A stretch of 64,000 nt of DNA from Dacryopinax spathularia (taxonomy: Eukaryota > Basidiomycota > Dacrymycetes > Dacrymycetales > Dacrymycetaceae): positions 682,001 to 746,000 of the forward strand of contig JBBPFI010000018.1 of NCBI GenBank assembly GCA_037974965.1, in the 5' to 3' direction. Position numbers and translations under genes: made by a program. The notes beneath the pieces are model-generated. The model searched no databases, was not told the origin of the DNA, and saw only the letters and a list, made by a program, of their open reading frames with translations. The stretch's first letter is position 1; each line of letters begins with the position of its first letter. Of this stretch, positions 1-64,000 are shown one piece after another.

Positions 1-137
1 GGGATTGTCATATAGCTATTCCTTAGCCGCTCTGGTAGGGTTGCAGCATCGAACGAGCAAGACACATATCCCGACGTGAGACTGGTTCGGTCGAGGACAA
101 ATGATGTGTGATTTGAAGCAGATTGTCCGCCCATAGC

Positions 138-1722
138 CTATGTACTAGGTACAGTGCAGCTAGACGTGCCCAATGCGGTCGCACACATCTCTGTAGCCCC
201 ACTTGCATACCGCTGAAGACGAGCAATGAGCTCGTACGTGACAGTCTTCGGGTTCCCGTTGAGGTCAAACAACTGAAGAGGGATGCACTAAAAACTATAG
301 GGCGAAGACATTCGCACGGGTGCTTACCGTCGCCATCGCCACACCGTGTCCATTCCCAGCGGTGATCCAGGAAGTGTCATCGCGGTTATCCCAGTTGATG
401 AACTCAAAGCAGTTTGGAGCATAGAGGCACGCGTCGAGATAGTCGCCCCAGATGGCGGCCTGGTACCGCTGATCAACCGTGTCATTCTTGGCGATCCACA
501 TGTCCATCTCGGTGATCAAGGCCTGGGCTCCGAGGCTGTTGAGCTGGCTGAATGTCGCCTCCAGTTGAGCTTTGGGCACGAAGTATCCTTGCTGTGCGCC
601 GACATGTGATTGATAACCTAGAAATTTCGAAGAGAATCAGCGACGACCTCGTCAAGCTTACCATGCAATGCTAGCCTCACCGACGGCAAGCCTGTTGTAG
701 GGTATGCTCGCATTAGCATTGATGTCAGCCAAGAGCTTGAACACGCAGGAGTCCTTTGCGTCAGAACCGCCCGTTGAGTAATCGTTATAGACGAGCCGGC
801 CGAAAGAGAAGTTCGATAGTGCGGTCTTGAACGCAGCGTACACGAACTGCAAGTTAGTCTCGAGCGCCGTGGACCCGCCGTCAGCCGTGACCGTGGGCCA
901 GCGGTCGGCATTCTGAACACACTGATAGGAGTTCATAGAAGTGGTTGCGGAGTCAGTGATGAGTTCGTTCATCACATCTGCAAATGATCAGATAGGCAGC
1001 AGGACCTGACCGAAGAACCTACCCCAGCTCGTCACGTTGCTACCTAGACCCTTGATAACGCCTGCGACATGGGTTGGGATAACATTTTGAACCAGGTCGG
1101 TAGCGGTCACGCTTCCGGGAAGCCAAGATGGAAGCTGCTGATGCCAGAAGGTATTATGGCTGAACGCGGTCAGTATCAAAGACTTGTGATAGGATCGCAC
1201 AGCCATACCCGCGGAATGTCGCACCATGCTCGTTAGCATAGGCTGAGACAGCTTCGCATGCTGACAGGGTGAATGTACCGCGCGTCGGCTCGGTCGCATA
1301 CCACTTGCAGTCATTCTCCGCAACCTATACCCCTCGGATTAGCAGTGGCGAGGGAAGCGAGTGATATAGCTTACGATATGATTCCAGAAGGTCGAGAACT
1401 TGGTGCTAGTCCAGGAGGCCTCCGCAGATGAAGGAGTAGAGTAGGTCGACCCAAAGTGGAACGTAGCTCCTTTCCGTGATGAGACTTGAGACAAGACACT
1501 ACGCAAGTTGAGGTTGAGTGCCTCTGCAGCTGACAGACGAGTGGAACTGTCGATCAGAAGAGAGACAGTTGGAGCCGTTTGAGCGGAGACAAGCTGTAGG
1601 AGGATGGCCACGCCTGTGAAGGCGGCAAGAGGGTAGTTGAAGTCTACTATGGTGCCACAGCCCGCCTTGAGCAGTCGTGGGCTACGCCTTATATCCTGAA
1701 ACAGACCAAAGGATATCCCCAT
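138..1722 (-). CDS. GH10 endo-beta-1,4-xylanase-like protein, copy A (start codon in doubt)
   Basis: Secreted glycoside hydrolase family 10 enzyme, predicted to cut beta-1,4-xylan outside the cell. Exons by eye: about 1650-1375, 1324-1209, 1159-1023, 977-681, 617-328, 272-138. Family motifs are in order: ENDCKW, HNTFWHQQLPSW, WDVMNEL with the acid/base Glu, VGYQSH, and ITEMDM with the nucleophile Glu. A hydrophobic leader ending VSAQT looks like a signal peptide. The codon that aligns with the start of the downstream paralogue is ATA (1648-1650), not ATG. The only in-frame ATG (1722) lies upstream of a TATA-like box at 1688-1693. Translated from 1722 the product is about 440 residues; from the ATA position it is 416. 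It may therefore be silent, start at a non-AUG codon, or use an unseen upstream exon. The family call is firm; activity is uncertain. Confidence 0.8.
1688..1693 (-). promoter_or_regulatory. TATA-like box of GH10 copy A
   Basis: TATAAG on the minus strand, about 40 bp upstream of the ATA codon that sits where a start is expected. Copy B has TATAAA in a comparable place. Confidence 0.4.
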
Positions 1723-2608
1723 GGAAGAACATCGGTGGTTGAGAGAGGGATTGATGGCCGGAAAAGGACGTCATCTTGCACGTGTTCACCCGAGCTGGCC
1801 GCCAAAGATTGAAGGATACTCCATGTAAGGGAATCAGACGGCATCTGGGGAAAATGAGCCGCGCTTGTGATTGCTTATACGCACGGAGTCCGATCGACCG
1901 CGGTCATAAGGATCTTGGGCAAGGAGAAAACCGGATCCAAGGGTTGCACGTAGGAGATGGCCATTCTTTATAGTAGCTGTCCGCAGAGATGGCAGAGCCA
2001 AGCTTGGCGAAGACAGATCCCGAGATTGTTCCTTGACGACACCTGACTTGGACAGATACGGCTAGAAGGACAAAACCGCAAGTGTTTCCAAGTAGAATCG
2101 CTGCCAAAGCAACGTGATGTTAGCCTTCGAGGAAGGGTTGGCGCGCCGCGCCCGTACAAGCCCATGAACAGACGCTCTGCCATCCGTATCCTGCTACCTA
2201 GTCATTCTCGTGCGAGTTCTGCAAGGGCTTGTTCGCTTACCTGCTCATGACAGAGCTGCGCAAGAGAAGCTGGAGCGATAGCCGGCAGAATTGCAGAGCA
2301 TATCATGGAGGTCGCCTTGGTGCGACCGCCCTCATTTGTCCAGTCCTATGCACGCACCATCATATCCTTGCACAAGTTTCATGTATATGGCAAGCCGAGG
2401 GTTATCCAAAATGCTTTCCATAAGGTCGTCTGCACCGCATCGTGGATGATTGACCGTAGGCAGGCGGCTGCCCGTAAGAGCTGTGATGGGAAAGAGCGGA
2501 CGGCGGGACTAATCCACCGCACGTGACCAAAACAAGCTGCGGGCGCCTATCTTCCGCTAGCGCTTGATCATGCTGGTTTTTTTTGGACTATGACAACATT
2601 ATTACTGC
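1723..2608. other. Intergenic spacer between the two GH10 genes
   Basis: This stretch holds the upstream flank of GH10 copy A and the downstream flank of copy B. I see no open frame with family similarity and no repeat. Confidence 0.5.
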
Positions 2609-4217
2609 CTAGTACGTGATCGTGCACTCCTCCGTCCCAAGCGCAGTAGCACACAATTCCGGCGCACCCATCGCATACCTCGCAAACCGGGCCATAATCT
2701 CATACGTCACCGGCTTGGGATTGCCGTACATATCGAACAGCTACCCGCAGCGTCAGACTCGGTCTCACAAACACAGGAAAGTGAGAGAAGGGGGAGGGGA
2801 CGTACGGTAGCCATGGCGACTCCGTGCCCGTCTCCGGGAAGGATCCAGGAGGTGTCGTCCCTGTTGTCCCAGTTGATGAACTCGTAGCAGTTGGAAGCGT
2901 AAAGGCAGGCATCGAGGTAGTCACCTGCTCTCTCCTGTCAGCCACTTCGATCTTCTCCCGGTGTAGGAGAGGACGTACCCCAGATGGCAGCCTGGTACCG
3001 CTGGTTGAGCGTATCGTTCGCCTGGATCCAGAGATCCATCTCGGTGATCATCGCTTGGACGCCCAATTCGGCCAAACGGGCAAAAGTGGTCTCGAGCTGC
3101 GCTTTGGGCACGAAATAGTACGGCTGGGCGCCGACGTGGGATTGGAAGCCTTATTCTCCATCAGCTCCGAGTTGGAGAAAGGGATAGGAGGCGGGACGTA
3201 CCGACGGTGAGACGGTTGTACGGGATCGACGCGTTCGCGTTGAGGTCCGCAAGGAGCTTAAACACGCATCTTCCCCCTCCTATCAGCCTCCACCCTTCCA
3301 AGGTTCAAGCAAAAAAAAGGGCCAAACTCACTCAGTCTTCGCATCCTGCCCTCCGGTACTATAATCATTATACGACAACCTGGTAAACGGCCCCGCCGTC
3401 TCGAGCGCCGTCCGGAACGCCGCATACGCAAACGAGAGGTTCGTGACCAGCGGGGTGGAGCCTCCGTCGTACGTCACTGTAGGCCAGCGGTCGGCGTTCT
3501 GGACACATTCGTAGGATGTCATGTTGTATGTTGCCGTGTCGGAGATCAGTTCGTTCGTCACGTCTATCCGCAAGAGTTAGATGTGGAAGGAGCGAGAGAG
3601 GGAAGGAGGGAGGGAAGGAGAGGGGGAGAGAGAGCGTACCCCAGGAAGTGACGTTGTACCCCAAAGCGGCGATCTCCGTCCTCACGTGGGTGGGGATGAC
3701 GTTGTTCACCAAGTCGTAAGCCGTCACGTTCCCCGGCAGCCAAGACGGCAGCTGATTATGCCAGAAGGTGTTATGCCTACACGCGCCGTAAGCCCCAGTT
3801 GGCTGTTAAGAGGATGAAAGTCGGGTAAAGTGCTCACCCCCGGAACGTCGCCCCGTGCTCAGCAGCATACTGCGACACGCCCTCACACGCCTCGAGCGTG
3901 AACGTATCCCTCTCCGGCTCAGTCGCGTACCACTTACAGTCATTCTCCGCCACGACATGTCCCCAGTAAGTCAAAAACTTCTCGCTCGTCCAGTTCGCCT
4001 CGGCCGCACTGGGGTAAGAGTATGTCGAGCCCCAGTGGAATTGGGCACCCTTTCGGAGGGAGACGAGCGGGAGGAGGGAACGGACGTTGAGGGATTGGGT
4101 GAAGGATGCGTAGTAAGGGTTGTCGATTAGGAGGGAGACGTTGGGCGTTTGGGCGGTGGCGAGGGTCGCTAGTGCAACGAGCCCTGCGGCGAGGGAGGGG
4201 AGGGAGAGGACGGCCAT
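2609..4217 (-). CDS. GH10 endo-beta-1,4-xylanase-like protein, copy B
   Basis: Predicted secreted xylan-degrading enzyme of 412 residues. Exons: 4217-3838, 3776-3640, 3563-3332, 3269-3202, 3149-2979, 2924-2806, 2740-2609. The ATG at 4217 opens a clear signal peptide (MAVLSLPSLAAGLVALATLA). GH10 motifs follow: ENDCKWYATEP, HNTFWHNQLPSW, WDVTNEL (acid/base Glu), VGFQSHVG, ITEMDLW (nucleophile Glu). It is a tandem paralogue of the gene at 138-1722. The two share several intron positions, but copy B lacks the first intron of copy A and has two extra introns (3270-3331 and 2925-2978). The GH10 family includes xylanases and a few other beta-glycanases, so the substrate is inferred. Confidence 0.9.
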
Positions 4218-4289
4218 GGGGTCGTACGGTACTGTACCTTGCTTTGCCTGCAGGAGGGAGAGAGCAGAGCTGGTCAAGATCGAAAGACA

Positions 4290-4295
4290 TTTATA
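4290..4295 (-). promoter_or_regulatory. TATA box of GH10 copy B
   Basis: TATAAA on the minus strand, 73 bp upstream of the chosen ATG at 4217. It supports that start over the in-frame ATGs further upstream. Confidence 0.6.
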
Positions 4296-4833
4296 GCCCC
4301 CAGCCCACCCCAGCAGCAAGCGCTCCAAATGGGGATAACCCAGCAGGACGGATTTGGCAGAACGTTTCCCAGCGTAGTACCAGCCCGGAAGATCGCACGA
4401 GAGAGGAGCGCCAACCCGGATGAGGCAGAAGAAAGACCAGTGCTGCTGGCAAGGAACGCCGAAGTTCCAGCGAGTCCCCAGGTGGGTAAGCGAGCGAAGA
4501 GCACGGAATTTAGGCAGAAACGGGGCCGCTGGCTGGCTGGCTTTGTTCTCCCTTTCCCGGTAGAGACCACCCAGGAACACGAACGAACACAAGAGACGGT
4601 GACAGCAACGGTTGGTGTGGAGTGAGCCCAGACCGGATCGGATCCCCCGAAGCGTCCCATGGACCGTGCGAAAGTAGCCAATTTTGATGGCTGTAATACA
4701 TTAGAATATCCTTAGCGCAGTCTGTACAGGTTATATTGCACAGCCGGGAGGCTCATGAAGGCGGCATCAAAGGCTTGCACTCCATATGCGTCTTCCCCGG
4801 GTCAGCCGGTAAGGCGCAGAAGAATCCCAAGCT

Positions 4834-5314
4834 CTACTCAACATCAGCCACAATCCTACTAGCCACAACGACAACACCGCACTGCTCCCCTCGCCAACCG
4901 CGTGAGGAGTGCGAAGATCGTAAAGGCAGGGAACAGGAAGTGAGGGAGAAGGAAGTGAGGAAGCAGGGAGGAGAGCGGAGCGCACCTGCATAGTCTCAAA
5001 CAACCTCTTACTAGTCCCCTCCACCTTAATACACGAAACGCCCCCGCTCGTCCGCCTACATATCTCAGCCTGACGGGTCGTGTCGTCAGAGGAGAACTCG
5101 TATATCGCCGCTGGGGCTTCCTGCGCTCGATGTCAGCTCTGCCAGCCAGGACGGTGTGATGCAGCAGGAAGGGGAGGGAGGAGAGAGGAGGGAGGAGAGG
5201 GGGACGGACCTTGACGAACTCCCGCACTGTCGCGGCTCCGTCTTTGCCCTTCCCCTCCGTTAAGGCTGAGGATGCTGAGGTCGAGGATGAGGATGAGCCG
5301 AAGAGCGTTGACAT
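4834..5314 (-). CDS. Small unknown protein, 95 residues
   Basis: Three exons (5314-5210, 5120-4986, 4881-4834) join in frame. The N-terminus is Ser-rich (MSTLFGSSSSSTSASSALTE), followed by VREFVKEAPAAIYEFSSDD, a segment with three Cys, and a hydrophobic C-terminus GVVVVASRIVADVE. I do not recognise the family and see no transmembrane segment or signal peptide. The alternative start at 5335 adds seven residues (MKNLKGR). The splice sites are GT-AG with ordinary intron lengths (89 and 104 nt). The even codon use and in-phase splicing support a real gene, but the third exon is short and could be wrong. Function unknown. Confidence 0.5.
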
Positions 5315-5599
5315 CCTTCCCTTCAAGTTCTTCAAACAGGAGGTGGGGTTTGGCAGGGGAGCAAGGGGGACAGTTTAGGTTACTTATGAGCGCTGCTGAG
5401 TTTGTACGCGCGTTTCTCCGGCTTGAGACGATCGAAAACGGCAAACTGAACCTGGGCGGGTCGGGGCGAAGGGGAAGAGAATCAGGGTCGACAGACGTCA
5501 TCCATTGCTCCCGCTTATGTAAGCCATTTCTCTGATGCCCGTCGGAGCTCGTCATATTATGACGAGACGTATGGGACTTATTCAGGTTTGCACAAGTTC

Positions 5600-5910
5600 G
5601 AAATCGCGTAGCACTAGCCCGCCTTCATCAGCCCTGGTCTCCCCCCATCAGCCCGCACCAGCCCTGATGTGCCCGAATCTGCATCCTTCACCCTGGGGCC
5701 GTGCCCCGCTTTCCCTTCATTTGCACTATCGCTTTCAGCCCTACCTCGCCCTAAACAGCCCTGGCGCAACAAATTTTTTGGGATAAGTACTTAGGTTGCC
5801 ATAAGGCATGCCCAGGCTGGGTAATGCGCGAGTGTGACCATCAGTGCCGCGTCCAAAAACAGGTATAGGGCTGATCAGGGCTGATCAGTGCTGATCAGTG
5901 CTGAGCCAGG
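5600..5910. repeat. Low-copy direct and inverted short repeats (CATCAGCCC / GGGCTGATC)
   Basis: The left half has repeated CATCAGCCC and CAGCCCTG words. The right half (about 5868-5905) has the complementary GGGCTGATC and tandem TGATCAG words. The opposed arrangement suggests subterminal repeats of a small, decayed DNA transposon, but I could not define ends or a target duplication. The surrounding spacer (5315-6232) has no recognisable gene. Confidence 0.35.
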
Positions 5911-6232
5911 CAGAATAGTGCAGGCAAGAGCCGCTCGCTGTACATCAGTGAGATTACCTGTAAATCGCGGGCAAAGAGTGCGGAAAGCTTATAAAGGCAT
6001 TTGTAATTCATTTTTGTCCCAAACTTCTCGTCATATCTGCTGCAAGGCAATCCCTGCCAGCGAGTTGGGTCGAGCTGGCGCAGTACGGAAAGGCAGGGAA
6101 ATAGATATGGGTATTAATTATCGAACCTCTCATTCGCGCCAATATCCAGCATCGGATCTTCCAGCCGTCTAAAACACCTCCCACAACCCCATCCCCAACC
6201 TCCCCATGCTGCCTATCACCATAGAACCCGTC

Positions 6233-8074
6233 TCACGCCCCCACCTCACCCAAATCAGCAACCAACCCCAACCCCAACCCCCTCCCAGCCCGCTCAGCCA
6301 TCCTCTCCGCCCCCTCGCGCCGCACCGTAGCCGCGTTCAGCTCTCGCTGCTCGTCCGTGAGGAGGAAGTTGGCGCTCCGGAGTTCGTGCATGTGGGTGCT
6401 TTGTTGGGCGGAGAGGTCGTCGGTTGTTTGGAGGAGTTTGAGGTACTGTAGGGGGGGGGTTAGCTTCTGCGTTACACGGGAGAGCAGGGAGGAGAAGAGT
6501 ATGCGCAAGGAAGAGTTAGGAGTGCACGGGTGCGGGAAAACGGGAAAGAAGGATGGAAGGAAGGAAGGATGGAAGGAAGGAAGGGATACGAACCTCATTA
6601 TACGCCTCCAAACTACCAAACCCACTCCAAACCCCCACTCCTCCCCCCTGCGAGCCAGATCCCCCCACCCCCAACCCCCTCCCAACTCCCACCCCAGCTC
6701 TCCCAGGGAGTACAGGCCCCCTAGGCTCCCTAGGCTCCCGCGGCTCCATAACCCACCTCGGCACAGCAACGCCAAGCATCTCCTCAAGTTCCTTCAACCC
6801 CTTCTGAGCGGCACGTACGCTCCTAGGCTCCTTAGGCGGTTCCGGGACATTCGGCCCGCTGGGGTTCAGGGGCAGAGCGCGGGCTCGAGGGCCGAGAGGG
6901 GTGGAGGGCGAGCGGGCGGGGTTGGCGCTAGCTTGGACAGGGGCTGGGGAGGGCAGGGAGGAGGGATGGGAGAGCTGGGTGGAGGGATGGGAGGGAAGGG
7001 GAGGGCGGCGGAGTTGGATTGGCCTGCTGGCTGGTGTTCCTGGAGCTGGGGCGGGGGAGTGGGGTATGTTTGCGCTCCTCGGGCCTGGGGAGTTGGTGGA
7101 GGTGTCTAATTTTGCTGGCTGAGGTCTGGGGCCGGAGGGCGCAGCTGGAGGAGGGGCAAGACCGACCTCGCCTTCTTCCGCCTCGGAGCGGTTACTGTGC
7201 GCCGGTGACCTCCCGCGAGGAGTGGGGCCGCCTGATGAGCCGGACGCAGGAGGAGGACGTGATGGCCAGCCGGATTCTCTTGGTCCTGAAGGGGGTTCGC
7301 GGGCGGCGTTTTCTTTTTCTCGTCCTCCTGCCTGTGGGGGAGGACGAGCAGGTGAGAGGGGTCGACGAGCGGGTGAGCGATCTCGTGGTGGTGGGGTTGG
7401 GGAGCGGCGTCGTCTTGGTGGAGAACGGGAACGTCGGCGAGGTGAATACGAACGGGAACGCGAGCGACCGCGCGGACCTGGTCCTGATCCTGGTCCACCC
7501 CGGCGAGGCGGGGGAGAGCGAGAGCGCGAGATAGAGCGAGATCTCCGTCGTCCGCCCCATCGTCTCGGGGAGGGACTCCTCCTATCTACTCACGCTCAGT
7601 CCTGCGCATACAAAAAAAAACTTATAACATACCGCGATAATCCCTCCCTCTATACCGATCCCTCTCCCTCTCCCGCTCCCGCTCCCTCCTCATCTCCTCC
7701 CTCCTCCTGTCCTCCCTTTCTCTTTCCCTCCTGTCGTACTCTTCCCTTCTGGGCATCCATCCTTCCCTCCCTCCCCCTCCTCCCCCAGGTGGACCATCCC
7801 TCGGCGAACCACCCCCACTGCCAGGAACATAAACATCGTCCCTCCTCCTCCAGTCATCCCTGTCCCTGTCCCTGCTATCCCTGTACCTCCCGGCTGGGCG
7901 GGCCAAATCAGCTAAAGAGTCAGGAGGAGGCAAGTAAGTGGAAGAGGATGAAGGGCGACGCATTTCTCTCGGACTTGTTGAGTGCGGAGGTGGGGAACGA
8001 GGACGAGGAGGCGGGGAACGAGATCGAGGGCGGCGGTATGGGATAGGTGAGGGTGGGCGGTTGGGGAGCGACAT
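6233..8074 (-). CDS. Arg/Ser- and Pro-rich SR-like protein
   Basis: About 548 residues in three exons: 8074-7633, about 7585-6594, and 6445-6233. The N-terminal third is dominated by RS, RE, RD and PR dipeptides, continuing across the first junction into RRSRSISRSRSPPPRR. This is the composition of SR-type nuclear proteins acting in RNA processing. No RRM or zinc knuckle is visible. The middle is Pro/Ala/Gly-rich and disordered. The C-terminus (YLKLLQTTDDLSAQQS onward) is a likely helical segment. The second intron has an unusual GTTCGT donor and contains short GGAAGGAT repeats. The first intron's acceptor is ambiguous by 3 nt. The gene is divergent from RLP24. A role in splicing is inferred from composition only. 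Confidence 0.7.
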
Positions 8075-8460
8075 CCTTCCCTTTCTTCTCTCCTCTTATC
8101 CCTTTCTCCTTGCTCTGTGCTGGCTGATAGAGTTGATCGATCGATCGGAGCTTGAGGTTCAAGTTGGGAACGAGGCTGCTTCGTGCACCGGTGCAGGGGG
8201 ACGCGCGCTTGTTTTGTTCCCGCTTTCTTCTGCACTGCCACTCACACCTAGGGGAGGGGCGAGATTTTCAAGCGGAGCCCTGAGCAGAGACTGAGGAAAA
8301 GTAGGAGATTGGCCACGGAGGGCGCCACTTCATCCCTATCCTACTTCCTACACTTCTGCTCCTTATACAGTACCTCTCTCTGTCATACTCTTCCCATCGG
8401 TTCTTCTTCGTTATCGGGTTCGATCGTTGGATCATTGGAAGATTGAAGGAGTGAGGAAAG
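8075..8460. promoter_or_regulatory. Shared divergent promoter region, SR-like gene / RLP24
   Basis: A 386-bp gap between two start codons on opposite strands. It must hold both promoters; I see no TATA box and cannot place single sites. Confidence 0.5.
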
Positions 8461-9391
8461 ATGAGGATTGATAAATGTTATTTTTGCTCGAAGAGCGTTT
8501 ATCCCGGTCATGGTGCGTCTTCTCTTCTCTACTCTACTTGCTTTCAAGATCAGATACTGACACGAAGGTGTTTGTAGGCAGCGCCTTCGTGCGTAATGAT
8601 GCCAAAGTGTTCCGCTTCTGCTCTTCAAAGTGCGTCCCCCTCTCCTCTACTCCCTCGAGAGGGAGAGAGCTCGTATGCTAAGGAAAGTGTTGCTCGTAGG
8701 TGCAACAAAAACTTCAAAATGAAACGCAACCCGCGCAAAGTCCGGTGGACAAAAGCGTTCCGCAAAGCCGCGGGCAAAGAGATGATAGTCGACAGCACGT
8801 TCGAATTCGAGAAGCGCCGGAACGTACCGGTGCGGTACGATCGGGTGTTGGTGGAGAAGACGTTGGAGGCTATGAAGCGGGTTGGGGAGATTAGGAGGAG
8901 GAGGGAGAGGGCGTTCTTCAAGAATCGGTGCGTTGCGCGTTCTCTCATCCGTGTTTCTATCTATCTCTACGTCTCTGTATTTCTTTCTCTCTGCTTGGCT
9001 CTATCTGTCTGTCTTCCCGTCTCGCTGTCTGTTTCTCTTCGCTCGATTTTCTTCTCTCTCGGGAACAAGGGTGCTTACGGGTTCCGTGTGCAGGATGGCA
9101 ATCGCCAAAGAAAAACTCGACGCCGCAAAACGCAAAAAACGCGCCCTCCGCAAACAAAAAGACGCGCAAATCGAAGCCGACATGGCCGCCGCCCAGGCCG
9201 AGGCGCAAGCCGAGGCCTCCCTCCAATCCCAATCGCAAGCAGCAATGTCGACCGAGCTTGTGGAGCCTGTGCGGGTGGAGGAGACGATCAGGATCAAACG
9301 GAAGGTTCTGGTGCCGGCGACGAGGACGGGGAAGAAGAGGAGTGCGCTGGTTCGGGGGGAGGGGAGGGGGATGGGGATGGAGTTGGATTAG
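8461..9391 (+). CDS. RLP24: Ribosome biogenesis protein RLP24 (L24e family)
   Basis: A 209-residue homologue of RLP24, the nucleolar placeholder for ribosomal protein eL24 in pre-60S particles, later released by the AAA ATPase Drg1 in yeast. Exons: 8461-8512, 8578-8629, 8700-8927, 9094-9391. The L24e zinc ribbon is intact (Cys6, Cys9, Cys32, Cys36, in [13 protein letters not shown] and FRFCSSKC). It is followed by the basic [13 protein letters not shown] stretch and the [15 protein letters not shown] block that separates RLP24 from eL24. The C-terminus is a long basic and Ala/Glu-rich helix. The first three introns use GTGCGT donors. The start gives the conserved [10 protein letters not shown]-terminus. 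Identification is secure. Confidence 0.95.
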
Positions 9392-9638
9392 TTTAGTCTT
9401 GCTTCTGTGGGATTGGGATGGGGTTGTTAGGTTGTGTGTACGATTCTTATGACGATGTTCTTTTCTCTCTCTCCTTTACTGTGCGGTGTGCGTTGGCGGT
9501 TACCGGGCTGGGTTGTCTGCTTGAATGCTGGTGTCCAGCGAGGTCGCATACCACCCAGTCATCGCTCCCCAGGCAGCATCCATATCGCACAACATGCATA
9601 CCACACTACCAAGCGTCAACGTATCCTACAATCCCCGC

Positions 9639-11098
9639 CTAGACCCTCGCATTCGCCTGCTTAGCCATCTTCAACTTATTCTGCAACCTCCTCAACCTCT
9701 CCTGCTCCCTCCTCCTCCTCTCCCTCGCCTCCTCCGCCTCGCCCGCCCGATTCTCAAGCGCAACCTGACTCCTCGGCGCAACAGTATACACCCCCATATT
9801 CCTCTCCGGGATCCGGATCCTCCTGCTGCTGGCCTTCTGGGCCTGTTTTCCCTCCGCAAGGATCTTCGACAGACTCACTTGTCCCCCTCCTCCTCCTCCC
9901 GCGGTCGTATCCCCACTCGCGAGGGGAATATTCAAATCCCTATAATTCGCCGACCGATGTATAATCGGCCTAGACCACACCTCCACCAGCCCATCCGCCA
10001 CCCGCTTAATATGTTCCTGCACCCTCGGGCTCTTCGTATAGAACAGCACGACCTTGCCCAGGTCCGTCTGGCGCAGGTACTCGGTGTCGATGTCGATTTT
10101 TGTCAGGGCGTTGAAGAGCGCGTTTTGGATGTTCATGGCGGGGAGGGACTTGTCGATCCGGATGGGCTCGAGCCATTTGGTGATGGCGTCTAGGAGTCGG
10201 TTTTCAAGGATCGCTTCGTGGTAGCTTTGTCTGCCACGCGCACACGGTCAACCCCAGCTTTTCCGAAAGAGTGCGTAAAGGTGAGGGGGAAACGCACCTC
10301 TGGAGGAGATCCATAACCTCGGGCAACATCCTCAGTTTTGCCAGAGCCGGCTTTTTCTCGACGATACTGTGCTCGTCCTCGATCGCGGCCATGAGCATCT
10401 GCTCTTTCAGCTTCATCACTTCGTCATCCATGAACGTGTCGTCGCCGTCTTGTTTTCTGCGGCGCCGGCGGGTGCCTTTGGAGGGCTTGATGATCGCGTC
10501 TAGCTGTTGGTCGAGCTCCATGCGGCGTCCTGCACCGGAGTAACATGATCAGTCCCCTTCCACTCCCGACCCTCTCCAGAGGAAAGATGCGAGAAGCTAA
10601 GAAGAGGGGGGAACGCACTCTCTTCAGGCGAAAGCTCAACCGGCATCCTTTCCTCCCCACCCTCCTCCCCAACAGCAGGCGGACTCCTATCCCTCGCCCT
10701 CCTCTCCCTCCTCCTCCTCTTCACCCTCCTGCCCTCCTCCCCCGCCCCAACCCCGCCCTCATCCTCCGCCCTCCTCGCCTTCTTCTTAATCTTCGGCAAC
10801 TTCCTCACCGCAGCGTCATCTCTATACTCGTCCTCGGCTCTTTCTTCTGACGGAGAGCGAGCGGGGGAGGGGGAGAGCGGTTCGCGCTCTGCTGTTGAGG
10901 TTGGCCGGGCACCGGCGGCACCGGCGGCTGTAGCGGGGGAACGGGAACGGGAGATGGAGCCGCGTTGGAGTTCGTCTTCGACGTCGGAGAGCTCGGATTC
11001 GGAGCCGAAGATGTCGTTGATGAGTTCTTGCTATACATCACATTAGCATCTCGTCATACAGCTATACCAGTTGAATTGTTTACCCTTTCGTCGGCCAT
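9639..11098 (-). CDS. IWS1: Transcription elongation/processing factor IWS1 (SPN1)
   Basis: A 416-residue homologue of IWS1/SPN1, a partner of the histone chaperone SPT6 in RNA polymerase II elongation. Exons: 11098-11084, 11030-10619, 10529-10298, 10230-9639. Exon 1 encodes only MADER. The N-terminal half is acidic and charged (ELINDIFGSESELSDVED), resembling the SPT6-binding region. The second half holds the helical TFIIS N-terminal-like domain, including LRMLPEVMDLL, ITKWLEPI, LPAMNIQNALFNAL and EVWSRPIIHRS. The tail has GVYTVAPRSQ and a basic coiled region. The start is shared with the divergent promoter of the CHY zinc-finger gene. Family assignment is firm. Confidence 0.9.
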
Positions 11099-11284
11099 TG
11101 TTACGGTCTTCGTTTGGATGAGGATGTAGGGAGGAGAATGAGGCGAAATGAACGGCTTGAACGAAGTCAGGGAGATTTGGTTCCGTTTAGACGCGTCTGT
11201 ACGCCGCTGAGCGTGGGGACGGACATTACACACTCTTGCCTTCATTATCCAAGCTCTGTTTGTGCCATTGTAGCTGGACTGGAT
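11099..11284. promoter_or_regulatory. Very short bidirectional promoter, IWS1 / CHY zinc-finger gene
   Basis: Only 186 bp separate the two start codons, so the two genes must share promoter sequence. No TATA box is obvious. Confidence 0.5.
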
Positions 11285-11825
11285 ATGTGGTATGTTTATG
11301 ACTGTGGGCTGGAGACTGGGAGATGGAAGTGCTGATATAATGCAGCAAACACGTTCTCAACGCCCAGGTCGCCATCCGCGCACCATGCTGCAAGCAATGG
11401 TTCGACGTACGTCCCCTCGCTCTACCCTCCCTCTCTCGTAACTGATCCCTCTCAGTGCGCCGAATGTCACGCCGAGAAAACCGACCACCGACTCCGGCGC
11501 ACAACCGAAATGACCTTTCTCTGCAAGAAATGCAAGAAGGCTTTCCGCAAGGACATGAGCGAATACGACGAGCAAGACGAGTACTGCCCGCACTGCGATA
11601 ATCATTATGTCCTCGAGGCTGTGGAGCCTAAGGCGGCTGTGATGGTCGAGGGAGAGGACGCGAGGGTTGATGCTAGGTGCGTCTTCTCTTTTTTTTTGCT
11701 TTGCCTGGTGTGGGAGATTGGGTGCTGATGAGGTGGGTTCACGTAGGATGCTGAAGGACGAGAGGGTGAAGGGGAGCGTGGATAGGAGTATCTTTACGCA
11801 GGACCTGTCTGCTCGGCTCGGATGA
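11285..11825 (+). CDS. CHY-type zinc-finger protein, HOT13-like
   Basis: A 121-residue protein from four exons: 11285-11289, 11346-11406, 11456-11676, 11747-11825. The first coding exon is only ATGTG, giving Met and two bases of Cys. With the next exon this creates MCKHVLNAQVAIRAPCCKQWFDC, the start of a CHY zinc finger. More ligands follow in CAECHAEKTDH, LCKKCKKAF and YCPHCDNHYV. Yeast Hot13, of similar size, aids small Tim proteins in the mitochondrial intermembrane space; the same domain also occurs in RING-type proteins, so HOT13-like is a best guess. The C-terminus RSIFTQDLSARLG has no known motif. The tiny first exon is inferred from phase and the CHY consensus. Confidence 0.8.
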
Positions 11826-11950
11826 GCTTGGGTGGACCCATATACCCGTCATGGACTATACCTCATTGAATGATGACGAACTCACTACCGCTTTTCAAAA
11901 CCAGAGCCGCTTTCACACTGCGTCCAAACACGTCTATCCCGGCATACGAT

Positions 11951-11968
11951 GAGAGAGAGAGAGAGAGA
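11951..11968. repeat. (GA)9 microsatellite
   Basis: Nine GA units just downstream of the stop codon of the acidic gene at 11974-12626. Confidence 0.9.
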
Positions 11969-11973
11969 ATGGT

Positions 11974-12626
11974 CTAAGCCTCAAGCATCTCCTTCAGCCC
12001 ATCAACGACCTTGCACATATCCACAAGCCACCACAGCACGTCCTCCCTCGTCGCCTTAGCAAGATCAGTCTCGCTCATCCCGCCCAACCAGCCAGCCAAG
12101 TGTGCTCCAGAGTCATCGGTATCATCACCTTCCTCGTCCCCATCCTCATCGCTCGCAGGGCCCCAACGGGACTTGTACTGCCCATGTTGGGCGAGCCGCT
12201 GCTCAAGGGAACGGATGTTGTGCCTCAACTAGGTCGCGCTCTCAGAGTGTGGAGACGTGATGTGAAGCCGTGACTCACGGCGATGAACGCCCCAAGCAAC
12301 TCCTCAGCGCTCCTCCCCTCCCACCCGCTCCCCCCAAGATGTCCGCAGAGCAGCCGCTCCACATCAGGCTCCTCAGCCTCAGCCTCTTCCTCCTCTTCCT
12401 CTTCCTCCGTTCCCCCGATCGCAGATTGACCAACACCCTTGACGCTCTCGGGTTCCTCATCCTCATCTTCGTCGGAAGAGAAAACGGCTTCTTCCTCCTC
12501 TTGTCCACATTCGGCTGACTTGGCAAGGTACTCCGAGAGGATACGTTGTTGTTCCTCGAGCGCGGCTTGGTCCTGCGAGGGCTGGAGGAACGCGGGATTG
12601 GCACGGGCGAGCAAGATCGACGTCAT
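11974..12626 (-). CDS. Acidic unknown protein, 200 residues
   Basis: Two exons (12626-12279 and 12228-11974) joined by a GTGAGT-AG intron. The N-terminus MTSILLARANPAFLQPSQDQ leads into a helical Gln/Glu segment, then long Glu/Asp runs. After these comes a helical part (EELLGAFIALRHNIRSLEQRL), a second acidic stretch, and a C-terminal helix with WWLVDMCKVVDGLKEMLEA. No signal peptide or membrane segment. I do not recognise a family; the pattern of helices and acidic linkers suggests a soluble complex subunit, which is inference only. Confidence 0.7.
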
Positions 12627-13174
12627 TGTGTAAATATGTTGGCAGGGTGGATCTGGTGATAGTAGAGAGCTTCAAGGCGAGGGGGTGGATGGTGACTGGG
12701 ACAAGAGGGGACGTGCTTCAGTCGTTGTGTTGGGGAGAGGTATATATATCACCGTCGGGGCTGATGACTCGCACTCCAAACAACAAACAGCCACAGCACA
12801 TGCACCCCGCCTTACCATACGGTTTACAAGCTTCTCGATGACTTGCCCCTCCATAAAGTCCTACGATAGAACGATAAGTGTGTACTACTGTAATATGTAT
12901 GTATGTCTTCCTCGGCCAGCAGGGCAGGGGCGAGTCATCGACGCGTCCCCGAATCCCAGAAACGCGTGACGCGTCAACTCCTTATCGCCCCCTCAAATCC
13001 CAGCCGCCATACAGTCCATCACGCGAAGTTTGGGGTGGTATATTTTCTCAAACTAACCAAACAGATCTGATAACAAAATCAAGAATAAATCCCTCCTACC
13101 TTCCAACTAATCAAGCAGGCAAGTGGCAAGCGGCCGGCGAAGGGAAGAAGTCAATCCCAATGAATCTAATCCAG
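12627..13174. other. Intergenic spacer with TATATATA tract
   Basis: Upstream of the acidic gene the sequence has an alternating TA tract at 12741-12749, a plausible TATA element for that gene. The rest is the 3' flank of the gene ending at 13175. Nothing else stands out. Confidence 0.4.
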
Positions 13175-15387
13175 TCAATCAAGACTAAACCGAACCCTTC
13201 CGTTCCTCACTTTCTCCGGCTCTAAATGATCCGGCCCGATCGTCTGGACCCACCGGGGCCGGCCGCACCACTTGACCTGCTTAAGCCTGCGTACCTTGCG
13301 CTGGATGTGGGCGCATACTGTTCCCTTTTGGGGAGGAGCGGGGGCTGGGAACGCCTGGGGTGAGTTGGGATGGGGTGTATCGGGGTTTGTGATGCGGAGC
13401 GTACCTTGCCCGGAACGGAGGATACCCTCTGGCGAGCTGGCGGTACGATGAGCGGGTGTGCGGTGCGGGCTGGAAACCTTCTCCTGGGTGGGCTGATTGT
13501 ACCCGGCATGTCCAGGAGAAGGGAGCGTCGCCCCGCCAACCGGGGAGTAACGGAGAGGACCAGGTCCAGCCAATCCGGGATCAACGGGAGGCGGCGTGTG
13601 CTGGCGGTTCATGAACGGAGAGCGGGGTCTTCCTTCTCCATACCTCTCCTTCTCGTCCTCGTTCGAAGAGTTCGAAAGCCTTCTCTTGCTGCGCTCCCTT
13701 GACGTGGGGGTACCTTTCCTCACTGCGTAAGACTCTCTCATCTGCGGAGGGCGAGTATCACCGGGCGCACCTTCACCCGTGTATGCCTCGTGTGGGCTCC
13801 ACGTCCAGTGTCCTCCAGCCTGCCCCGGCGTCCAAGAGCCTGCGTAGCCATACGGGGCGGCAGTCGGCTGTACAGGCTGCATCGGGACGTAGACCATTCC
13901 AGGCGGAGGAGGGGCATAAATCGGAGGACTCGCCAGCTTCGCAGTCAGCCTTCTGACTTCTTCCTCAGTCTCCTGCAGCCGCCTCCTTGCGCTCCTGAGC
14001 TCATCTTGACTGGCTCGCAATTTCGAGTCGTACCACCGCACCGTGTTGTCGTACGCTTCCTTGTGGGCATCGTGGCGACGAACGGTATCGCTGTGCCAGT
14101 AACAGGCGCGCTGCCAGTAATGATGGACTTCGCCTTCGAGGCGGGTCTTCTCCGCTCGGAGCGACTCTAACTCGCGCTCTTGAGCTTCGATCTGGGCCTC
14201 GTAGCGAGCCTGGGCTTCCTCCGTGATGGGCGAGGGTGCCCCAGGATTTGAAGAGCCCCGAGCGGCTTTGTGACCTGCCGGGCTAGACGAAGGCGCAGCT
14301 GCGCCCGTAGCCGGAGGAGGGGGAGGCACAGACGAGGTCGGCTGTTCCCTCGCTGTCCTTTCCGGCGTAGAAGGCGGGGTCGAGATCCCATTCCTAGGTA
14401 CTTGTGTTCCCACACCAGGAGCCGCAGTTTCCCACCTCGACTTCCAGATGTGGGCCTGACAGCCGACTGTTTCTCCCGGCTGACCTTCCCATTTGCCAGC
14501 CGAGAGCTTTTGCACCAAGGAAACGATCAGCCTCCTCTCTAGGCCAGGGCTTGCAATAGTCACGAAGGTACTCGAAGGGTCCGAGTAAGACGAAGGGGTG
14601 TAGATGATGTAGAGCGGGTATTGGAGGGTGTGGTGCTTGATCGAGAGGATCGCTACGGGGTTCTCGCCCAAATTGGAGGTGATGACGGCGAAGCGGGTCG
14701 CAGGGGCCGGGTCGACGAAGTAGCTGCGGGAAAGGGGGTCAGAGGTGAAGGAAGGCGGGAAGGAGATGGAAACGAACTCCACGAGCTGAGAGATGGTAAG
14801 GACCCCGTGCACCTCGAGAGGGATATGCTCGAGGTCGGCTATGACTTCCGGCAGGGTCGCTAGCTCCGGTAGCGTATGCGTCGCCGAGCCTAAATTGCGT
14901 TGCACTTCTTGCTTGACACCCTATGGCAACGTCACGGTCAGCCATCATCACATGGCGCAACCCAATCAAAAGAACCCACCTTGGCGAGATCCTCCCCGAT
15001 AAAGTACCTTGCCAACTCCCGGCCGTCAGTACGCCTCGCGGCGGCTAAACAGAGCGCCTTGACGCATGCGTATTCCAGGGCGTGGGGAGCGCTGTCCGGG
15101 GAAATGCCTTGCCCAGAATGGGTGACGTGTCGGAAGGAAAAGTAATTGACGGCGTCGTCCAGAAGGTCATCAGAATTATTGCGAAGCCCCATCCCTGGGT
15201 CGTGGTTGGTTGAAGGAGTGCGGGAATTGGAGGTGCCATTGACCGCCGGAGCTCGAGCATTTGTACTCCAACCTGAGGGAGCCGCCTCGTAAGTCCGCAG
15301 GCACGAAGAGAATAATCCGGCCTCTGTCTTACCCTGTTGAGGAATAAATTCGGCCAACCGTTCGTGTCGCGGGACATAGGGAGCCAT
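13175..15387 (-). CDS. Unknown protein with coiled coil and Pro-rich disordered tail, 697 residues
   Basis: Three exons: 15387-15333, 15272-14980, 14920-13175. The first intron is a multiple of three and could be read through, but its GTAAGA donor and CAG acceptor look real. The N-terminal 270 or so residues seem folded, with helices (DDLLDDAVNYFSF, ALEYACVKALCLAAARR, LPEVIADLEHIPLEVHGVL) and a beta-rich part around FAVITSNLGENPVAILSI. Next comes a low-complexity Pro/Ser/Thr segment. A coiled coil rich in Arg and Glu follows (ARYEAQIEAQERELESLRA onward). The remainder is long and Pro/Gly/Ser-rich, ending in a basic tail. No enzyme motif or membrane segment is visible. Probably a cytoplasmic or nuclear scaffold; no family recognised. 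Confidence 0.75.
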
Positions 15388-16351
15388 TGCGGGTCTTTCA
15401 AATAGTAATATTTAGAATGACGTGTGGAGATTGCGATGCCAAAGGCCAGAGAAGGAGGGTTACGTGTCGCCGCAAGGTATGTTTCCTGGACGGGGGGGAT
15501 AGAGCGCTGAGCGGACGCTTTCCGTCCAACCCCCCCGAAACCCCCTCCAGACGAGGTCCCCCCAAAACGGGCGATAGGGGCTCCTGTAAGGCCAGTTGGC
15601 CATAAGGGCGCAGCCGAAGGCCATTCACGTGCCGAGATGCCTCGTGTAGGCAGCGGGGGATGTTCCAAGTCGATATCTCGTCAAGTTGATGCTAGCGGAG
15701 GAGGGGGAAAACGAGTAGAACGAAGGTAGGAAACGACTGAACGAGGGAGAAAGAGCGAAAGCCAAGTATGATAGTCAAGCGGTTTGTAGCCTCTCAGATA
15801 CGTGGCAGTGAGTGGCCTTTTGTCCTTCTCAAGCCCTTGATCGCTCTCAAACATTCTAATAGATCACTCCAGAGGAAGGTCGACCAAAGAAGAATTGCCG
15901 TCAAGTTGTTCGTTGTTAGGGTTAGAAACAGATGGAGGTTGATAGATGTAGCGAGAATTACTTAGTGATTTCAATAGGAAACGGCGGAATCACATGCTCG
16001 CGAAGCACCGCCGCATTTTGCCACACAACCGCAGTCCCTCCGCTAATTCACTCCCGAACAACCTTCCTGGATCATCGCGTGTGGTGATCTCATCACATTC
16101 CCCACAATTCCTTCCCAAAAAGGCGGTGCCAGAGCTTCGGAACATTGATCGCAACCACGATTCTCTCGTAATGAACCCCTGGACCTTGGGAAAATCGCAG
16201 CAGGGAACCCGATGCTCCCGTCCCGCAGTAACGATAGACGCTGATGGGATCTGATGGGAATGTTGAGGGGTTATCGCGATCTGAACAGTATATAAAGGAT
16301 ATGAATGTGCGATGTTGCATTCAACAAGACCCAACAGCCGCCTGAGTCAAC
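15388..16351. other. Intergenic spacer upstream of SDR gene
   Basis: Divergent gap between the coiled-coil gene and the SDR gene. Apart from the TATA box near 16290 I see no repeat or open frame that I can defend. Confidence 0.4.
16289..16296 (+). promoter_or_regulatory. TATA box of SDR gene
   Basis: TATATAAA lies 63 bp before the ATG at 16352. Confidence 0.65.
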
Positions 16352-17437
16352 ATGGAACGAATTCACTCTGACTATCTCCGCCTCTCCAACATCTACAACT
16401 CCATCTTCCCACCTCGAGCGGAATGGTCCTTTGCGGACATACCGGACTTGACCGGCAGAGTCGCGATCGTGACTGGCGGCAATGCGGGGATAGGAAAAGT
16501 GATGTGTCGAGTGCGGCTTTTCTACCCTATATCTATCCCCGCAAGTACGCTGACCAGACAAACAGGAGCTCCTAGCGCACGGGGCGACAGTGTACATGTT
16601 CTGCCGCTCGCCGTCTAAAGCCGCTTCAGCCATCCAAGAGCTCAAGTCAAGCACGGGCAAATCCTCGATAGAAACTATAGTCTGCGACCTGGCTTCCCTC
16701 TCATCCGTGCGTTCGGCTGCGAAGGCGTTCCTGGACAAGGAGAAGGAGCTGCACCTCTTGTTCTGCTCGGCGGGGCTGGGCATGCCCCCTGAACAAGTCA
16801 CGAAAGACGGGTATGATATGACGTTCGGAGTCAACGTGCTCGCCCATGCGTACCTTGTCAAGCTGCTTCTGCCGACGATGCAGCTGACGGCGGGGACAAG
16901 TCCGCCGGGCACAGTGAGAGTCGTGACTACCGCTTCCACGTGAGTACCTCCCTCTTTGATTGATATTTGATCTGATGGAATCGCAGAGCAAACAACGCCG
17001 CCCCAAAAGGCGGAGTGAGCTACAACACCCTCAAACCCTTGTCCGAGCGAGCAAGCGAATACAACGCCAGTCTAGCGTACTATCAGTCCAAATGGGCCAA
17101 CGTGGCTTACACGTATGCGCTGGTGCGTCACAATCCCCTCCCCGAGGGAAGGAAAGGGGTACACTTCGTGTCGTGCGACCCGGGGTGGATCAAGACCCAG
17201 ATCTGGGACTGGCAGTCCCCGCTCTCGTCTAAGCTTACAGGGTGGATATTGGCCGATGTGGAGCATGGTGCGCTCACGCCGCTGTATGCCGGCGTTGCGC
17301 AGGAGGTGGGGAATGGCGCGTTTCTTGTCCCTTGGGCGAGGGAGGGAAGGGCGAGGGTTGACACGGAGAAGGAGGAGCTGCAGGAGGAGCTGTGGGATTG
17401 GGTTGAGGAGGAGCTCAAGACGCAACCTGGGCTCTGA
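16352..17437 (+). CDS. Short-chain dehydrogenase/reductase (retinol-dehydrogenase-like)
   Basis: A 323-residue NAD(P)-dependent SDR in three exons: 16352-16498, 16566-16939, 16987-17437. The Rossmann glycine motif is TGGNAGIG, near residue 40. CSAGLG replaces the usual NNAG, VVTTAST carries the likely catalytic Ser, and the active-site YQSKWAN gives Tyr and Lys. CDPGWIKT is the usual PG motif after the active site. It belongs with fungal retinol-dehydrogenase/WW-oxidoreductase-like SDRs, whose substrates are usually unknown lipophilic alcohols or ketones. No signal peptide. It lies tail-to-tail with the M20 gene, with a gap of about 100 bp. Confidence 0.9.
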
Positions 17438-17538
17438 GCATTCCTGATATCCACGCTAGACCACTTAGATCGATAATATTGTATACGACTGCCACGATAT
17501 CCATCCCATATCACCTCCAAATCAACCCCCAACATCGC

Positions 17539-19640
17539 TCAGAACGTCCTCGCTTCGTCCGCATTGAGCACAAGCAGGGTCATGAACCTCACATGGCCCA
17601 AGAAGTTCTCCCTCGTGATCGCCTCATTCACCGTATGCAAACCATTATACATCCCCTTCGGGTCCAAGTGCGCATAGCGGAAGATGTTCTTGCTCAGCAC
17701 GCCTGCGTACCAGCGCGTGTCGGTGTTCACGTTCATCACGCCGGGGGAGACGATGATGTCTTCATCTTCCTTCTCGAGAGAGTTGCCCCGCTTGGCCCAC
17801 TCGGCTCGGATCGTACCGCCGAATAGGTCCCATTCGGCCGCTTGGGGCGTTACGGGGGCTGGCTCGAGGCCCACAGAGTAGGCTTCGTCGATGAACACTT
17901 CGCCGTCCTTCGCTTCGTTGGGGATGATAGATTCGCCGAAAGCAGAGAGGGAGAGGTTGTAGTTCTGCGCTTTCGGAGTGAGGAGGTTGATTATTCGATC
18001 CTCAGTCTCTTTGACGGAGCTGCGTATGGGTCAATCTCACAAACCGGCTGGGGCAGAGCGCGCAACTTACGAGCCAACAACGATCCGATGGTTAATCAAT
18101 GCGTAAGCCTGCTCCGGTAGAGCGTTGACCTTCACGCCTCCCTGGATGACAGTGCTTGCCTGAGTCGTGCGGATCAGGCTACCACCGAGCGGGCTGAGGG
18201 GTCCACTCGGAAGACCGAGTACCCATTTCGTCACCCGTTTGAGCGCGCCGGAGGAGGTAGAGGAACGGATGATGTCCTTCCTCACTGGTTCGGGTAGGTC
18301 GGGGGAGTAGGCAGCTAAGCATTGAAGGGTTCCGTAGAAGGGGTTCTTAGGCGAAAGAAGGGGTTTTGGCGGGTTGCGGTTCAGGGTGTGGACCATGTCG
18401 GCAAGGATGTCGATGCCCTGCAGCAAGATATCAACATCCGCCTGAAAGCATAGAATCAGGAAGGGCGTACAGTGTTCCTCGGCGGCACGCTCGAATGTCC
18501 GCCCTTGTAGTTAACCTGGATCTTGACGTCCACATGTCCCCTCTCGCCGATAGCCGGTACGGCAACAGTACGACCCAACAAGTCTCCATATCCAGATCCC
18601 TCATCGATGATGAACGCGATCCCATTCTCGCCATATCGCTCCACCAGGAACTCCGAGATCATCCTCGCGCCGTGCAGGCCCGAGATTTCCTCGTCAAAGC
18701 CAGAAGCGAGGATGATAGTCCGTGTAGGCTTGAAGTCGTGTTTTGCCAAGAGCTCAAGAGCGATCAGACCGCCGATCAACTGCTCTTTGTCGTCGCATGT
18801 CCCACGGCCCCAGATGTAGTCCGTTTCAGGGTCGTAGAAGCCTGAGAAGGGTGGGTGAACCCATTGAGAGAGCGTCTTTCGGTCGACTGGGACTGTATCC
18901 TGGTGCGCGGCAATCAGGATCGGCTTCAACGACGGGTCGCTTCCTTCCCAAGTGTAGACAAGGCCCCAGGTGTTGACCTTCTCGACCTTCAAGGTCTTGT
19001 ACCTGGAGAGAAGGATCAATGAACAGGTTGCCAAGCGAGAAGGCGTTGTTGACGTACACATAGGGGAAGGCGCCCTCCAACCATTGATGCAGAGGTCCAT
19101 ATTTCTGCTCCCATCTCTCGTCCTTGTCCACCTCACCAAGATCGTCGTATGACTCGGTTCTGCCGTCTTTCAGTACACGGGTCCCGAACATCGAGGCACT
19201 CGTACGCACTCAATTTGGACGGCAGCACCAAGCAAGCCTCCGCTCTTGTTCTTGAACTCCTCATCCGCAAAGCTCTCATATATGGCGTTCAACAGCTTCT
19301 CGTTGCTTGGCAACAGGACCTCTGGCTGCATGCAATTCCCTCTGTTGTCCACGTTCACAGGGTGGAACTTCTCCAAATACCACTCGCTGGACTGGATCCG
19401 CTCCGCCCATCGATCGAATGTTTCATGGACGTGTCCACTGAAGAGGAATGAAAGTAGGAGGAAGATCAAGCATATGAGCGGTATGCTGCGGATGTCGATG
19501 TAGAGGCTGGCCTCAATCCCCCATTTCCTGCTACGACGTCCCGGTCGACGAGCAGGTTGCCGGCCAGAGATCGTAGGCAGCAACTTCGCTTTCTCTTCGT
19601 CACTGTCGTACTTATCGTACTTCTCCATGGTGGTCGACAT
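17539..19640 (-). CDS. M20 metallopeptidase, carboxypeptidase S-like, copy 1
   Basis: A 638-residue type II membrane peptidase of the CPS1/PM20D1 group. Exons: 19640-19210, 19159-19058, 19002-18471, 18441-18071, 18019-17539. A cytosolic acidic/basic N-terminus precedes one transmembrane segment (SIPLICLIFLLLSFLFSG, about residues 51-68). The di-zinc centre is intact: AHQDTVPV, GRGTCDDK with the bridging Asp, FDEEISG with catalytic Glu, and a distal His in GLHTVNEA. Yeast CPS1 trims peptides in the vacuole; animal PM20D1 makes and breaks N-acyl amino acids. Which activity applies here is unknown. An in-frame ATG at 19769 would add 43 residues; 19640 or the next Met is preferred by comparison with the paralogue at 22736-24786. 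Confidence 0.9.
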
Positions 19641-20752
19641 CAAGAAGTCGTCGTCGAGCTTAACATCTGCTTTTCGGTTGCCGCCGTGACGGCTTTGGAG
19701 CGGCTCAAAGCGTTGTTCACAGTTCGGTTGTGAAGTCGACGTGAGGGATGTGGGGAAGCGCGGGTGCAATCATCGGGCATACAATCCGGCGGATTCCGCA
19801 TCGGATTTAGGCAGCTGCTTTCTTGTTCTTCTCCCCCAGCCAAGCCGCTACCTTTCCAGTTCTTCATCCACAGCACGGCAGCAGGAACTCGTTCTGTGCA
19901 TAGACGCACTCGGGCGTCTGCTTATGGAGCGGCTTTGGGTATACGAGCTGTGCAGGACTTCACCAATCTTGTTCTGGTAATCTCGGCGGTGACAATCTCG
20001 GCGAGATCTCTGCTAGCTGATCTTGGAGCACCTCAAGATGTTCTGCAACCCCAACGATCTATTGCCTGAATGCTGGGGTTGGAACAAGTCTAATGGATTA
20101 CAGTCTAGTCGGACCGATGCCCAGAGAATCAACGCGTTCTGCACAAGCCGAGTCTCCGCTGCATCATTGTCACCGTCTTCACAGGGCACGAGGAGGGACG
20201 GCATCCTGCAAGCTAATCAAAGCCACTTAATGGACTGTATCGGCGCCCGCTGCGTTATCAAAACTTGCTGCCGCCTGAGATGTTCCACTGCAGGCTACTC
20301 TTTCCATCTTTCAGGCGCATCATGGCCGATTCCGATGCAAAAGGGCAGTTGTACCAAACCTCATCCATCTTTTCCGCCTTCAGGCGCTTCTTTCACATGG
20401 TGCTGAGGCCGGCGGGCCTCTCCTTCTCTACTTCCATTGATGGACCACCTCCTGTTCTCTATTTCGCCGCGGTTTCCTCCCCTTCTCCATCGTCACCCAG
20501 CTGTGGCTCTTTGACCAAGCGGCACTGGAGATGCTCGTCTTCTGCATTGCACGATGACATGGTCGGCGCCCGTCATACCCCAACGTGTCTATGCATACCA
20601 TGTCTATGATTGATGTGTTGACCCAGCGCTCTTGGCTAGCTAACCTATACGACGGGCGGGCTATGACACCGGTATATATACCCCTCCTGTTGCGGGCCCC
20701 AGCCGTCCGCAACAGAACTCGCTAGCTTGAAAGAGCCATCCTCGCTTCAAAC
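19641..20752. other. Intergenic spacer between M20 copy 1 and UDP-glycosyltransferase
   Basis: A 1.1-kb divergent promoter region. Apart from a TATA box near 20673 I see no gene or repeat. Confidence 0.4.
20673..20680 (+). promoter_or_regulatory. TATA box of UDP-glycosyltransferase gene
   Basis: TATATATA lies 80 bp upstream of the ATG at 20753. Confidence 0.6.
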
Positions 20753-22638
20753 ATGGGCGACGCACCTTCCCACAAAATCTCACACTGGGTGATTATAGCC
20801 GAGCGTGCCATGGGTGAGATCTTCCGCTTTTGGACGGACAGCTTTCTAATCGAGCGCAAGGGCACCTTCGGCCCGAATGTGGCCTGGCTGTGCGGCTTGT
20901 ACGCACGTTCCCTTCCTTAACGCTGTGTACGTCCTCTGCACTATATAGTCCACTCTCTATGGTCTCTTACCTTCACTTGAACCAGCCTTTCTTGCCAATG
21001 TCGACTTCGTCCACCGAGCCAAAGACGAGATGGAGCGCCAATGCGACGACGCCGAGCGCAGCTCCCTCCTCGCCCGCATCCGCGTCATGGGCGTCGGCAC
21101 CACAGCTGGAGCAGTCAACAGCATCACGGACGCACGCACGCGTCTCTTCCAGGCGGACAACATGGTTCCCGACGTCCCTGGTGCATTCGCTGCTCTCATG
21201 GGTGATGAGAGTTACGTCGATGGAAATTCTGTGAAGTGGGAGGCGGTCGGGGTGAAGCCGACCCTGCTGATCGGGGACGTCCTCATGGGACATGTGATTG
21301 TTCCGCTGAAGATGCAGTACGGGATTCCACTGCTTGTATGGATGGCTGGAGCTGCATCCGTATTCACGCGGTAGGGCACTTCTCGAACGACTGGTCAAGA
21401 GCTTACAGATTTCCAGGATGGCGGCTCCCGCCAAATTGGGCGGGCTCGGCCAATTCCAAGAAGAGGTCGAAGCCACCTTCGCAGACGAGAAGCTCCGGAA
21501 CGGTCGAACTCTAGACGAGATCGCTGAGCAGACTTTCTCCGGATCTCGATGGTTGGGCGGTAACATCGTCCGCGTAAAGGGCCTGCCTTTGCACTACCAA
21601 TGGTACGATTGCTGTGCCCTGACAGAATGCGTTTGTGCTCAACCTAGCATAGGGAGGTTTATCCACAACCGGCCTGGCTGCCCATCTCCTACCTGATGTA
21701 CGTCGCGATGACCAGCCTGCTCAAGGTGGCGGACGGCGTGATCATCGGTACGGTCGTGGATCTCGTTCGTCCCTCCTGTTGCAGCTGTTGTACCATACTC
21801 ACATTGGTCGCAGGAGCCTGAAGCCTTCCAAGGAGTCATCGATTTCTGGAGCAACGATGGAAAACGCGACATCCTTGCAGCAGGACCCATGCTACCGCCC
21901 GAACATTTTTCGGAAGACAGAGCCACCACCACCCAAGCTGGTTTGGCTGATAACCAGGAATTGAGGAACGAATGTCTGAAGTTCCTCGATACCGCTCTGG
22001 GGAAATACGGCGACAAGTCCGCGCTGTACATCTCCTTCGGCACGATCGCCTGGCCTATCGTCCCGACCCATATTCCCACGCTAATCGAAGTATTGCTCCA
22101 ACTCGACCCACCTATGCCCTTCATCCTGACGACGCCAGGTTCGATCCTCGCTCCTCTGCCTCCTGATTTGGGCGAGCGGGTTCACCAGTCCGGTCGAGGA
22201 CTGATCGTCGACTGGGCGCCGCAACAAGCGATGCTGACCCATCCGGCGCTGGGATGGGTCCTTACCCACGCCGGGGGCAACACGATCTACGAATGTATGA
22301 CGCAAGGAATCCCGCTCATCACTTGGCCGCTGTTCGGCGACCAGCCCGTACACGCTTTGTGGCTCAGCCAGGTCATTCAAGCCGCCTATGAGCTCGTCCA
22401 GACTCGTACTGGTCGCGGAGCCCAAAAGGCGTACCGCGGTGGACTGGCAGGGACGGAAATCAAAGGAACGGACGAGGCGTTGAGGGAGGAGATCGAGGAT
22501 GTTCTTGCTTTGGTGAGGGGAAAGGATGGTGCAAGGATTAGGAGAAACGCGGAGAAGGCGAGGGAGATCATCTTGGGAGCTGTCAAGCCCGGCGGGCAGG
22601 TATCGCAGCACCTGGAGACGCTGAAGAAATTCCTCTGA
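20753..22638 (+). CDS. UDP-glycosyltransferase, GT1 family
   Basis: A 544-residue GT-B fold enzyme that transfers a sugar from a UDP-sugar to a small acceptor. Exons: 20753-20813, 20861-20926, 20986-21370, 21417-21602, 21653-21764, 21814-22638. Splicing at 20813/20861 creates the N-terminal acceptor-side motif HWVIIAERAMGHLRPE. The mid region has EVYPQPAWLP. The C-terminal donor-binding signature is clear (WAPQQAMLTHPALGW, LTHAGGNTIYECM, PLFGDQP), about residues 403-445. No signal peptide or C-terminal membrane anchor is visible, unlike animal UGTs. It sits between two M20 genes on the opposite strand. The fifth intron has a GTTCGT donor. The acceptor substrate is unknown. Confidence 0.9.
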
Positions 22639-22735
22639 ATGAGCGTGTTCCGTTCTGTATCCAATAGTGATTGAAATCCATGCCATTATGTCCACATTCA
22701 AATATGCAGATAACACCACGAGGCTGAGCAACGGG

Positions 22736-24786
22736 TCAAAAGTCTGCCTCATCCGCATTCAACAGCAAAGTCTCGACAAACTCCACCGCCCCAAGCAAAT
22801 TACTGACCCCAATCCACTCATTCACCCCATGCCCACCACCCATCATCTCCGGCCTGAAATGCGCATACCTAAAAACATGCGGCGACAGCCTCTGATACCG
22901 ATAGGCGTCTGTCGCCCCGCCCGCAGGGAGAGGGGCGAGGTGCAGCTTACGCTCTTCTTCTGCCGCAGATGCGAGTTCCGTAGAGTGTGGGAAACCGTCC
23001 GTGCGCGAGTAGACGGCTTGGATCGTCCCTCCCAGTAGATCCCAGACTGCACCTTTGGTAGGCGAGGCGGCGGAGGGGTCGCGGCCTGTGCCGTAGGGGT
23101 CGTCCAGCTCCAGAGAGGGTGAGTTCGCACTGCCGGGGATGATAGACCTGCCAAAGGCGGTAAACGAGAGGTTGTACCTCCCTGCCTCCGGGGTGAGGAG
23201 GTCGATCAGTCGGTTTTCCACCTCGAACACCGATCTGCCGCCGTCCCCCGTTAGTAGCTCACAACATAGGGAGGAAACGCAAGCACGCACGAATCAACAT
23301 TAATCCTATGATTAATAATCGCCATCGCCTGCTGCGGAAGCTGGTTCGACTTGACCCCCGCATGAAACACATCCACCGCCTGCGTAGTGCGCATAAGGAC
23401 CTCATTAGGCGCAAGATGGTTATCCTTCTCCAGTCCGCTCTCGGCGAACCATCTCTCGACCGCTCTCAGGGCCGGTTCGCTCGTCCTGCTCCTCTTTATC
23501 AGCCCCCGCGCGGTGGGGTCGAGCTTGGGGGAATGTTCGGCCAGACATTGGAGACATTGGAAGAGCGGGTTTTTGCGCGTTAGCTCGTGGGGAGGTGGGT
23601 TATCCTCGATAGTCCGGATAAGGGAGGAAAGGATCCCAATGCTCGTATGTGCCGGCGGGAGCGCGCTGTGTCCCCCCGCAGTGCGGACCGTCAGGCGGAC
23701 ATCCAAGTATCCTTTTTCGGAGGTAGAGGGAACGGCGTACATCGACCCGAGGAGGTTCATGTACCCCGTGCCTTCGTCGATCACGAATGCTAGTGAGGAG
23801 GGGCCGTACCGGGAGAGGAGGTGGTCGGCCAGCTTGTACGCTCCGCGGAAGCCTATCGTCTCTTCGTCGAAGCCGAACGAGAGGAGGATCGTGCGTTTGG
23901 GAGTGAAGCCGTGTGCGATGAGGGATTCGAGGGCGACCATTATGGATGCTGGGCGGCGAGGATCAGGAAATCAAGTTGTGCAGGAGTGTGGAGCGAGGAG
24001 AGCGTACTGATGCTCGCTTTGTCGTCCACTGCGCCTCTGCCCCAGATACGTGTCCCATCAAAACTTCCTGAGAAAGGTGGGTATTCCCACTCCTCTAGTG
24101 TCTCGTTGGCCACGGGGACCGTATCTATACCATCGGGGTCAGCTTGTCCGGGCAAGAACGAGATAGAATAGGACGGCACACCTTGATGACCGGTCAACAG
24201 TACAGGCTTAAGGCTCTCATCGCTACCCTGCCAAGTATACAGCAGCCCATACGCATTAACCGTCTCCTTCTTCAGCGTCTTATGCCTTCCCCACCCCGTC
24301 AGCATCCGCCCCACCCAGCACAACACGACAAAGAACGCACACAAGCGGCCAAGATCTCTCCAAATACTCATGATACCTCCCAAACTTCTCCCATTTGGGA
24401 TCTTCACCCACTTCGCCCATCCCATCCTCCGTAAATGTCGGTATCTGGACCGCGCCGCTATGCAGGTATGCTGTGCGGTTGTAGAACTCCGGTTTGGCGA
24501 GCTCGGCCTGTAGTTTGGGTAGGAAGGGGGAGGAGGGGTGGAGAGGCGGGATCCAGGGACATGCTGGTTCTTCTTTTGCTTGTGTCCAGGGGAAGGGAGA
24601 GGTGGGAGGGAAGAGGGCACGGGAGGAGGAGAAGAGGTCGTATTTGTAGTGAAGCAGACTGAGGCTCAGGACGAGTAGGACGACTCGGACGACGTTCTGG
24701 ACGCGCTCGCGTCGCTGCTCACGGCTCGAGCCGTTCGATGAGGCCGACGGCGATGGGAGTCCTTCATCGAAAGCCTGCTTCTCCAT
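22736..24786 (-). CDS. M20 metallopeptidase, carboxypeptidase S-like, copy 2
   Basis: A 607-residue paralogue of the M20 gene at 17539-19640, with the same topology. Exons: 24786-24341, 24285-24182, 24124-24008, 23948-23291, 23234-22736. The start at MEKQAFDEG aligns with MEKYDKYDS of copy 1. One transmembrane segment (VVRVVLLVLSLSLLHY) precedes the lumenal catalytic part. Zinc and catalytic motifs are intact: GHQDTVPV, GRGAVDDK, FDEETIG and GHGVNEW. Introns are partly shared with copy 1, but copy 2 has an extra one after GHQ and another after DDKASI. Its stop lies about 100 bp from that of the UDP-glycosyltransferase (convergent). Vacuolar carboxypeptidase or N-acyl-amino-acid metabolism are both possible. 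Confidence 0.9.
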
Positions 24787-25491
24787 GTTCGAGCTCAGCT
24801 GGTGGTCGTCGTTGACCAGCAGGAAGAGTGCTTTCGAGGCCGCTCCATATCCGACGCTCGAAGCCAAAGATGCGCGTGGAGCACTTCGTTCGAAGCTGTC
24901 GGCGATGAGAACGATTCAGTCGCCTCGGAGATGCCCGATCATCAATGCACTCGCCAGAAGCCGCTATATGAAACAGTCGTTTCCCATCAATATCTTCGAG
25001 CCTCGTTGGTGCGATGCAATATTATGATTGCCCGGGAGACACGAAGGCAATATGCACATGTGCAGGAGCGCGATCAACTCTCGCACAGAAGCAAGTCGTC
25101 GTAGGTAGCATGGTCATCACACCACCTAATCATTACACCCCCACACCACTACACTAAACTACATCTCAAAATACTACACTACCATACTAATGCAGTTGCA
25201 CATATACGATGATGATGAGCGTTGCACACAAACAGAACGATATACTACTTTTCCCCCTTCCCTCGCACTCAGTACAGACAGGGGTGGGGCTCGTGAGAGG
25301 TCATAAAAGAGCATAATGATAGCGCCAGCTGCCTGAGCGGCGCGGCATGCAAAGGGAAAGAAATGCGAAGGGGTGACGTGTATGCCCAATGAAAAGAAAA
25401 AAGAAGTGGAATAGAGAGTGATAAGATATCATGTGAGAACGAGAGTTGAAAGTACAGAGCGGAGGAGGGAAGGATGAGGGAGGCGGGGGGA
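24787..25491. other. Intergenic spacer downstream of the DUF3759 gene
   Basis: Contains the promoter of M20 copy 2 and the 3' flank of the gene ending at 25492, including an A/C-rich stretch with many ACTAC words near 25130-25190. No gene recognised. Confidence 0.4.
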
Positions 25492-28270
25492 TCAATGTCC
25501 CTCCACAAAATCCCTCTTTATGAGCTTTCCGCGCTTTGCCTCTTCTTCCCTGAGGCGGGACATATCGTCTTCATGGCCCCCATGTCCGTGATGCGCCTGT
25601 CCTTGAGGATGCGCATACCCCGGCTGCTGCTGCTGACCGCCGCTAGCACGCTGCCCCTGCTGCGGATACTGCTGATACTGCGTACTCCCCGGTCTGCCCA
25701 TCTGCTTCCAAGGCGAGTTCTCAGGCGGGACAAAGAGCGTAATAGGCGGCTGTCTGCCCGATGCCGACATACTCGATCTCCTGCTGTTGCCCGAGGCGGA
25801 CGTAGAAGCAGCAGTAGTAGGCGGAGGAGGGGCGCGCAATTGCCCGCTGGGTTGAGCGGGAGGGGAATGTTCCCTCGGTGCTTGTCCTTGCTGTCCTTGT
25901 GCGTAGGACGGAGAAGAGCCAGTGTCGGGGTACCGCTCTTGTACGAGCTTGTCCGCCCGACTCCCAGCGTCCCGCTTCGCACGCTGTTTGTCCAGCCAAT
26001 CCAGACCCTTCGTCTCCACCAGCCTGTCCACTTCCGCAGCCGCGATAGCAGCGAGTATCTCCTTCGCAAGCGAATGTCTTGGTTGCTGGCCTTGTTGCCG
26101 GAGATGATCTTCCCAGATACGCATCGCTGCGAATCCTGCGGCGGCGGCGATTACTGTATCACCTGGTCAGTATTTCTGAAAGAAGAGAGCAGAGAAAGCG
26201 GGACGCACTCTCGTATGTCAGATGAGGCCTATGTTCTCCCCCTGCCGTAGCTGTAGCGCGCACGTTCCCCATCTGCCCTCCCTGCTGCGGTTGACCGTAA
26301 ACGAGCGCATAATCCCTCTCGCTCTCGCTATACAGTCTGCTCCTCGTTTGCGCCCCACCCGCCCCTGCACCTCCAGCAGCCGCATGCCCAGCACTAGCAG
26401 GAGCGACGGCGGCGACACGAGACCGGGAATGGACTTCCGTATCCGTCTCTGCGCCTCGGACGCTCCTCCCGCTCGTTGTGCTCGGTAACGAGTACGTAGA
26501 CCGTGCAACAGAGGCAGGGGCGCTTTGAGTGTACCCTACCCCTCCTACTTGTTGGGCGGGGTGTGCTTGGGCTGAAGGCGGGCGGTAGGGGTTGGGGACG
26601 TCATAGACGACGGGACGTTGAGGGTAAGCGGGTTCGGGTCCGCGGTACTGCGAGCCTAAGCTTGCGTTCGATGCTGGGGCGGGAGGGGCCGAGGCGACTG
26701 CTTGCTGATGCTGGTGGGGGAGGGGGACGACCACCGGCTGAGAAGCGCGGACAGGGACGGACTGAGGTGCGGGAGGGGGCATCGCTTGTACAGGCTGAGC
26801 GGCCGGTTGAGGCTGAGGCTGAGGCGGTTGGACGGCCCTAGCCCGAGTGGGGGCAGCACCGGGGGCGTACTGCGGTTCAGGCCTGACGATGTCGACCAAC
26901 ATACCCTGTCCTTGGCCTGCGCGGGGCTGAGTCTGGAGCGTAATACCCCGTTGTCGTTGTTGTTGCTGTTGTTGCTGTTGAGCAGAAGGAAGGACAACAG
27001 TCGCCCGAGCCTGCTGCGCCCCGCTGGCAGCAACGTGCGCCGGACCCGGAGCGCCGGTCGGAGCCGTATTCCCGCCCACGGCAGCATGACCAGCGTCTCG
27101 CATCCTCACGTCCCCCTGCCCGTCCCTCTCAGCCCAGTACTGACCTCCCCACCCCCCTTGCACTCCGGGCCCTCGAGGCGTATCGGGCGACTCCTCCGGC
27201 TCGGCATTAACGACCCTTAACCTCCCTACTCTCTCCTCCTCTCTCCCAAAGCGATGTACAGATCCCTGGGCGAACCGGAGTTCTACTGGCGAACCCGTAT
27301 CCTCTTCCGCTCCTCCTCCTTGTCTCCTAGGCGGAGGCTGCAGAGGGACTTGTAAGGGGGCAGGAGCGGGTTTGCGGCCGAACGACCATGCTCTCCTCCT
27401 TGGCTGGTTGGGCTGGGTTGTGGGAGGTGAAGAGGAAGAGGAAGGGTGGATCTGGTCGACTGAAGGGGAGGGAGCGTGCTTTTTTCGGAGGACGCGGTGC
27501 CCATGAAAGGCGGAGAGGAAGGGACCTCGCCAGGGGTGGGGTTCGGGGTCTGCCACCACAGCTACTGGCTGGGTTGGTTGAGTGGGTTGGGGAGGTTGGG
27601 CGGGAGGGGCAGAGGGTGGGCGAGCGGGGCGGGAAGACATGCTTGGGAAGGGCTGGGCTTGCGGTTGTGCGCCGGCCGAGGAGGGGCGTGCGACACGGGG
27701 TTGAGTAGTGGGTGGGAGAGCCGAGCGCGTCTGTACTTGCTGCTGCTGCGGACGTGGTACTCCAGCGTTCATAGGCACGAACACTGGCTGTTGCTGTTGC
27801 TGCTGCTGCTGCTGCTGAGCGGACAGGGGAGGGGGCATCACCGGCCGCACAGGTCGACGCGTAGGCGGACCAACAGGACCTGCACTATCTCTCCTCTCCC
27901 TCTTCCCTTGTACGGTCGGCGGCCCTTGCTGGGCCGCACCGGCAGACACCCGCCTTTCGCGCGAATACCAGCTGCTCCCGCCTGCTTGGGTTGCTGCTTG
28001 CGGTTGTTGTTGTGCCGGAAGTTGTTGTTGGTGCAGCTGTTGAACCTCCCTCGGCCTCTCCTCCGCCGGCACCGCATACACCCTCACCCCTAGCCCTCCC
28101 TGCCCCTGCATCTGCGCTTGCAGCTGCTTTGACTGCTGTGAAGAAGGAGCCGGGAAATTGCGTAACTCTGCCATGGTTGGGTAGCGCCCTGGGCCCATCG
28201 TGCCTAGGTCTATGGGGGGGAGGGTGGTGAGTGATCGGACTGGGGCGGGGGCGAAGAGTGTTGGGGCCAT
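25492..28270 (-). CDS. Large Gln/Pro-rich protein with C-terminal DUF3759 (CipC-like) domain
   Basis: A 907-residue protein from two exons, 28270-26209 and 26153-25492. Exon 1 is almost wholly disordered: Pro, Gln, Ala and Arg-rich, with poly-Gln runs coded near 27784-27816 and 26950-26985. The domain spans the intron: HLTYE in exon 1, then IIAAAAGFAAMRIWEDHL, HSLAKEILAAIAAAEVDRL, and ETKGLDWLDKQRAKRDA. These are the hallmarks of DUF3759, known from CipC, a small fungal protein induced by concanamycin. CipC proteins are usually little more than 100 residues, so a 680-residue N-terminal extension is odd. A second disordered tail follows. No signal or membrane segment. Possibly a regulator or condensate-forming protein; function unknown. 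Confidence 0.85.
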
Positions 28271-29007
28271 TTGCTTCTGCTTTCGGTTGGGTGGGGAGGG
28301 TTGTCGCGGTGGTTGTTGAGGCCAGAGTTCAGTCGAGGTCGAATTGAGTAGATAGCAGAGCAGAGCAGAGTAGAGTAGGAGGGAGGGGGAGACGAGTGTT
28401 GGGGTATGAGAGATGTTGAGTGAAGCACGAAATGCGCGTTGCGGTGGTAATGTTCAATAGGATAGGGGATCGAAGCCGGGAAAGTATGGATAGAGTGGAG
28501 CAGGTGATGCGCGTGGCGTCTATCCGGTCTTCGTCGCTCGGGAAACGGCTGCTGATGCCTGCCTTGCCTTGCTTGACTTGCAGCTCGTACTCGTTGTAGC
28601 AGTAGCGGTTGGTGGTACAATTGAGAGAGGAGTGTGGTCGAGTTGCAGATATTACAGTTAGTTGGGAAGCGCGTCGGGTCGGGTCGTCAACCCCTTCGTG
28701 CGGCAGAATCAATGGAAATTTCGAACGCGTCGTACAGTCCTCGCTTTGGCTGTGTCCTTCCTATTCGGGCGCAGGCGCGGGTTCTCGATTTGGCCGGTCG
28801 GGACGTTCTGGAGTGTTCGTGATCCTTTGATCTCGTTGATCGTCGATACCGGTTGGGTCGCTGCTGCGCGCGGTGGTTGATGACTGGAATACAGGAATCG
28901 AACAGAATTGCTTGTGTGGGCTGGAAGAGGAAGAGGGGGTGTGCAACCCGAAGAGCGAGCGACCGGTGCGTGCAGTGCGCCGTGTGTGTGAGGGAGAGGG
29001 AATAGTA
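28271..29007. other. Upstream region of the DUF3759 gene
   Basis: GA/CT-rich 5' flank of the gene starting at 28270. No coding region seen; it ends at the foldback element. Confidence 0.4.
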
Positions 29008-29082
29008 TGAGGTGATTTATGGGACAAAATGCGGAGCTCAGCGGACTTCACTCGATTTGCACTCGCTTTTGACTCCATTTTC
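29008..29082 (+). repeat. Left terminal inverted repeat of the foldback element
   Basis: 75 bp, reverse complement of 29364-29438. Confidence 0.9.
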
Positions 29083-29363
29083 ATTCCTGTTGTACTCCTC
29101 ATTCCGATTTCACTCCCTATTCACTCCTTAAGCACTGTTCACTCTGTTTACACTTGCTTCCCGCTCTGTTTTCACTCCTTAGGCGTTCCATAATCACTAC
29201 GTTGTCACTCTAAAACCACTGTAATTTTGTTGTATTATCAAGTCTCACTCCCTCGAGTGAAAATAGAGTGCAAACGGAGTGAGCTAGAGAGTGAGGACGG
29301 AATGGAGGGAGTGAGTAGGGAGTGAGTAGGGAGTGGAATCGGAATGAGGAGTGCAACGGGAAC

Positions 29364-29438
29364 GAAAATGGAGTCAAAAGCGAGTGCAAATCGAGTGAAG
29401 TCCGCTGAGCTCCGCATTTTGTCCCATAAATCACCTCA
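29364..29438 (-). repeat. Right terminal inverted repeat of the foldback element
   Basis: 75 bp, reverse complement of 29008-29082. Confidence 0.9.
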
Positions 29439-31072
29439 TAGAATAGGGGTCGCAGTCCGCGCTAGAAGCACTCCAAGCGTCGGAGGTTTCGCCACGCCGT
29501 TGTTGGGCTGAAATTGAGGGTCGGGAAGCGCACCGCCCTTTCTTTCTCTCTCTTGGCTGAGTGTACAGCGGGCGTTGGCTGGCCGACTGGCGGGGGTGGG
29601 AGGGTGGTAAGATATATGTTTGGCTGCTTGCGGCGTGCGGAAGGAAGCGAGCGCGAGGAGGACGCGTTGTGCCCTCTTCAGAAGATGAGATGAAAAGGCT
29701 AGCTTGCCCGATCTGGTATGTCGCTAGCAGGGCTTGGCTGACTCGGCCTGGACGTGTCTCGGTCTGCTTCAAAATCCCTCTTCTCTCCGCAGTCGGCTCG
29801 TAAACCCAACCAACGTAGAGACAAGATGTACACAAGACAGAGAGAGAGACAGATGAGACGAAACAGAAAAGCGCTTGCACAGCTAGCTGCTCCACAGCAT
29901 CCCCGCTCCTCTAAAAGGTCTTTTGTAATGCTCCCCTGTTGTCCGCGTCCACATCCCAACCCTCAGCTGAAGGCCGACTGACTCAAGGGGCGCGTCACAT
30001 GCTCCACTCCCTCCTCCCTAATACACCTCAGCTCAGGGTCGCTACCGGAGCTCATTTCGCCGGGTTGGATCCGTGACGTCAACCCTCTCTCCAAAAATAT
30101 TTCGGGCATCACATCCCTCGAGCAGGCAGAGTGGAGCATAACATCCAATATGAGGTCAATGATGTTCATCAACCCTCGTCAATACGCACAACCATCCCCC
30201 ACTACCTCACTCTCCAACAAGCACAACTGCTGTACTGTAGCGACGATGATTCTAGGCGGGGGAGCTTACGAATCCCGCACGCGCGCACGCGCGATCAAAT
30301 TCTCATTCCCTAACGCGACGGTCTACGATCGACCCCTTGCCAGGGAAACGTCCGAAACCGATCAGGCACCGCCCGCTCTTCCTTCTTTCACTCGTCGATC
30401 AGTTTGTTGGCTGGTTCCTGCTCTTCCTATTGGATGATGCGGCATGAGCGGGCAACGATCAAACTGATCAACACGGAGCGATGATCAGTCGGCCGATCAT
30501 TTGCTTTGAGAGCGGGGTCTGGGCCTCGCTGTGATGGGAGAAGTGTCTCGGGATCACGTGTCTCCTTACTCTTGGTCTGGGCGGTAGGTCGCTTCCTCCT
30601 CCCCGGCTTGTATGCAAGCCTGCTTCTTCAGGCATGCGTCCTTCCTCTGTAGGGCGGTACTTTCCCGATTTGTTAGCGTGCTGGCTGGGAACGGCGATCT
30701 TCATGCTCGACCCGTTGAGAGGTGTGTCTGAGATCTCTCCGAGGGGGCGGGATCGCCCATGTGACTTGCTGCTTGCAAGTTCCAACTCCGGTCAGATTCA
30801 CTCCGGCTAAGAAAGGAGATCGACAGTACTCCGCGCAAGACGGGGGAAGGGAATCGCTCTATCTCTGCTATCTGGCTCTTCTCTGGGTTTGGACATTTGT
30901 TCTGGGATGTGTGGTCGGTCTTTACCCAAAAGGGACGCGCGTGACCAACAGAGCTTCCTACTACTCAAGTCCCTCCTTGCAGCAACTGGAACACTCATCT
31001 GCGTAGCCTTCCATTGGTATCTTCTATTGGTATGAGAGGCAACCAAGGTATGTTCGAACATCCAACACCGAC
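29439..31072. other. Long intergenic stretch without a recognised gene
   Basis: Open frames here look random: no family motif, no signal peptide, no consistent codon use. Between about 30340 and 30505 there are several GATCA words, including an inverted pair of GATCAGTTTG, and an alternating CG/CA tract near 30280-30295. I call no gene. Confidence 0.4.
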
Positions 31073-32218
31073 CTATGTCGCAAGCAGATCCTTCATCATC
31101 TGCCACACAGCAAAAGAGATCCCATAAGTCGGAACCTGTTTAACCAGTCCCAGCCCCAAACCCGCATAAAACCCCCTCACCCCTCTAGCATAAAACACTT
31201 CTCGCATAGTCGTCCAAGCGCTAAAGAAGTACGTTCTTCTTTGGGCAGAGATGCGGGGCGTGGAAGCTTGCTGGACTCTTCGGATCACTTCGAGGGGGTA
31301 GGTTATGATTTTCGCTAGTGCTCCTGCTGAGCCTCCGATGGTGGCGTGGATGAGAGGTTTGTTCGTTTTCTGGAACTCGGGCGGAAAGTTCGAGCGGGTC
31401 CAGGCGTTGCCCGCGTCCCAGAGGAGGAAGAGCAGGCCTCGATATGTCACTGTACCGAGGAGAGAGACTGGCAGGCCTCGGTAGAAGTTCGCTAGGCGCG
31501 GAAGGGTTGAGGAGTTGGTAGACTCGGAGTAGATGTTCTGGATTGTGGGCCAGATCCGGGGTGGCGTACCGTCCTTGGTGGCCATTCGTACGCGCAGCAG
31601 CTCTAGCGGGTATGTGACTGGGAGGGTAAGCAGCGCTATATCATCCCTTGTGCGCTCAGAGATCGATTTGGGTAGTGCGGTAGGAAGAGAGCCCACCTGC
31701 CAAGCTACCATTCAGCGCCCACTGGATAGGTGTTCCTTTCCACTCGTTCGGTACGACGATCTACAGCGCTCCGCTCCTTAGACGTTTCTTAGGCCATTGC
31801 TGCGTGTGAGAGGCATACCGGCCGAAGTGCATCGTATATCCCATGAAAGACGGCGCTGTACGGCAGCACCCGCGCGAGGGCCATCGAATGACCTTGATAT
31901 AGCCCGCGGATGCCATGTTGTCGCCAGATGCTCCTTAGTACATTTAGTATTCTACTGGTAAATCCTGGCCTCTTATATCAGGTAGGAGACAGAAAGCGAT
32001 CGTGAGAGCTTACGGCCATTGCGTTGCGCTACGAGAGGATGCGAGGTTTGGAGGAGGATGACGATCCGGTCTAGGGGCGCAACCGCGGTCTTAGCCTGTA
32101 CCGACACCGGAGGACGGTGAACGTCAGCGCCTTTCTGATCAAAGACCGTACGCACGATCCCACCAGCTACCGCACCAGCAACCAAGGATTTCCAAACAGG
32201 CAGGTCACCTCGGCCCAT
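31073..32218 (-). CDS. Mitochondrial carrier family (SLC25) protein, LEU5/SLC25A42-like
   Basis: A 305-residue inner-membrane carrier with three repeats. Exons: 32218-32156, 32095-32014, 31964-31819, 31760-31697, 31635-31073. The first intron is a multiple of three, but removing it gives the canonical AGGIAKTAVAPLDRI. Signature motifs are APLDRIVIL (repeat 1), TYPLELLRVRM (repeat 2) and TYPLEVIRR (repeat 3), with GLYQGHSMALARVLPY, RGLPVSLLGTVTYRG and GFYAGLGLGLVKQVP. The fourth intron is placed so that GSLAALLTLPVTYPL keeps family spacing. Similarity seems closest to the CoA/adenine-nucleotide carriers (LEU5, SLC25A42/A16), but the substrate cannot be fixed from sequence alone. Confidence 0.9.
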
Positions 32219-33963
32219 ATTCGGGCACCGAGGTTAGGCGGCAAGAAAGGAAAACAAGAGTCAGGCACAACAGGCGGCTGAGAGCCAAATATTTGCTTCC
32301 TTCTACGGCTTCAACCGAACCACTCTGCGAAGAAGGAAACACCCTGACGACTACCGACGATCCTCCTGTCGATCTCCCTCCGAGATCTAACCAGAAGTTC
32401 GGAACGGTCGTCTTAAGAAGAGGAACCGGCGAACAATACCGCCACTCTTGCCAGCAAACCTCGTTTCCACCGATCCTCGGAGGATCGCTGCCAGGGGAAT
32501 TGAATTCGGCTCTGTCTCGGCCTTCTCGAGTGCTCCTTCTGCCGGAGCCTACTCAGGGTTTTGGTTCAGTTCGCTTCTGTCTTTCTCTGAGCTAAATGTC
32601 GGGGAGTTTATCTGCCGGCGAGTTGCTGGCGATCGTAGCAGTGATCAGGCCGGCTTGTCGCTCGGAGTGTGCATCGCACTGGACGGTTCAAGTGCTAGAC
32701 TAGGTTTACCCAGAACAATCTACATCCACGCATCAAGATCCGCAAGAAAGATAACTCGAAAGTCGAGCATTAGCAGGAGATGATTGTCTAGCTCAACTCC
32801 CCTCAGAACAACCCGCAACGGCCGGACGTGCATAGGACATCGAGCCCACAGCGACGCTGAAGACATATCTCGCGCACGACTATTAGTGGTCAGGAGCCTT
32901 GGCGACGTCAGAGTGCACTCGTTCTAGAGCTGATGCTTGACCGCCGGGTGCTCTTGCTGAAGCTCCAACTCGCTGTTGGAATGACTGTTCGATATTGACG
33001 CACAGCGAAGGAACGATCGCCTGTCTCAGCTCAGCTGCCATTGATCTGGCTGCATCGCCGCCCACTGAACGTGATCATCCTGCAAGTCAAGAGCTCGACC
33101 TTCAAGGACAGTACAAGGACAGTCCTTTTGTGGCTTGTGCTATGTCCTCAGCGAGACATGAACCGTACTTCCGAAATGTACTGGACGGGAGGACACCGGA
33201 TACGTCCACGTGCTTTATTTGCGGGGCGGGCGTTTGTCAGTCAAGTCAGCGAGCAGAAGTGTCGAAATCGTGTTAGGCTATCAGCCTTCATTCGATTCAA
33301 TGCATTCCCAGACAGTGATGGAGATGTTCCGTCCCGGACCGCGACAGCTGTCCGGCGGTACTTATCCTAATTGTCCGGATCCAAAAATAGCTTCTGACAC
33401 CATGATTAGGGATCATGGGCGCCAATCATGTACGCCTTCATCAACGACTACAATGTGCACTTGCCAAGAGTTCTCCTCTGCTCCAGTCATTCTCGGATGA
33501 ACGTGGTACGACACCGTGCTGTACTGTGCTGCTGAAACGCCATTATAAACGCGACGATGACCAACGTGCTACGATGTCATGAAGACACGGCGTAATCTAT
33601 GCGGAGGCATTCAAACCCGAAGTGGAGGTCCGTATCGATTCCATCTGATCAGCTCATTGTCCCTCGAACACGTTCTCTTACTACGCGCATGGTGTTCTGC
33701 TCGCACTTGCGGACATCGGAGCATCTGGCAACATGACCGCCAACCCGGGGTGCAAGAAGGAGACACATTGAGGACGTTGTGCATGCGGATGTCTCACATT
33801 TCTCAGGAACGATGAGGCGCCCGTGGTTGACAGTCGGTGCCGGCAGCCGGACATGTCATGTGCACCGTCCTGCTGCCTTTTGTTTCCCATGCTCTGCGGG
33901 CTATAAAGGAGACGTGACCGTGCTTTCCATAGCGCTCGCGACAGTTCGCCGCATCTCTTGGAC
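32219..33963. other. Long intergenic stretch upstream of lipase 1
   Basis: 1.7 kb between the divergent carrier and lipase genes. No family-like frame or repeat recognised; the lipase TATA box lies at its right end. Confidence 0.4.
33902..33907 (+). promoter_or_regulatory. TATA box of lipase 1
   Basis: TATAAA lies 62 bp upstream of the ATG at 33964. Confidence 0.65.
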
Positions 33964-35368
33964 ATGATGGCTCGTCAACTTGCTATCTTCCTTGCACTCC
34001 TGCTCCTGAGCGGCGTTTTGGCATCACCTTTGCTCCCAAGGAAGAATACGGCACCGGTAACCAAGCTGAGCGCAGCCCAAATCTCAGCCATCACGCCCTT
34101 TGCTTGGATGACAAAGTATCAGCCTGATCTGGAGCGTTCAAGGCGGTTCTTCTGATAGCCATCCAGTGCTGCATACTGTTCTCACGCGGCTGTCCAGTCA
34201 TGGTCTTGCGGCGGTTAGTCGTTCACATGGGAACAAATCGCTAGCTTACAAGGTCTTCCCAGCTGCATGCTCAGCGCTTCCGGGCGTGAAGGTCATCCTC
34301 ACTGGCGGTGACAACGGCGCTACGCCCGACTACTATGTCGCGTATTACCCTGCCGCTGGCGCAATCATCGTCTCGCATCAGGGTACGAACACCGACAGCA
34401 TCTTGTCGCTTATCGACGATGGGGAGGCCAACCTGGTCGGCCTTTCTCAGACGTACTTCCCAGGCACCTCCGGTCTCGAGGTTCAGTAAGTGCCCCAGTT
34501 TGCGCCGGGAAGTTGCGTGCTGAGGTCATGCAGCGACGGCTTCCAGCAAACCTTCGAACGCTCAGCATCTGCCATTCTGAGCGCGGTCCAATCCGGTATC
34601 TCAACCTACAAGGCGTCGCATGTCTTCGTCGTCGGCCACTCTCTCGGCGCTGCTGTTGGTCTTCTGGATGCGTTGTACCTTGCCACCCATATTTCTACGC
34701 CCGTCACGACCACTTTGTTTGGCTTGCCTCGCGTAGGAAACCAGGCGTTTGCCAACTACATTGATGCACATGTGTGTTGACTCCCGCACCCGGAAGAGAT
34801 CTTCGACCGATGATTCATTTTAGGCGCTGAATCTGCAGCATGTGACGAACGATAATGTGAGGAAACACATGACTCGAATACCGTGGTGGACTAACGTTTC
34901 AATAGGATATTGTCCCGCGCTTGCCTTCTACTGACTTCGGCTATGAGCATCCATCGTACGTCCTCACTGCTTGCTCGACGAGCCATCCGTTGACCATATC
35001 CAGTGGGGAAGTCTTCATTACTAAGGTCGGCGGATCGACGTACGAAGCCTGTCCAGGTAGGCGCCCTGTTACACAGTTATGTTCAATGCTGACTGCTCTT
35101 CAGGGCAAGAGAACTACAACTGCGCAATTGGCTAGTCGCGCTCATTGCACTGGAAGTGCTCGCTGACGACGTGTGCAGGCATTTTCTTCTTGGAAGATAG
35201 CACGAGCCCGCATGATGGGTACGTCACCAGTTCTCACAGCATATGACACCGGCTGATCTCAGGAACATCATTCTAGACCTTATGCGGGGGTGATGTGAGT
35301 CGCTCTGTTGCGGTTCCGAGACATGTGCTAATGTGCGTAGGTTGGGATCGGCTGCCTGTACCGCGTAA
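33964..35368 (+). CDS. Secreted class 3 lipase, copy 1
   Basis: About 302 residues, secreted triacylglycerol lipase/feruloyl-esterase-like (Lipase_3). Exons by eye: 33964-34115, 34167-34213, 34263-34485, 34534-34771, 34824-34856, 34906-34955, 35004-35056, 35104-35130, 35179-35218, 35277-35294, 35341-35368. It has a signal peptide (QLAIFLALLLLSGVLASP) and an oxyanion-side segment SHQGTNTDS. The nucleophile elbow is GHSLGAA (Ser near residue 177), the catalytic Asp lies in NDNDIVPRLP, and the His in FGYEHPS. Reading past GQENYNCAIG requires a GC-AG intron (35131-35178); otherwise translation stops at a TAG there. The last four exons are very short and less certain. Close paralogue of the gene at 46605-47737. 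Confidence 0.85.
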
Positions 35369-35502
35369 GACTGGACGAGAAGTGCGTCAGCGACTGCAAT
35401 GATAGTCACTATGATGCCAATGATCTACTTGGGTTTTAAGTTTCCATTTGGCTTCTGCACGAGCCCTAGTGAACGTGCTTCTGTGCTCGTCCAATTGAGT
35501 AA

Positions 35503-35966
35503 TGAACTGCTCGGTCCTATCGTAGATAGTTCCTAGAGCTTAGTTCTTTTAATGGAATATCGTTATTGGTTCTATCAAAAGGAGTGTGGTGCGAATGGAT
35601 AAGGATCGAGTGACAGTGGGCGGTAACGCCTAACAATAACGCCGATAACGATAACGAGAGTTGTGGATGCAGATCCTCTGGAGGGGAATCCAGGAAGGTG
35701 GAAAACGAAGGAGAAAGCAAGCGAGAGCAGCAGTAAAATATGAAGTGGTTGCCTGCGCAAATCTGCCAGGCACAGGCACAGGGAGCGCCTCACGTTTCAG
35801 GTGCATCCACCGTGGCACGTCGGCAGTGGGTAACGCCATGCGGTAACGCTTCGATGGCCGCTCGGCTATGGATAACGCGGGCCGGTGACGCCATATCGGC
35901 GGTATTTGGGATCGGCGATATCGGTGCTTGATAATTTGTTCTAATTAACTAACTACGAACAGTACA
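35503..35966 (-). repeat. Left LTR (3' LTR in element direction)
   Basis: 464 bp, identical by eye to 45685-46148. Contains seven TAACG words, often as GGTAACG or GATAACG. Confidence 0.95.
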
Positions 35967-36397
35967 TCCGCGGGGGACTTTTAGACAATGACTGTCCTCA
36001 GTCATCCGTCGAATGCACTGCCGTAGCCAGTCAATAAACGTCAAGATTTGTGGCGGTTCGAATTTCTTGAGGTCTTGCAATTCTCGCGTATGTTCTTCGC
36101 TGCCCATTGTGTTCGGCCGGCTGGTTTCGTTTTCGAGCGTTATCCGTCGCAGGGAAGCCTGTTCTCCGCGGGGGACTTTTTAGAATATCAACCTCCTGGT
36201 TGATAGAAAAAGAAGGCGTCCGGAAGCAATTGGTAACGGCGCGGTAGTGGCAGTGACGGCGAAAAAGGTTTTTAAACCGAGTTTAGACGCGTCTCGGAGG
36301 GTCTCACAGGTTGTCTCTGACCATAATTGTCGACTCCTCCACCGTACTCGACTCCTCGCTCCCTAGGTGACTTGTAAGAGACCTGGTCGACGACGAC

Positions 36398-38914
36398 ATG
36401 GTACCGCCATCGGTACAACGCGAGCAACGTCGGCAAACGGCGGTACTTGCGCAGAAGGCGAAAGTCGACGCATGGGTGAAGAGCTGCGTGGATCGCGCGC
36501 GCGTGCGGGCGACGTCCAAGGCGGTAGGACAGGCGATGAACGCCATGAAGATCGTCCTCGCCTATCCTAATGAAAAGAAGTGGTCCGGCATTGTAGCGTG
36601 GATGGGCGTCAAGGAGAATGCGGAGTTGCTCCGGGTGCGTATTTCGCAGGTCCATCCCGAATGAGACTAATACGTCTACAGCGTGATGTGACGGCGATTC
36701 TGCGGAAACATCCGTACACGTTGGCAGCGATCGACCAGTGGCGTGCGATGTTGCTGGGAGAGGTCACCCAGCGCATCTGGCTGGAGTATGCGAAGGAGAA
36801 TGGTAAAAAGGTGAGTACCAGTGCGCGCCGATAGATACCGCTTGCTAACGATGCGTTACAGACCGACAAGTTCGAGTTGGGCCTGAAGGGCGTAGCGACG
36901 CCTGGTGAAGAATTCGATTGGGTTGAAGAAGAAACCCTGGACGATTTTGAGGTTCCAGACCTCGATGAGGAGGATCCCGTCCAAGCCGACGAAGCGCCCG
37001 CCGCTTCAGCTGGGGAGGCGGTATCGACGATACCGACAGAATCGTCCGGCGGTAAGAAGACGGCGACAGAACCGGCGCCCGCCGAAGAGGAGACGCCTGC
37101 GGCGAAGAAGGCGCCCGCCAAGGGAAAGGGAAAGGAAGTTTCCCGGCCGAAGGAGGTGACAAAGGAGAAGGAGAAGGAGAAGGAGAAGGATAAGGAGAAG
37201 GAGAAGGGAGTCGCGGATGAGGAGGTGGCGAAGAAACGCCAAACTCGGGCATCCGTGAAGGCCGTAGCGGAGGCGACTGCCGAGGTGGATGAGAAGCGGC
37301 GCAACGAGCTGCTGCAGAAGCGGAGAGAGGAGGCAGCGGTGGAGAACGCCAAGGCGCCGCCTGCGATAGGCTCGGGCACGCCCGGCAAAAGGGTGAGTGC
37401 TTTTTTCTTGCTCCGTGCGTTATCGTCGGTATTGATCATCGCCAGACCGCCAACAAGGGCGGTAATAGCGGTACCTCCGCGAAGGCTGCGGTACCCGCTG
37501 CCGCTCCTGAAGCCGCTCCGGTCGTGGCGCCGCCGGCCAAGAAGACGGTGACCCCGGCCAGAAAGCCCGTCAAGCCTGCTGCAAAGCCCCTTCCCGTTAT
37601 TTCGGACCCAATCGAAGTGCGCGCGCCGCGTGGACGAGGCCAAGAGAAGCCGGCGAGGGGAACTACGCCCGGTGGGGAGGAAACGTGGGGCGGCAAGGTA
37701 CGTCAACAAGTTAAATGATCACTTGACTTGTGTCTGATATAGGTTTCAGATCCTGCGCCCTCCGTCGGGGTATGAACTGTTCTGGACGATCCAGGGAACG
37801 CCTTGGTTCGTTACGAAGGCGGCAAAGGCGGTATGTGCGGTATTTCCTGCGGATAGATTCTTGCTAACCAGAGATGTGTAGTGCGACTATTGCAAGGATC
37901 GGAAGCAGGTCTGCCTTATTTCGCATGAGGGAGGGCAGTGCACTGCCTGCCACCTACGTCGCAAGATGTGTTCGATTGCGAAACCCGATGGTATGTGGTT
38001 TTGGTTTAGTAACGGTGATACCGCTTACTAACGATTCGTTTTGTATGGGATAGAGCGCCGCGGTCGCGTCCGGGGCGAAAAGGGAGGCGCTGATGCCAAA
38101 CGTGAGACGTCCGAGGCTGTGACCGTCGTCACAGAGAAGTTCCGCGAAGGAACAATTCAAGATGACGTTGAAGCGTTCGAATATGAGGCGACGCGCGGTA
38201 AGCGGTATGATCGCGGTAATGACTCTCGTTTCTAATCCGTTTGTAGACGCGGCCCTCGCCAATATCAACTGGTTGGTGCATCACCAACAAGTACTGAATA
38301 TGTTGCTGTCTGCCAACATGCGTCGCCTCAATCTGGCGGACAAGGACGGTTTGGAGAGCGTCCTCATGCTCAGCGCCACGGACGAGGAGATTGCCGGGGC
38401 GGCATTGACCGGGAGGAAGTTTTTCCTGGAGCCCACTAGCTTCCCGTTCCGTATTCTCACCCCGGAAGACGAGAAGAAGACGTGGAGGGAGCTCCTTGTC
38501 GACTCCGTTAAGGTCATGACCGCCAACGAGGCCGATGTCGAGTTGGACCTTACCGACACGGATACCGCCGGTAACGCTGCCGGCTCCGAAGGCCATATCC
38601 GAGAGGTCCGTCCCTCCACGAGTGGAACGAAGAGAAAGCGCGCGTCGCCCGAGCCCGGTGCAGAAGGAGAAGAGGCGGAAGAACCTCAGGAAGCGAGTGC
38701 CCGCCCCAAGCGGGTGAAGAAGTCGGTAGAGCGTTATGGCAACCCTACCGACCCGATCATCGCGGCTAAGGAGGCGAGGGAGGGAGATGAAGAACAACAG
38801 GTGGACGCTGCTTTGGAGGAGGAGTCATCAGTTGATGACTCTGATAGCGACTACGAGGTGCCTCCTCCAGGTACGGATGACTTGCGGGAAGAGGAGGGAG
38901 AGGACGAAGTGTAA
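36398..38914 (+). CDS. Accessory antisense gene of the LTR element, Zn2Cys6-type motif
   Basis: Open segments on the strand opposite gag and pol, interrupted by short gaps that look like introns (GT...AG). Visible parts, in order: a helical N-terminal segment, a long Lys/Glu/Pro/Ala-rich charged region, and a cysteine cluster at 37882-37971 with spacing C-x2-C-x6-C-x8-C-x2-C-x6-C. The cluster contains CKDRKQVC and CHLRRKMC, which matches the fungal Zn(II)2Cys6 DNA-binding motif. A helical C-terminal part and an acidic tail follow. This is not part of the normal retrotransposon protein set. Role unknown; a regulator acting on the element or its chromatin is inferred. Confidence 0.7.
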
Positions 38915-39236
38915 CGCCGTCGGTAATGCGGTATTCGTTCGTCCCGGAGCGGGGGTGTAGTTAGAATTACCCCATGGTGTATGTGTAGGATATCGTGCGG
39001 AGGAAAGAAATAGAGTGAAAATCCACTTGTGTGAACGTCTGCAAGATTGATTGAGAGGAGATGGAAGGTCGTAGTATCCAGTTTATGTCGGCATTTGCAT
39101 GAATTGGTGCCTCTTTTCTTTTTCGATTTTCTATTTGTTATGTACGGTAGGACGTCGTATATCGGATCGTCGATGGGTATAATTTAGACAGTGGTATGGG
39201 TATGGTGTCCTAGTTGCCCGCTACTCTGTTGACCGT

Positions 39237-42200
39237 CTACGGATCCCCCGAAGTCGGTTCGGGTAACGCGTTGGTATTGGCATCGGTATCCTCTGCCGTG
39301 AGACGATACGGGAGGTCTTGTAAGCGTTTCATAAGCTCATCCACTTGCGATTTGAACTCCACCCTGGTGTGAAAGGGCACCAATCTGAATCCTGCGACGG
39401 CTTGGCGTCCGATCGTACCGTCCAACTCGGCTATGGTATATGCTCCTCCACGGTTCCGTTTGATAACGACAAAAGGGCCGATATAACGCGGTAACGTTTT
39501 GTCCCGAAGGTCTCCGTCATTTCGGGAGTTGCGCAGTAGAACCAAGGAACCCGGATCATACGATACGTCACGAATGAGGTTTGCATACTTCTTGCGGAAC
39601 CGTTCCGCTGAGTGTTCTCGAGCCAGGAGTATTTTCTCATGAATGCGGGCAAGGTCCTCCGGTCTTCGCTCTAGTTGTCTCGCGCGTCGGGTGATTAGTT
39701 CCTCTCGTGAACATAGTTCAGACGGAGTTTGGACAAGGAAGGTAGCTTCGACCAGGTCTATAGGCAATGTTGGGTGCGTCCCGTGTGCCATATAGTATGG
39801 CGTTAACCCGGTAACGCTGCTGAGCGTTACGCGTTCGGCCCAGAATATGGTAGGGAGGATCGCCGGCCATCCCCCTATGTTGCCTTGTGCCGCTCGTACA
39901 ATACTTTCTCGTACTCCGCGGTGGGATTGTTCGACTAACCCGTTCGCTCGAGAGTTGTAGCCCGATATGCAGATGTGGGATATCGCGTATTTTTGCGTTA
40001 GCGTCGAAAGCGCGTTAACCCATGGAGTACCGTTGTCGGTGACGATTTCATATACAGTTCCCCACCGGCATAAGAGCGTATTGAAAATGAAATCGGCCAA
40101 GTTTTTTCCACTTTCATTCCGTAACATACACCATTCTGGATAGTGCGTTAATGAACATCGGGCTTGTGCAATGTATCGGTACCCCGCTTTCGGCGTTTTC
40201 GAAATGGGCATAAGCATGGTATCACAGTATGCTTTTCCGAACAGTTTCGCAGGCGTCTGAACAGTTGGGGGGAGGAGGACCCTCGTTGTTTGTTGTTGTT
40301 GACACGATAGACAGGTTTTGATATACCAGGCTATGTCCTCCGCCATCCGTGGCCACCAGAATCGTAGCATAAGATGTGCTCGGATTGTCCTTAGTCCTTT
40401 ATGTCCTAGCTCGTCATGGGCCATGCGTAACGCCCGGTACCGCCGCTCGTACGGTAGATATAAGAGGTGGTTACCGTTGTCGTCCCTCTTATATAATTCC
40501 CCATTATTTCCTATGAAAAATCGCGCCGATATTTTCAGTATTCTTCGCCATTCCTTGTCAGACGTGTCCTCAGGTCGTTTCAATGTACGCTGGTATTCGA
40601 TAATCTTCTGAATATCCGTGTCCATCTTGGCGGCGTTAGAGGAAAGCGGTAAGAATGCCGAACTCGGCGTTATTGAATCGTTGCTCTCCGGTGGGCCGTG
40701 TTCCGCTACCACCATCGGTACGTCAGATGAGTGACCCTCTGTGGCCCAGGGGAGTTCTCGTTCCTGCCACACTACTGGGCTATCCGGCGGCGTGGTTAAT
40801 GGGGACGATATGTAGTGGCCCTCATCCACATCGTGTAGGCGCTGGTCCGGTAAGGAGGGAGTTTCACTCGTTGGAGATTGAGGGGGCGTCGTAAGCGGCG
40901 ATAACGGTGCGTTATCCGTCTTCTCGTGCGGCAGGTCACCCTCTTCGGGCCAGAAAAAGACAGGCACTCCAGGCCTGGGAAGGGGGGGACGGCGGGGAAA
41001 GGTCAACGATAGATAAAGAAATAGAGCAGGTGTCGTTGACAGGTTGAGGGTGTCTTCGTCATATTCAGGGACGTCCTCTTGAGTGGGATCCGTGGTGGTA
41101 GGTGGGCGGCGGGAGAGACCATCCGGGGCGGTATGCTTTTCCGCAGGGACGTGAACGAGGTCAAAGTTAAACAAGGCGATGTACGCCAGCCAACGATTGA
41201 TGGTAGTATTGGGCTGGATATCAGGGTGACGGATCATGCCTTTCAGATATTGGGCATCAACCTCTAGAGTGAAGGTAGAGAGGCCGATGAGCCAAACGCG
41301 GTAAGCTTTTAAGGCACGGAAAAGTCCGTAGCATTCCAGCTTCGCCTGAGAATAGCGGCTCTCTCGATCATTCCACGTAATGGAACCGAATCGGGAGGGT
41401 CGTCGGCGCCCGGTGTCGTCGAGTTGATATAAGACAAAACCGACTGCGATAGACGAGGAGTCAACCGCAAAGATAACGCGATTAGGGGAGGCGTAATCGA
41501 TTGGGCGGAGGACGTTATTTTCTAACGCCTGCTGAGCCGCCGCTTGGAGGGTGCGGACCGCGGTAAGATGGATGTCGTTAAAGTGGAACGGCACGTTTTT
41601 CTTTTTGAGCTCCTCAAGAGGGCGTGCGATATGTGCGTAGTTGCGGATGAACGTCCGCATAATCCCGACCGTACCAAGGAAAGAAAGAACTTCGGAAATG
41701 TTTTCACAAGGGAGTTTCCAGTCCAAGATCTTTTGGCTTTTGGAAGGGTCGGGTTGGCGACCGGCGTAGGAGCAGCGGTGACCAAGGAGAATGATTTCCG
41801 GCACAGCGATCTCAACCTTTGCACCGGACAGTGTCGCGCCAGAATGTTCGATGCGTGTGAGAATGCGATGGACGTCCCCCAGATGCTCCCAGATAAAACG
41901 GCGGATTCCTGCGTTATGGGCGGTAGTTTCATAGGTACCGTCCGCTCGCTCGTATCGCGTTGGTGGTCCTTTGATACCGCCGTCGTCAATGAAAGGTGTT
42001 GTGATGTGCGGTATCTCTGGTTCGAGTATGAATGTGACGTTATCCTGCATGATGCCCGGCATATTATGGGCTCCCATGGGGGCGACGCAGTAACGGAGTG
42101 GGCCGAGAGGGGACTGAAAAGTGGTAAGGTCCCGGGAAGATGGAGCCAACTTGTGCTGTTCAAACCCGCGGAAGAAGTCGATGAGGGAGTAACAAGCGCG

Positions 42201-42536
42201 GCCCCCATAGGACTCGATGAGGTGTTCGGTAAGAGGCGGTACCGAAGAACTTTTGATCATGACGCCATTAAGAGGTTGTAGATTTATGACTGGACGCAAG
42301 TCTCCGTTCTTCTTTAGCACGACGAACCATGTTGAGCGATATGCTGACTGTGCCGGTTCGTATGCACCGGCCTGGATCTTTTCACGGATAGTAGAGATAA
42401 CTCTTTCGACTAACGCGGGCGGTATCGGTAAGTTGCGGTCTTGCCAGGGGGTATGTTCGATCGTGGGGAAGACCACAGGGTCGAAATAGTCGTCTCTGAA
42501 GCGACCGATTTCCACTTCTTCCCACGAGAAGGCCAT
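39237..42536 (-). CDS. pol region of the Ty3/Gypsy element (RT, RNase H, integrase)
   Basis: A long open region. Reverse transcriptase blocks include VINLQPLN, the FQSPLGPLRY block and FIDD at the catalytic box. RNase H follows with FAVDSSSIAVG. Integrase has the HHCC zinc finger (HDELGHKG, CLSCQQQ) and the catalytic-core segments around YCDTM, TDNGTPW and NGLVEQSHRG. A C-terminal RYIGPFVVI box (GPF/Y type) is present; no chromodomain is obvious. The order RNase H then integrase defines Ty3/Gypsy. Confidence 0.95.
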   Translation of the reverse strand: MAFSWEEVEIGRFRDDYFDPVVFPTIEHTPWQDRNLPIPPALVERVISTIREKIQAGAYEPAQSAYRSTWFVVLKKNGDLRPVINLQPLNGVMIKSSSVPPLTEHLIESYGGRACYSLIDFFRGFEQHKLAPSSRDLTTFQSPLGPLRYCVAPMGAHNMPGIMQDNVTFILEPEIPHITTPFIDDGGIKGPPTRYERADGTYETTAHNAGIRRFIWEHLGDVHRILTRIEHSGATLSGAKVEIAVPEIILLGHRCSYAGRQPDPSKSQKILDWKLPCENISEVLSFLGTVGIMRTFIRNYAHIARPLEELKKKNVPFHFNDIHLTAVRTLQAAAQQALENNVLRPIDYASPNRVIFAVDSSSIAVGFVLYQLDDTGRRRPSRFGSITWNDRESRYSQAKLECYGLFRALKAYRVWLIGLSTFTLEVDAQYLKGMIRHPDIQPNTTINRWLAYIALFNFDLVHVPAEKHTAPDGLSRRPPTTTDPTQEDVPEYDEDTLNLSTTPALFLYLSLTFPRRPPLPRPGVPVFFWPEEGDLPHEKTDNAPLSPLTTPPQSPTSETPSLPDQRLHDVDEGHYISSPLTTPPDSPVVWQERELPWATEGHSSDVPMVVAEHGPPESNDSITPSSAFLPLSSNAAKMDTDIQKIIEYQRTLKRPEDTSDKEWRRILKISARFFIGNNGELYKRDDNGNHLLYLPYERRYRALRMAHDELGHKGLRTIRAHLMLRFWWPRMAEDIAWYIKTCLSCQQQQTTRVLLPPTVQTPAKLFGKAYCDTMLMPISKTPKAGYRYIAQARCSLTHYPEWCMLRNESGKNLADFIFNTLLCRWGTVYEIVTDNGTPWVNALSTLTQKYAISHICISGYNSRANGLVEQSHRGVRESIVRAAQGNIGGWPAILPTIFWAERVTLSSVTGLTPYYMAHGTHPTLPIDLVEATFLVQTPSELCSREELITRRARQLERRPEDLARIHEKILLAREHSAERFRKKYANLIRDVSYDPGSLVLLRNSRNDGDLRDKTLPRYIGPFVVIKRNRGGAYTIAELDGTIGRQAVAGFRLVPFHTRVEFKSQVDELMKRLQDLPYRLTAEDTDANTNALPEPTSGDP

Positions 42537-42934
42537 TTCATGTGTCCGGAGAACCCATGCCGCCAGTTTGACTTCCTCCGGCCATAGGAAACCGTATTTG
42601 TTAATGCCAAGGGCTTCGTAACGCTCCTGCGTTAATCGAATGCCAGGTGTAAAGGACGGTGGTTGGTGCGGTAATGGAAGCAGGCCTTGTAAAGGGTCCG
42701 AAGGGAATCGGCGATGTATTTTGAGCTCTTCCGGGTGGGTAGTTGCTACTGGTTTAACTCGATGCTCAACCTTTTTGTATTTTCTGAGGGCCAGGCAGTG
42801 TAGCCGCTCGTCGTATGTGTACGTGCGCTGTAACGCGGTTACCGTCGGTAGGATCGTTAACGCTGGTGGGGGTATCGAGTTTACCGGCGTTGTGGTAAGG
42901 AAAATGTCTCCTCGGGCTGAACCCGACTCCTCGA

Positions 42935-45658
42935 CTAATGAAAATCCGCAGGTGCGACGGAGTCACCAGGAGGATTGAGAGCAAGCGCCGGATTTGCTTG
43001 TATGAAGGCCGCTGTATCCTCTGCGTTCTCCGAAGGGTCTGCCTGACGGGGTTTCCAGGGCCGAGCACCGATCGTAACGCGGGTATCGGTATTGGGACAT
43101 TTCAGCGTTAACTGCATTTCTCCTGAAGTCCCGTCGAACGTTTGACATTGCAACAATGTCAGGAAGGGGCGTCCGAGAAGAATATGGAAAGGAGATTCTT
43201 TCACGATATGGACTTGTAATAGGAAAACGATCGGTCTGATGGTCACACGTAGGTTGCGGATACAGCCTAACGTCATTTCGGATTGGCTGTTGGCGGATTC
43301 CATCTGTATGGTATCGTCCGGTAAGAATGGGATCCGTAGTCGCTTCCAGGCATGAAAGTTGATAGCAACAATCACCGACCCCGAGTCAATACAACCGGTC
43401 ATGGGGATGTCAACATCTCCAACCAGTAAATCGATTTCTCGTAACGCCACGAGTCGTTTTCCTACGATAACGCCCGACGGGCTGTCGATGGCTCCCGACA
43501 CATGTAATGCTTGTGCGAGCGTCGGTACTCCGTCGAGCGTTACCGTGTTCTCCTGACTTGGCTGAACATTCCCAGATGTACTGCCTAACTCGGGATGACC
43601 AAAGGTCAGAACGTGGTCACCCGTCTTCGGTACCCGTTTGACTCCCGACTGGTAATGCAGCATCTTCCGTACTTCTCCGGATACCGCCATGAGTCCGCGT
43701 AATGTCAGATTAATCGGTACATCCAAGGTTTGATCGAGGACGCGGCGGACTACTTCGTCGTTCTCGATAGGGGCTCGGAGCTGGGAACGTGACTCTGGTT
43801 TGGAATTTGACTCCTCCAGAGGGGAGTCCTCAGTAGATCGTTCCGGGCGTGGTAATAGTCGTTCGGGAGTCGGTACCGAGGCGGTACCGTCTGCTTCTGA
43901 GTCGCGCGGTTGTAGTGGTTTGCCGAGATATTTGGTGGGAAACGGGCGACCAACAGGTTTACCTTTCTTCCGGATATTTGATATTTCGGCTTGTAAGACG
44001 TGTATCCGTTGAAGATCGCTAGCAGAAAGGATATTCTCCTGATTATCGGTACTCGGCGTTATGTCTGCGTTTGGCGTATCGAAAGTAAAGGCCTGAACCG
44101 GTGCCGCTCGCGTCGTGAGGAGGTTTACTGGGGCACTGGGGCGCGTTGGTATTCCGGCTTGCGCATTAAGTTCTGCGGTCGTATTGCCGGGGTATTGGCG
44201 ATGCCATTGTAGGACTCTTTCTTTAAGCGTTCGGGCTTGAATGTACCCGGGAACGTATCGTCCGGTAGGTAGAACTAGTCGGCCCTCTGCGTTCCGAATT
44301 ACGAGTCCTTGTCGGATGTGTTCCTCCGCATCGGGGCATTGATTTACCATATGAGGTCCGTCGCACCAGATACACCCAGTCGAGCGGGGTGGAATACCGC
44401 CGTTACCTTGAGCGTTATATGCCGGTACCGGTCGGGATTGGGGTGGAGTGTTGCCTTGATATATTCCTTGTCGGGGAGCCGACTGGCCTTGCTGGAGGAG
44501 GGTATGGACAGCGTTGGTCAGTGTGTTCAGATTCGATACCATGGATGCGAATGCGTCCGATTCCTCTGTTTTGATTTTCACTGTCGGTTCGATTTGATGA
44601 GTCGTTGTCCCGTCGGATAACGCAATGACCGGTGCCTCTGCAGAGGTATCACCCAGGAGCCAGTTTGCAGCTTGAAGAACGTGTTCCATTGGGTAGGGGT
44701 CGTCAGGATAATTGTCGGGGAACTTAATCTGCAGACGATGCTTAAGTCTTTCGCGGAACACCGGATGAAATCCGCGGAGAAATTCTCGATCGCGTTCAAG
44801 GACGGAAATCCGGTCTTTCCGTAGTAACCAGGAAGCAATCCTTGTGAATTCGCGGTTGTACTCGCCCAACTGGCCTCGGTGGCTCATAGGAATCGTAGCA
44901 GAGCGGTTTACCAGGTCTTCCAGGTTCGTTCGGGAATACCGCCTTTCGTCGGTATCGGCGCCAGGATATAACGCCAACACTTCACGCTTGAATCGGTCGT
45001 AGTCGCCACCCGTGAATGACGCCAGGCTCCGCCATGTCTCCTCGACTGTCCCCGGTGGATATCGCACCGACGCTAGGATTCTGTCTTGTCCCCGCAGGCC
45101 GCAGGCATCTGCACACTGTTCGTAGTCTTCAAAGTACCGCCGCACGTCGGTAGGGTTCGTCGAAGCAAAGTACGGAGCGTCCCGGCTATTTCGGAGGGGC
45201 ATTTGCCTTCGGGGAGGGCGCTCCTGGACTGGTGGTCCTTCTGCTTCCTGATCGAGTGGGTCCATGTTGCTGCGGAGTTCTAACTGGCCGGCTAACTCTG
45301 ATGCGAGGTTAACAACCGAAGGGTCCGGTAATTGATGTAAACGTTGTTCTAGGAGAGTGGATAAGCGGGTCGCTGAACTGTCGGCCGAAGTCGTGTCAGT
45401 GGAGCTCCCTTCTTCCTGATCCAGGGTATCTCGAGTCGCCCGAGTTCGGTTCGGTTCTATCGGGGAGACGACAATCGGGGCGGTATCGTGGGCGGTATCA
45501 ACGAGCGGTAATTCCGGGGCCGAATCGATAGGTTGAAGGAAATCCGCGGTCCTCTCCGGGGACGGGTAGTAGCGTCGACGTGTTTTGACAATGGCGGGCG
45601 ATAACGATAAACAAGCGAGTTTTTTGTTATACCGACACTGGCAGTTTTGAAGAACCAA
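42935..45658 (-). CDS. gag-protease region of the Ty3/Gypsy element
   Basis: A long open region. The N-terminal and middle parts resemble retrotransposon Gag (a helical capsid-like part around DRFKREVLALYPG). A single CxxC-type knuckle, CIWCDGPHMVNQCP, matches CX2CX4HX4C. Near the C-terminus CIDSGSVIVAI is the aspartic protease active site (DSG). It lies upstream of pol in element direction, as expected. Confidence 0.9.
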   Translation of the reverse strand: MVLQNCQCRYNKKLACLSLSPAIVKTRRRYYPSPERTADFLQPIDSAPELPLVDTAHDTAPIVVSPIEPNRTRATRDTLDQEEGSSTDTTSADSSATRLSTLLEQRLHQLPDPSVVNLASELAGQLELRSNMDPLDQEAEGPPVQERPPRRQMPLRNSRDAPYFASTNPTDVRRYFEDYEQCADACGLRGQDRILASVRYPPGTVEETWRSLASFTGGDYDRFKREVLALYPGADTDERRYSRTNLEDLVNRSATIPMSHRGQLGEYNREFTRIASWLLRKDRISVLERDREFLRGFHPVFRERLKHRLQIKFPDNYPDDPYPMEHVLQAANWLLGDTSAEAPVIALSDGTTTHQIEPTVKIKTEESDAFASMVSNLNTLTNAVHTLLQQGQSAPRQGIYQGNTPPQSRPVPAYNAQGNGGIPPRSTGCIWCDGPHMVNQCPDAEEHIRQGLVIRNAEGRLVLPTGRYVPGYIQARTLKERVLQWHRQYPGNTTAELNAQAGIPTRPSAPVNLLTTRAAPVQAFTFDTPNADITPSTDNQENILSASDLQRIHVLQAEISNIRKKGKPVGRPFPTKYLGKPLQPRDSEADGTASVPTPERLLPRPERSTEDSPLEESNSKPESRSQLRAPIENDEVVRRVLDQTLDVPINLTLRGLMAVSGEVRKMLHYQSGVKRVPKTGDHVLTFGHPELGSTSGNVQPSQENTVTLDGVPTLAQALHVSGAIDSPSGVIVGKRLVALREIDLLVGDVDIPMTGCIDSGSVIVAINFHAWKRLRIPFLPDDTIQMESANSQSEMTLGCIRNLRVTIRPIVFLLQVHIVKESPFHILLGRPFLTLLQCQTFDGTSGEMQLTLKCPNTDTRVTIGARPWKPRQADPSENAEDTAAFIQANPALALNPPGDSVAPADFH

Positions 45659-45684
45659 TAAGATATCCCAGCACGACCTCCAAA

Positions 45685-46148
45685 TGAACTGCTCGGTCCT
45701 ATCGTAGATAGTTCCTAGAGCTTAGTTCTTTTAATGGAATATCGTTATTGGTTCTATCAAAAGGAGTGTGGTGCGAATGGATAAGGATCGAGTGACAGTG
45801 GGCGGTAACGCCTAACAATAACGCCGATAACGATAACGAGAGTTGTGGATGCAGATCCTCTGGAGGGGAATCCAGGAAGGTGGAAAACGAAGGAGAAAGC
45901 AAGCGAGAGCAGCAGTAAAATATGAAGTGGTTGCCTGCGCAAATCTGCCAGGCACAGGCACAGGGAGCGCCTCACGTTTCAGGTGCATCCACCGTGGCAC
46001 GTCGGCAGTGGGTAACGCCATGCGGTAACGCTTCGATGGCCGCTCGGCTATGGATAACGCGGGCCGGTGACGCCATATCGGCGGTATTTGGGATCGGCGA
46101 TATCGGTGCTTGATAATTTGTTCTAATTAACTAACTACGAACAGTACA
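45685..46148 (-). repeat. Right LTR (5' LTR in element direction)
   Basis: 464 bp, identical by eye to 35503-35966. Confidence 0.95.
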
Positions 46149-46604
46149 GTAAATAACGTGGAAGTTAATCCGACCAGGCTTCCGAATGGTGCGATTATCC
46201 CGGATAGGAGGCATGTCAGTGTGCTGGCAGTGCTACAAGATGCTGGAAGCACGATAACAGAAGAAACGAAGACCGACTCTTTACCCAGGAATAGTTCCCG
46301 GATCCGCGGAAGACACCGTGCACCGCGTGTGCGATGCGCTCGTCACTGATGTTTACGCGTGCTGTACCTTGTCGCGACCATCTGCTGGTTCTGTCTGCGT
46401 ACGCTGAGGCAACTGTTCTCCGGTACTGCCAACGATGTCAGGCCACTCAGACCATAAGACCGCACTCTGTGCATATGGACTGGCTTCGCACGTTTGGAAG
46501 AAGCAATTCTCAGCATTGTCTATAAAAACTACGCCAGTGAAGGCCTGGTAGTCCCAGGCGCAGGTACTGCCTCGGAGGTGTCAAGCGTTGCTCTCTGTTC
46601 CACG
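46149..46604. other. Upstream region of lipase 2
   Basis: Host sequence resumes after the LTR. It contains the lipase 2 TATA box at 46521 and no gene. Confidence 0.5.
46521..46527 (+). promoter_or_regulatory. TATA box of lipase 2
   Basis: TATAAAA lies 84 bp upstream of the ATG at 46605. Confidence 0.65.
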
Positions 46605-47737
46605 ATGACTCTCGTTCGCTTTGTTGCTCTTGCTGGAGTAGCGATCTCGTCGGCCTGGGCTGCGCCGGTTTCGCCCAGAGCGAACGAGGCACCTGTCTCA
46701 GCTCTGAGCTCTGCCCAGGTGTCGGGAATCACACCTTTCGCTCACATGGCAAGCGCAGCATACTGCTCGACAGCATCCATCATGTCCTGGTCTTGCGGTG
46801 GTGAGTTGAGTTGTTGCGTTCTGCCTGTGTCCCGCTCATCCTCAGCAAGCCCAATGTTCCGCACTGCCGGGAATGGTCCCTCTCGCCGCTGGGGGTAACA
46901 ACGATGCCATTCCAGACTGGTATGTCGGGTACTACCCATCTGCGAACGCGGCGGTCGTCAGCCATCAAGGTAAGATCCACTGGTACGGGAGTGGTCACGG
47001 CCTAACGTCGTGGTTCAGGCACGAACACGGCCAGTCTGGAGTCCTGGCTGGACGATTTGGATTTCGTGCAGGAGGCGATCGATCCGTCGTACTTCCCAGG
47101 GCTCTCGGGTATCGAGGTGCAGTAAGTGAAGACACTCTAGGTCACTTGCGGATACTGACACGGTCCAGCGCCGGCTTCCAGTCCACTTTCGAGAGCACCG
47201 CCGCGTCGGTCATGAGCGCAGTCGAGACCGCAATCTCCGCCCACGGCGCGTCCCAGCTGTACGTTGTCGGACATTCCCTCGGCGCGGCGATTTCCCTCTT
47301 CGACGCATTGTATCTTCACAACAACATCAACTTGCCCATCACTGTCCGGCTGTTCGGTCTTCCCCGAGTGGGTAACCAAGCGTTCGCCAACTACGTGGAT
47401 TCGAACCTGGCTGGGTTGTACCACGTTGTAAACGACAATGGTGAGAGTGGCTAGCCAAGATCTCCGGTAGCCAATGTTGACGCCATTTTCGAACAGATAT
47501 CGTGCCTCATGTCCCGCCAGAGGACTTCGGCTTTGAGCATCCCTCGTAGGTCGCCGAGAAAGCCGCTGTCCAACGGGGTGCTGACTAGTAGGTAGTGGAG
47601 AAGTCTGGATCACGACTGTCGGCGGGTCGACCTATGACCTTTGCCCGGGTCAAGAGAACGAGAACTGCGCTGATTCAGTTTCGATCTTGGACTACAGCAC
47701 CAGTCCACATGATGGTCCGTACGCAGGCGTCACGTAA
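46605..47737 (+). CDS. Secreted class 3 lipase, copy 2
   Basis: A 293-residue paralogue of lipase 1. Exons: 46605-46800, 46850-46969, 47019-47121, 47169-47440, 47497-47545, 47596-47737. It has a signal peptide (VRFVALAGVAISSAWA) and SHQGTNTAS. The nucleophile motif is VVGHSLGAA (Ser near residue 175), Asp lies in VNDNDIVP and His in FGFEHPS. The C-terminal GQENENCADSVSILDY runs uninterrupted, where copy 1 needs extra introns. Copy 2 also lacks the intron after FAWMT but has one inside SHQG. The TAA at 47735 is taken as stop; splicing at GTAAGC there would give a slightly different tail. Predicted to hydrolyse acylglycerols or related esters outside the cell. Confidence 0.9.
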
Positions 47738-48039
47738 GCAAGGACTGGTTGTGCTCTTAACGGCTCGTACTGATCTTCAATGTGCAGGATGGGTTGTTGA
47801 CGAACACCATCGCAGGAAGGAGGTTTCGGTTGAACTTCAGTGTATTCAGATTGTAGTAGTCAATTCAATCCGAAGGGTTCATGGTGTCATGTGCAGCAAA
47901 CAAGGGGTGTAGTATGTAGACGCCAGTGCAGATGGCGACGTCGGGCGTTGTCCATTCAGAAGACCTCAACCCTGTGTGGAGGTCGTTCATGCTGGCTGGG
48001 CGTGTCGCTAGTCGATGCGCTCGTTGACCGCTGGCCATC

Positions 48040-49024
48040 ATGGCAGATGCGAAGCCCGTTGTTCTCATCACTGGCTGTTCGGCGGGCGGTATCGGATATG
48101 CATTGTGCGTGTTTCAGGAACAATGACCGGTTGAGACGCTGATGAGCGCTGTTTGGGCCCAGGTGTGAGGAGTTTGCGCCTCATGCTGAGGTGGTATATG
48201 CGACAGCACGGCGCCTGGAGTCCATGACAGGCTTCCCGCGGGACAATGTTCGAACGCTCGAGTTGGACGTATGCAGCTCAAAGTCGATCGAAGCTGCCGT
48301 TTCAAGAATCATCGAGGAATGCGGGAGGATAGACATCGTCGTATCGAACGCTGGCGTTGGCGCATATGGTGAGCATCATACCCCCTTATGCGTGAAACGG
48401 GAGGTTGAAGTCCTATCTAGGCCCGATACTTGATATACCTGTGGAGAAGGCACGAGCCGCGTTCGACACGAACTACTTTGGCAGCCATCGCCTGGCGCAG
48501 GCCGTGCTGCCGCACATGTTCCAGCGGCGGTCGGGCAAGTTCGTGCTTGTGGGATCAATCGGCGGGGTAGTACCTGGTACGTCCTACCGCGGCCACTGCC
48601 TAAGATGCGAGCTCATATTGTCGCAGTACCGTGGAACGGCAGCTATGCCGCATCCAAAGCGGCCTTGCATACGTTCGCGGACGTGTTGCGACATGAATGC
48701 ACACCGTTCAACGTACAGGTCATGACGCTCATACCTGGCTTCGTCAAATCACACATCATCGATAACATGCAAGGATACACCTTGCCGCCGACAAGCGTCT
48801 ATCAGCCCTGGGCGGCGAACATATATAAGCGATTCTCGATCAGCCAAACGAGCCCTGCCTGTCTACCTGCAGCCACATTCGCCCGAAAGGTTGTGCGCGA
48901 GTTGACGAGGAGGAAGATCAAGTGGTTCTACTGGCTGGGCGGGAACTCTACGTGGGTGTGGTGGTTGAATTTGTGGCCGCGCAAATGGGCGCTGCAGTAC
49001 GTCTGGCGTACGAGTACTAAATGA
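48040..49024 (+). CDS. SDR, 1-acyldihydroxyacetone-phosphate reductase (AYR1)-like
   Basis: A 274-residue classical SDR. Exons: 48040-48104, 48163-48368, 48421-48576, 48627-49024. The cofactor motif is ITGCSAGGIG, with the GCSxGGIG form typical of the AYR1 group. It is followed by YATARRL, LDVCSSKSIEAAV, SNAGVGAYG, LVGSIGG (catalytic Ser) and YAASKAALH (Tyr, Lys). Yeast Ayr1 reduces acyl-DHAP in the ER and on lipid droplets and also acts as a lipase. The C-terminus contains WFYWLGGNSTWVWWLNLWP, a hydrophobic segment suited to membrane or droplet association. The first exon is fixed by the TG-x-G motif. The exact substrate is inferred. Confidence 0.9.
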
Positions 49025-49092
49025 CGGGCACGGCCGGCAAGAGAGACATGTGATGACATTGCACGATAGCTAGCCGAAGGGAAGCTACTGTA

Positions 49093-51268
49093 CTAGTACG
49101 TCCAAACCGGAGCTTCGTAGGGGTGGGCCTCGGTATTGAACTGAACCTTGTGAGAGCGGGCCAATGAGGAGTTGCTACTTGACTCACGACGTACTCGTCC
49201 AAGCTGATCTTGTCGAACGAGCTGAATGTAAGGTACAAGTATTTGAGCGTTTCGGCTGAGAAGAACGATTCCATATCGTCAATCTGTCCGGCACTCGGGT
49301 TTGTCACGTCGTTCAGCCCTACGGCAACGGTTAGACCGAACATAAATCGAACGGCCACATATTTCCTACCCGCATAACCAGCGTTGGAGGGGAGGTACTT
49401 CTTCACACTGTTCAGGGCAGCGACAGCGTTGTTGAAGTACTTGATATCTCCGGTCATGCGCCACGCATAGAAGTTGGACTGACCGGCGGTTAGCATTCCC
49501 AAGGTCTCGCTTGCACATTGGATACACGAACCTCAAGCACCTCTGGCCGACTGATTTGTCGGAATCAGCATATATGATGCAGTCCCGGGAGGGCGCACTT
49601 ACAGGTAGTAGTCCGCTTCGCCAGGACAAATGAAGAAGCCATGCTCGTTGTAGAAGGTCAGCTCGTCTCCCGAGGGAGTATCGCACTGCGCGACTGTCAG
49701 AGGCGGCAAGCGACTTGCCCAAAGCACTCACACTGTACCCTCCCTTAGGTGACTCGTAGCCGAAGACTTCAGGTCCAAATCCGGTTTCTGTGCTGTGATA
49801 GGTGTTCATACAAGCGTCGACAAGCTTCAGGCCGATGTTGAAGATTGTCCTGGTTGACATTAGCCGTAGTTGCACAAGTCTATCTGGAATACTTACTCAT
49901 TTCCCAGCATACGGCCACCAAGCAACCAGTTACCGCCTGCGGCCGATTGAATTATGAGCACGCAAGGCTCCTTGAGAGAGAACATACCATGGAAACACGC
50001 CAAGTGGGAGCCCTCGTTGACGTTCTGGCCTCCAGTATAGTCGGTAAGATATGTCCAGTTTCCGACAGTCGACTCCGTCAGGAGGTACTGGATGGAAGTA
50101 TCGACGGCTTGCTTCCATGCATTCAAGAAAGTCGGATCAGCGTTGTTCGTGATCCGAGCGTATTTCAGCAGATACTGCAGACGACTCAGTCACGAGACGC
50201 GCTGCGAAGTAGCCAACTGACCTCGAAATACGAGTCCGACCCTCCTCCCCACGACTGATATACAGATCAGCTGTGATGCGGATTCTCTCACAAGGTTGGA
50301 CATACGACATAGTCCCCATCAGGTGTCGCATAAGGTGGATCAATACCCTGAGCAGGGAAACCAGGCAGTGGCGCCGGCTGCGATCCGGATTAGAATATAG
50401 TTTCGCTAAATGGAGAGTTATGGCTCCTACCTCGGCAATAACGGCTTTGACAGCGTTCTCGGCCAACTGACGGTAGGTGTCATTGCCCGTATAGATCGAA
50501 AGTCGCGAGAACTCGAGGGTTAACGTTCCCACTTGAGCGATATTGGACTGATTGGTGTGAGTACAAGCAGGTGGAATACGGCGTGACAAGAACGGACGCT
50601 ACCAGGCTGGGCAGTAGGCGGATCAGTCGAGAAGTCGACTTCGTTGTACGACACAGGCTAGCACACGCCATCAGGAGTAATCCGAGCCGAGCCTGAACGC
50701 ACCGGCTTACCCCAACGAAAGCATACGCCATCCGATCAGTCAGAACCTTGACCTGATCGATCAGGTGAGGCGTCGTCTTCCCCGACAACTCGAACGAAGA
50801 CAAGGCCCCGCCGAGGTATCGGATGTTGCTCTCAAACACGCTATACACCGTAAGTACGCGTGATAATGAGATGGACATCGACGAACTCGACAGCGTCAGA
50901 AGTGACGGAACGTGTGAAGTTGACGTTGGCGATCAAGTCCAGAGCTTGCTTGTACAGGTTGTCAAGTCCCACTAGCGCGATGTTAGCAACGAGGTTGACG
51001 CCAAATCAAAAGGCTCACTCAGTTGCATCGTATCCAGCGCATCCCAGACAGTTGCTTGCCAGCCATTACGCCCGTCAACATAGCTCTTAGACACGGGAGC
51101 GAGGTCGTCGTGTCCCTTGGCATACTCGAGGTAGGCACCATAAGCGTTCTGGAAGACGTCGACGACTTGCTGAGCGTAGCCTGCAGCCGAATCGGGCACG
51201 GCGACGTTAGGCTGCTGCACCGCCGCTTGTGCGACCGCTGCAAGACTTGCGAGTGCGAGGAAATACAT
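49093..51268 (-). CDS. GH47 class I alpha-1,2-mannosidase
   Basis: A 498-residue secreted or Golgi-type mannosyl-oligosaccharide alpha-1,2-mannosidase that trims N-glycans. Fifteen exons by eye: 51268-51019, 50971-50887, 50840-50711, 50657-50598, 50547-50431, 50377-50306, 50254-50222, 50174-49988, 49937-49897, 49849-49732, 49685-49603, 49550-49541, 49505-49370, 49318-49198, 49146-49093. It has a signal peptide (MYFLALASLAAVAQAA). GH47 motifs: SYVDGRNGWQATVWDALDTM, VFESNIRYLGG with a catalytic-site Glu, SNIAQVGTLTLEF, SWGGGSDSYFEYLLK, HLACFHGGN, LRPETL and the C-terminal TEAHPYEAPVW. A 10-nt microexon (49541-49550) supplies most of LRPE. Introns are mostly 35-60 nt. Confidence 0.9.
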
Positions 51269-52371
51269 GAGTGGAGACTCGCCCAGGAGTAGTCGCTAGT
51301 CGATACAGGAGAGCAAATCTTCATGCTCGTAGCTCTGGTCAAGCTTTTATGCGCTTTGCAAATAGAAGCATCGGCGAGAACTCCACCGGTACGATCCTCT
51401 GCTGGCGTGTGGAGAAGGTAAGAAGACGGTACATGCAGCGTGTTGCAATGACCAGACGCAATAGAGATCGGGACAATGTCGCGTTCAAACCAGATTTCCC
51501 AGTAAGCCTGCGACGCGGAGAACCTCCTGTTATGCCTCCTGAGACATAGACCTTTCGCCTTTCCTCGAGGAAGCGGCCCCTAAAGCTAAGTAAGGAGTCC
51601 AGAACTCAATAAAGATCCAACTGTAAAGGAGCTTCCTCCACGCTGAGGCCAGTTCGGCTAGAAGTCACGACCATCAGAACAGTCCCAGTTCATAGTCGAC
51701 CCCGTGGGACAGAGCACCCAGCACGCCGACAGAAGTCGCAAATAGGAGGCTTTCCTCGTCTTCATGTATGCTGCAGACGAGCGACCTGCACAGAAATAGA
51801 ACATGAATGCCAAGAGGAGAGATGCGAGCGAATCGCCCGGTCGGGCAGAACGAGGTTCTCGGTTGAGTTGTTCGCGCGATGAGGGGTTGAAACGTAAAGC
51901 AGTGAAGATGCCAGCTTATGGATTTTCCGCCAGGAATATTCCCACATGGACGAGGACAAATCGGCCATATGGCGGTCGCGTTCTGTCAAGAGTGTTCGTG
52001 GATCGCTTCAGTATAGACAGGAGGTCGGTCTGTAAGCTAGCGTTACTTGGTAGCGTACCAACAGAAACGTTGTGGTAGGCGCAAAAGGACCATCGCGCCT
52101 GAGGGATGGCCGGCGCCGAATCGGCACAGAAACGTCGCGACTTTGCGGGATCAATGGAAACGCGACTCAAACGCCATAAACGGTAACGCTTTGCATCACC
52201 TTTCGTCAATCGAAGTATCGCCCGTCTCGGTCGCCCCAACGCACCAAGCAGAGTGACGTCGACCATGAAAGAGGTATATAAGGACTACAGGTCGTGTGCA
52301 GGAGCTGCGTAGAACTGCACAAGCACACCAAAACCACACGCTGTCAACCACCCACTTTGACTGGAGGAACC
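51269..52371. other. Intergenic spacer between GH47 and the duplicated-module gene
   Basis: Divergent promoter region. A CATAAAAG sequence near 51340 on the minus strand may serve the GH47 gene. No coding region recognised. Confidence 0.4.
52275..52282 (+). promoter_or_regulatory. TATA box of the duplicated-module gene
   Basis: TATATAAG lies 97 bp before the ATG at 52372. Confidence 0.55.
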
Positions 52372-52820
52372 ATGTCTTCGGGATACGACGACCAGACTCT
52401 TTCGGGCGCCAAGATCGACCCGCTCGACTCCTCAGTGAAGAGGGGTCGGCCGCAGACCCACACCCAGGGCGTCGTGGGTGCCGACTCTGCCATCCAGAAC
52501 GCGAAGATCGACCCTATGTGGAAGCCGCCTCAGGGGCAGTATGTCGAGCCTCATTGCGGACTCGCAGGGCTCGGCTGGGAGGGACGAGTATATTGCTGGG
52601 AGCAAGATCGAGCCTCTGAATGGAGAGAAGGGGTCGGAGAAGAGGGGAGGATCGGACGAAGGTGTTGTAGGGACAGACGAGAACATGTGAGTACAGGGAC
52701 GCATCCTCAGGAGTGAACGATGTGCTAATGCATCTTACCAGTCATGGCGCTAGGGTTCCTCCCCTCGGCAATGTTCGTGACGAGCCTCCTGTCGACTTCC
52801 AAGACAGACGCCATCTCTAA
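52372..52820 (+). CDS. Small hydrophilic protein with an internal duplicated module, 116 residues
   Basis: Three exons: 52372-52538, 52582-52686, 52742-52820. Two copies of a module of about 35 residues are visible. The first contains YDDQTLSGAKIDPL, then KRGRPQTH and QGVVGADSAI. The second contains QDEYIAGSKIEPL, then KRGGSDEGVVGTDENI. A third partial AKIDPMW lies between them. The tail is PPLGNVRDEPPVDFQDRRH. The intron at 52539-52581 is short (43 nt) and placed so that the second module keeps the reading frame. The protein has no Cys, no membrane segment and is strongly hydrophilic, like many stress- or conidiation-linked fungal proteins, but I do not recognise a family. Confidence 0.65.
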
Positions 52821-53381
52821 AAGCGTTGTTGTAGTACAGCACGCTCCCATTCATCACACCACCGCCTACTCGCACTTGTAGCCAATATGCAATGTAACCA
52901 ATGTCCGCAATCGTTCGCAAGCAATCAATGAAACATTATGTCATCACTCTACCTGGACGCCGCACAGACTGAATAGCCGACTGGACGCTCCGTTGACAAG
53001 TACTTAGGTATCTACTGAGTATGCTTTCCACTCGGCTTCGTTTGGTCAGGACGCAAGTCTGGCGGGAACGACGGCTGGAAATGCTTGATGGAAAGCTTGC
53101 GCGAGGACAACAGTAAGACCGGGAATGTCGCAGCCTCCACGACTATCACACAATATTGAGCACGCCAACCCCTCTTCATTTGCATTTGCACGGCAGTACG
53201 ACCATCAACACAACAATAGAAGCTAACACATGACAACTTGAGAGGCGTTCTCTCTTTTGGGTGAAATCAAAACACGACGGCAGAGATCAGAGATGAGAAA
53301 CAGACAGGCACAGATGCGCCGCATAGGGTGTACATATCGGAACTGACCATCTTTTCGACAACTCCTTCAGCACCTCTTCGC
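52821..53381. other. 3' flanks of convergent genes
   Basis: Spacer between the duplicated-module gene (+) and GIS2 (-). No gene or repeat recognised. Confidence 0.5.
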
Positions 53382-54624
53382 TTATGCAGCGGCCTCGCCG
53401 GCCTGCTGGGGGCAGTCGCGCGAGATGTGGCCCTCGGAGCCGCAGTTGTAGCAGGCGCGCTTCTGGGGCTCAGGGCAGTCCCTCGAGATGTGGCCCTGCG
53501 TAGGATGTTAGCATGAAATTCAGCTGGCCATTCCGCCGCAACTCACGCTCTGGTTGCAGTTATAGCACTTGGCACCCTGGACGCAGTCGCGGGACAGATG
53601 CCCGACACCACCGCAGGTGTAGCTGGCACATATGTTAGTCGGAGCGATTCGAGGTATATGCGCCTAGCTTACCAAGTCTTGCCGCGAGCACCGAAGGCTC
53701 CGCCGCCGAAGTTGTTGTAGCTGCCGTCAGTGGCGGCACCGGCCTCAGGGCAGGCACGGGCGACTATAGCAGATACACCATTAGCAACCGATCGCTCCTT
53801 CGATAGGGCAACACTTACTGTGCCCGGTCTTCCCGCAACGGTAGCACTCCTGACCACCACGGCCACCGAAGGCCTGCTGGGCGCCAGAGCTCCAGCCACC
53901 GTTACCACCGGCCTCGGCGGCATTCGGGCATTCGCGAGACTGTATGAATAGTGAGTGATCGTGACACATCGGAGGGCGAATTTGCTTACCAAGTGACCCT
54001 CCTGGTTGCACTTGTAGCACGTCTTCGGCTTGGCCTCCATCGTGCAGTCGCGGGACTACATCATCACATCAACGACTTGATCCCCCACATCAATGAAGCA
54101 TGACTTACAACGTGGCCCTCCTAGTAGGATGGACGACAAGATTAGTAATGCATCAGAATCTCGCGGAAATTCCGCATTTACCTGGCCGCAGTTGTAGCAG
54201 GTAGGGGTACCAGCCTTAGGGCATTGGGAAGCGAGATGGCCGACTACACATGCGACACGCATAGAACGTTGCGAGCATTTGAACATGCATTATATTGACG
54301 AGTTCGTATCGACGATATCGAAGCGACGGCAAATCGACCACCCGAGCGACACCGACATCGACAACGACCACGCGACCACGACGGAAAGAAAAGGAGCATC
54401 AAGCACCAACGTCAGCTCCACTCGACACGAAAGAAAAACGGCTCGTGATGAAAAATGACAACTGCTTCGAGGACACGACGAGCGGTCTCGACAATGCGAG
54501 ACCTGCTCATCAGGCCCTCTCGCTGGTCCCAAATCAAAAGAAAACGGAGCGACCCGCCACGACGACGCAATCAACGACGACAACACGTACAACCACCACA
54601 GTTGAAGCAACCACGACCAGCCAT
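53382..54624 (-). CDS. GIS2: CCHC zinc-knuckle nucleic-acid-binding protein GIS2/CNBP
   Basis: A 191-residue protein with seven CX2CX4HX4C knuckles. Exons: 54624-54591, 54243-54182, 54120-54109, 54055-53990, 53939-53819, 53763-53673, 53622-53547, 53495-53382. Knuckles: CFNCGGFGHLASQC, CYNCGQEGHVSRDC, CYKCNQEGHLSREC, CYRCGKTGHIARAC, CYTCGGVGHLSRDC, CYNCNQSGHISRDC, CYNCGSEGHISRDC. Seven is the number in yeast Gis2 and human CNBP, which bind single-stranded nucleic acid and mRNA and affect translation. A Gly-rich linker follows knuckle 3. The third exon is a 12-nt microexon encoding EGHV. Several introns fall at the same place inside a knuckle, suggesting growth by repeat duplication. The first intron is long (about 350 nt). 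Head-to-head with ATG2. Confidence 0.93.
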
Positions 54625-55070
54625 TTGGTTAGATTTGTTGGAGTTTTGAGGAGTACGACGAGTAGAGTTGGTAGATGCGGTGAACTTAGCGTGAGTAGCG
54701 TAAGAGCGAGTTAAGAGGGAGCGTTGAGAGAGGCGGATGAGAGATGGTGGGAGAGAGAAGAGTGACATGCGGTACATCGCCCTTAGGGGCTCACTCGATT
54801 TTTAACAGGTCGGCTCCACCCTAAGAAAGTTTTAGCCTCCGCCCATCACGTGAGACAAAAAGAGAAGAACGCCGGCCACTGCCGCTAAAGCTTCCGAGGC
54901 CTACCCTCACAGCCACATCCGGCCGAACAATCGGCAATCGGACCCCTTCCCCTTTCGTGCGGGGCAACGCGGCCGCTGGTGAGCTCACGCCAAAGGGGCG
55001 CGACGACAAGACGCATCAGCACCGAGCGAACGAAACACGACACCTTACGACGCCTCTTTCTTACCTTGCA
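54625..55070. promoter_or_regulatory. Bidirectional promoter region GIS2 / ATG2
   Basis: A 446-bp gap between divergent start codons. No TATA box is clear. Confidence 0.5.
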
Positions 55071-58000
55071 ATGTCCTCTTCTTTCTGGAACTGGTACTCG
55101 TATATACCCTCAATCCGACTTCCATCATTCAATGTACCGGCTCAGATTCAGAATCGTCTCTTATCATTCGCCATTCGCAGGTCGATAGGCCACCTGTTAA
55201 AGAGGGGCGGGGTCGAGATCGACAAGCTTGACACGCAAGTGGGTAGAGGATGGGTCGAGGTCAAGGATGTGGAGCTCGAGGAAGAGGTGCGCTTCGGTAT
55301 TTGACACAAGAGCATTGCTGAAGAGTGCGCAGGCTATCAATGCTCTCATTCCGGGATTACCGATACGGCTCACATCGTCACACCTAGCGTCCCTATCGTT
55401 CAGCTTGCCCGGGCTCCTGACCGCTCCCATATCCCTAAACCTCTCTGGACTATCACTCTCATTCACATTGTCACCGGTTGCACCTTCCGATGTGGCAGCA
55501 CAACCCGATCTTGCTCAGAGCGTCACCGAGTTCGTGGGAGAAGCCATGGCGGAGGACGAGGAAGGCAGAGCGCTGCGGAGAGACCTGGAAGCGTCCATAA
55601 TGGAGACCGCTGTTCCGCCAACCATTCGTGGACCACGCAGTCCGGGTACATCGCCAGTACGGACTGAGCTACCTGGCTCTATCGACCCCTTTCTCGCAGC
55701 CAACGAGCCTTTCGACGCCTCTGCCTCGTTCATCGCAGCCGACGTTCTTGAAGAGTCGAACGAACCTCCGGCAATGTCCATTCTCACTTCGATCGTATCT
55801 CGTCTCGTGTCCCGATTCTCGGCAAAACTGTCAGACGTGACTATCCGCATCCTGGATCCCAAGGCTGGCTCGGAATGGGTCTTCACCCTGGGAGAAGCTG
55901 GGTACGAAGGTCTACAACGGGAGACGGAAGGTGAGGCTGGTGGCCGCGCATACATGAGGGATCTCCGGCTGTTTGCGGAACGGCTATCTGAAGGCAACAG
56001 CTCTGGATCTGACGACGATACACCGCTGGCGAGCAGCATCGAACCAGATGAGAGCATGTATGCGTCCGCATTGGACAGCTTGCCGGACACGTCTCAGTCA
56101 TTGCTGTCAACTGAATCTCCGGATCCCACTCCATCGATGGCGAAGATACTTCCCATCTTATATGTCCCAAATCTGGATGCGGAACTGTCTACCTCTCTTC
56201 TGCCGGCGGCTTCTGCTCTTGCTCGCCAAACTTCGATATCAGTCGACCTCCTGGAGGTGCGAGCAGGTGTCACCCCTGAGGTAGTGAAGCTCGCTCTTTC
56301 TACCGTGTCGCAAGTCTCGAACACACCAACTCAGGAGAAGGGTGCCCCTGCTAAACTCACAGAACCAGTCTCGCCCCTTGGCCTGAACGCCGAGCTCAAG
56401 CTCGCTAATTGCTCTATCTTCATCATCCCCGAACCGACTCTAGCTTTGGACGCATTCTATGACGATTCATTCCAACCACGTGCCCCGCATCTGCTCGCAT
56501 CCCTCTCTACCCTGTTCGCTCAATTCTCCACCTCTTCGGGTTCTGCCTTCATTCCTGCTTCATCACCACCAACAGCGGCTTTCAGCTCTCCAGGCTCGGC
56601 CACGCAACGCCGGACATCCTACACTTCTGGCCGCGCCCGCTCAGGCCGTACGAGGCAGCCGAAGCGGAGCATAGACTGCACCATCGAGAACCTCACCGTC
56701 GGATGGCGGTCACCTATGGACTCAGAATCATACGATATCGTCGCCTTTTCAGAAGCGCTGGTCGACCCCTACCCGTCGGGCAAGGCTTTGTTCCCGACCT
56801 TTGTACCATCCCCATGGGCACCGGCTCCAGCTCGGACCTCTACAGCAGCGGTCATTCGAGTTCGACATGAGTTCGCTGTGCCGGCTGAAGGTGCCGGAGA
56901 CGCCGTTGCCGACACTACAACTGTGGAAGTTGTGCCCCTGGAGTTACGTCTAGATCTCAGCTTGGTGGAGCGATTCGTGCCTTTCATCGATGTGCTCAAG
57001 AGTGATATGGACAGCTTCGCTCCACAGAATACGCAGGCACTGGAGAAGCGCCGCTCAAAGCCAGTCGGCAGTGCAGGTCGGATGAAGGACCTTCTGAGTG
57101 ACTTGGAGAACGACCAAGAGGTACGTTTTAGCGCGGTCAGAGTGGTGCATATAGCTCACTCTAGTTGCAGAATGTTCCTCCACCAACCTTCCTCCTTACC
57201 ATGGCCTTCGTACGGATCCTGCTCCGCCCTCCTCCCATACCTCCGGCAACGGAACTTCGTTCGGGCACGATGATCGTGGATCTCCACTCTCTCCGATCTG
57301 TGCAAGGCGAAGCAGAGCCCGTCAGGGAGACTGTTCGGTGGCATGGCAAGCGCATTGAGCGGCAGCTAATGGGAGCCGTCGAATGCAAGCGATTGATGAT
57401 CGCGTTCAATCCAGCGAATGGTAAGCAAGTTCACACTTCTAACACTCATGTTCTCACCTTGAGTCGGCAGAGCGGACCGCCCATGCCTTCATCTCGCTTA
57501 CACCTCTACTTCCTGTTTCCATCTCTCCACTTGATAACGCCGCGCCTCTGTTACCCCGGATATCCGCATATACTTCAACCACAAAGATATCCGTACCTTC
57601 GGCGTCCATCGAGGTTGACGCTAATATTCCCCAAATCCAAATCCAGCTCGGCAAGAGCTCACTGGATAGCCTGCAACTATATATCGATGATCTGGGGCAT
57701 GCGGCCGCTAGGATTCAAGCTCTTGTACCTAATTCACCTTCGAAGCCGGTCGAAGAGACGTCCGGAGGAACGGCAGCAAAGATCGTTGTCTCGGAGGGTG
57801 CGTTGCTTGTGAATCATGTGTGGTAACCATTACTGAGCAAGCTTAAGTTTCTGTCAAATTACTCATTCCTCGGGAGTACGGTGAAGTTCGGCCGCTGGAG
57901 CTGACTCTGTCCGATGTTGACGTGATTGCGGAGCTGAAGTCCAGCGAGAAGGTGCGCACTGCTTTTCAACGGCGTATCATTGACTCATCTTTTCGTAGCA

Positions 58001-61000
58001 TGAGATGGTCTTGTCGGTATCAGCGGTAGACGTCGGCATAACAGAAACAACGCCGAAAGGACCTCTGACGCTGCTCAGCCAGACAGCGCACAGATCTCTG
58101 GTCTGTATCGGAAGGCATTTTGCTTGGGCCCCATGTACTCATCCTTCTCTCAGACTACTGCGTCGAGGCCGACACTTCACCTACAGCTGATCTCTGCCAT
58201 AAACATCGATACAGGACTGAAGCAGAACACGATCAAGGTTACCGGATATGGCTTCACGTTGACTATCCCACCTGATCTTGCGTTCCCACATCACCTGGGC
58301 TTGTTCTTCCAAGCTCCTGCCGGGGTACGCCCAAAATTATTTTACTACTCAAGCGGACTGCTCATAGTGTAACAGGCTTTCGAGGACGCGGTCCCGACGG
58401 AAAAGGCATTTGTCGCTGCCCAGCTTCTATCGGCCTCTGTTCGAGTGCTGGCACCGGAATATCCTGGCTCGGTCGTCCTCACCATGGGTGATCTGAACCT
58501 ATCCACTGCTATCGTCGCGAACAGCCCAACTTCGTCTGCCGATATCTCAGCTCGATCGTTGCATGTCCTATTGGTTGACAATCCTCAGGCTGCGAAAGAG
58601 GGAGTCCGGTACAGGGAGCACAGGGCACCACCTTCTCCTGGGGTGGATTTCTGGAAGGAAGGTGTCTTTTGGACTCTAGATACCCATTGCTGACAATCCT
58701 ACAGCGAGAAGGATACGCAGTAATACTTGAAGTGGGTGAGCTCGAAACAACTGTGCGCAGTGGTAGCAAAGAGGCCAGGCCACAGAATGAGGCAAGCTAA
58801 TCGTAACTAATAAGGGTTTTCATACTGATCTTTCTAAGGTCACAATTGTACGACTAATATTGGGCATCCATGCTTGTGCCGACACCTTTGGCGCCTTGGG
58901 AGAATTCATCGCGGACATGAGCAATTTAGGAAAGAAAGAGCAAGTGTCTTTGTGGCGTCATCTAGAATCGTAGCTGACCCTTTGTAGGCCGCCCTCTCCC
59001 GGCATGTATCCCAACACGGTCAGAGCTCAGGAACCAACAAGACAGCGCAGCAAAGGCCTACTGGGTATGTAAAGTGATCTATTAGGCTATGTGTGTCTAA
59101 TGTCTGTGCAGCCAGCGTAGAAGAAGACACCTTCCGCCAAGTACCCGAGCTAGGATCTGTTCCTGATATGATCAAGGATGACTTGCCGAGCAATGAAGAT
59201 TATCTTGGCACTGCATTCCCTCCCCGCAAAGGGTTCAAGGTTCCCGACCCGTTCGCCCAAGATGAGGACGACTTCGATGAGATCGAATCACCCGAAGAGA
59301 CGCTCTCAAACGCTCGAATACTAGATCCTGAAATCATCTCGGAAATCGATGGGGAGACAATTAGAATGGCGCATCCGGAGGCCCTGCTCATCACGGAAGA
59401 CTACTTCAGCGAGGCTATGGCTGCCGAGTTACTCAAGCCTTCCGCGGAGTACGTTATCTTCCGTTTGGGTGCACACTAGGCTGACAATATGCAGGCTTGC
59501 GGACTGCCGCTTTCGTCTGCGTATTCGAGACTGCGACTTGACCTTCAATATGCATGATGGATATGACTGGGTGTCAACTCGCAAGGTCATTGAAGAGGAG
59601 GTGAAGGCTGTACGACGACGTCTCGCCAAGATCCGGCAACTCTTGGCTAGCGGCCAAACTCCGGATGAAAGCTTTGAAGAAGCGAGCGCAACGTTGTTCA
59701 ATTCTGTATACATAGGTCTCCCACCGGATGCTGAAGATATGGATGCCGACGCCTTGATTGCTGCAATCGATCACGAGCTCAACGATGAAGCGGAGACGGC
59801 TAGCCAGGCGAGCTCGTGGTCCTCGTTCCCACGGAGTTCACCGCGGCTACAGTCACGATCGTCTCGCGCAAGGGGAAAGCGACTTACCCGATCGCACGGG
59901 GCCAGAATCCAGTTCTGCGCCACTGGGCTGGCGGTAGAATTCGATCAAATGGGCAGCAGGGATCCGCTCGCTTCTCGATTGCTGATAACAGCCCGCAACT
60001 TCGAGATCCTGGATCATATCAAGACTTCCACCTGGAAGAAATTCTTGACCGGTATGCATACCGATTTTCGAGGGAATGTGCGAGAGGCAGGGGCCGACAT
60101 GGTGCGAGTCGAACTGCGTAGTGTTCGCCCCAAGCCGGATGAGCCAACGGAGGAAGCTCGGTTGCGGGTGAGTACATGGCATCGGGACGGCAGTATTTAG
60201 AATTGACGACGTGCTAGGCAAAACTCCTGCCACTCAAACTGAACGTGGATCAGGATGCCCTCGATTTCATCAAGCGGTTCTTCATGTTCCAGAAGCCTGG
60301 CACAGCGGCTGCATCGACTGAACCAGCAGCGGACGAGGCCTTCATCCGTGGGTATTCTGAGACATTCAGTGGATGGACTCCTGCTGACGATTTCCGCAGA
60401 GCACGTCGAAGTCTTCCCAGTAGACATCAAGCTCGACTACAAGCCAAAACGGGTCGACTATAAGGCGCTCCGTGAAGGTCGGACGATAGAGCTGATGAAC
60501 TTCTTCCACTGGGAGGGAACAGAAATCACCTTGCGCCACATCCAGTTATCAGGCGTAAGTTTCCTCGGAATACAGTCCATGCGCAACCTGACCGTAGAGT
60601 AGGTCACCGGCTGGGCGAAAGTCGGGGAACTATTGAACGACATGTGGACGCCAGACGTGAAGGCCCATCAGCTGGCTCCTGTTCTGTCTGGCATCACTCC
60701 GATCAAGTCCGTCGTCAACGTCGGCTCTGGTGTTGCGGATCTGGTCCTGCTTCCAATCGCTCAGTACCGGAAAGACCACCGCCTTGTCCGCGGTCTGCAG
60801 AAGGGGACAGGCGCTTTCATGAAGACGGCCGCAACCGAAGCCTTGAAAGTCGGCGCCCAACTTGCTACGGGCACCCAAGTCATCCTCGAGCAAGCCGAAC
60901 ACGTCCTGGGTGGCAACTTCAATGCCCCTGTCACAGCCGAACTGGTAGACGAGTGGAGCGACGAGGGATCGGGCGACGAGGGCCCGGATAGGCCGGACAA

Positions 61001-61352
61001 TTTCAGCAAGTATGCGAATCAACCAGCTGACTTCCGGGAGGGACTGCAAGCGGCATATAAGAGCTTGAGCAAGAATATCCATTCCGCTGCACAGACCATC
61101 CTTGCCGTACCTATGGAAGTGTACGAGAGGCCGAACGATCAGGTATGCCTTCCCCGCTTTACCTCAACCATCTGGCGGTCTAATGTATGTCTGCAGGGAC
61201 CCGTCCGCACCGTCGTTCGAGCCGTCCCGATCGCCGTCCTCAAGCCGTTCATCGGTGCCAGCGAAGCCATCAGTAAGGTCGCGCTCGGCATACGCAATTC
61301 CATGGACCCCTCCGCGCGACTCGACATCGAGGGCAAGTACAAGAGGCGCTAG
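55071..61352 (+). CDS. ATG2: Autophagy lipid-transfer protein ATG2
   Basis: Very large protein (roughly 1,800 residues) that bridges the ER and the growing phagophore and moves phospholipids. Early exons: 55071-55286, 55334-57120, 57171-57420, 57471-57797, 57848-57951, 57999 onward. The last two are 60603-61142 and 61197-61352; I did not fix every middle exon. The N-terminus (WNWYSYIPSIRLPSF, SIGHLLKRGG, INALIPGLPIRLTSS) is the chorein-like opening of the lipid groove. Late conserved blocks are KLDYKPKRVDYKALR, FFHWEGTEITLRHI, WTPDVKAHQL, NVGSGVADLVLLPI and ATGTQVILEQAE. The C-terminus carries AVPIAVLKPFIGASEAISK and GIRNSMDPS. Length and block order agree with fungal ATG2. Acidic Ser-rich loops lie between. 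Confidence 0.95.
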
Positions 61353-61638
61353 TCTTCCCCAGCTACACCACCATATCCCGACCATGCTATACCTTGTATT
61401 TTCGCCATGCTTTCCCATTCCACGCCTTGAGATCGTCCAGCATATGTAGTATTTTCGCACACTAGACCAACCATGTTGTACTTGTACAATTTCATCACAT
61501 CATGCAGATTGTACTAAGATTAACGTACAATACGCGAACCAGAACCCCCGATCCATGATATACAACAATCAACATGTCCAAACAGAGCACAATAGCCCAT
61601 CCCAAACCAAAATGATACAGTCCAACGGCGCTCATCCC

Positions 61639-62130
61639 CTATCGCACACCATACTGCCCACCCGCCAACAGCTCGGCCAATATCCTCGCCTTCTCCTCCC
61701 TCTGCTGCTCGTTCAGCCTATTGCCCATCTTCCCCTTCATCAACCCCAATATAGATCCTCCCTTCACTGGTGGTCTCTGCTGTGCGGGGCGGACAGTCTC
61801 ATGATGCGGCGCACACGATACTGGCTGTGCAGAGGCATAACAATCTGATGGCTGCTCTCTTCTCCCCGTGCCCGATGTCTGCACGCCGATCAGTATCTGT
61901 ATTTGGGAAAGGAATATCCGGGGAAGGCGTACTATGTCGTATGTGCATGCAGAGCTCATCCCGGCGTAGAAACAGATCAGCCCGCCATGATGGATCTCCT
62001 GGAACGTGTTCTCCGCGCCGTGCTTGCTGATCGGTGGACAGTCGTAGCAGATGTTCGTTATCGGATTGGCCAGTATCCCGCTAACCAAGAGCAGGATGCA
62101 CACGAGGAAGAGCCGGAGGGCGTGGGCCAT
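61639..62130 (-). CDS. Small secreted protein of unknown function
   Basis: A 163-residue frame with a strong signal peptide (LRLFLVCILLLVSGILA). After cleavage it has NICYDCPP and LICFYAGMSSACTYD. The C-x-Y/x-G...CTYD pattern resembles small Cys-containing secreted proteins common in basidiomycetes. The C-terminus is basic and helical (KMGNRLNEQQREEKARILAEL). A GT...AG pair may mark an intron after TYDI, which would shorten the middle. It is divergent from the TENA-family gene. Such proteins are often called effector candidates; nothing here proves that. Confidence 0.55.
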   Translation of the reverse strand: MAHALRLFLVCILLLVSGILANPITNICYDCPPISKHGAENTFQEIHHGGLICFYAGMSSACTYDIVRLPRIFLSQIQILIGVQTSGTGRREQPSDCYASAQPVSCAPHHETVRPAQQRPPVKGGSILGLMKGKMGNRLNEQQREEKARILAELLAGGQYGVR

Positions 62131-62744
62131 CCTGCTGCGCTCAGCTAAGACTGAAGAGCGTGAGTGCTGCTGGAAGGGGGTGAGCTCGACCAGCAGCACC
62201 AGCAGGTTATATCGGCTGCTGGTGCGGACCAGCGAGCGTTGACAGCCTTCAAGCTCCCATCCCCTGAAGGCCGGATAGGGAAGGCGTCGAAGGGAACAGG
62301 GGCTGCCGTGGCTGCCAAGCGGTATTTCCGGGAATGGAATGTTGCCTCCGCTGGCACACGACCGGCCGAGACGAGAACAGCGTCCGGCTCCGCGCGGACT
62401 AGATTGGTTAGTACGCACCGGCAGGCTGGGTTTGCCAGCTGCTCGTAGAGTTGGGCGATCTAGCTAGAAAGTGAGTGGCCTTACATCCGCCGATTGTTCT
62501 GAGAAGGGGCGATGAAGAGGAAGAGGGGCCGATCGATGTAACGTTAGTTAACCTTCAGAGTAGCCTCTTACCCCAGAAAAGGAAGAGACAAGTCAGCCTC
62601 GATCTGAATTCCCTCGCTGTCGCCGTGCGGTTCCGGAAGAAGAAGCGGCTGCTGCGGTATCAGGGTTCCCTGACTTCGCGCGTCATCGTACTGCAGCCGG
62701 AGGTTGACATTTTGACATTCGACATTCCTAGCAAGTGCACGACC
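62131..62744. other. Divergent promoter region, secreted protein / TENA-family gene
   Basis: In-frame ATGs upstream of 62745 exist (for example 62475), but the encoded extension is basic and unlike the family N-terminus, so I treat this as untranslated. Confidence 0.4.
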
Positions 62745-63599
62745 ATGTCCAGCAACACAACCAGCAAGAGCAGCCAGAACACGCTCACCCGGCACCTGAT
62801 CACTACATTCGCCACTCCCTACCAACGAGCAACGCAGCACCCATTCTTGCGGGAAGCGGGCCAGCGCACACTAGACAAGCAGACGCTCAGCGCATGGCTC
62901 AGCCAGGACTATATTTACACCCGAGGGTACATCAAGCTCGTCGGGCTCATCCTGAGCCGGTACACCGAAGCGCCCATCTCCCTCCGTCGGCAGCTCGTCA
63001 AACTCCTCAGCACGGGGCTGAACAACGTCAGCGAAGAACAGCAGTTCTTCCTCAAGCAAGCGGAGGAACATGAGCTCGATATACGTGCTGTCCCCGCGGG
63101 CGTGAAGGCGGTTTTGTCGGGCGAGGTGAGGCCGTATATGCTCCCTTTGCCGGAGACGGCCGCGTATGTCGATTTTATGGTCGCGACGGGGACGACGGGG
63201 ACGATCGAGGAGGCGCTCGTTCTCCTTTGGGCTACTGTGCGTGCTTCTCTCCCTGATCTGCCGTTTCTCGACTAACACTTGTTGCAGGAAAAGGCATGAC
63301 CCTACTATCTCCGGCCCCTTGTGTCGTACTAACCTGGAATGTTGTAGTGCTACCTCGAAGCATGGACCTACGCCTCCCGCCAACAACCCGCCGAAACCCC
63401 CGGCCCAGCAGCATCAGCCCTCGATAAATTCATCCACAACTGGAGCAGTCCCGAGTTCCGCGCATTCGTCGACGAGCTCGGGCAGCTCGTTGACCATCTC
63501 GGTGTACCGCTCGACCCGAAGGAGACGAGGTGCGAGAAGGCGGAGGGGGTCATGTATCGGGTGCTGCATTTGGAGGAGGCGTTCTGGCCGAAGATGTGA
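62745..63599 (+). CDS. TENA/THI-4 (thiaminase-2-like) family protein
   Basis: A 249-residue helical protein of the heme-oxygenase-like TENA/THI-4 family, which hydrolyses or salvages thiamine pyrimidine breakdown products in known members. Exons: 62745-63236, 63288-63293, 63348-63599. The start ACC ATG fits the Kozak context. Motifs: HPFLREAGQRTLDKQTLSAWLSQDYIYTRGY in the first helices, a Glu-rich middle (SEEQQFFLKQAEEHEL), AAYVDFMVATG and EALVLLWATEKCYLEAWTYA. The last string needs a 6-nt exon (GAAAAG) and a GC-AG intron after it. Both flanking introns have good branch sequences (CTAAC). The C-terminal helices contain FIHNWSSPEFRAFVDELG. Substrate is not certain; many fungal members are unstudied. 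Confidence 0.88.
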
Positions 63600-63775
63600 A
63601 CCGCGGAGGGGCCGGTCTGGGAAGGAACCCACGGAGGAAGGCGAAAATAAGAAGACGACGGGATCGTCCACTGTAGCAAATAGCTCAAACAAGTAAGAAG
63701 AAGTTCCAAACGGGCCCTGCTGAAGGCGCGACAGCCGGAAAAGGAAATTCATTGTGGGAAGGAGCCTGCTTCGTC

Positions 63776-63997
63776 CTAGCCTGCTTTAGGGTGTCCGCAT
63801 ACCGCTCTGGGCCAGGCCGGTCCCGTAACATCTCCCTGGACCATGGCGTCCACTCTCGCCCTTCCGTAAAACCATGCCTCCTCGATGGATGCTCTCAGTC
63901 TCTGTCTCTCCAAAACGTCCACTTTGTCCTCGGTGCACTTCACTTTTTCCTCCATGGCTGGTACTGTGGGCAGCTGGGGTCCGCGATCCTGCAGCAT
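63776..63997 (-). CDS. Possible partial gene at the window edge
   Basis: An open frame running in from the right edge on the minus strand, ending at a TAG at 63776. Its residues (KVDVLERQRLRASIEEAWF and GPAWPRAVCGHPKAG) look protein-like, but the frame is short and no family is recognised. It could be the last exon of a gene outside the window, or chance. Confidence 0.3.
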   Translation of the reverse strand: MLQDRGPQLPTVPAMEEKVKCTEDKVDVLERQRLRASIEEAWFYGRARVDAMVQGDVTGPAWPRAVCGHPKAG

Positions 63998-64000
63998 CTA

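Follow-up and report, generated by a model that had tools for sequence, protein, structure and literature searches.

Why does a fungal LTR retrotransposon carry one short DNA word along its length, and could that word be a target of a protein encoded by the element itself? The element lies in a 64,000-nt window of the Dacryopinax spathularia genome (contig JBBPFI010000018.1, 682,001–746,000), and the coordinates given here are positions in this window. It spans 35503–46148 and is a Ty3/Gypsy LTR retrotransposon with the following features:

35499–35502, no strand: left copy of the 4-bp target-site duplication GTAA (sequence)
35503–35966, minus strand: 3′ LTR, 464 bp with TG...CA ends, identical to the 5′ LTR over the full 464 bp
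36398–38914, plus strand, antisense to gag-pol: accessory gene model of 8 exons, 716 aa
join(36398..36634,36682..36810,36862..37392,37446..37697,37750..37830,37882..37990,38054..38197,38247..38914), plus strand: accessory exons in the hand model
36635–36681, 36811–36861, 37393–37445, 37698–37749, 37831–37881, 37991–38053 and 38198–38246, plus strand: accessory introns of the predicted gene model
36635–38246, plus strand: region of the seven accessory introns, the densest part for the word
37882–37971, plus strand: six-cysteine cluster CX2CX6CX8CX2CX6C, with Zn2Cys6 spacing
39237–42962, minus strand: pol (reverse transcriptase, RNase H, integrase), 1241 aa, a stop-to-stop open frame
42935–45721, minus strand: gag and aspartyl protease region, 928 aa, a stop-to-stop frame running slightly into the 5′ LTR
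45685–46148, minus strand: 5′ LTR, identical to the 3′ LTR
46149–46152, no strand: right copy of the target-site duplication GTAA, 4 bp (sequence)
35503–46148, both strands: GCG[G/T]TA sites by count, 89 in total (52 plus, 37 minus), spread along the element

The pol frame matches the Pfam families RT_RNaseH and Integrase_H2C2 above cut-off and RVT_1 below it, in the order RT-RH-IN, and the gag frame gives a weak match to gag-asp_proteas (E 3.4e-4, below cut-off). The accessory gene sits between pol and the 3′ LTR, in the opposite orientation to gag-pol.

A first-pass annotation had proposed CGGTA as the enriched word, and its counts are exact: 16 CGGTA or TACCG in 43081–44460 against 4 in 55081–56460, and seven TAACG on the plus strand of the 464-bp LTR. 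The shuffle check that it called for bears the enrichment out. Over the whole element and both strands CGGTA occurs 87 times, as compared to a mean of 23.1 and a maximum of 41 in 300 dinucleotide shuffles and a mean of 30.2 and a maximum of 45 in 300 trinucleotide shuffles. CGGTA on its own is incomplete, however, as CGTTA is equally enriched and the full word is GCG[G/T]TA (GCGKTA), with 89 sites versus 11.1 (maximum 22) in dinucleotide and 13.4 (maximum 25) in trinucleotide shuffles. The two forms are about equally common (45 GCGTTA and 44 GCGGTA), which rules out a strict CGG requirement and leaves the earlier argument from CGG triplets half right. When 6-mers with one degenerate position were ranked, GCGKTA stood at 5–18 of 280–400 patterns, and the higher-ranked patterns listed were mostly overlapping variants.

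The enrichment had also been claimed for the LTR, pol, the accessory gene and its introns, and it is present in each. With every site assigned to a region by its midpoint, GCGKTA densities per kb are 24.6 in accessory introns, 17.2 in the LTR, 8.6 in pol, 6.3 in gag, 5.3 in other non-coding sequence and 5.1 in accessory exons, versus 0.90 in the window flanks. The seven introns hold nine sites by midpoint, seven of them entirely within introns (19.1 per kb), and the 3′ LTR holds eight (counted over 35501–35966). Sites recur about once per 120 bp, and in the window copy they are evenly spread (P 0.004), with a largest gap of 368 bp that 0.4% of random placements match; this evenness is weaker in copy C17 and in the sister family A (P 0.059 each) and absent in sister family B (0.43). 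The window copy contains 14 CGKTAMCG palindromes reminiscent of dimer sites, and where the word lies in tandem units, these are very short (2–3 copies of 6–15 bp, in the LTRs and gag). Counted genome-wide, the pattern GCGKTAHCGC was about as frequent as its reversed control (152/147 and 163/162), which leaves local density as the informative measure. As the word occurs on either strand and in introns as well as LTRs, its target is more likely DNA than RNA or protein; an RNA-level motif is rejected given its presence in both orientations and in the introns of an antisense gene.

No single codon habit or strand lies behind the enrichment, as the first-pass annotation had held: sites fall on both strands, and counts in gag (17 versus 3.3), pol (32 versus 6.4) and the accessory coding sequence (11 versus 2.5) exceed those of 1000 codon-preserving shuffles. 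All six copies found of the window family carry GCGKTA at 8.0–9.7 per kb (copy C7 was measured as two halves), as compared to a host background of 0.66. Relative to two copies, each ~83% identical, 73 of 85 sites (C17) and 68 of 85 sites (C13b) are retained, versus 44% of all 6-mers. Third codon positions of pol, compared with an 83%-identical copy, are identical at 62 of 63 positions within the word and at 824 of 1179 outside it (Fisher one-sided 8e-9); for gag the figures are 34 of 34 and 773 of 871 (0.019). Intron columns are identical at 81% within the word versus 52% outside, and identity is 0.88–0.96 over the five core bases versus 0.70–0.91 in the flanks. These data support selection on the word as DNA, with what look like DNA-binding sites preserved at third codon positions throughout entire coding regions. 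One conceivable use of such sites is integration or genome packing, where a protein would direct fresh insertions into existing copies or away from them, or would compact element DNA. Copy C7 does host a nested relative, though one of a different family. Judged by position, the six window-family copies lie apart from one another with none inside another, and the sequence offers nothing that demands this use, which we regard as improbable.

The obvious candidate reader is the accessory protein. Its hand-built 8-exon predicted model was recovered by a dynamic-programming gene finder, and the protein is under purifying selection: dN/dS is 0.149 relative to copy C13b (713 codons) and 0.15–0.22 across the window family and family B (sampled from C13b for the former and from the nest, L036 and L038 for the latter). 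All six cluster cysteines are present in 6 of 6 window-family copies with the spacing CX2CX6CX8CX2CX6C; in C15, C13a, C17 and the family B copy L039, whose cluster exon was mis-spliced by the gene finder, the clusters were taken from genomic DNA. Zn2Cys6 proteins (PF00172) follow CX2CX6CX(5-12)CX2CX(6-8)C. The window-family cluster fits this spacing, as in fungal Zn2Cys6 regulators, while the clusters of families A and B fall outside it with longer middle loops. Unlike those regulators, the window-family and family A clusters score 12.7 and 15.3 bits against Pfam Zn_clus, both below the cut-off of 21, and family B gave no Zn_clus match; Zn_clus is the sole Pfam family among the matches listed for the window-family and family A segments. 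The Zn2Cys6 gene that had been annotated thus stands as to its canonical spacing and falls short at Pfam, and it runs antisense to gag-pol. Protein database searches returned no match at E<=0.001 among 7993 scored candidates for the accessory protein and none at E<=10 among 173 candidates for its residues 394–520. A PDB sequence search with the protein gave three matches, apparently by chance, and a search of viral contigs with pol yielded no confirmed match. AlphaFold models were of low confidence (mean pLDDT 62 and 49). From its sequence, the product is a cysteine-cluster protein that probably binds DNA.

Two sister families from this genome bear on the pairing of protein and word; the comparison covers three word-bearing families in this one genome, with family A a single copy. 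Families A and B carry their own antisense accessory genes, homologous to that of the window family (BLASTP E 3e-12 for A and B, 3.5e-6 for the window family and B, 0.002 for the window family and A), and their cysteine clusters have diverged. Neither sister family has the GCGKTA word. The word of family A is CCGATA (86 versus 3.7 in host and 8.4 in dinucleotide shuffles) and that of family B is CCGAAA (43–51 in four copies, versus about 4 and 10.5, respectively), with TCGCGA as a second word. Codon shuffles confirmed both main words, each family's accessory introns hold that family's own word, and the main words of all three share the core CGN[T/A]A. Since CCGAAA is present in family A as well, at 3.4 per kb, the words of A and B overlap. 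A comparison of the nest with L039 shows TCGCGA retained at 17 of 25 sites, which does not exceed the rate for other 6-mers. Related proteins with different words in two sister families suggest a self-recognition akin to that of certain plant transposons with anti-silencing systems.

More distant relatives were also compared. The antisense gene of L037 shows no cysteine cluster, either in its model, which is probably incomplete at the 3′ end, or in the long frame 2077–3069; the GCGKTA density of L037 is 0.8 per kb, the host level, and its pol contains a weak, separate word (ATCTCG, 11 versus 4.5, shuffle maximum 10). L040, a distant Gypsy element with 27% relatedness sampled as 5 kb around the pol region, shows a mild GCGKTA excess (10 versus 4.2 in codon shuffles). 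The host-level density of L037 and the lack of the word in families A and B rule out CGGTA as a trait common to all Gypsy relatives. On one calibrated score the families reach 9.9–26.7, 15 host segments 3.6–8.1 and the cluster-less relative 4.5. These comparisons also weigh on a compositional or mutational artefact, a codon habit or mere shared ancestry. All of the words contain CpG, and CpG o/e is 1.17–1.41 in the word-bearing families versus 0.95 in the host. Yet L037 and L040 are CpG-rich too (1.16 and 1.07) and have no such words, sister families differ in their words, and within words the third codon positions of pol hardly vary. Dinucleotide, trinucleotide and codon shuffles all stay below the counts of the window copy, and codon shuffles below those of family A. 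These shuffle tests rule out composition or codon habit as the cause, and we find the artefact reading as a whole scarcely credible.

The word is not fully private, as GCGTTA pairs occur outside the family in at least three stretches with similar word pairs (C2:1864146-1870426, C8:796609-803674 and C9:1032824-1039180) and, among the matches listed, also next to an RT-bearing element present as a twin at C2:470 kb and C2:1994 kb. Among their best-scored candidates, searches for Copia RT and RVT_1 found no RT in the three stretches. Such outside clusters would fit a host DNA-binding or silencing factor that reads each family's word, with the accessory gene unrelated; family-specific words could then reflect a set of different host repressors. 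The first-pass annotation's pairing of accessory protein with word is partly supported. It came through the comparison of densities, since families A and B, with accessory genes of their own, have other words and L037, whose antisense gene shows no cluster, is at host level; the binding itself is putative, a point that also leaves room for a host factor. Selection keeps the words, which is unexpected of sites that harm the element, and words occur in the three families with homologous cluster proteins, while the cluster-less relative has none above host level. A host reader is in our view quite unlikely.

If the accessory protein does bind the words, it might act as an ordinary transcription factor, in self-activation or self-limitation. 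Zn2Cys6 proteins are typically transcription regulators, and the high LTR density and the dimer-like palindromes described above would suit this role. The sites, however, extend across gag, pol and introns instead of concentrating in the LTR, and the largest gap is smaller than random placement would usually leave, although this evenness weakens or disappears in C17, A and B. We consider an ordinary transcription factor unlikely. It is somewhat probable, on our reading of the sequences, that each family's protein binds that family's word across the DNA of the family, with protection from silencing as the likeliest role. In such a system, an element of the fungal Ty3/Gypsy group with an intron-bearing antisense gene for a cysteine-cluster protein would have its family word, here GCG[G/T]TA, recognized by that protein and kept along the entire element. 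The protein would coat the DNA of its own family and keep or make the chromatin accessible against host silencing, and host genes would be mostly spared. A shift in the specificity of one family's protein would be followed by a shift in its word, giving separate protein-word pairs within one genome.

The closest parallel is VANC, the anti-silencing proteins of the Arabidopsis VANDAL (Mutator-like) DNA transposons. In the available portions of the VANC reports (PMC5735166, PMC10398659), as here, an element-encoded protein is accompanied by a short word that its own family carries at high density and that is scarcer elsewhere, the word differs from one related family to the next, and the gene for the protein has words in its introns. 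Unlike the VANDAL/MULE DNA transposons, the element here is a fungal LTR retrotransposon with gag-pol and a cysteine-cluster protein; its words also lie in coding sequence, conserved at third codon positions, and are scattered on both strands with only very short tandem units. VANC binds its word and removes methylation; in the present system both activities are putative. The plant Gypsy elements Grande, RIRE2 and Retand/TRP28 have antisense additional ORFs in the identical place and orientation, between pol and the 3′ LTR; TRP28 is predicted to bind DNA, and the function of these ORFs is reported as unknown in the portions available (PMC7264820, PMC11963269). Unlike them, the accessory gene is fungal, has many introns and encodes a cysteine cluster, and those portions report no conserved target word in the element. 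Fungal DNA transposons encode TET/JBP dioxygenases, thought to counter DNA methylation (PMC12730594, in the part available); these too are fungal transposons, but TET/JBP is an enzyme and not a sequence-specific binder.

We are evenly disposed towards the wider proposition that this fungal Gypsy lineage may have its own sequence-specific anti-silencing system, independent of plant VANC and divided within a single genome into three or more protein-word pairs, with main words sharing CGN[T/A]A and, for each family, an address written at synonymous positions of its own coding sequence. If true, transposons of separate kingdoms and classes would have converged on a private DNA word and a private binding protein against silencing. 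The families would offer a natural set of protein-DNA pairs, diverging within a single genome, in which to study how binding specificity evolves, and possible tools for sequence-directed chromatin targeting. For the antisense genes that accompany Gypsy elements, described as of unknown role in the available portions of PMC7264820 and PMC11963269, it would mean a function that is general and testable.

The window, part of contig C18 in the 29.2-Mb genome, carries one copy of a Ty3/Gypsy family, here called W, with an accessory gene.

35503-46148, minus strand: Ty3/Gypsy element with identical 464-bp LTRs, TG...CA ends and a GTAA duplication
36398-38914, plus strand: accessory gene (predicted model; 8 exons, 716 aa), opposite in orientation to gag-pol and situated between pol and the 3' LTR

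The gag and pol frames are both open, and pol has the domain order RT-RNase H-integrase. The few organisms named among the pol relatives (120 listed of 655) are Leucocoprinus, Pleurotus, Rhodofomes and Candolleomyces, all Agaricomycetes. Exon 6 of the accessory gene encodes the cluster CX2CX6CX8CX2CX6C. A Zn2Cys6-type assignment had been proposed for this cluster; Zn_clus is the sole Pfam family listed for the segment, but its 12.7 bits fall below the cut-off of 21. All accessory gene models are predictions from genomic DNA, and structure models were poor. A DNA search found six W copies, among which all six cysteines are retained (6/6); dN/dS of the accessory gene is 0.149 against copy C13b, and the accessory protein is therefore conserved at the protein level. 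Survival of its introns through retrotransposition would be accounted for by the antisense orientation, since antisense introns would not be spliced from the genomic RNA.

The first-pass annotation had described the element as saturated with CGGTA/TACCG, and its counts of 16 in part of the element and 4 in an equal stretch of a host gene proved exact on recount. CGGTA is enriched but represents only half of the signal. In an unbiased 6-mer count, where words had to exceed both host background and dinucleotide expectation and simple-repeat words were excluded, the top two were GCGTTA (45 sites) and the equally strong GCGGTA (44), treated together as GCG[G/T]TA (GCGKTA). Comparison with dinucleotide- and codon-preserving shuffles, the check suggested at that stage, placed the window copy above both. 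It holds 89 sites. Over 300 dinucleotide shuffles the mean was 11.1 and the highest count 22, and over 300 trinucleotide shuffles these were 13.4 and 25; when codons were preserved, the shuffled counts were 3.3 for gag (17 observed), 6.4 for pol (32) and 2.5 for the accessory CDS (11). Densities per kb were 24.6 in the accessory introns (19.1 counting only sites wholly inside, which occur in 5/7 introns), 17.2 in the LTR, 8.6 in pol, 6.3 in gag, 5.3 in other non-coding sequence, 5.1 in the accessory exons and 0.90 in the window flanks. The palindromic form CGKTAMCG occurs 14 times, and some sites lie in tandem at spacings of 9, 10 or 13 bp. A tandem-repeat search found no long array of the word; the units that hold it, in gag and the LTRs, measure 6-15 bp and occur as 2-3 copies.

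GCGKTA density lies between 8.0 and 9.7 per kb in every one of the six W copies (for C7, from its two halves taken separately); the host background, 143 kb drawn from the window flanks and nine other contigs, has 0.66 per kb. Two copies, C17 and C13b, are ~83% identical to the window copy over aligned bases and keep the word at 73/85 and 68/85 alignable sites, as compared to 44% for all 6-mers; two 94% copies keep it at 84/87 each (all 6-mers, 74-75%). Against an 83%-identical copy, third codon positions of pol are identical at 62/63 in sites and 824/1179 outside (Fisher one-sided 8e-9), and those of gag at 34/34 and 773/871 (Fisher one-sided 0.019). Column agreement in and outside sites is 81% vs 52% for introns, 89% vs 64% for LTR1, 89% vs 76% for accessory exons and 76% vs 72.5% for the remaining non-coding sequence, the last on 21 columns, too few to be informative. 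The five core bases have an identity of 0.88-0.96, and the eight bases either side 0.70-0.91. In a ranking of 280-400 six-base patterns, each with a single two-fold degenerate position, GCGKTA comes at 5-18; those above it are mainly overlapping variants. Retention above that of other 6-mers, combined with near-frozen pol third positions, argues that W sites are conserved as DNA, third codon positions included. The word is both enriched and under selection.

Sister Gypsy families in the same genome carry other words. A related Gypsy (the nest) has inserted into the accessory gene of the C7 copy of W; the nest pol shares 67% (RT part) and 53% (integrase part) protein identity with the W pol.

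C7:1305933-1315860: family B element (nest), lying in the C7 copy of W within the final accessory exon

Family B comprises the nest, L036, L038 and L039, and family A is L035 alone; the sample is thus three word-bearing families in one genome, A as a single copy. Both have predicted antisense, intron-rich genes encoding a six-cysteine cluster with a longer middle loop than in W. BLASTP shows the A and B accessory proteins to be homologous, both over the cluster (3e-12) and over an upstream domain (7e-10); W shares the upstream domain with B (3.5e-6) and the cluster region with A (0.002). GCGKTA is not strongly enriched in A (1.1 per kb) or B (0.5-0.8 per kb). The word of A is CCGATA (8.6 per kb), present as CCGATA/TATCGG in 7/8 introns, and those of B are CCGAAA (4.3-5.1 per kb; in 5/10, 5/10, 3/10 and 5/9 introns of the four copies) and TCGCGA (1.9-2.6 per kb). 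Since CCGAAA reaches 3.4 per kb in A, the A and B words partly overlap. In codon shuffles of gag and pol, CCGATA (L035) and CCGAAA (nest) are both confirmed, and TCGCGA exceeds the shuffles in B pol, not in B gag. Comparison of B copies with one another shows CCGAAA retained at 42/46, 40/46 and 43/50 sites (all 6-mers 77%, 81% and 70%). TCGCGA, a palindrome and here counted on each strand, is retained at 24/24, 23/24 and 17/25; in the third comparison it does no better than 6-mers at large. By manual alignment CGN[T/A]A is common to GCGKTA, CCGATA and CCGAAA; TCGCGA does not fit. In these sequences, different words go with diverged predicted cluster proteins.

On a common scale, five whole W copies score 17.3-20.0, A 26.7 and B 9.9-12.5, host segments 3.6-8.1 (n=15), and two more distant Gypsy relatives 4.5 (L037, 54% in the RT part) and 5.3 (L040, a 27% relative covered over 5 kb).

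C1:444201-454200: L037, with a predicted antisense intron-bearing gene
C9:811501-816500: L040, the 5 kb of this element that were read

No cysteine cluster was found in L037 by gene model, six-frame pattern search or the long 3' frame, a search that an intron-split cluster could escape, and its antisense protein has no detectable homology to the W, A and B accessory proteins. Its pol frame carries a weaker word, ATCTCG (11 vs 4.5, shuffle maximum 10); TCTCGAG/CGAGATC-like words also occur in some introns and intergenic parts. The best word of L040 is GCGTTA, perhaps by chance, with a mild GCGKTA excess (10 sites in the 5 kb; 10 in frame vs 4.2, shuffle maximum 10). All these elements are rich in CpG, with an o/e of 1.17-1.41 in the three word-bearing families, 1.16 in L037 and 1.07 in L040 against 0.95 in host sequence, contrary to what decay through cytosine methylation would give.

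Outside W, at least three stretches of ~6-7 kb bear alike paired GCGTTA words (GCGTTACCC...GCGTTA), and twin clusters of three GCGTTA words lie next to another element.

C2:1864146-1870426, C8:796609-803674, C9:1032824-1039180: paired-GCGTTA stretches, not copies of the W element
C2:469857-469892 and C2:1994657-1994692: the twin clusters; the neighbouring element encodes an RT (RVT_1 at C2:470316 and C2:1993751) in a frame of 1511 aa

Copia RT and RVT_1 searches placed no reverse transcriptase in the three stretches among the best candidates scored; they are perhaps another element using or borrowing the W word.

VANC is the closest model for the W, A and B system. A nine-base word is reported to be dense in VANDAL21 and rare in other TEs and to sit, among other places, in introns of VANC21, and VANC6 words differ from those of VANC21 (PMC5735166). 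Unlike VANC, the fungal element has no long tandem arrays, carries its words in coding sequence as well, and represents another element class, protein and kingdom. The antisense position of the accessory gene matches that of plant aORFs, which have been described as having no known function (PMC7264820, PMC11963269). Titles and abstract openings among the matches listed in a full-text search of open PMC, with most subscription papers and bioRxiv outside it, report no self-targeting cluster protein in a fungal retrotransposon. The pattern interpreted here is a conserved word that is dense in a family encoding a cysteine-cluster protein and lies on either strand, in LTRs and introns as well as at third codon positions. 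The accessory protein probably binds its own family's word, and such binding would most likely serve anti-silencing. Conserved words, a cluster protein and differing words in sister families with a diverged cluster are together the trace that a self-targeting DNA-binding protein would leave.
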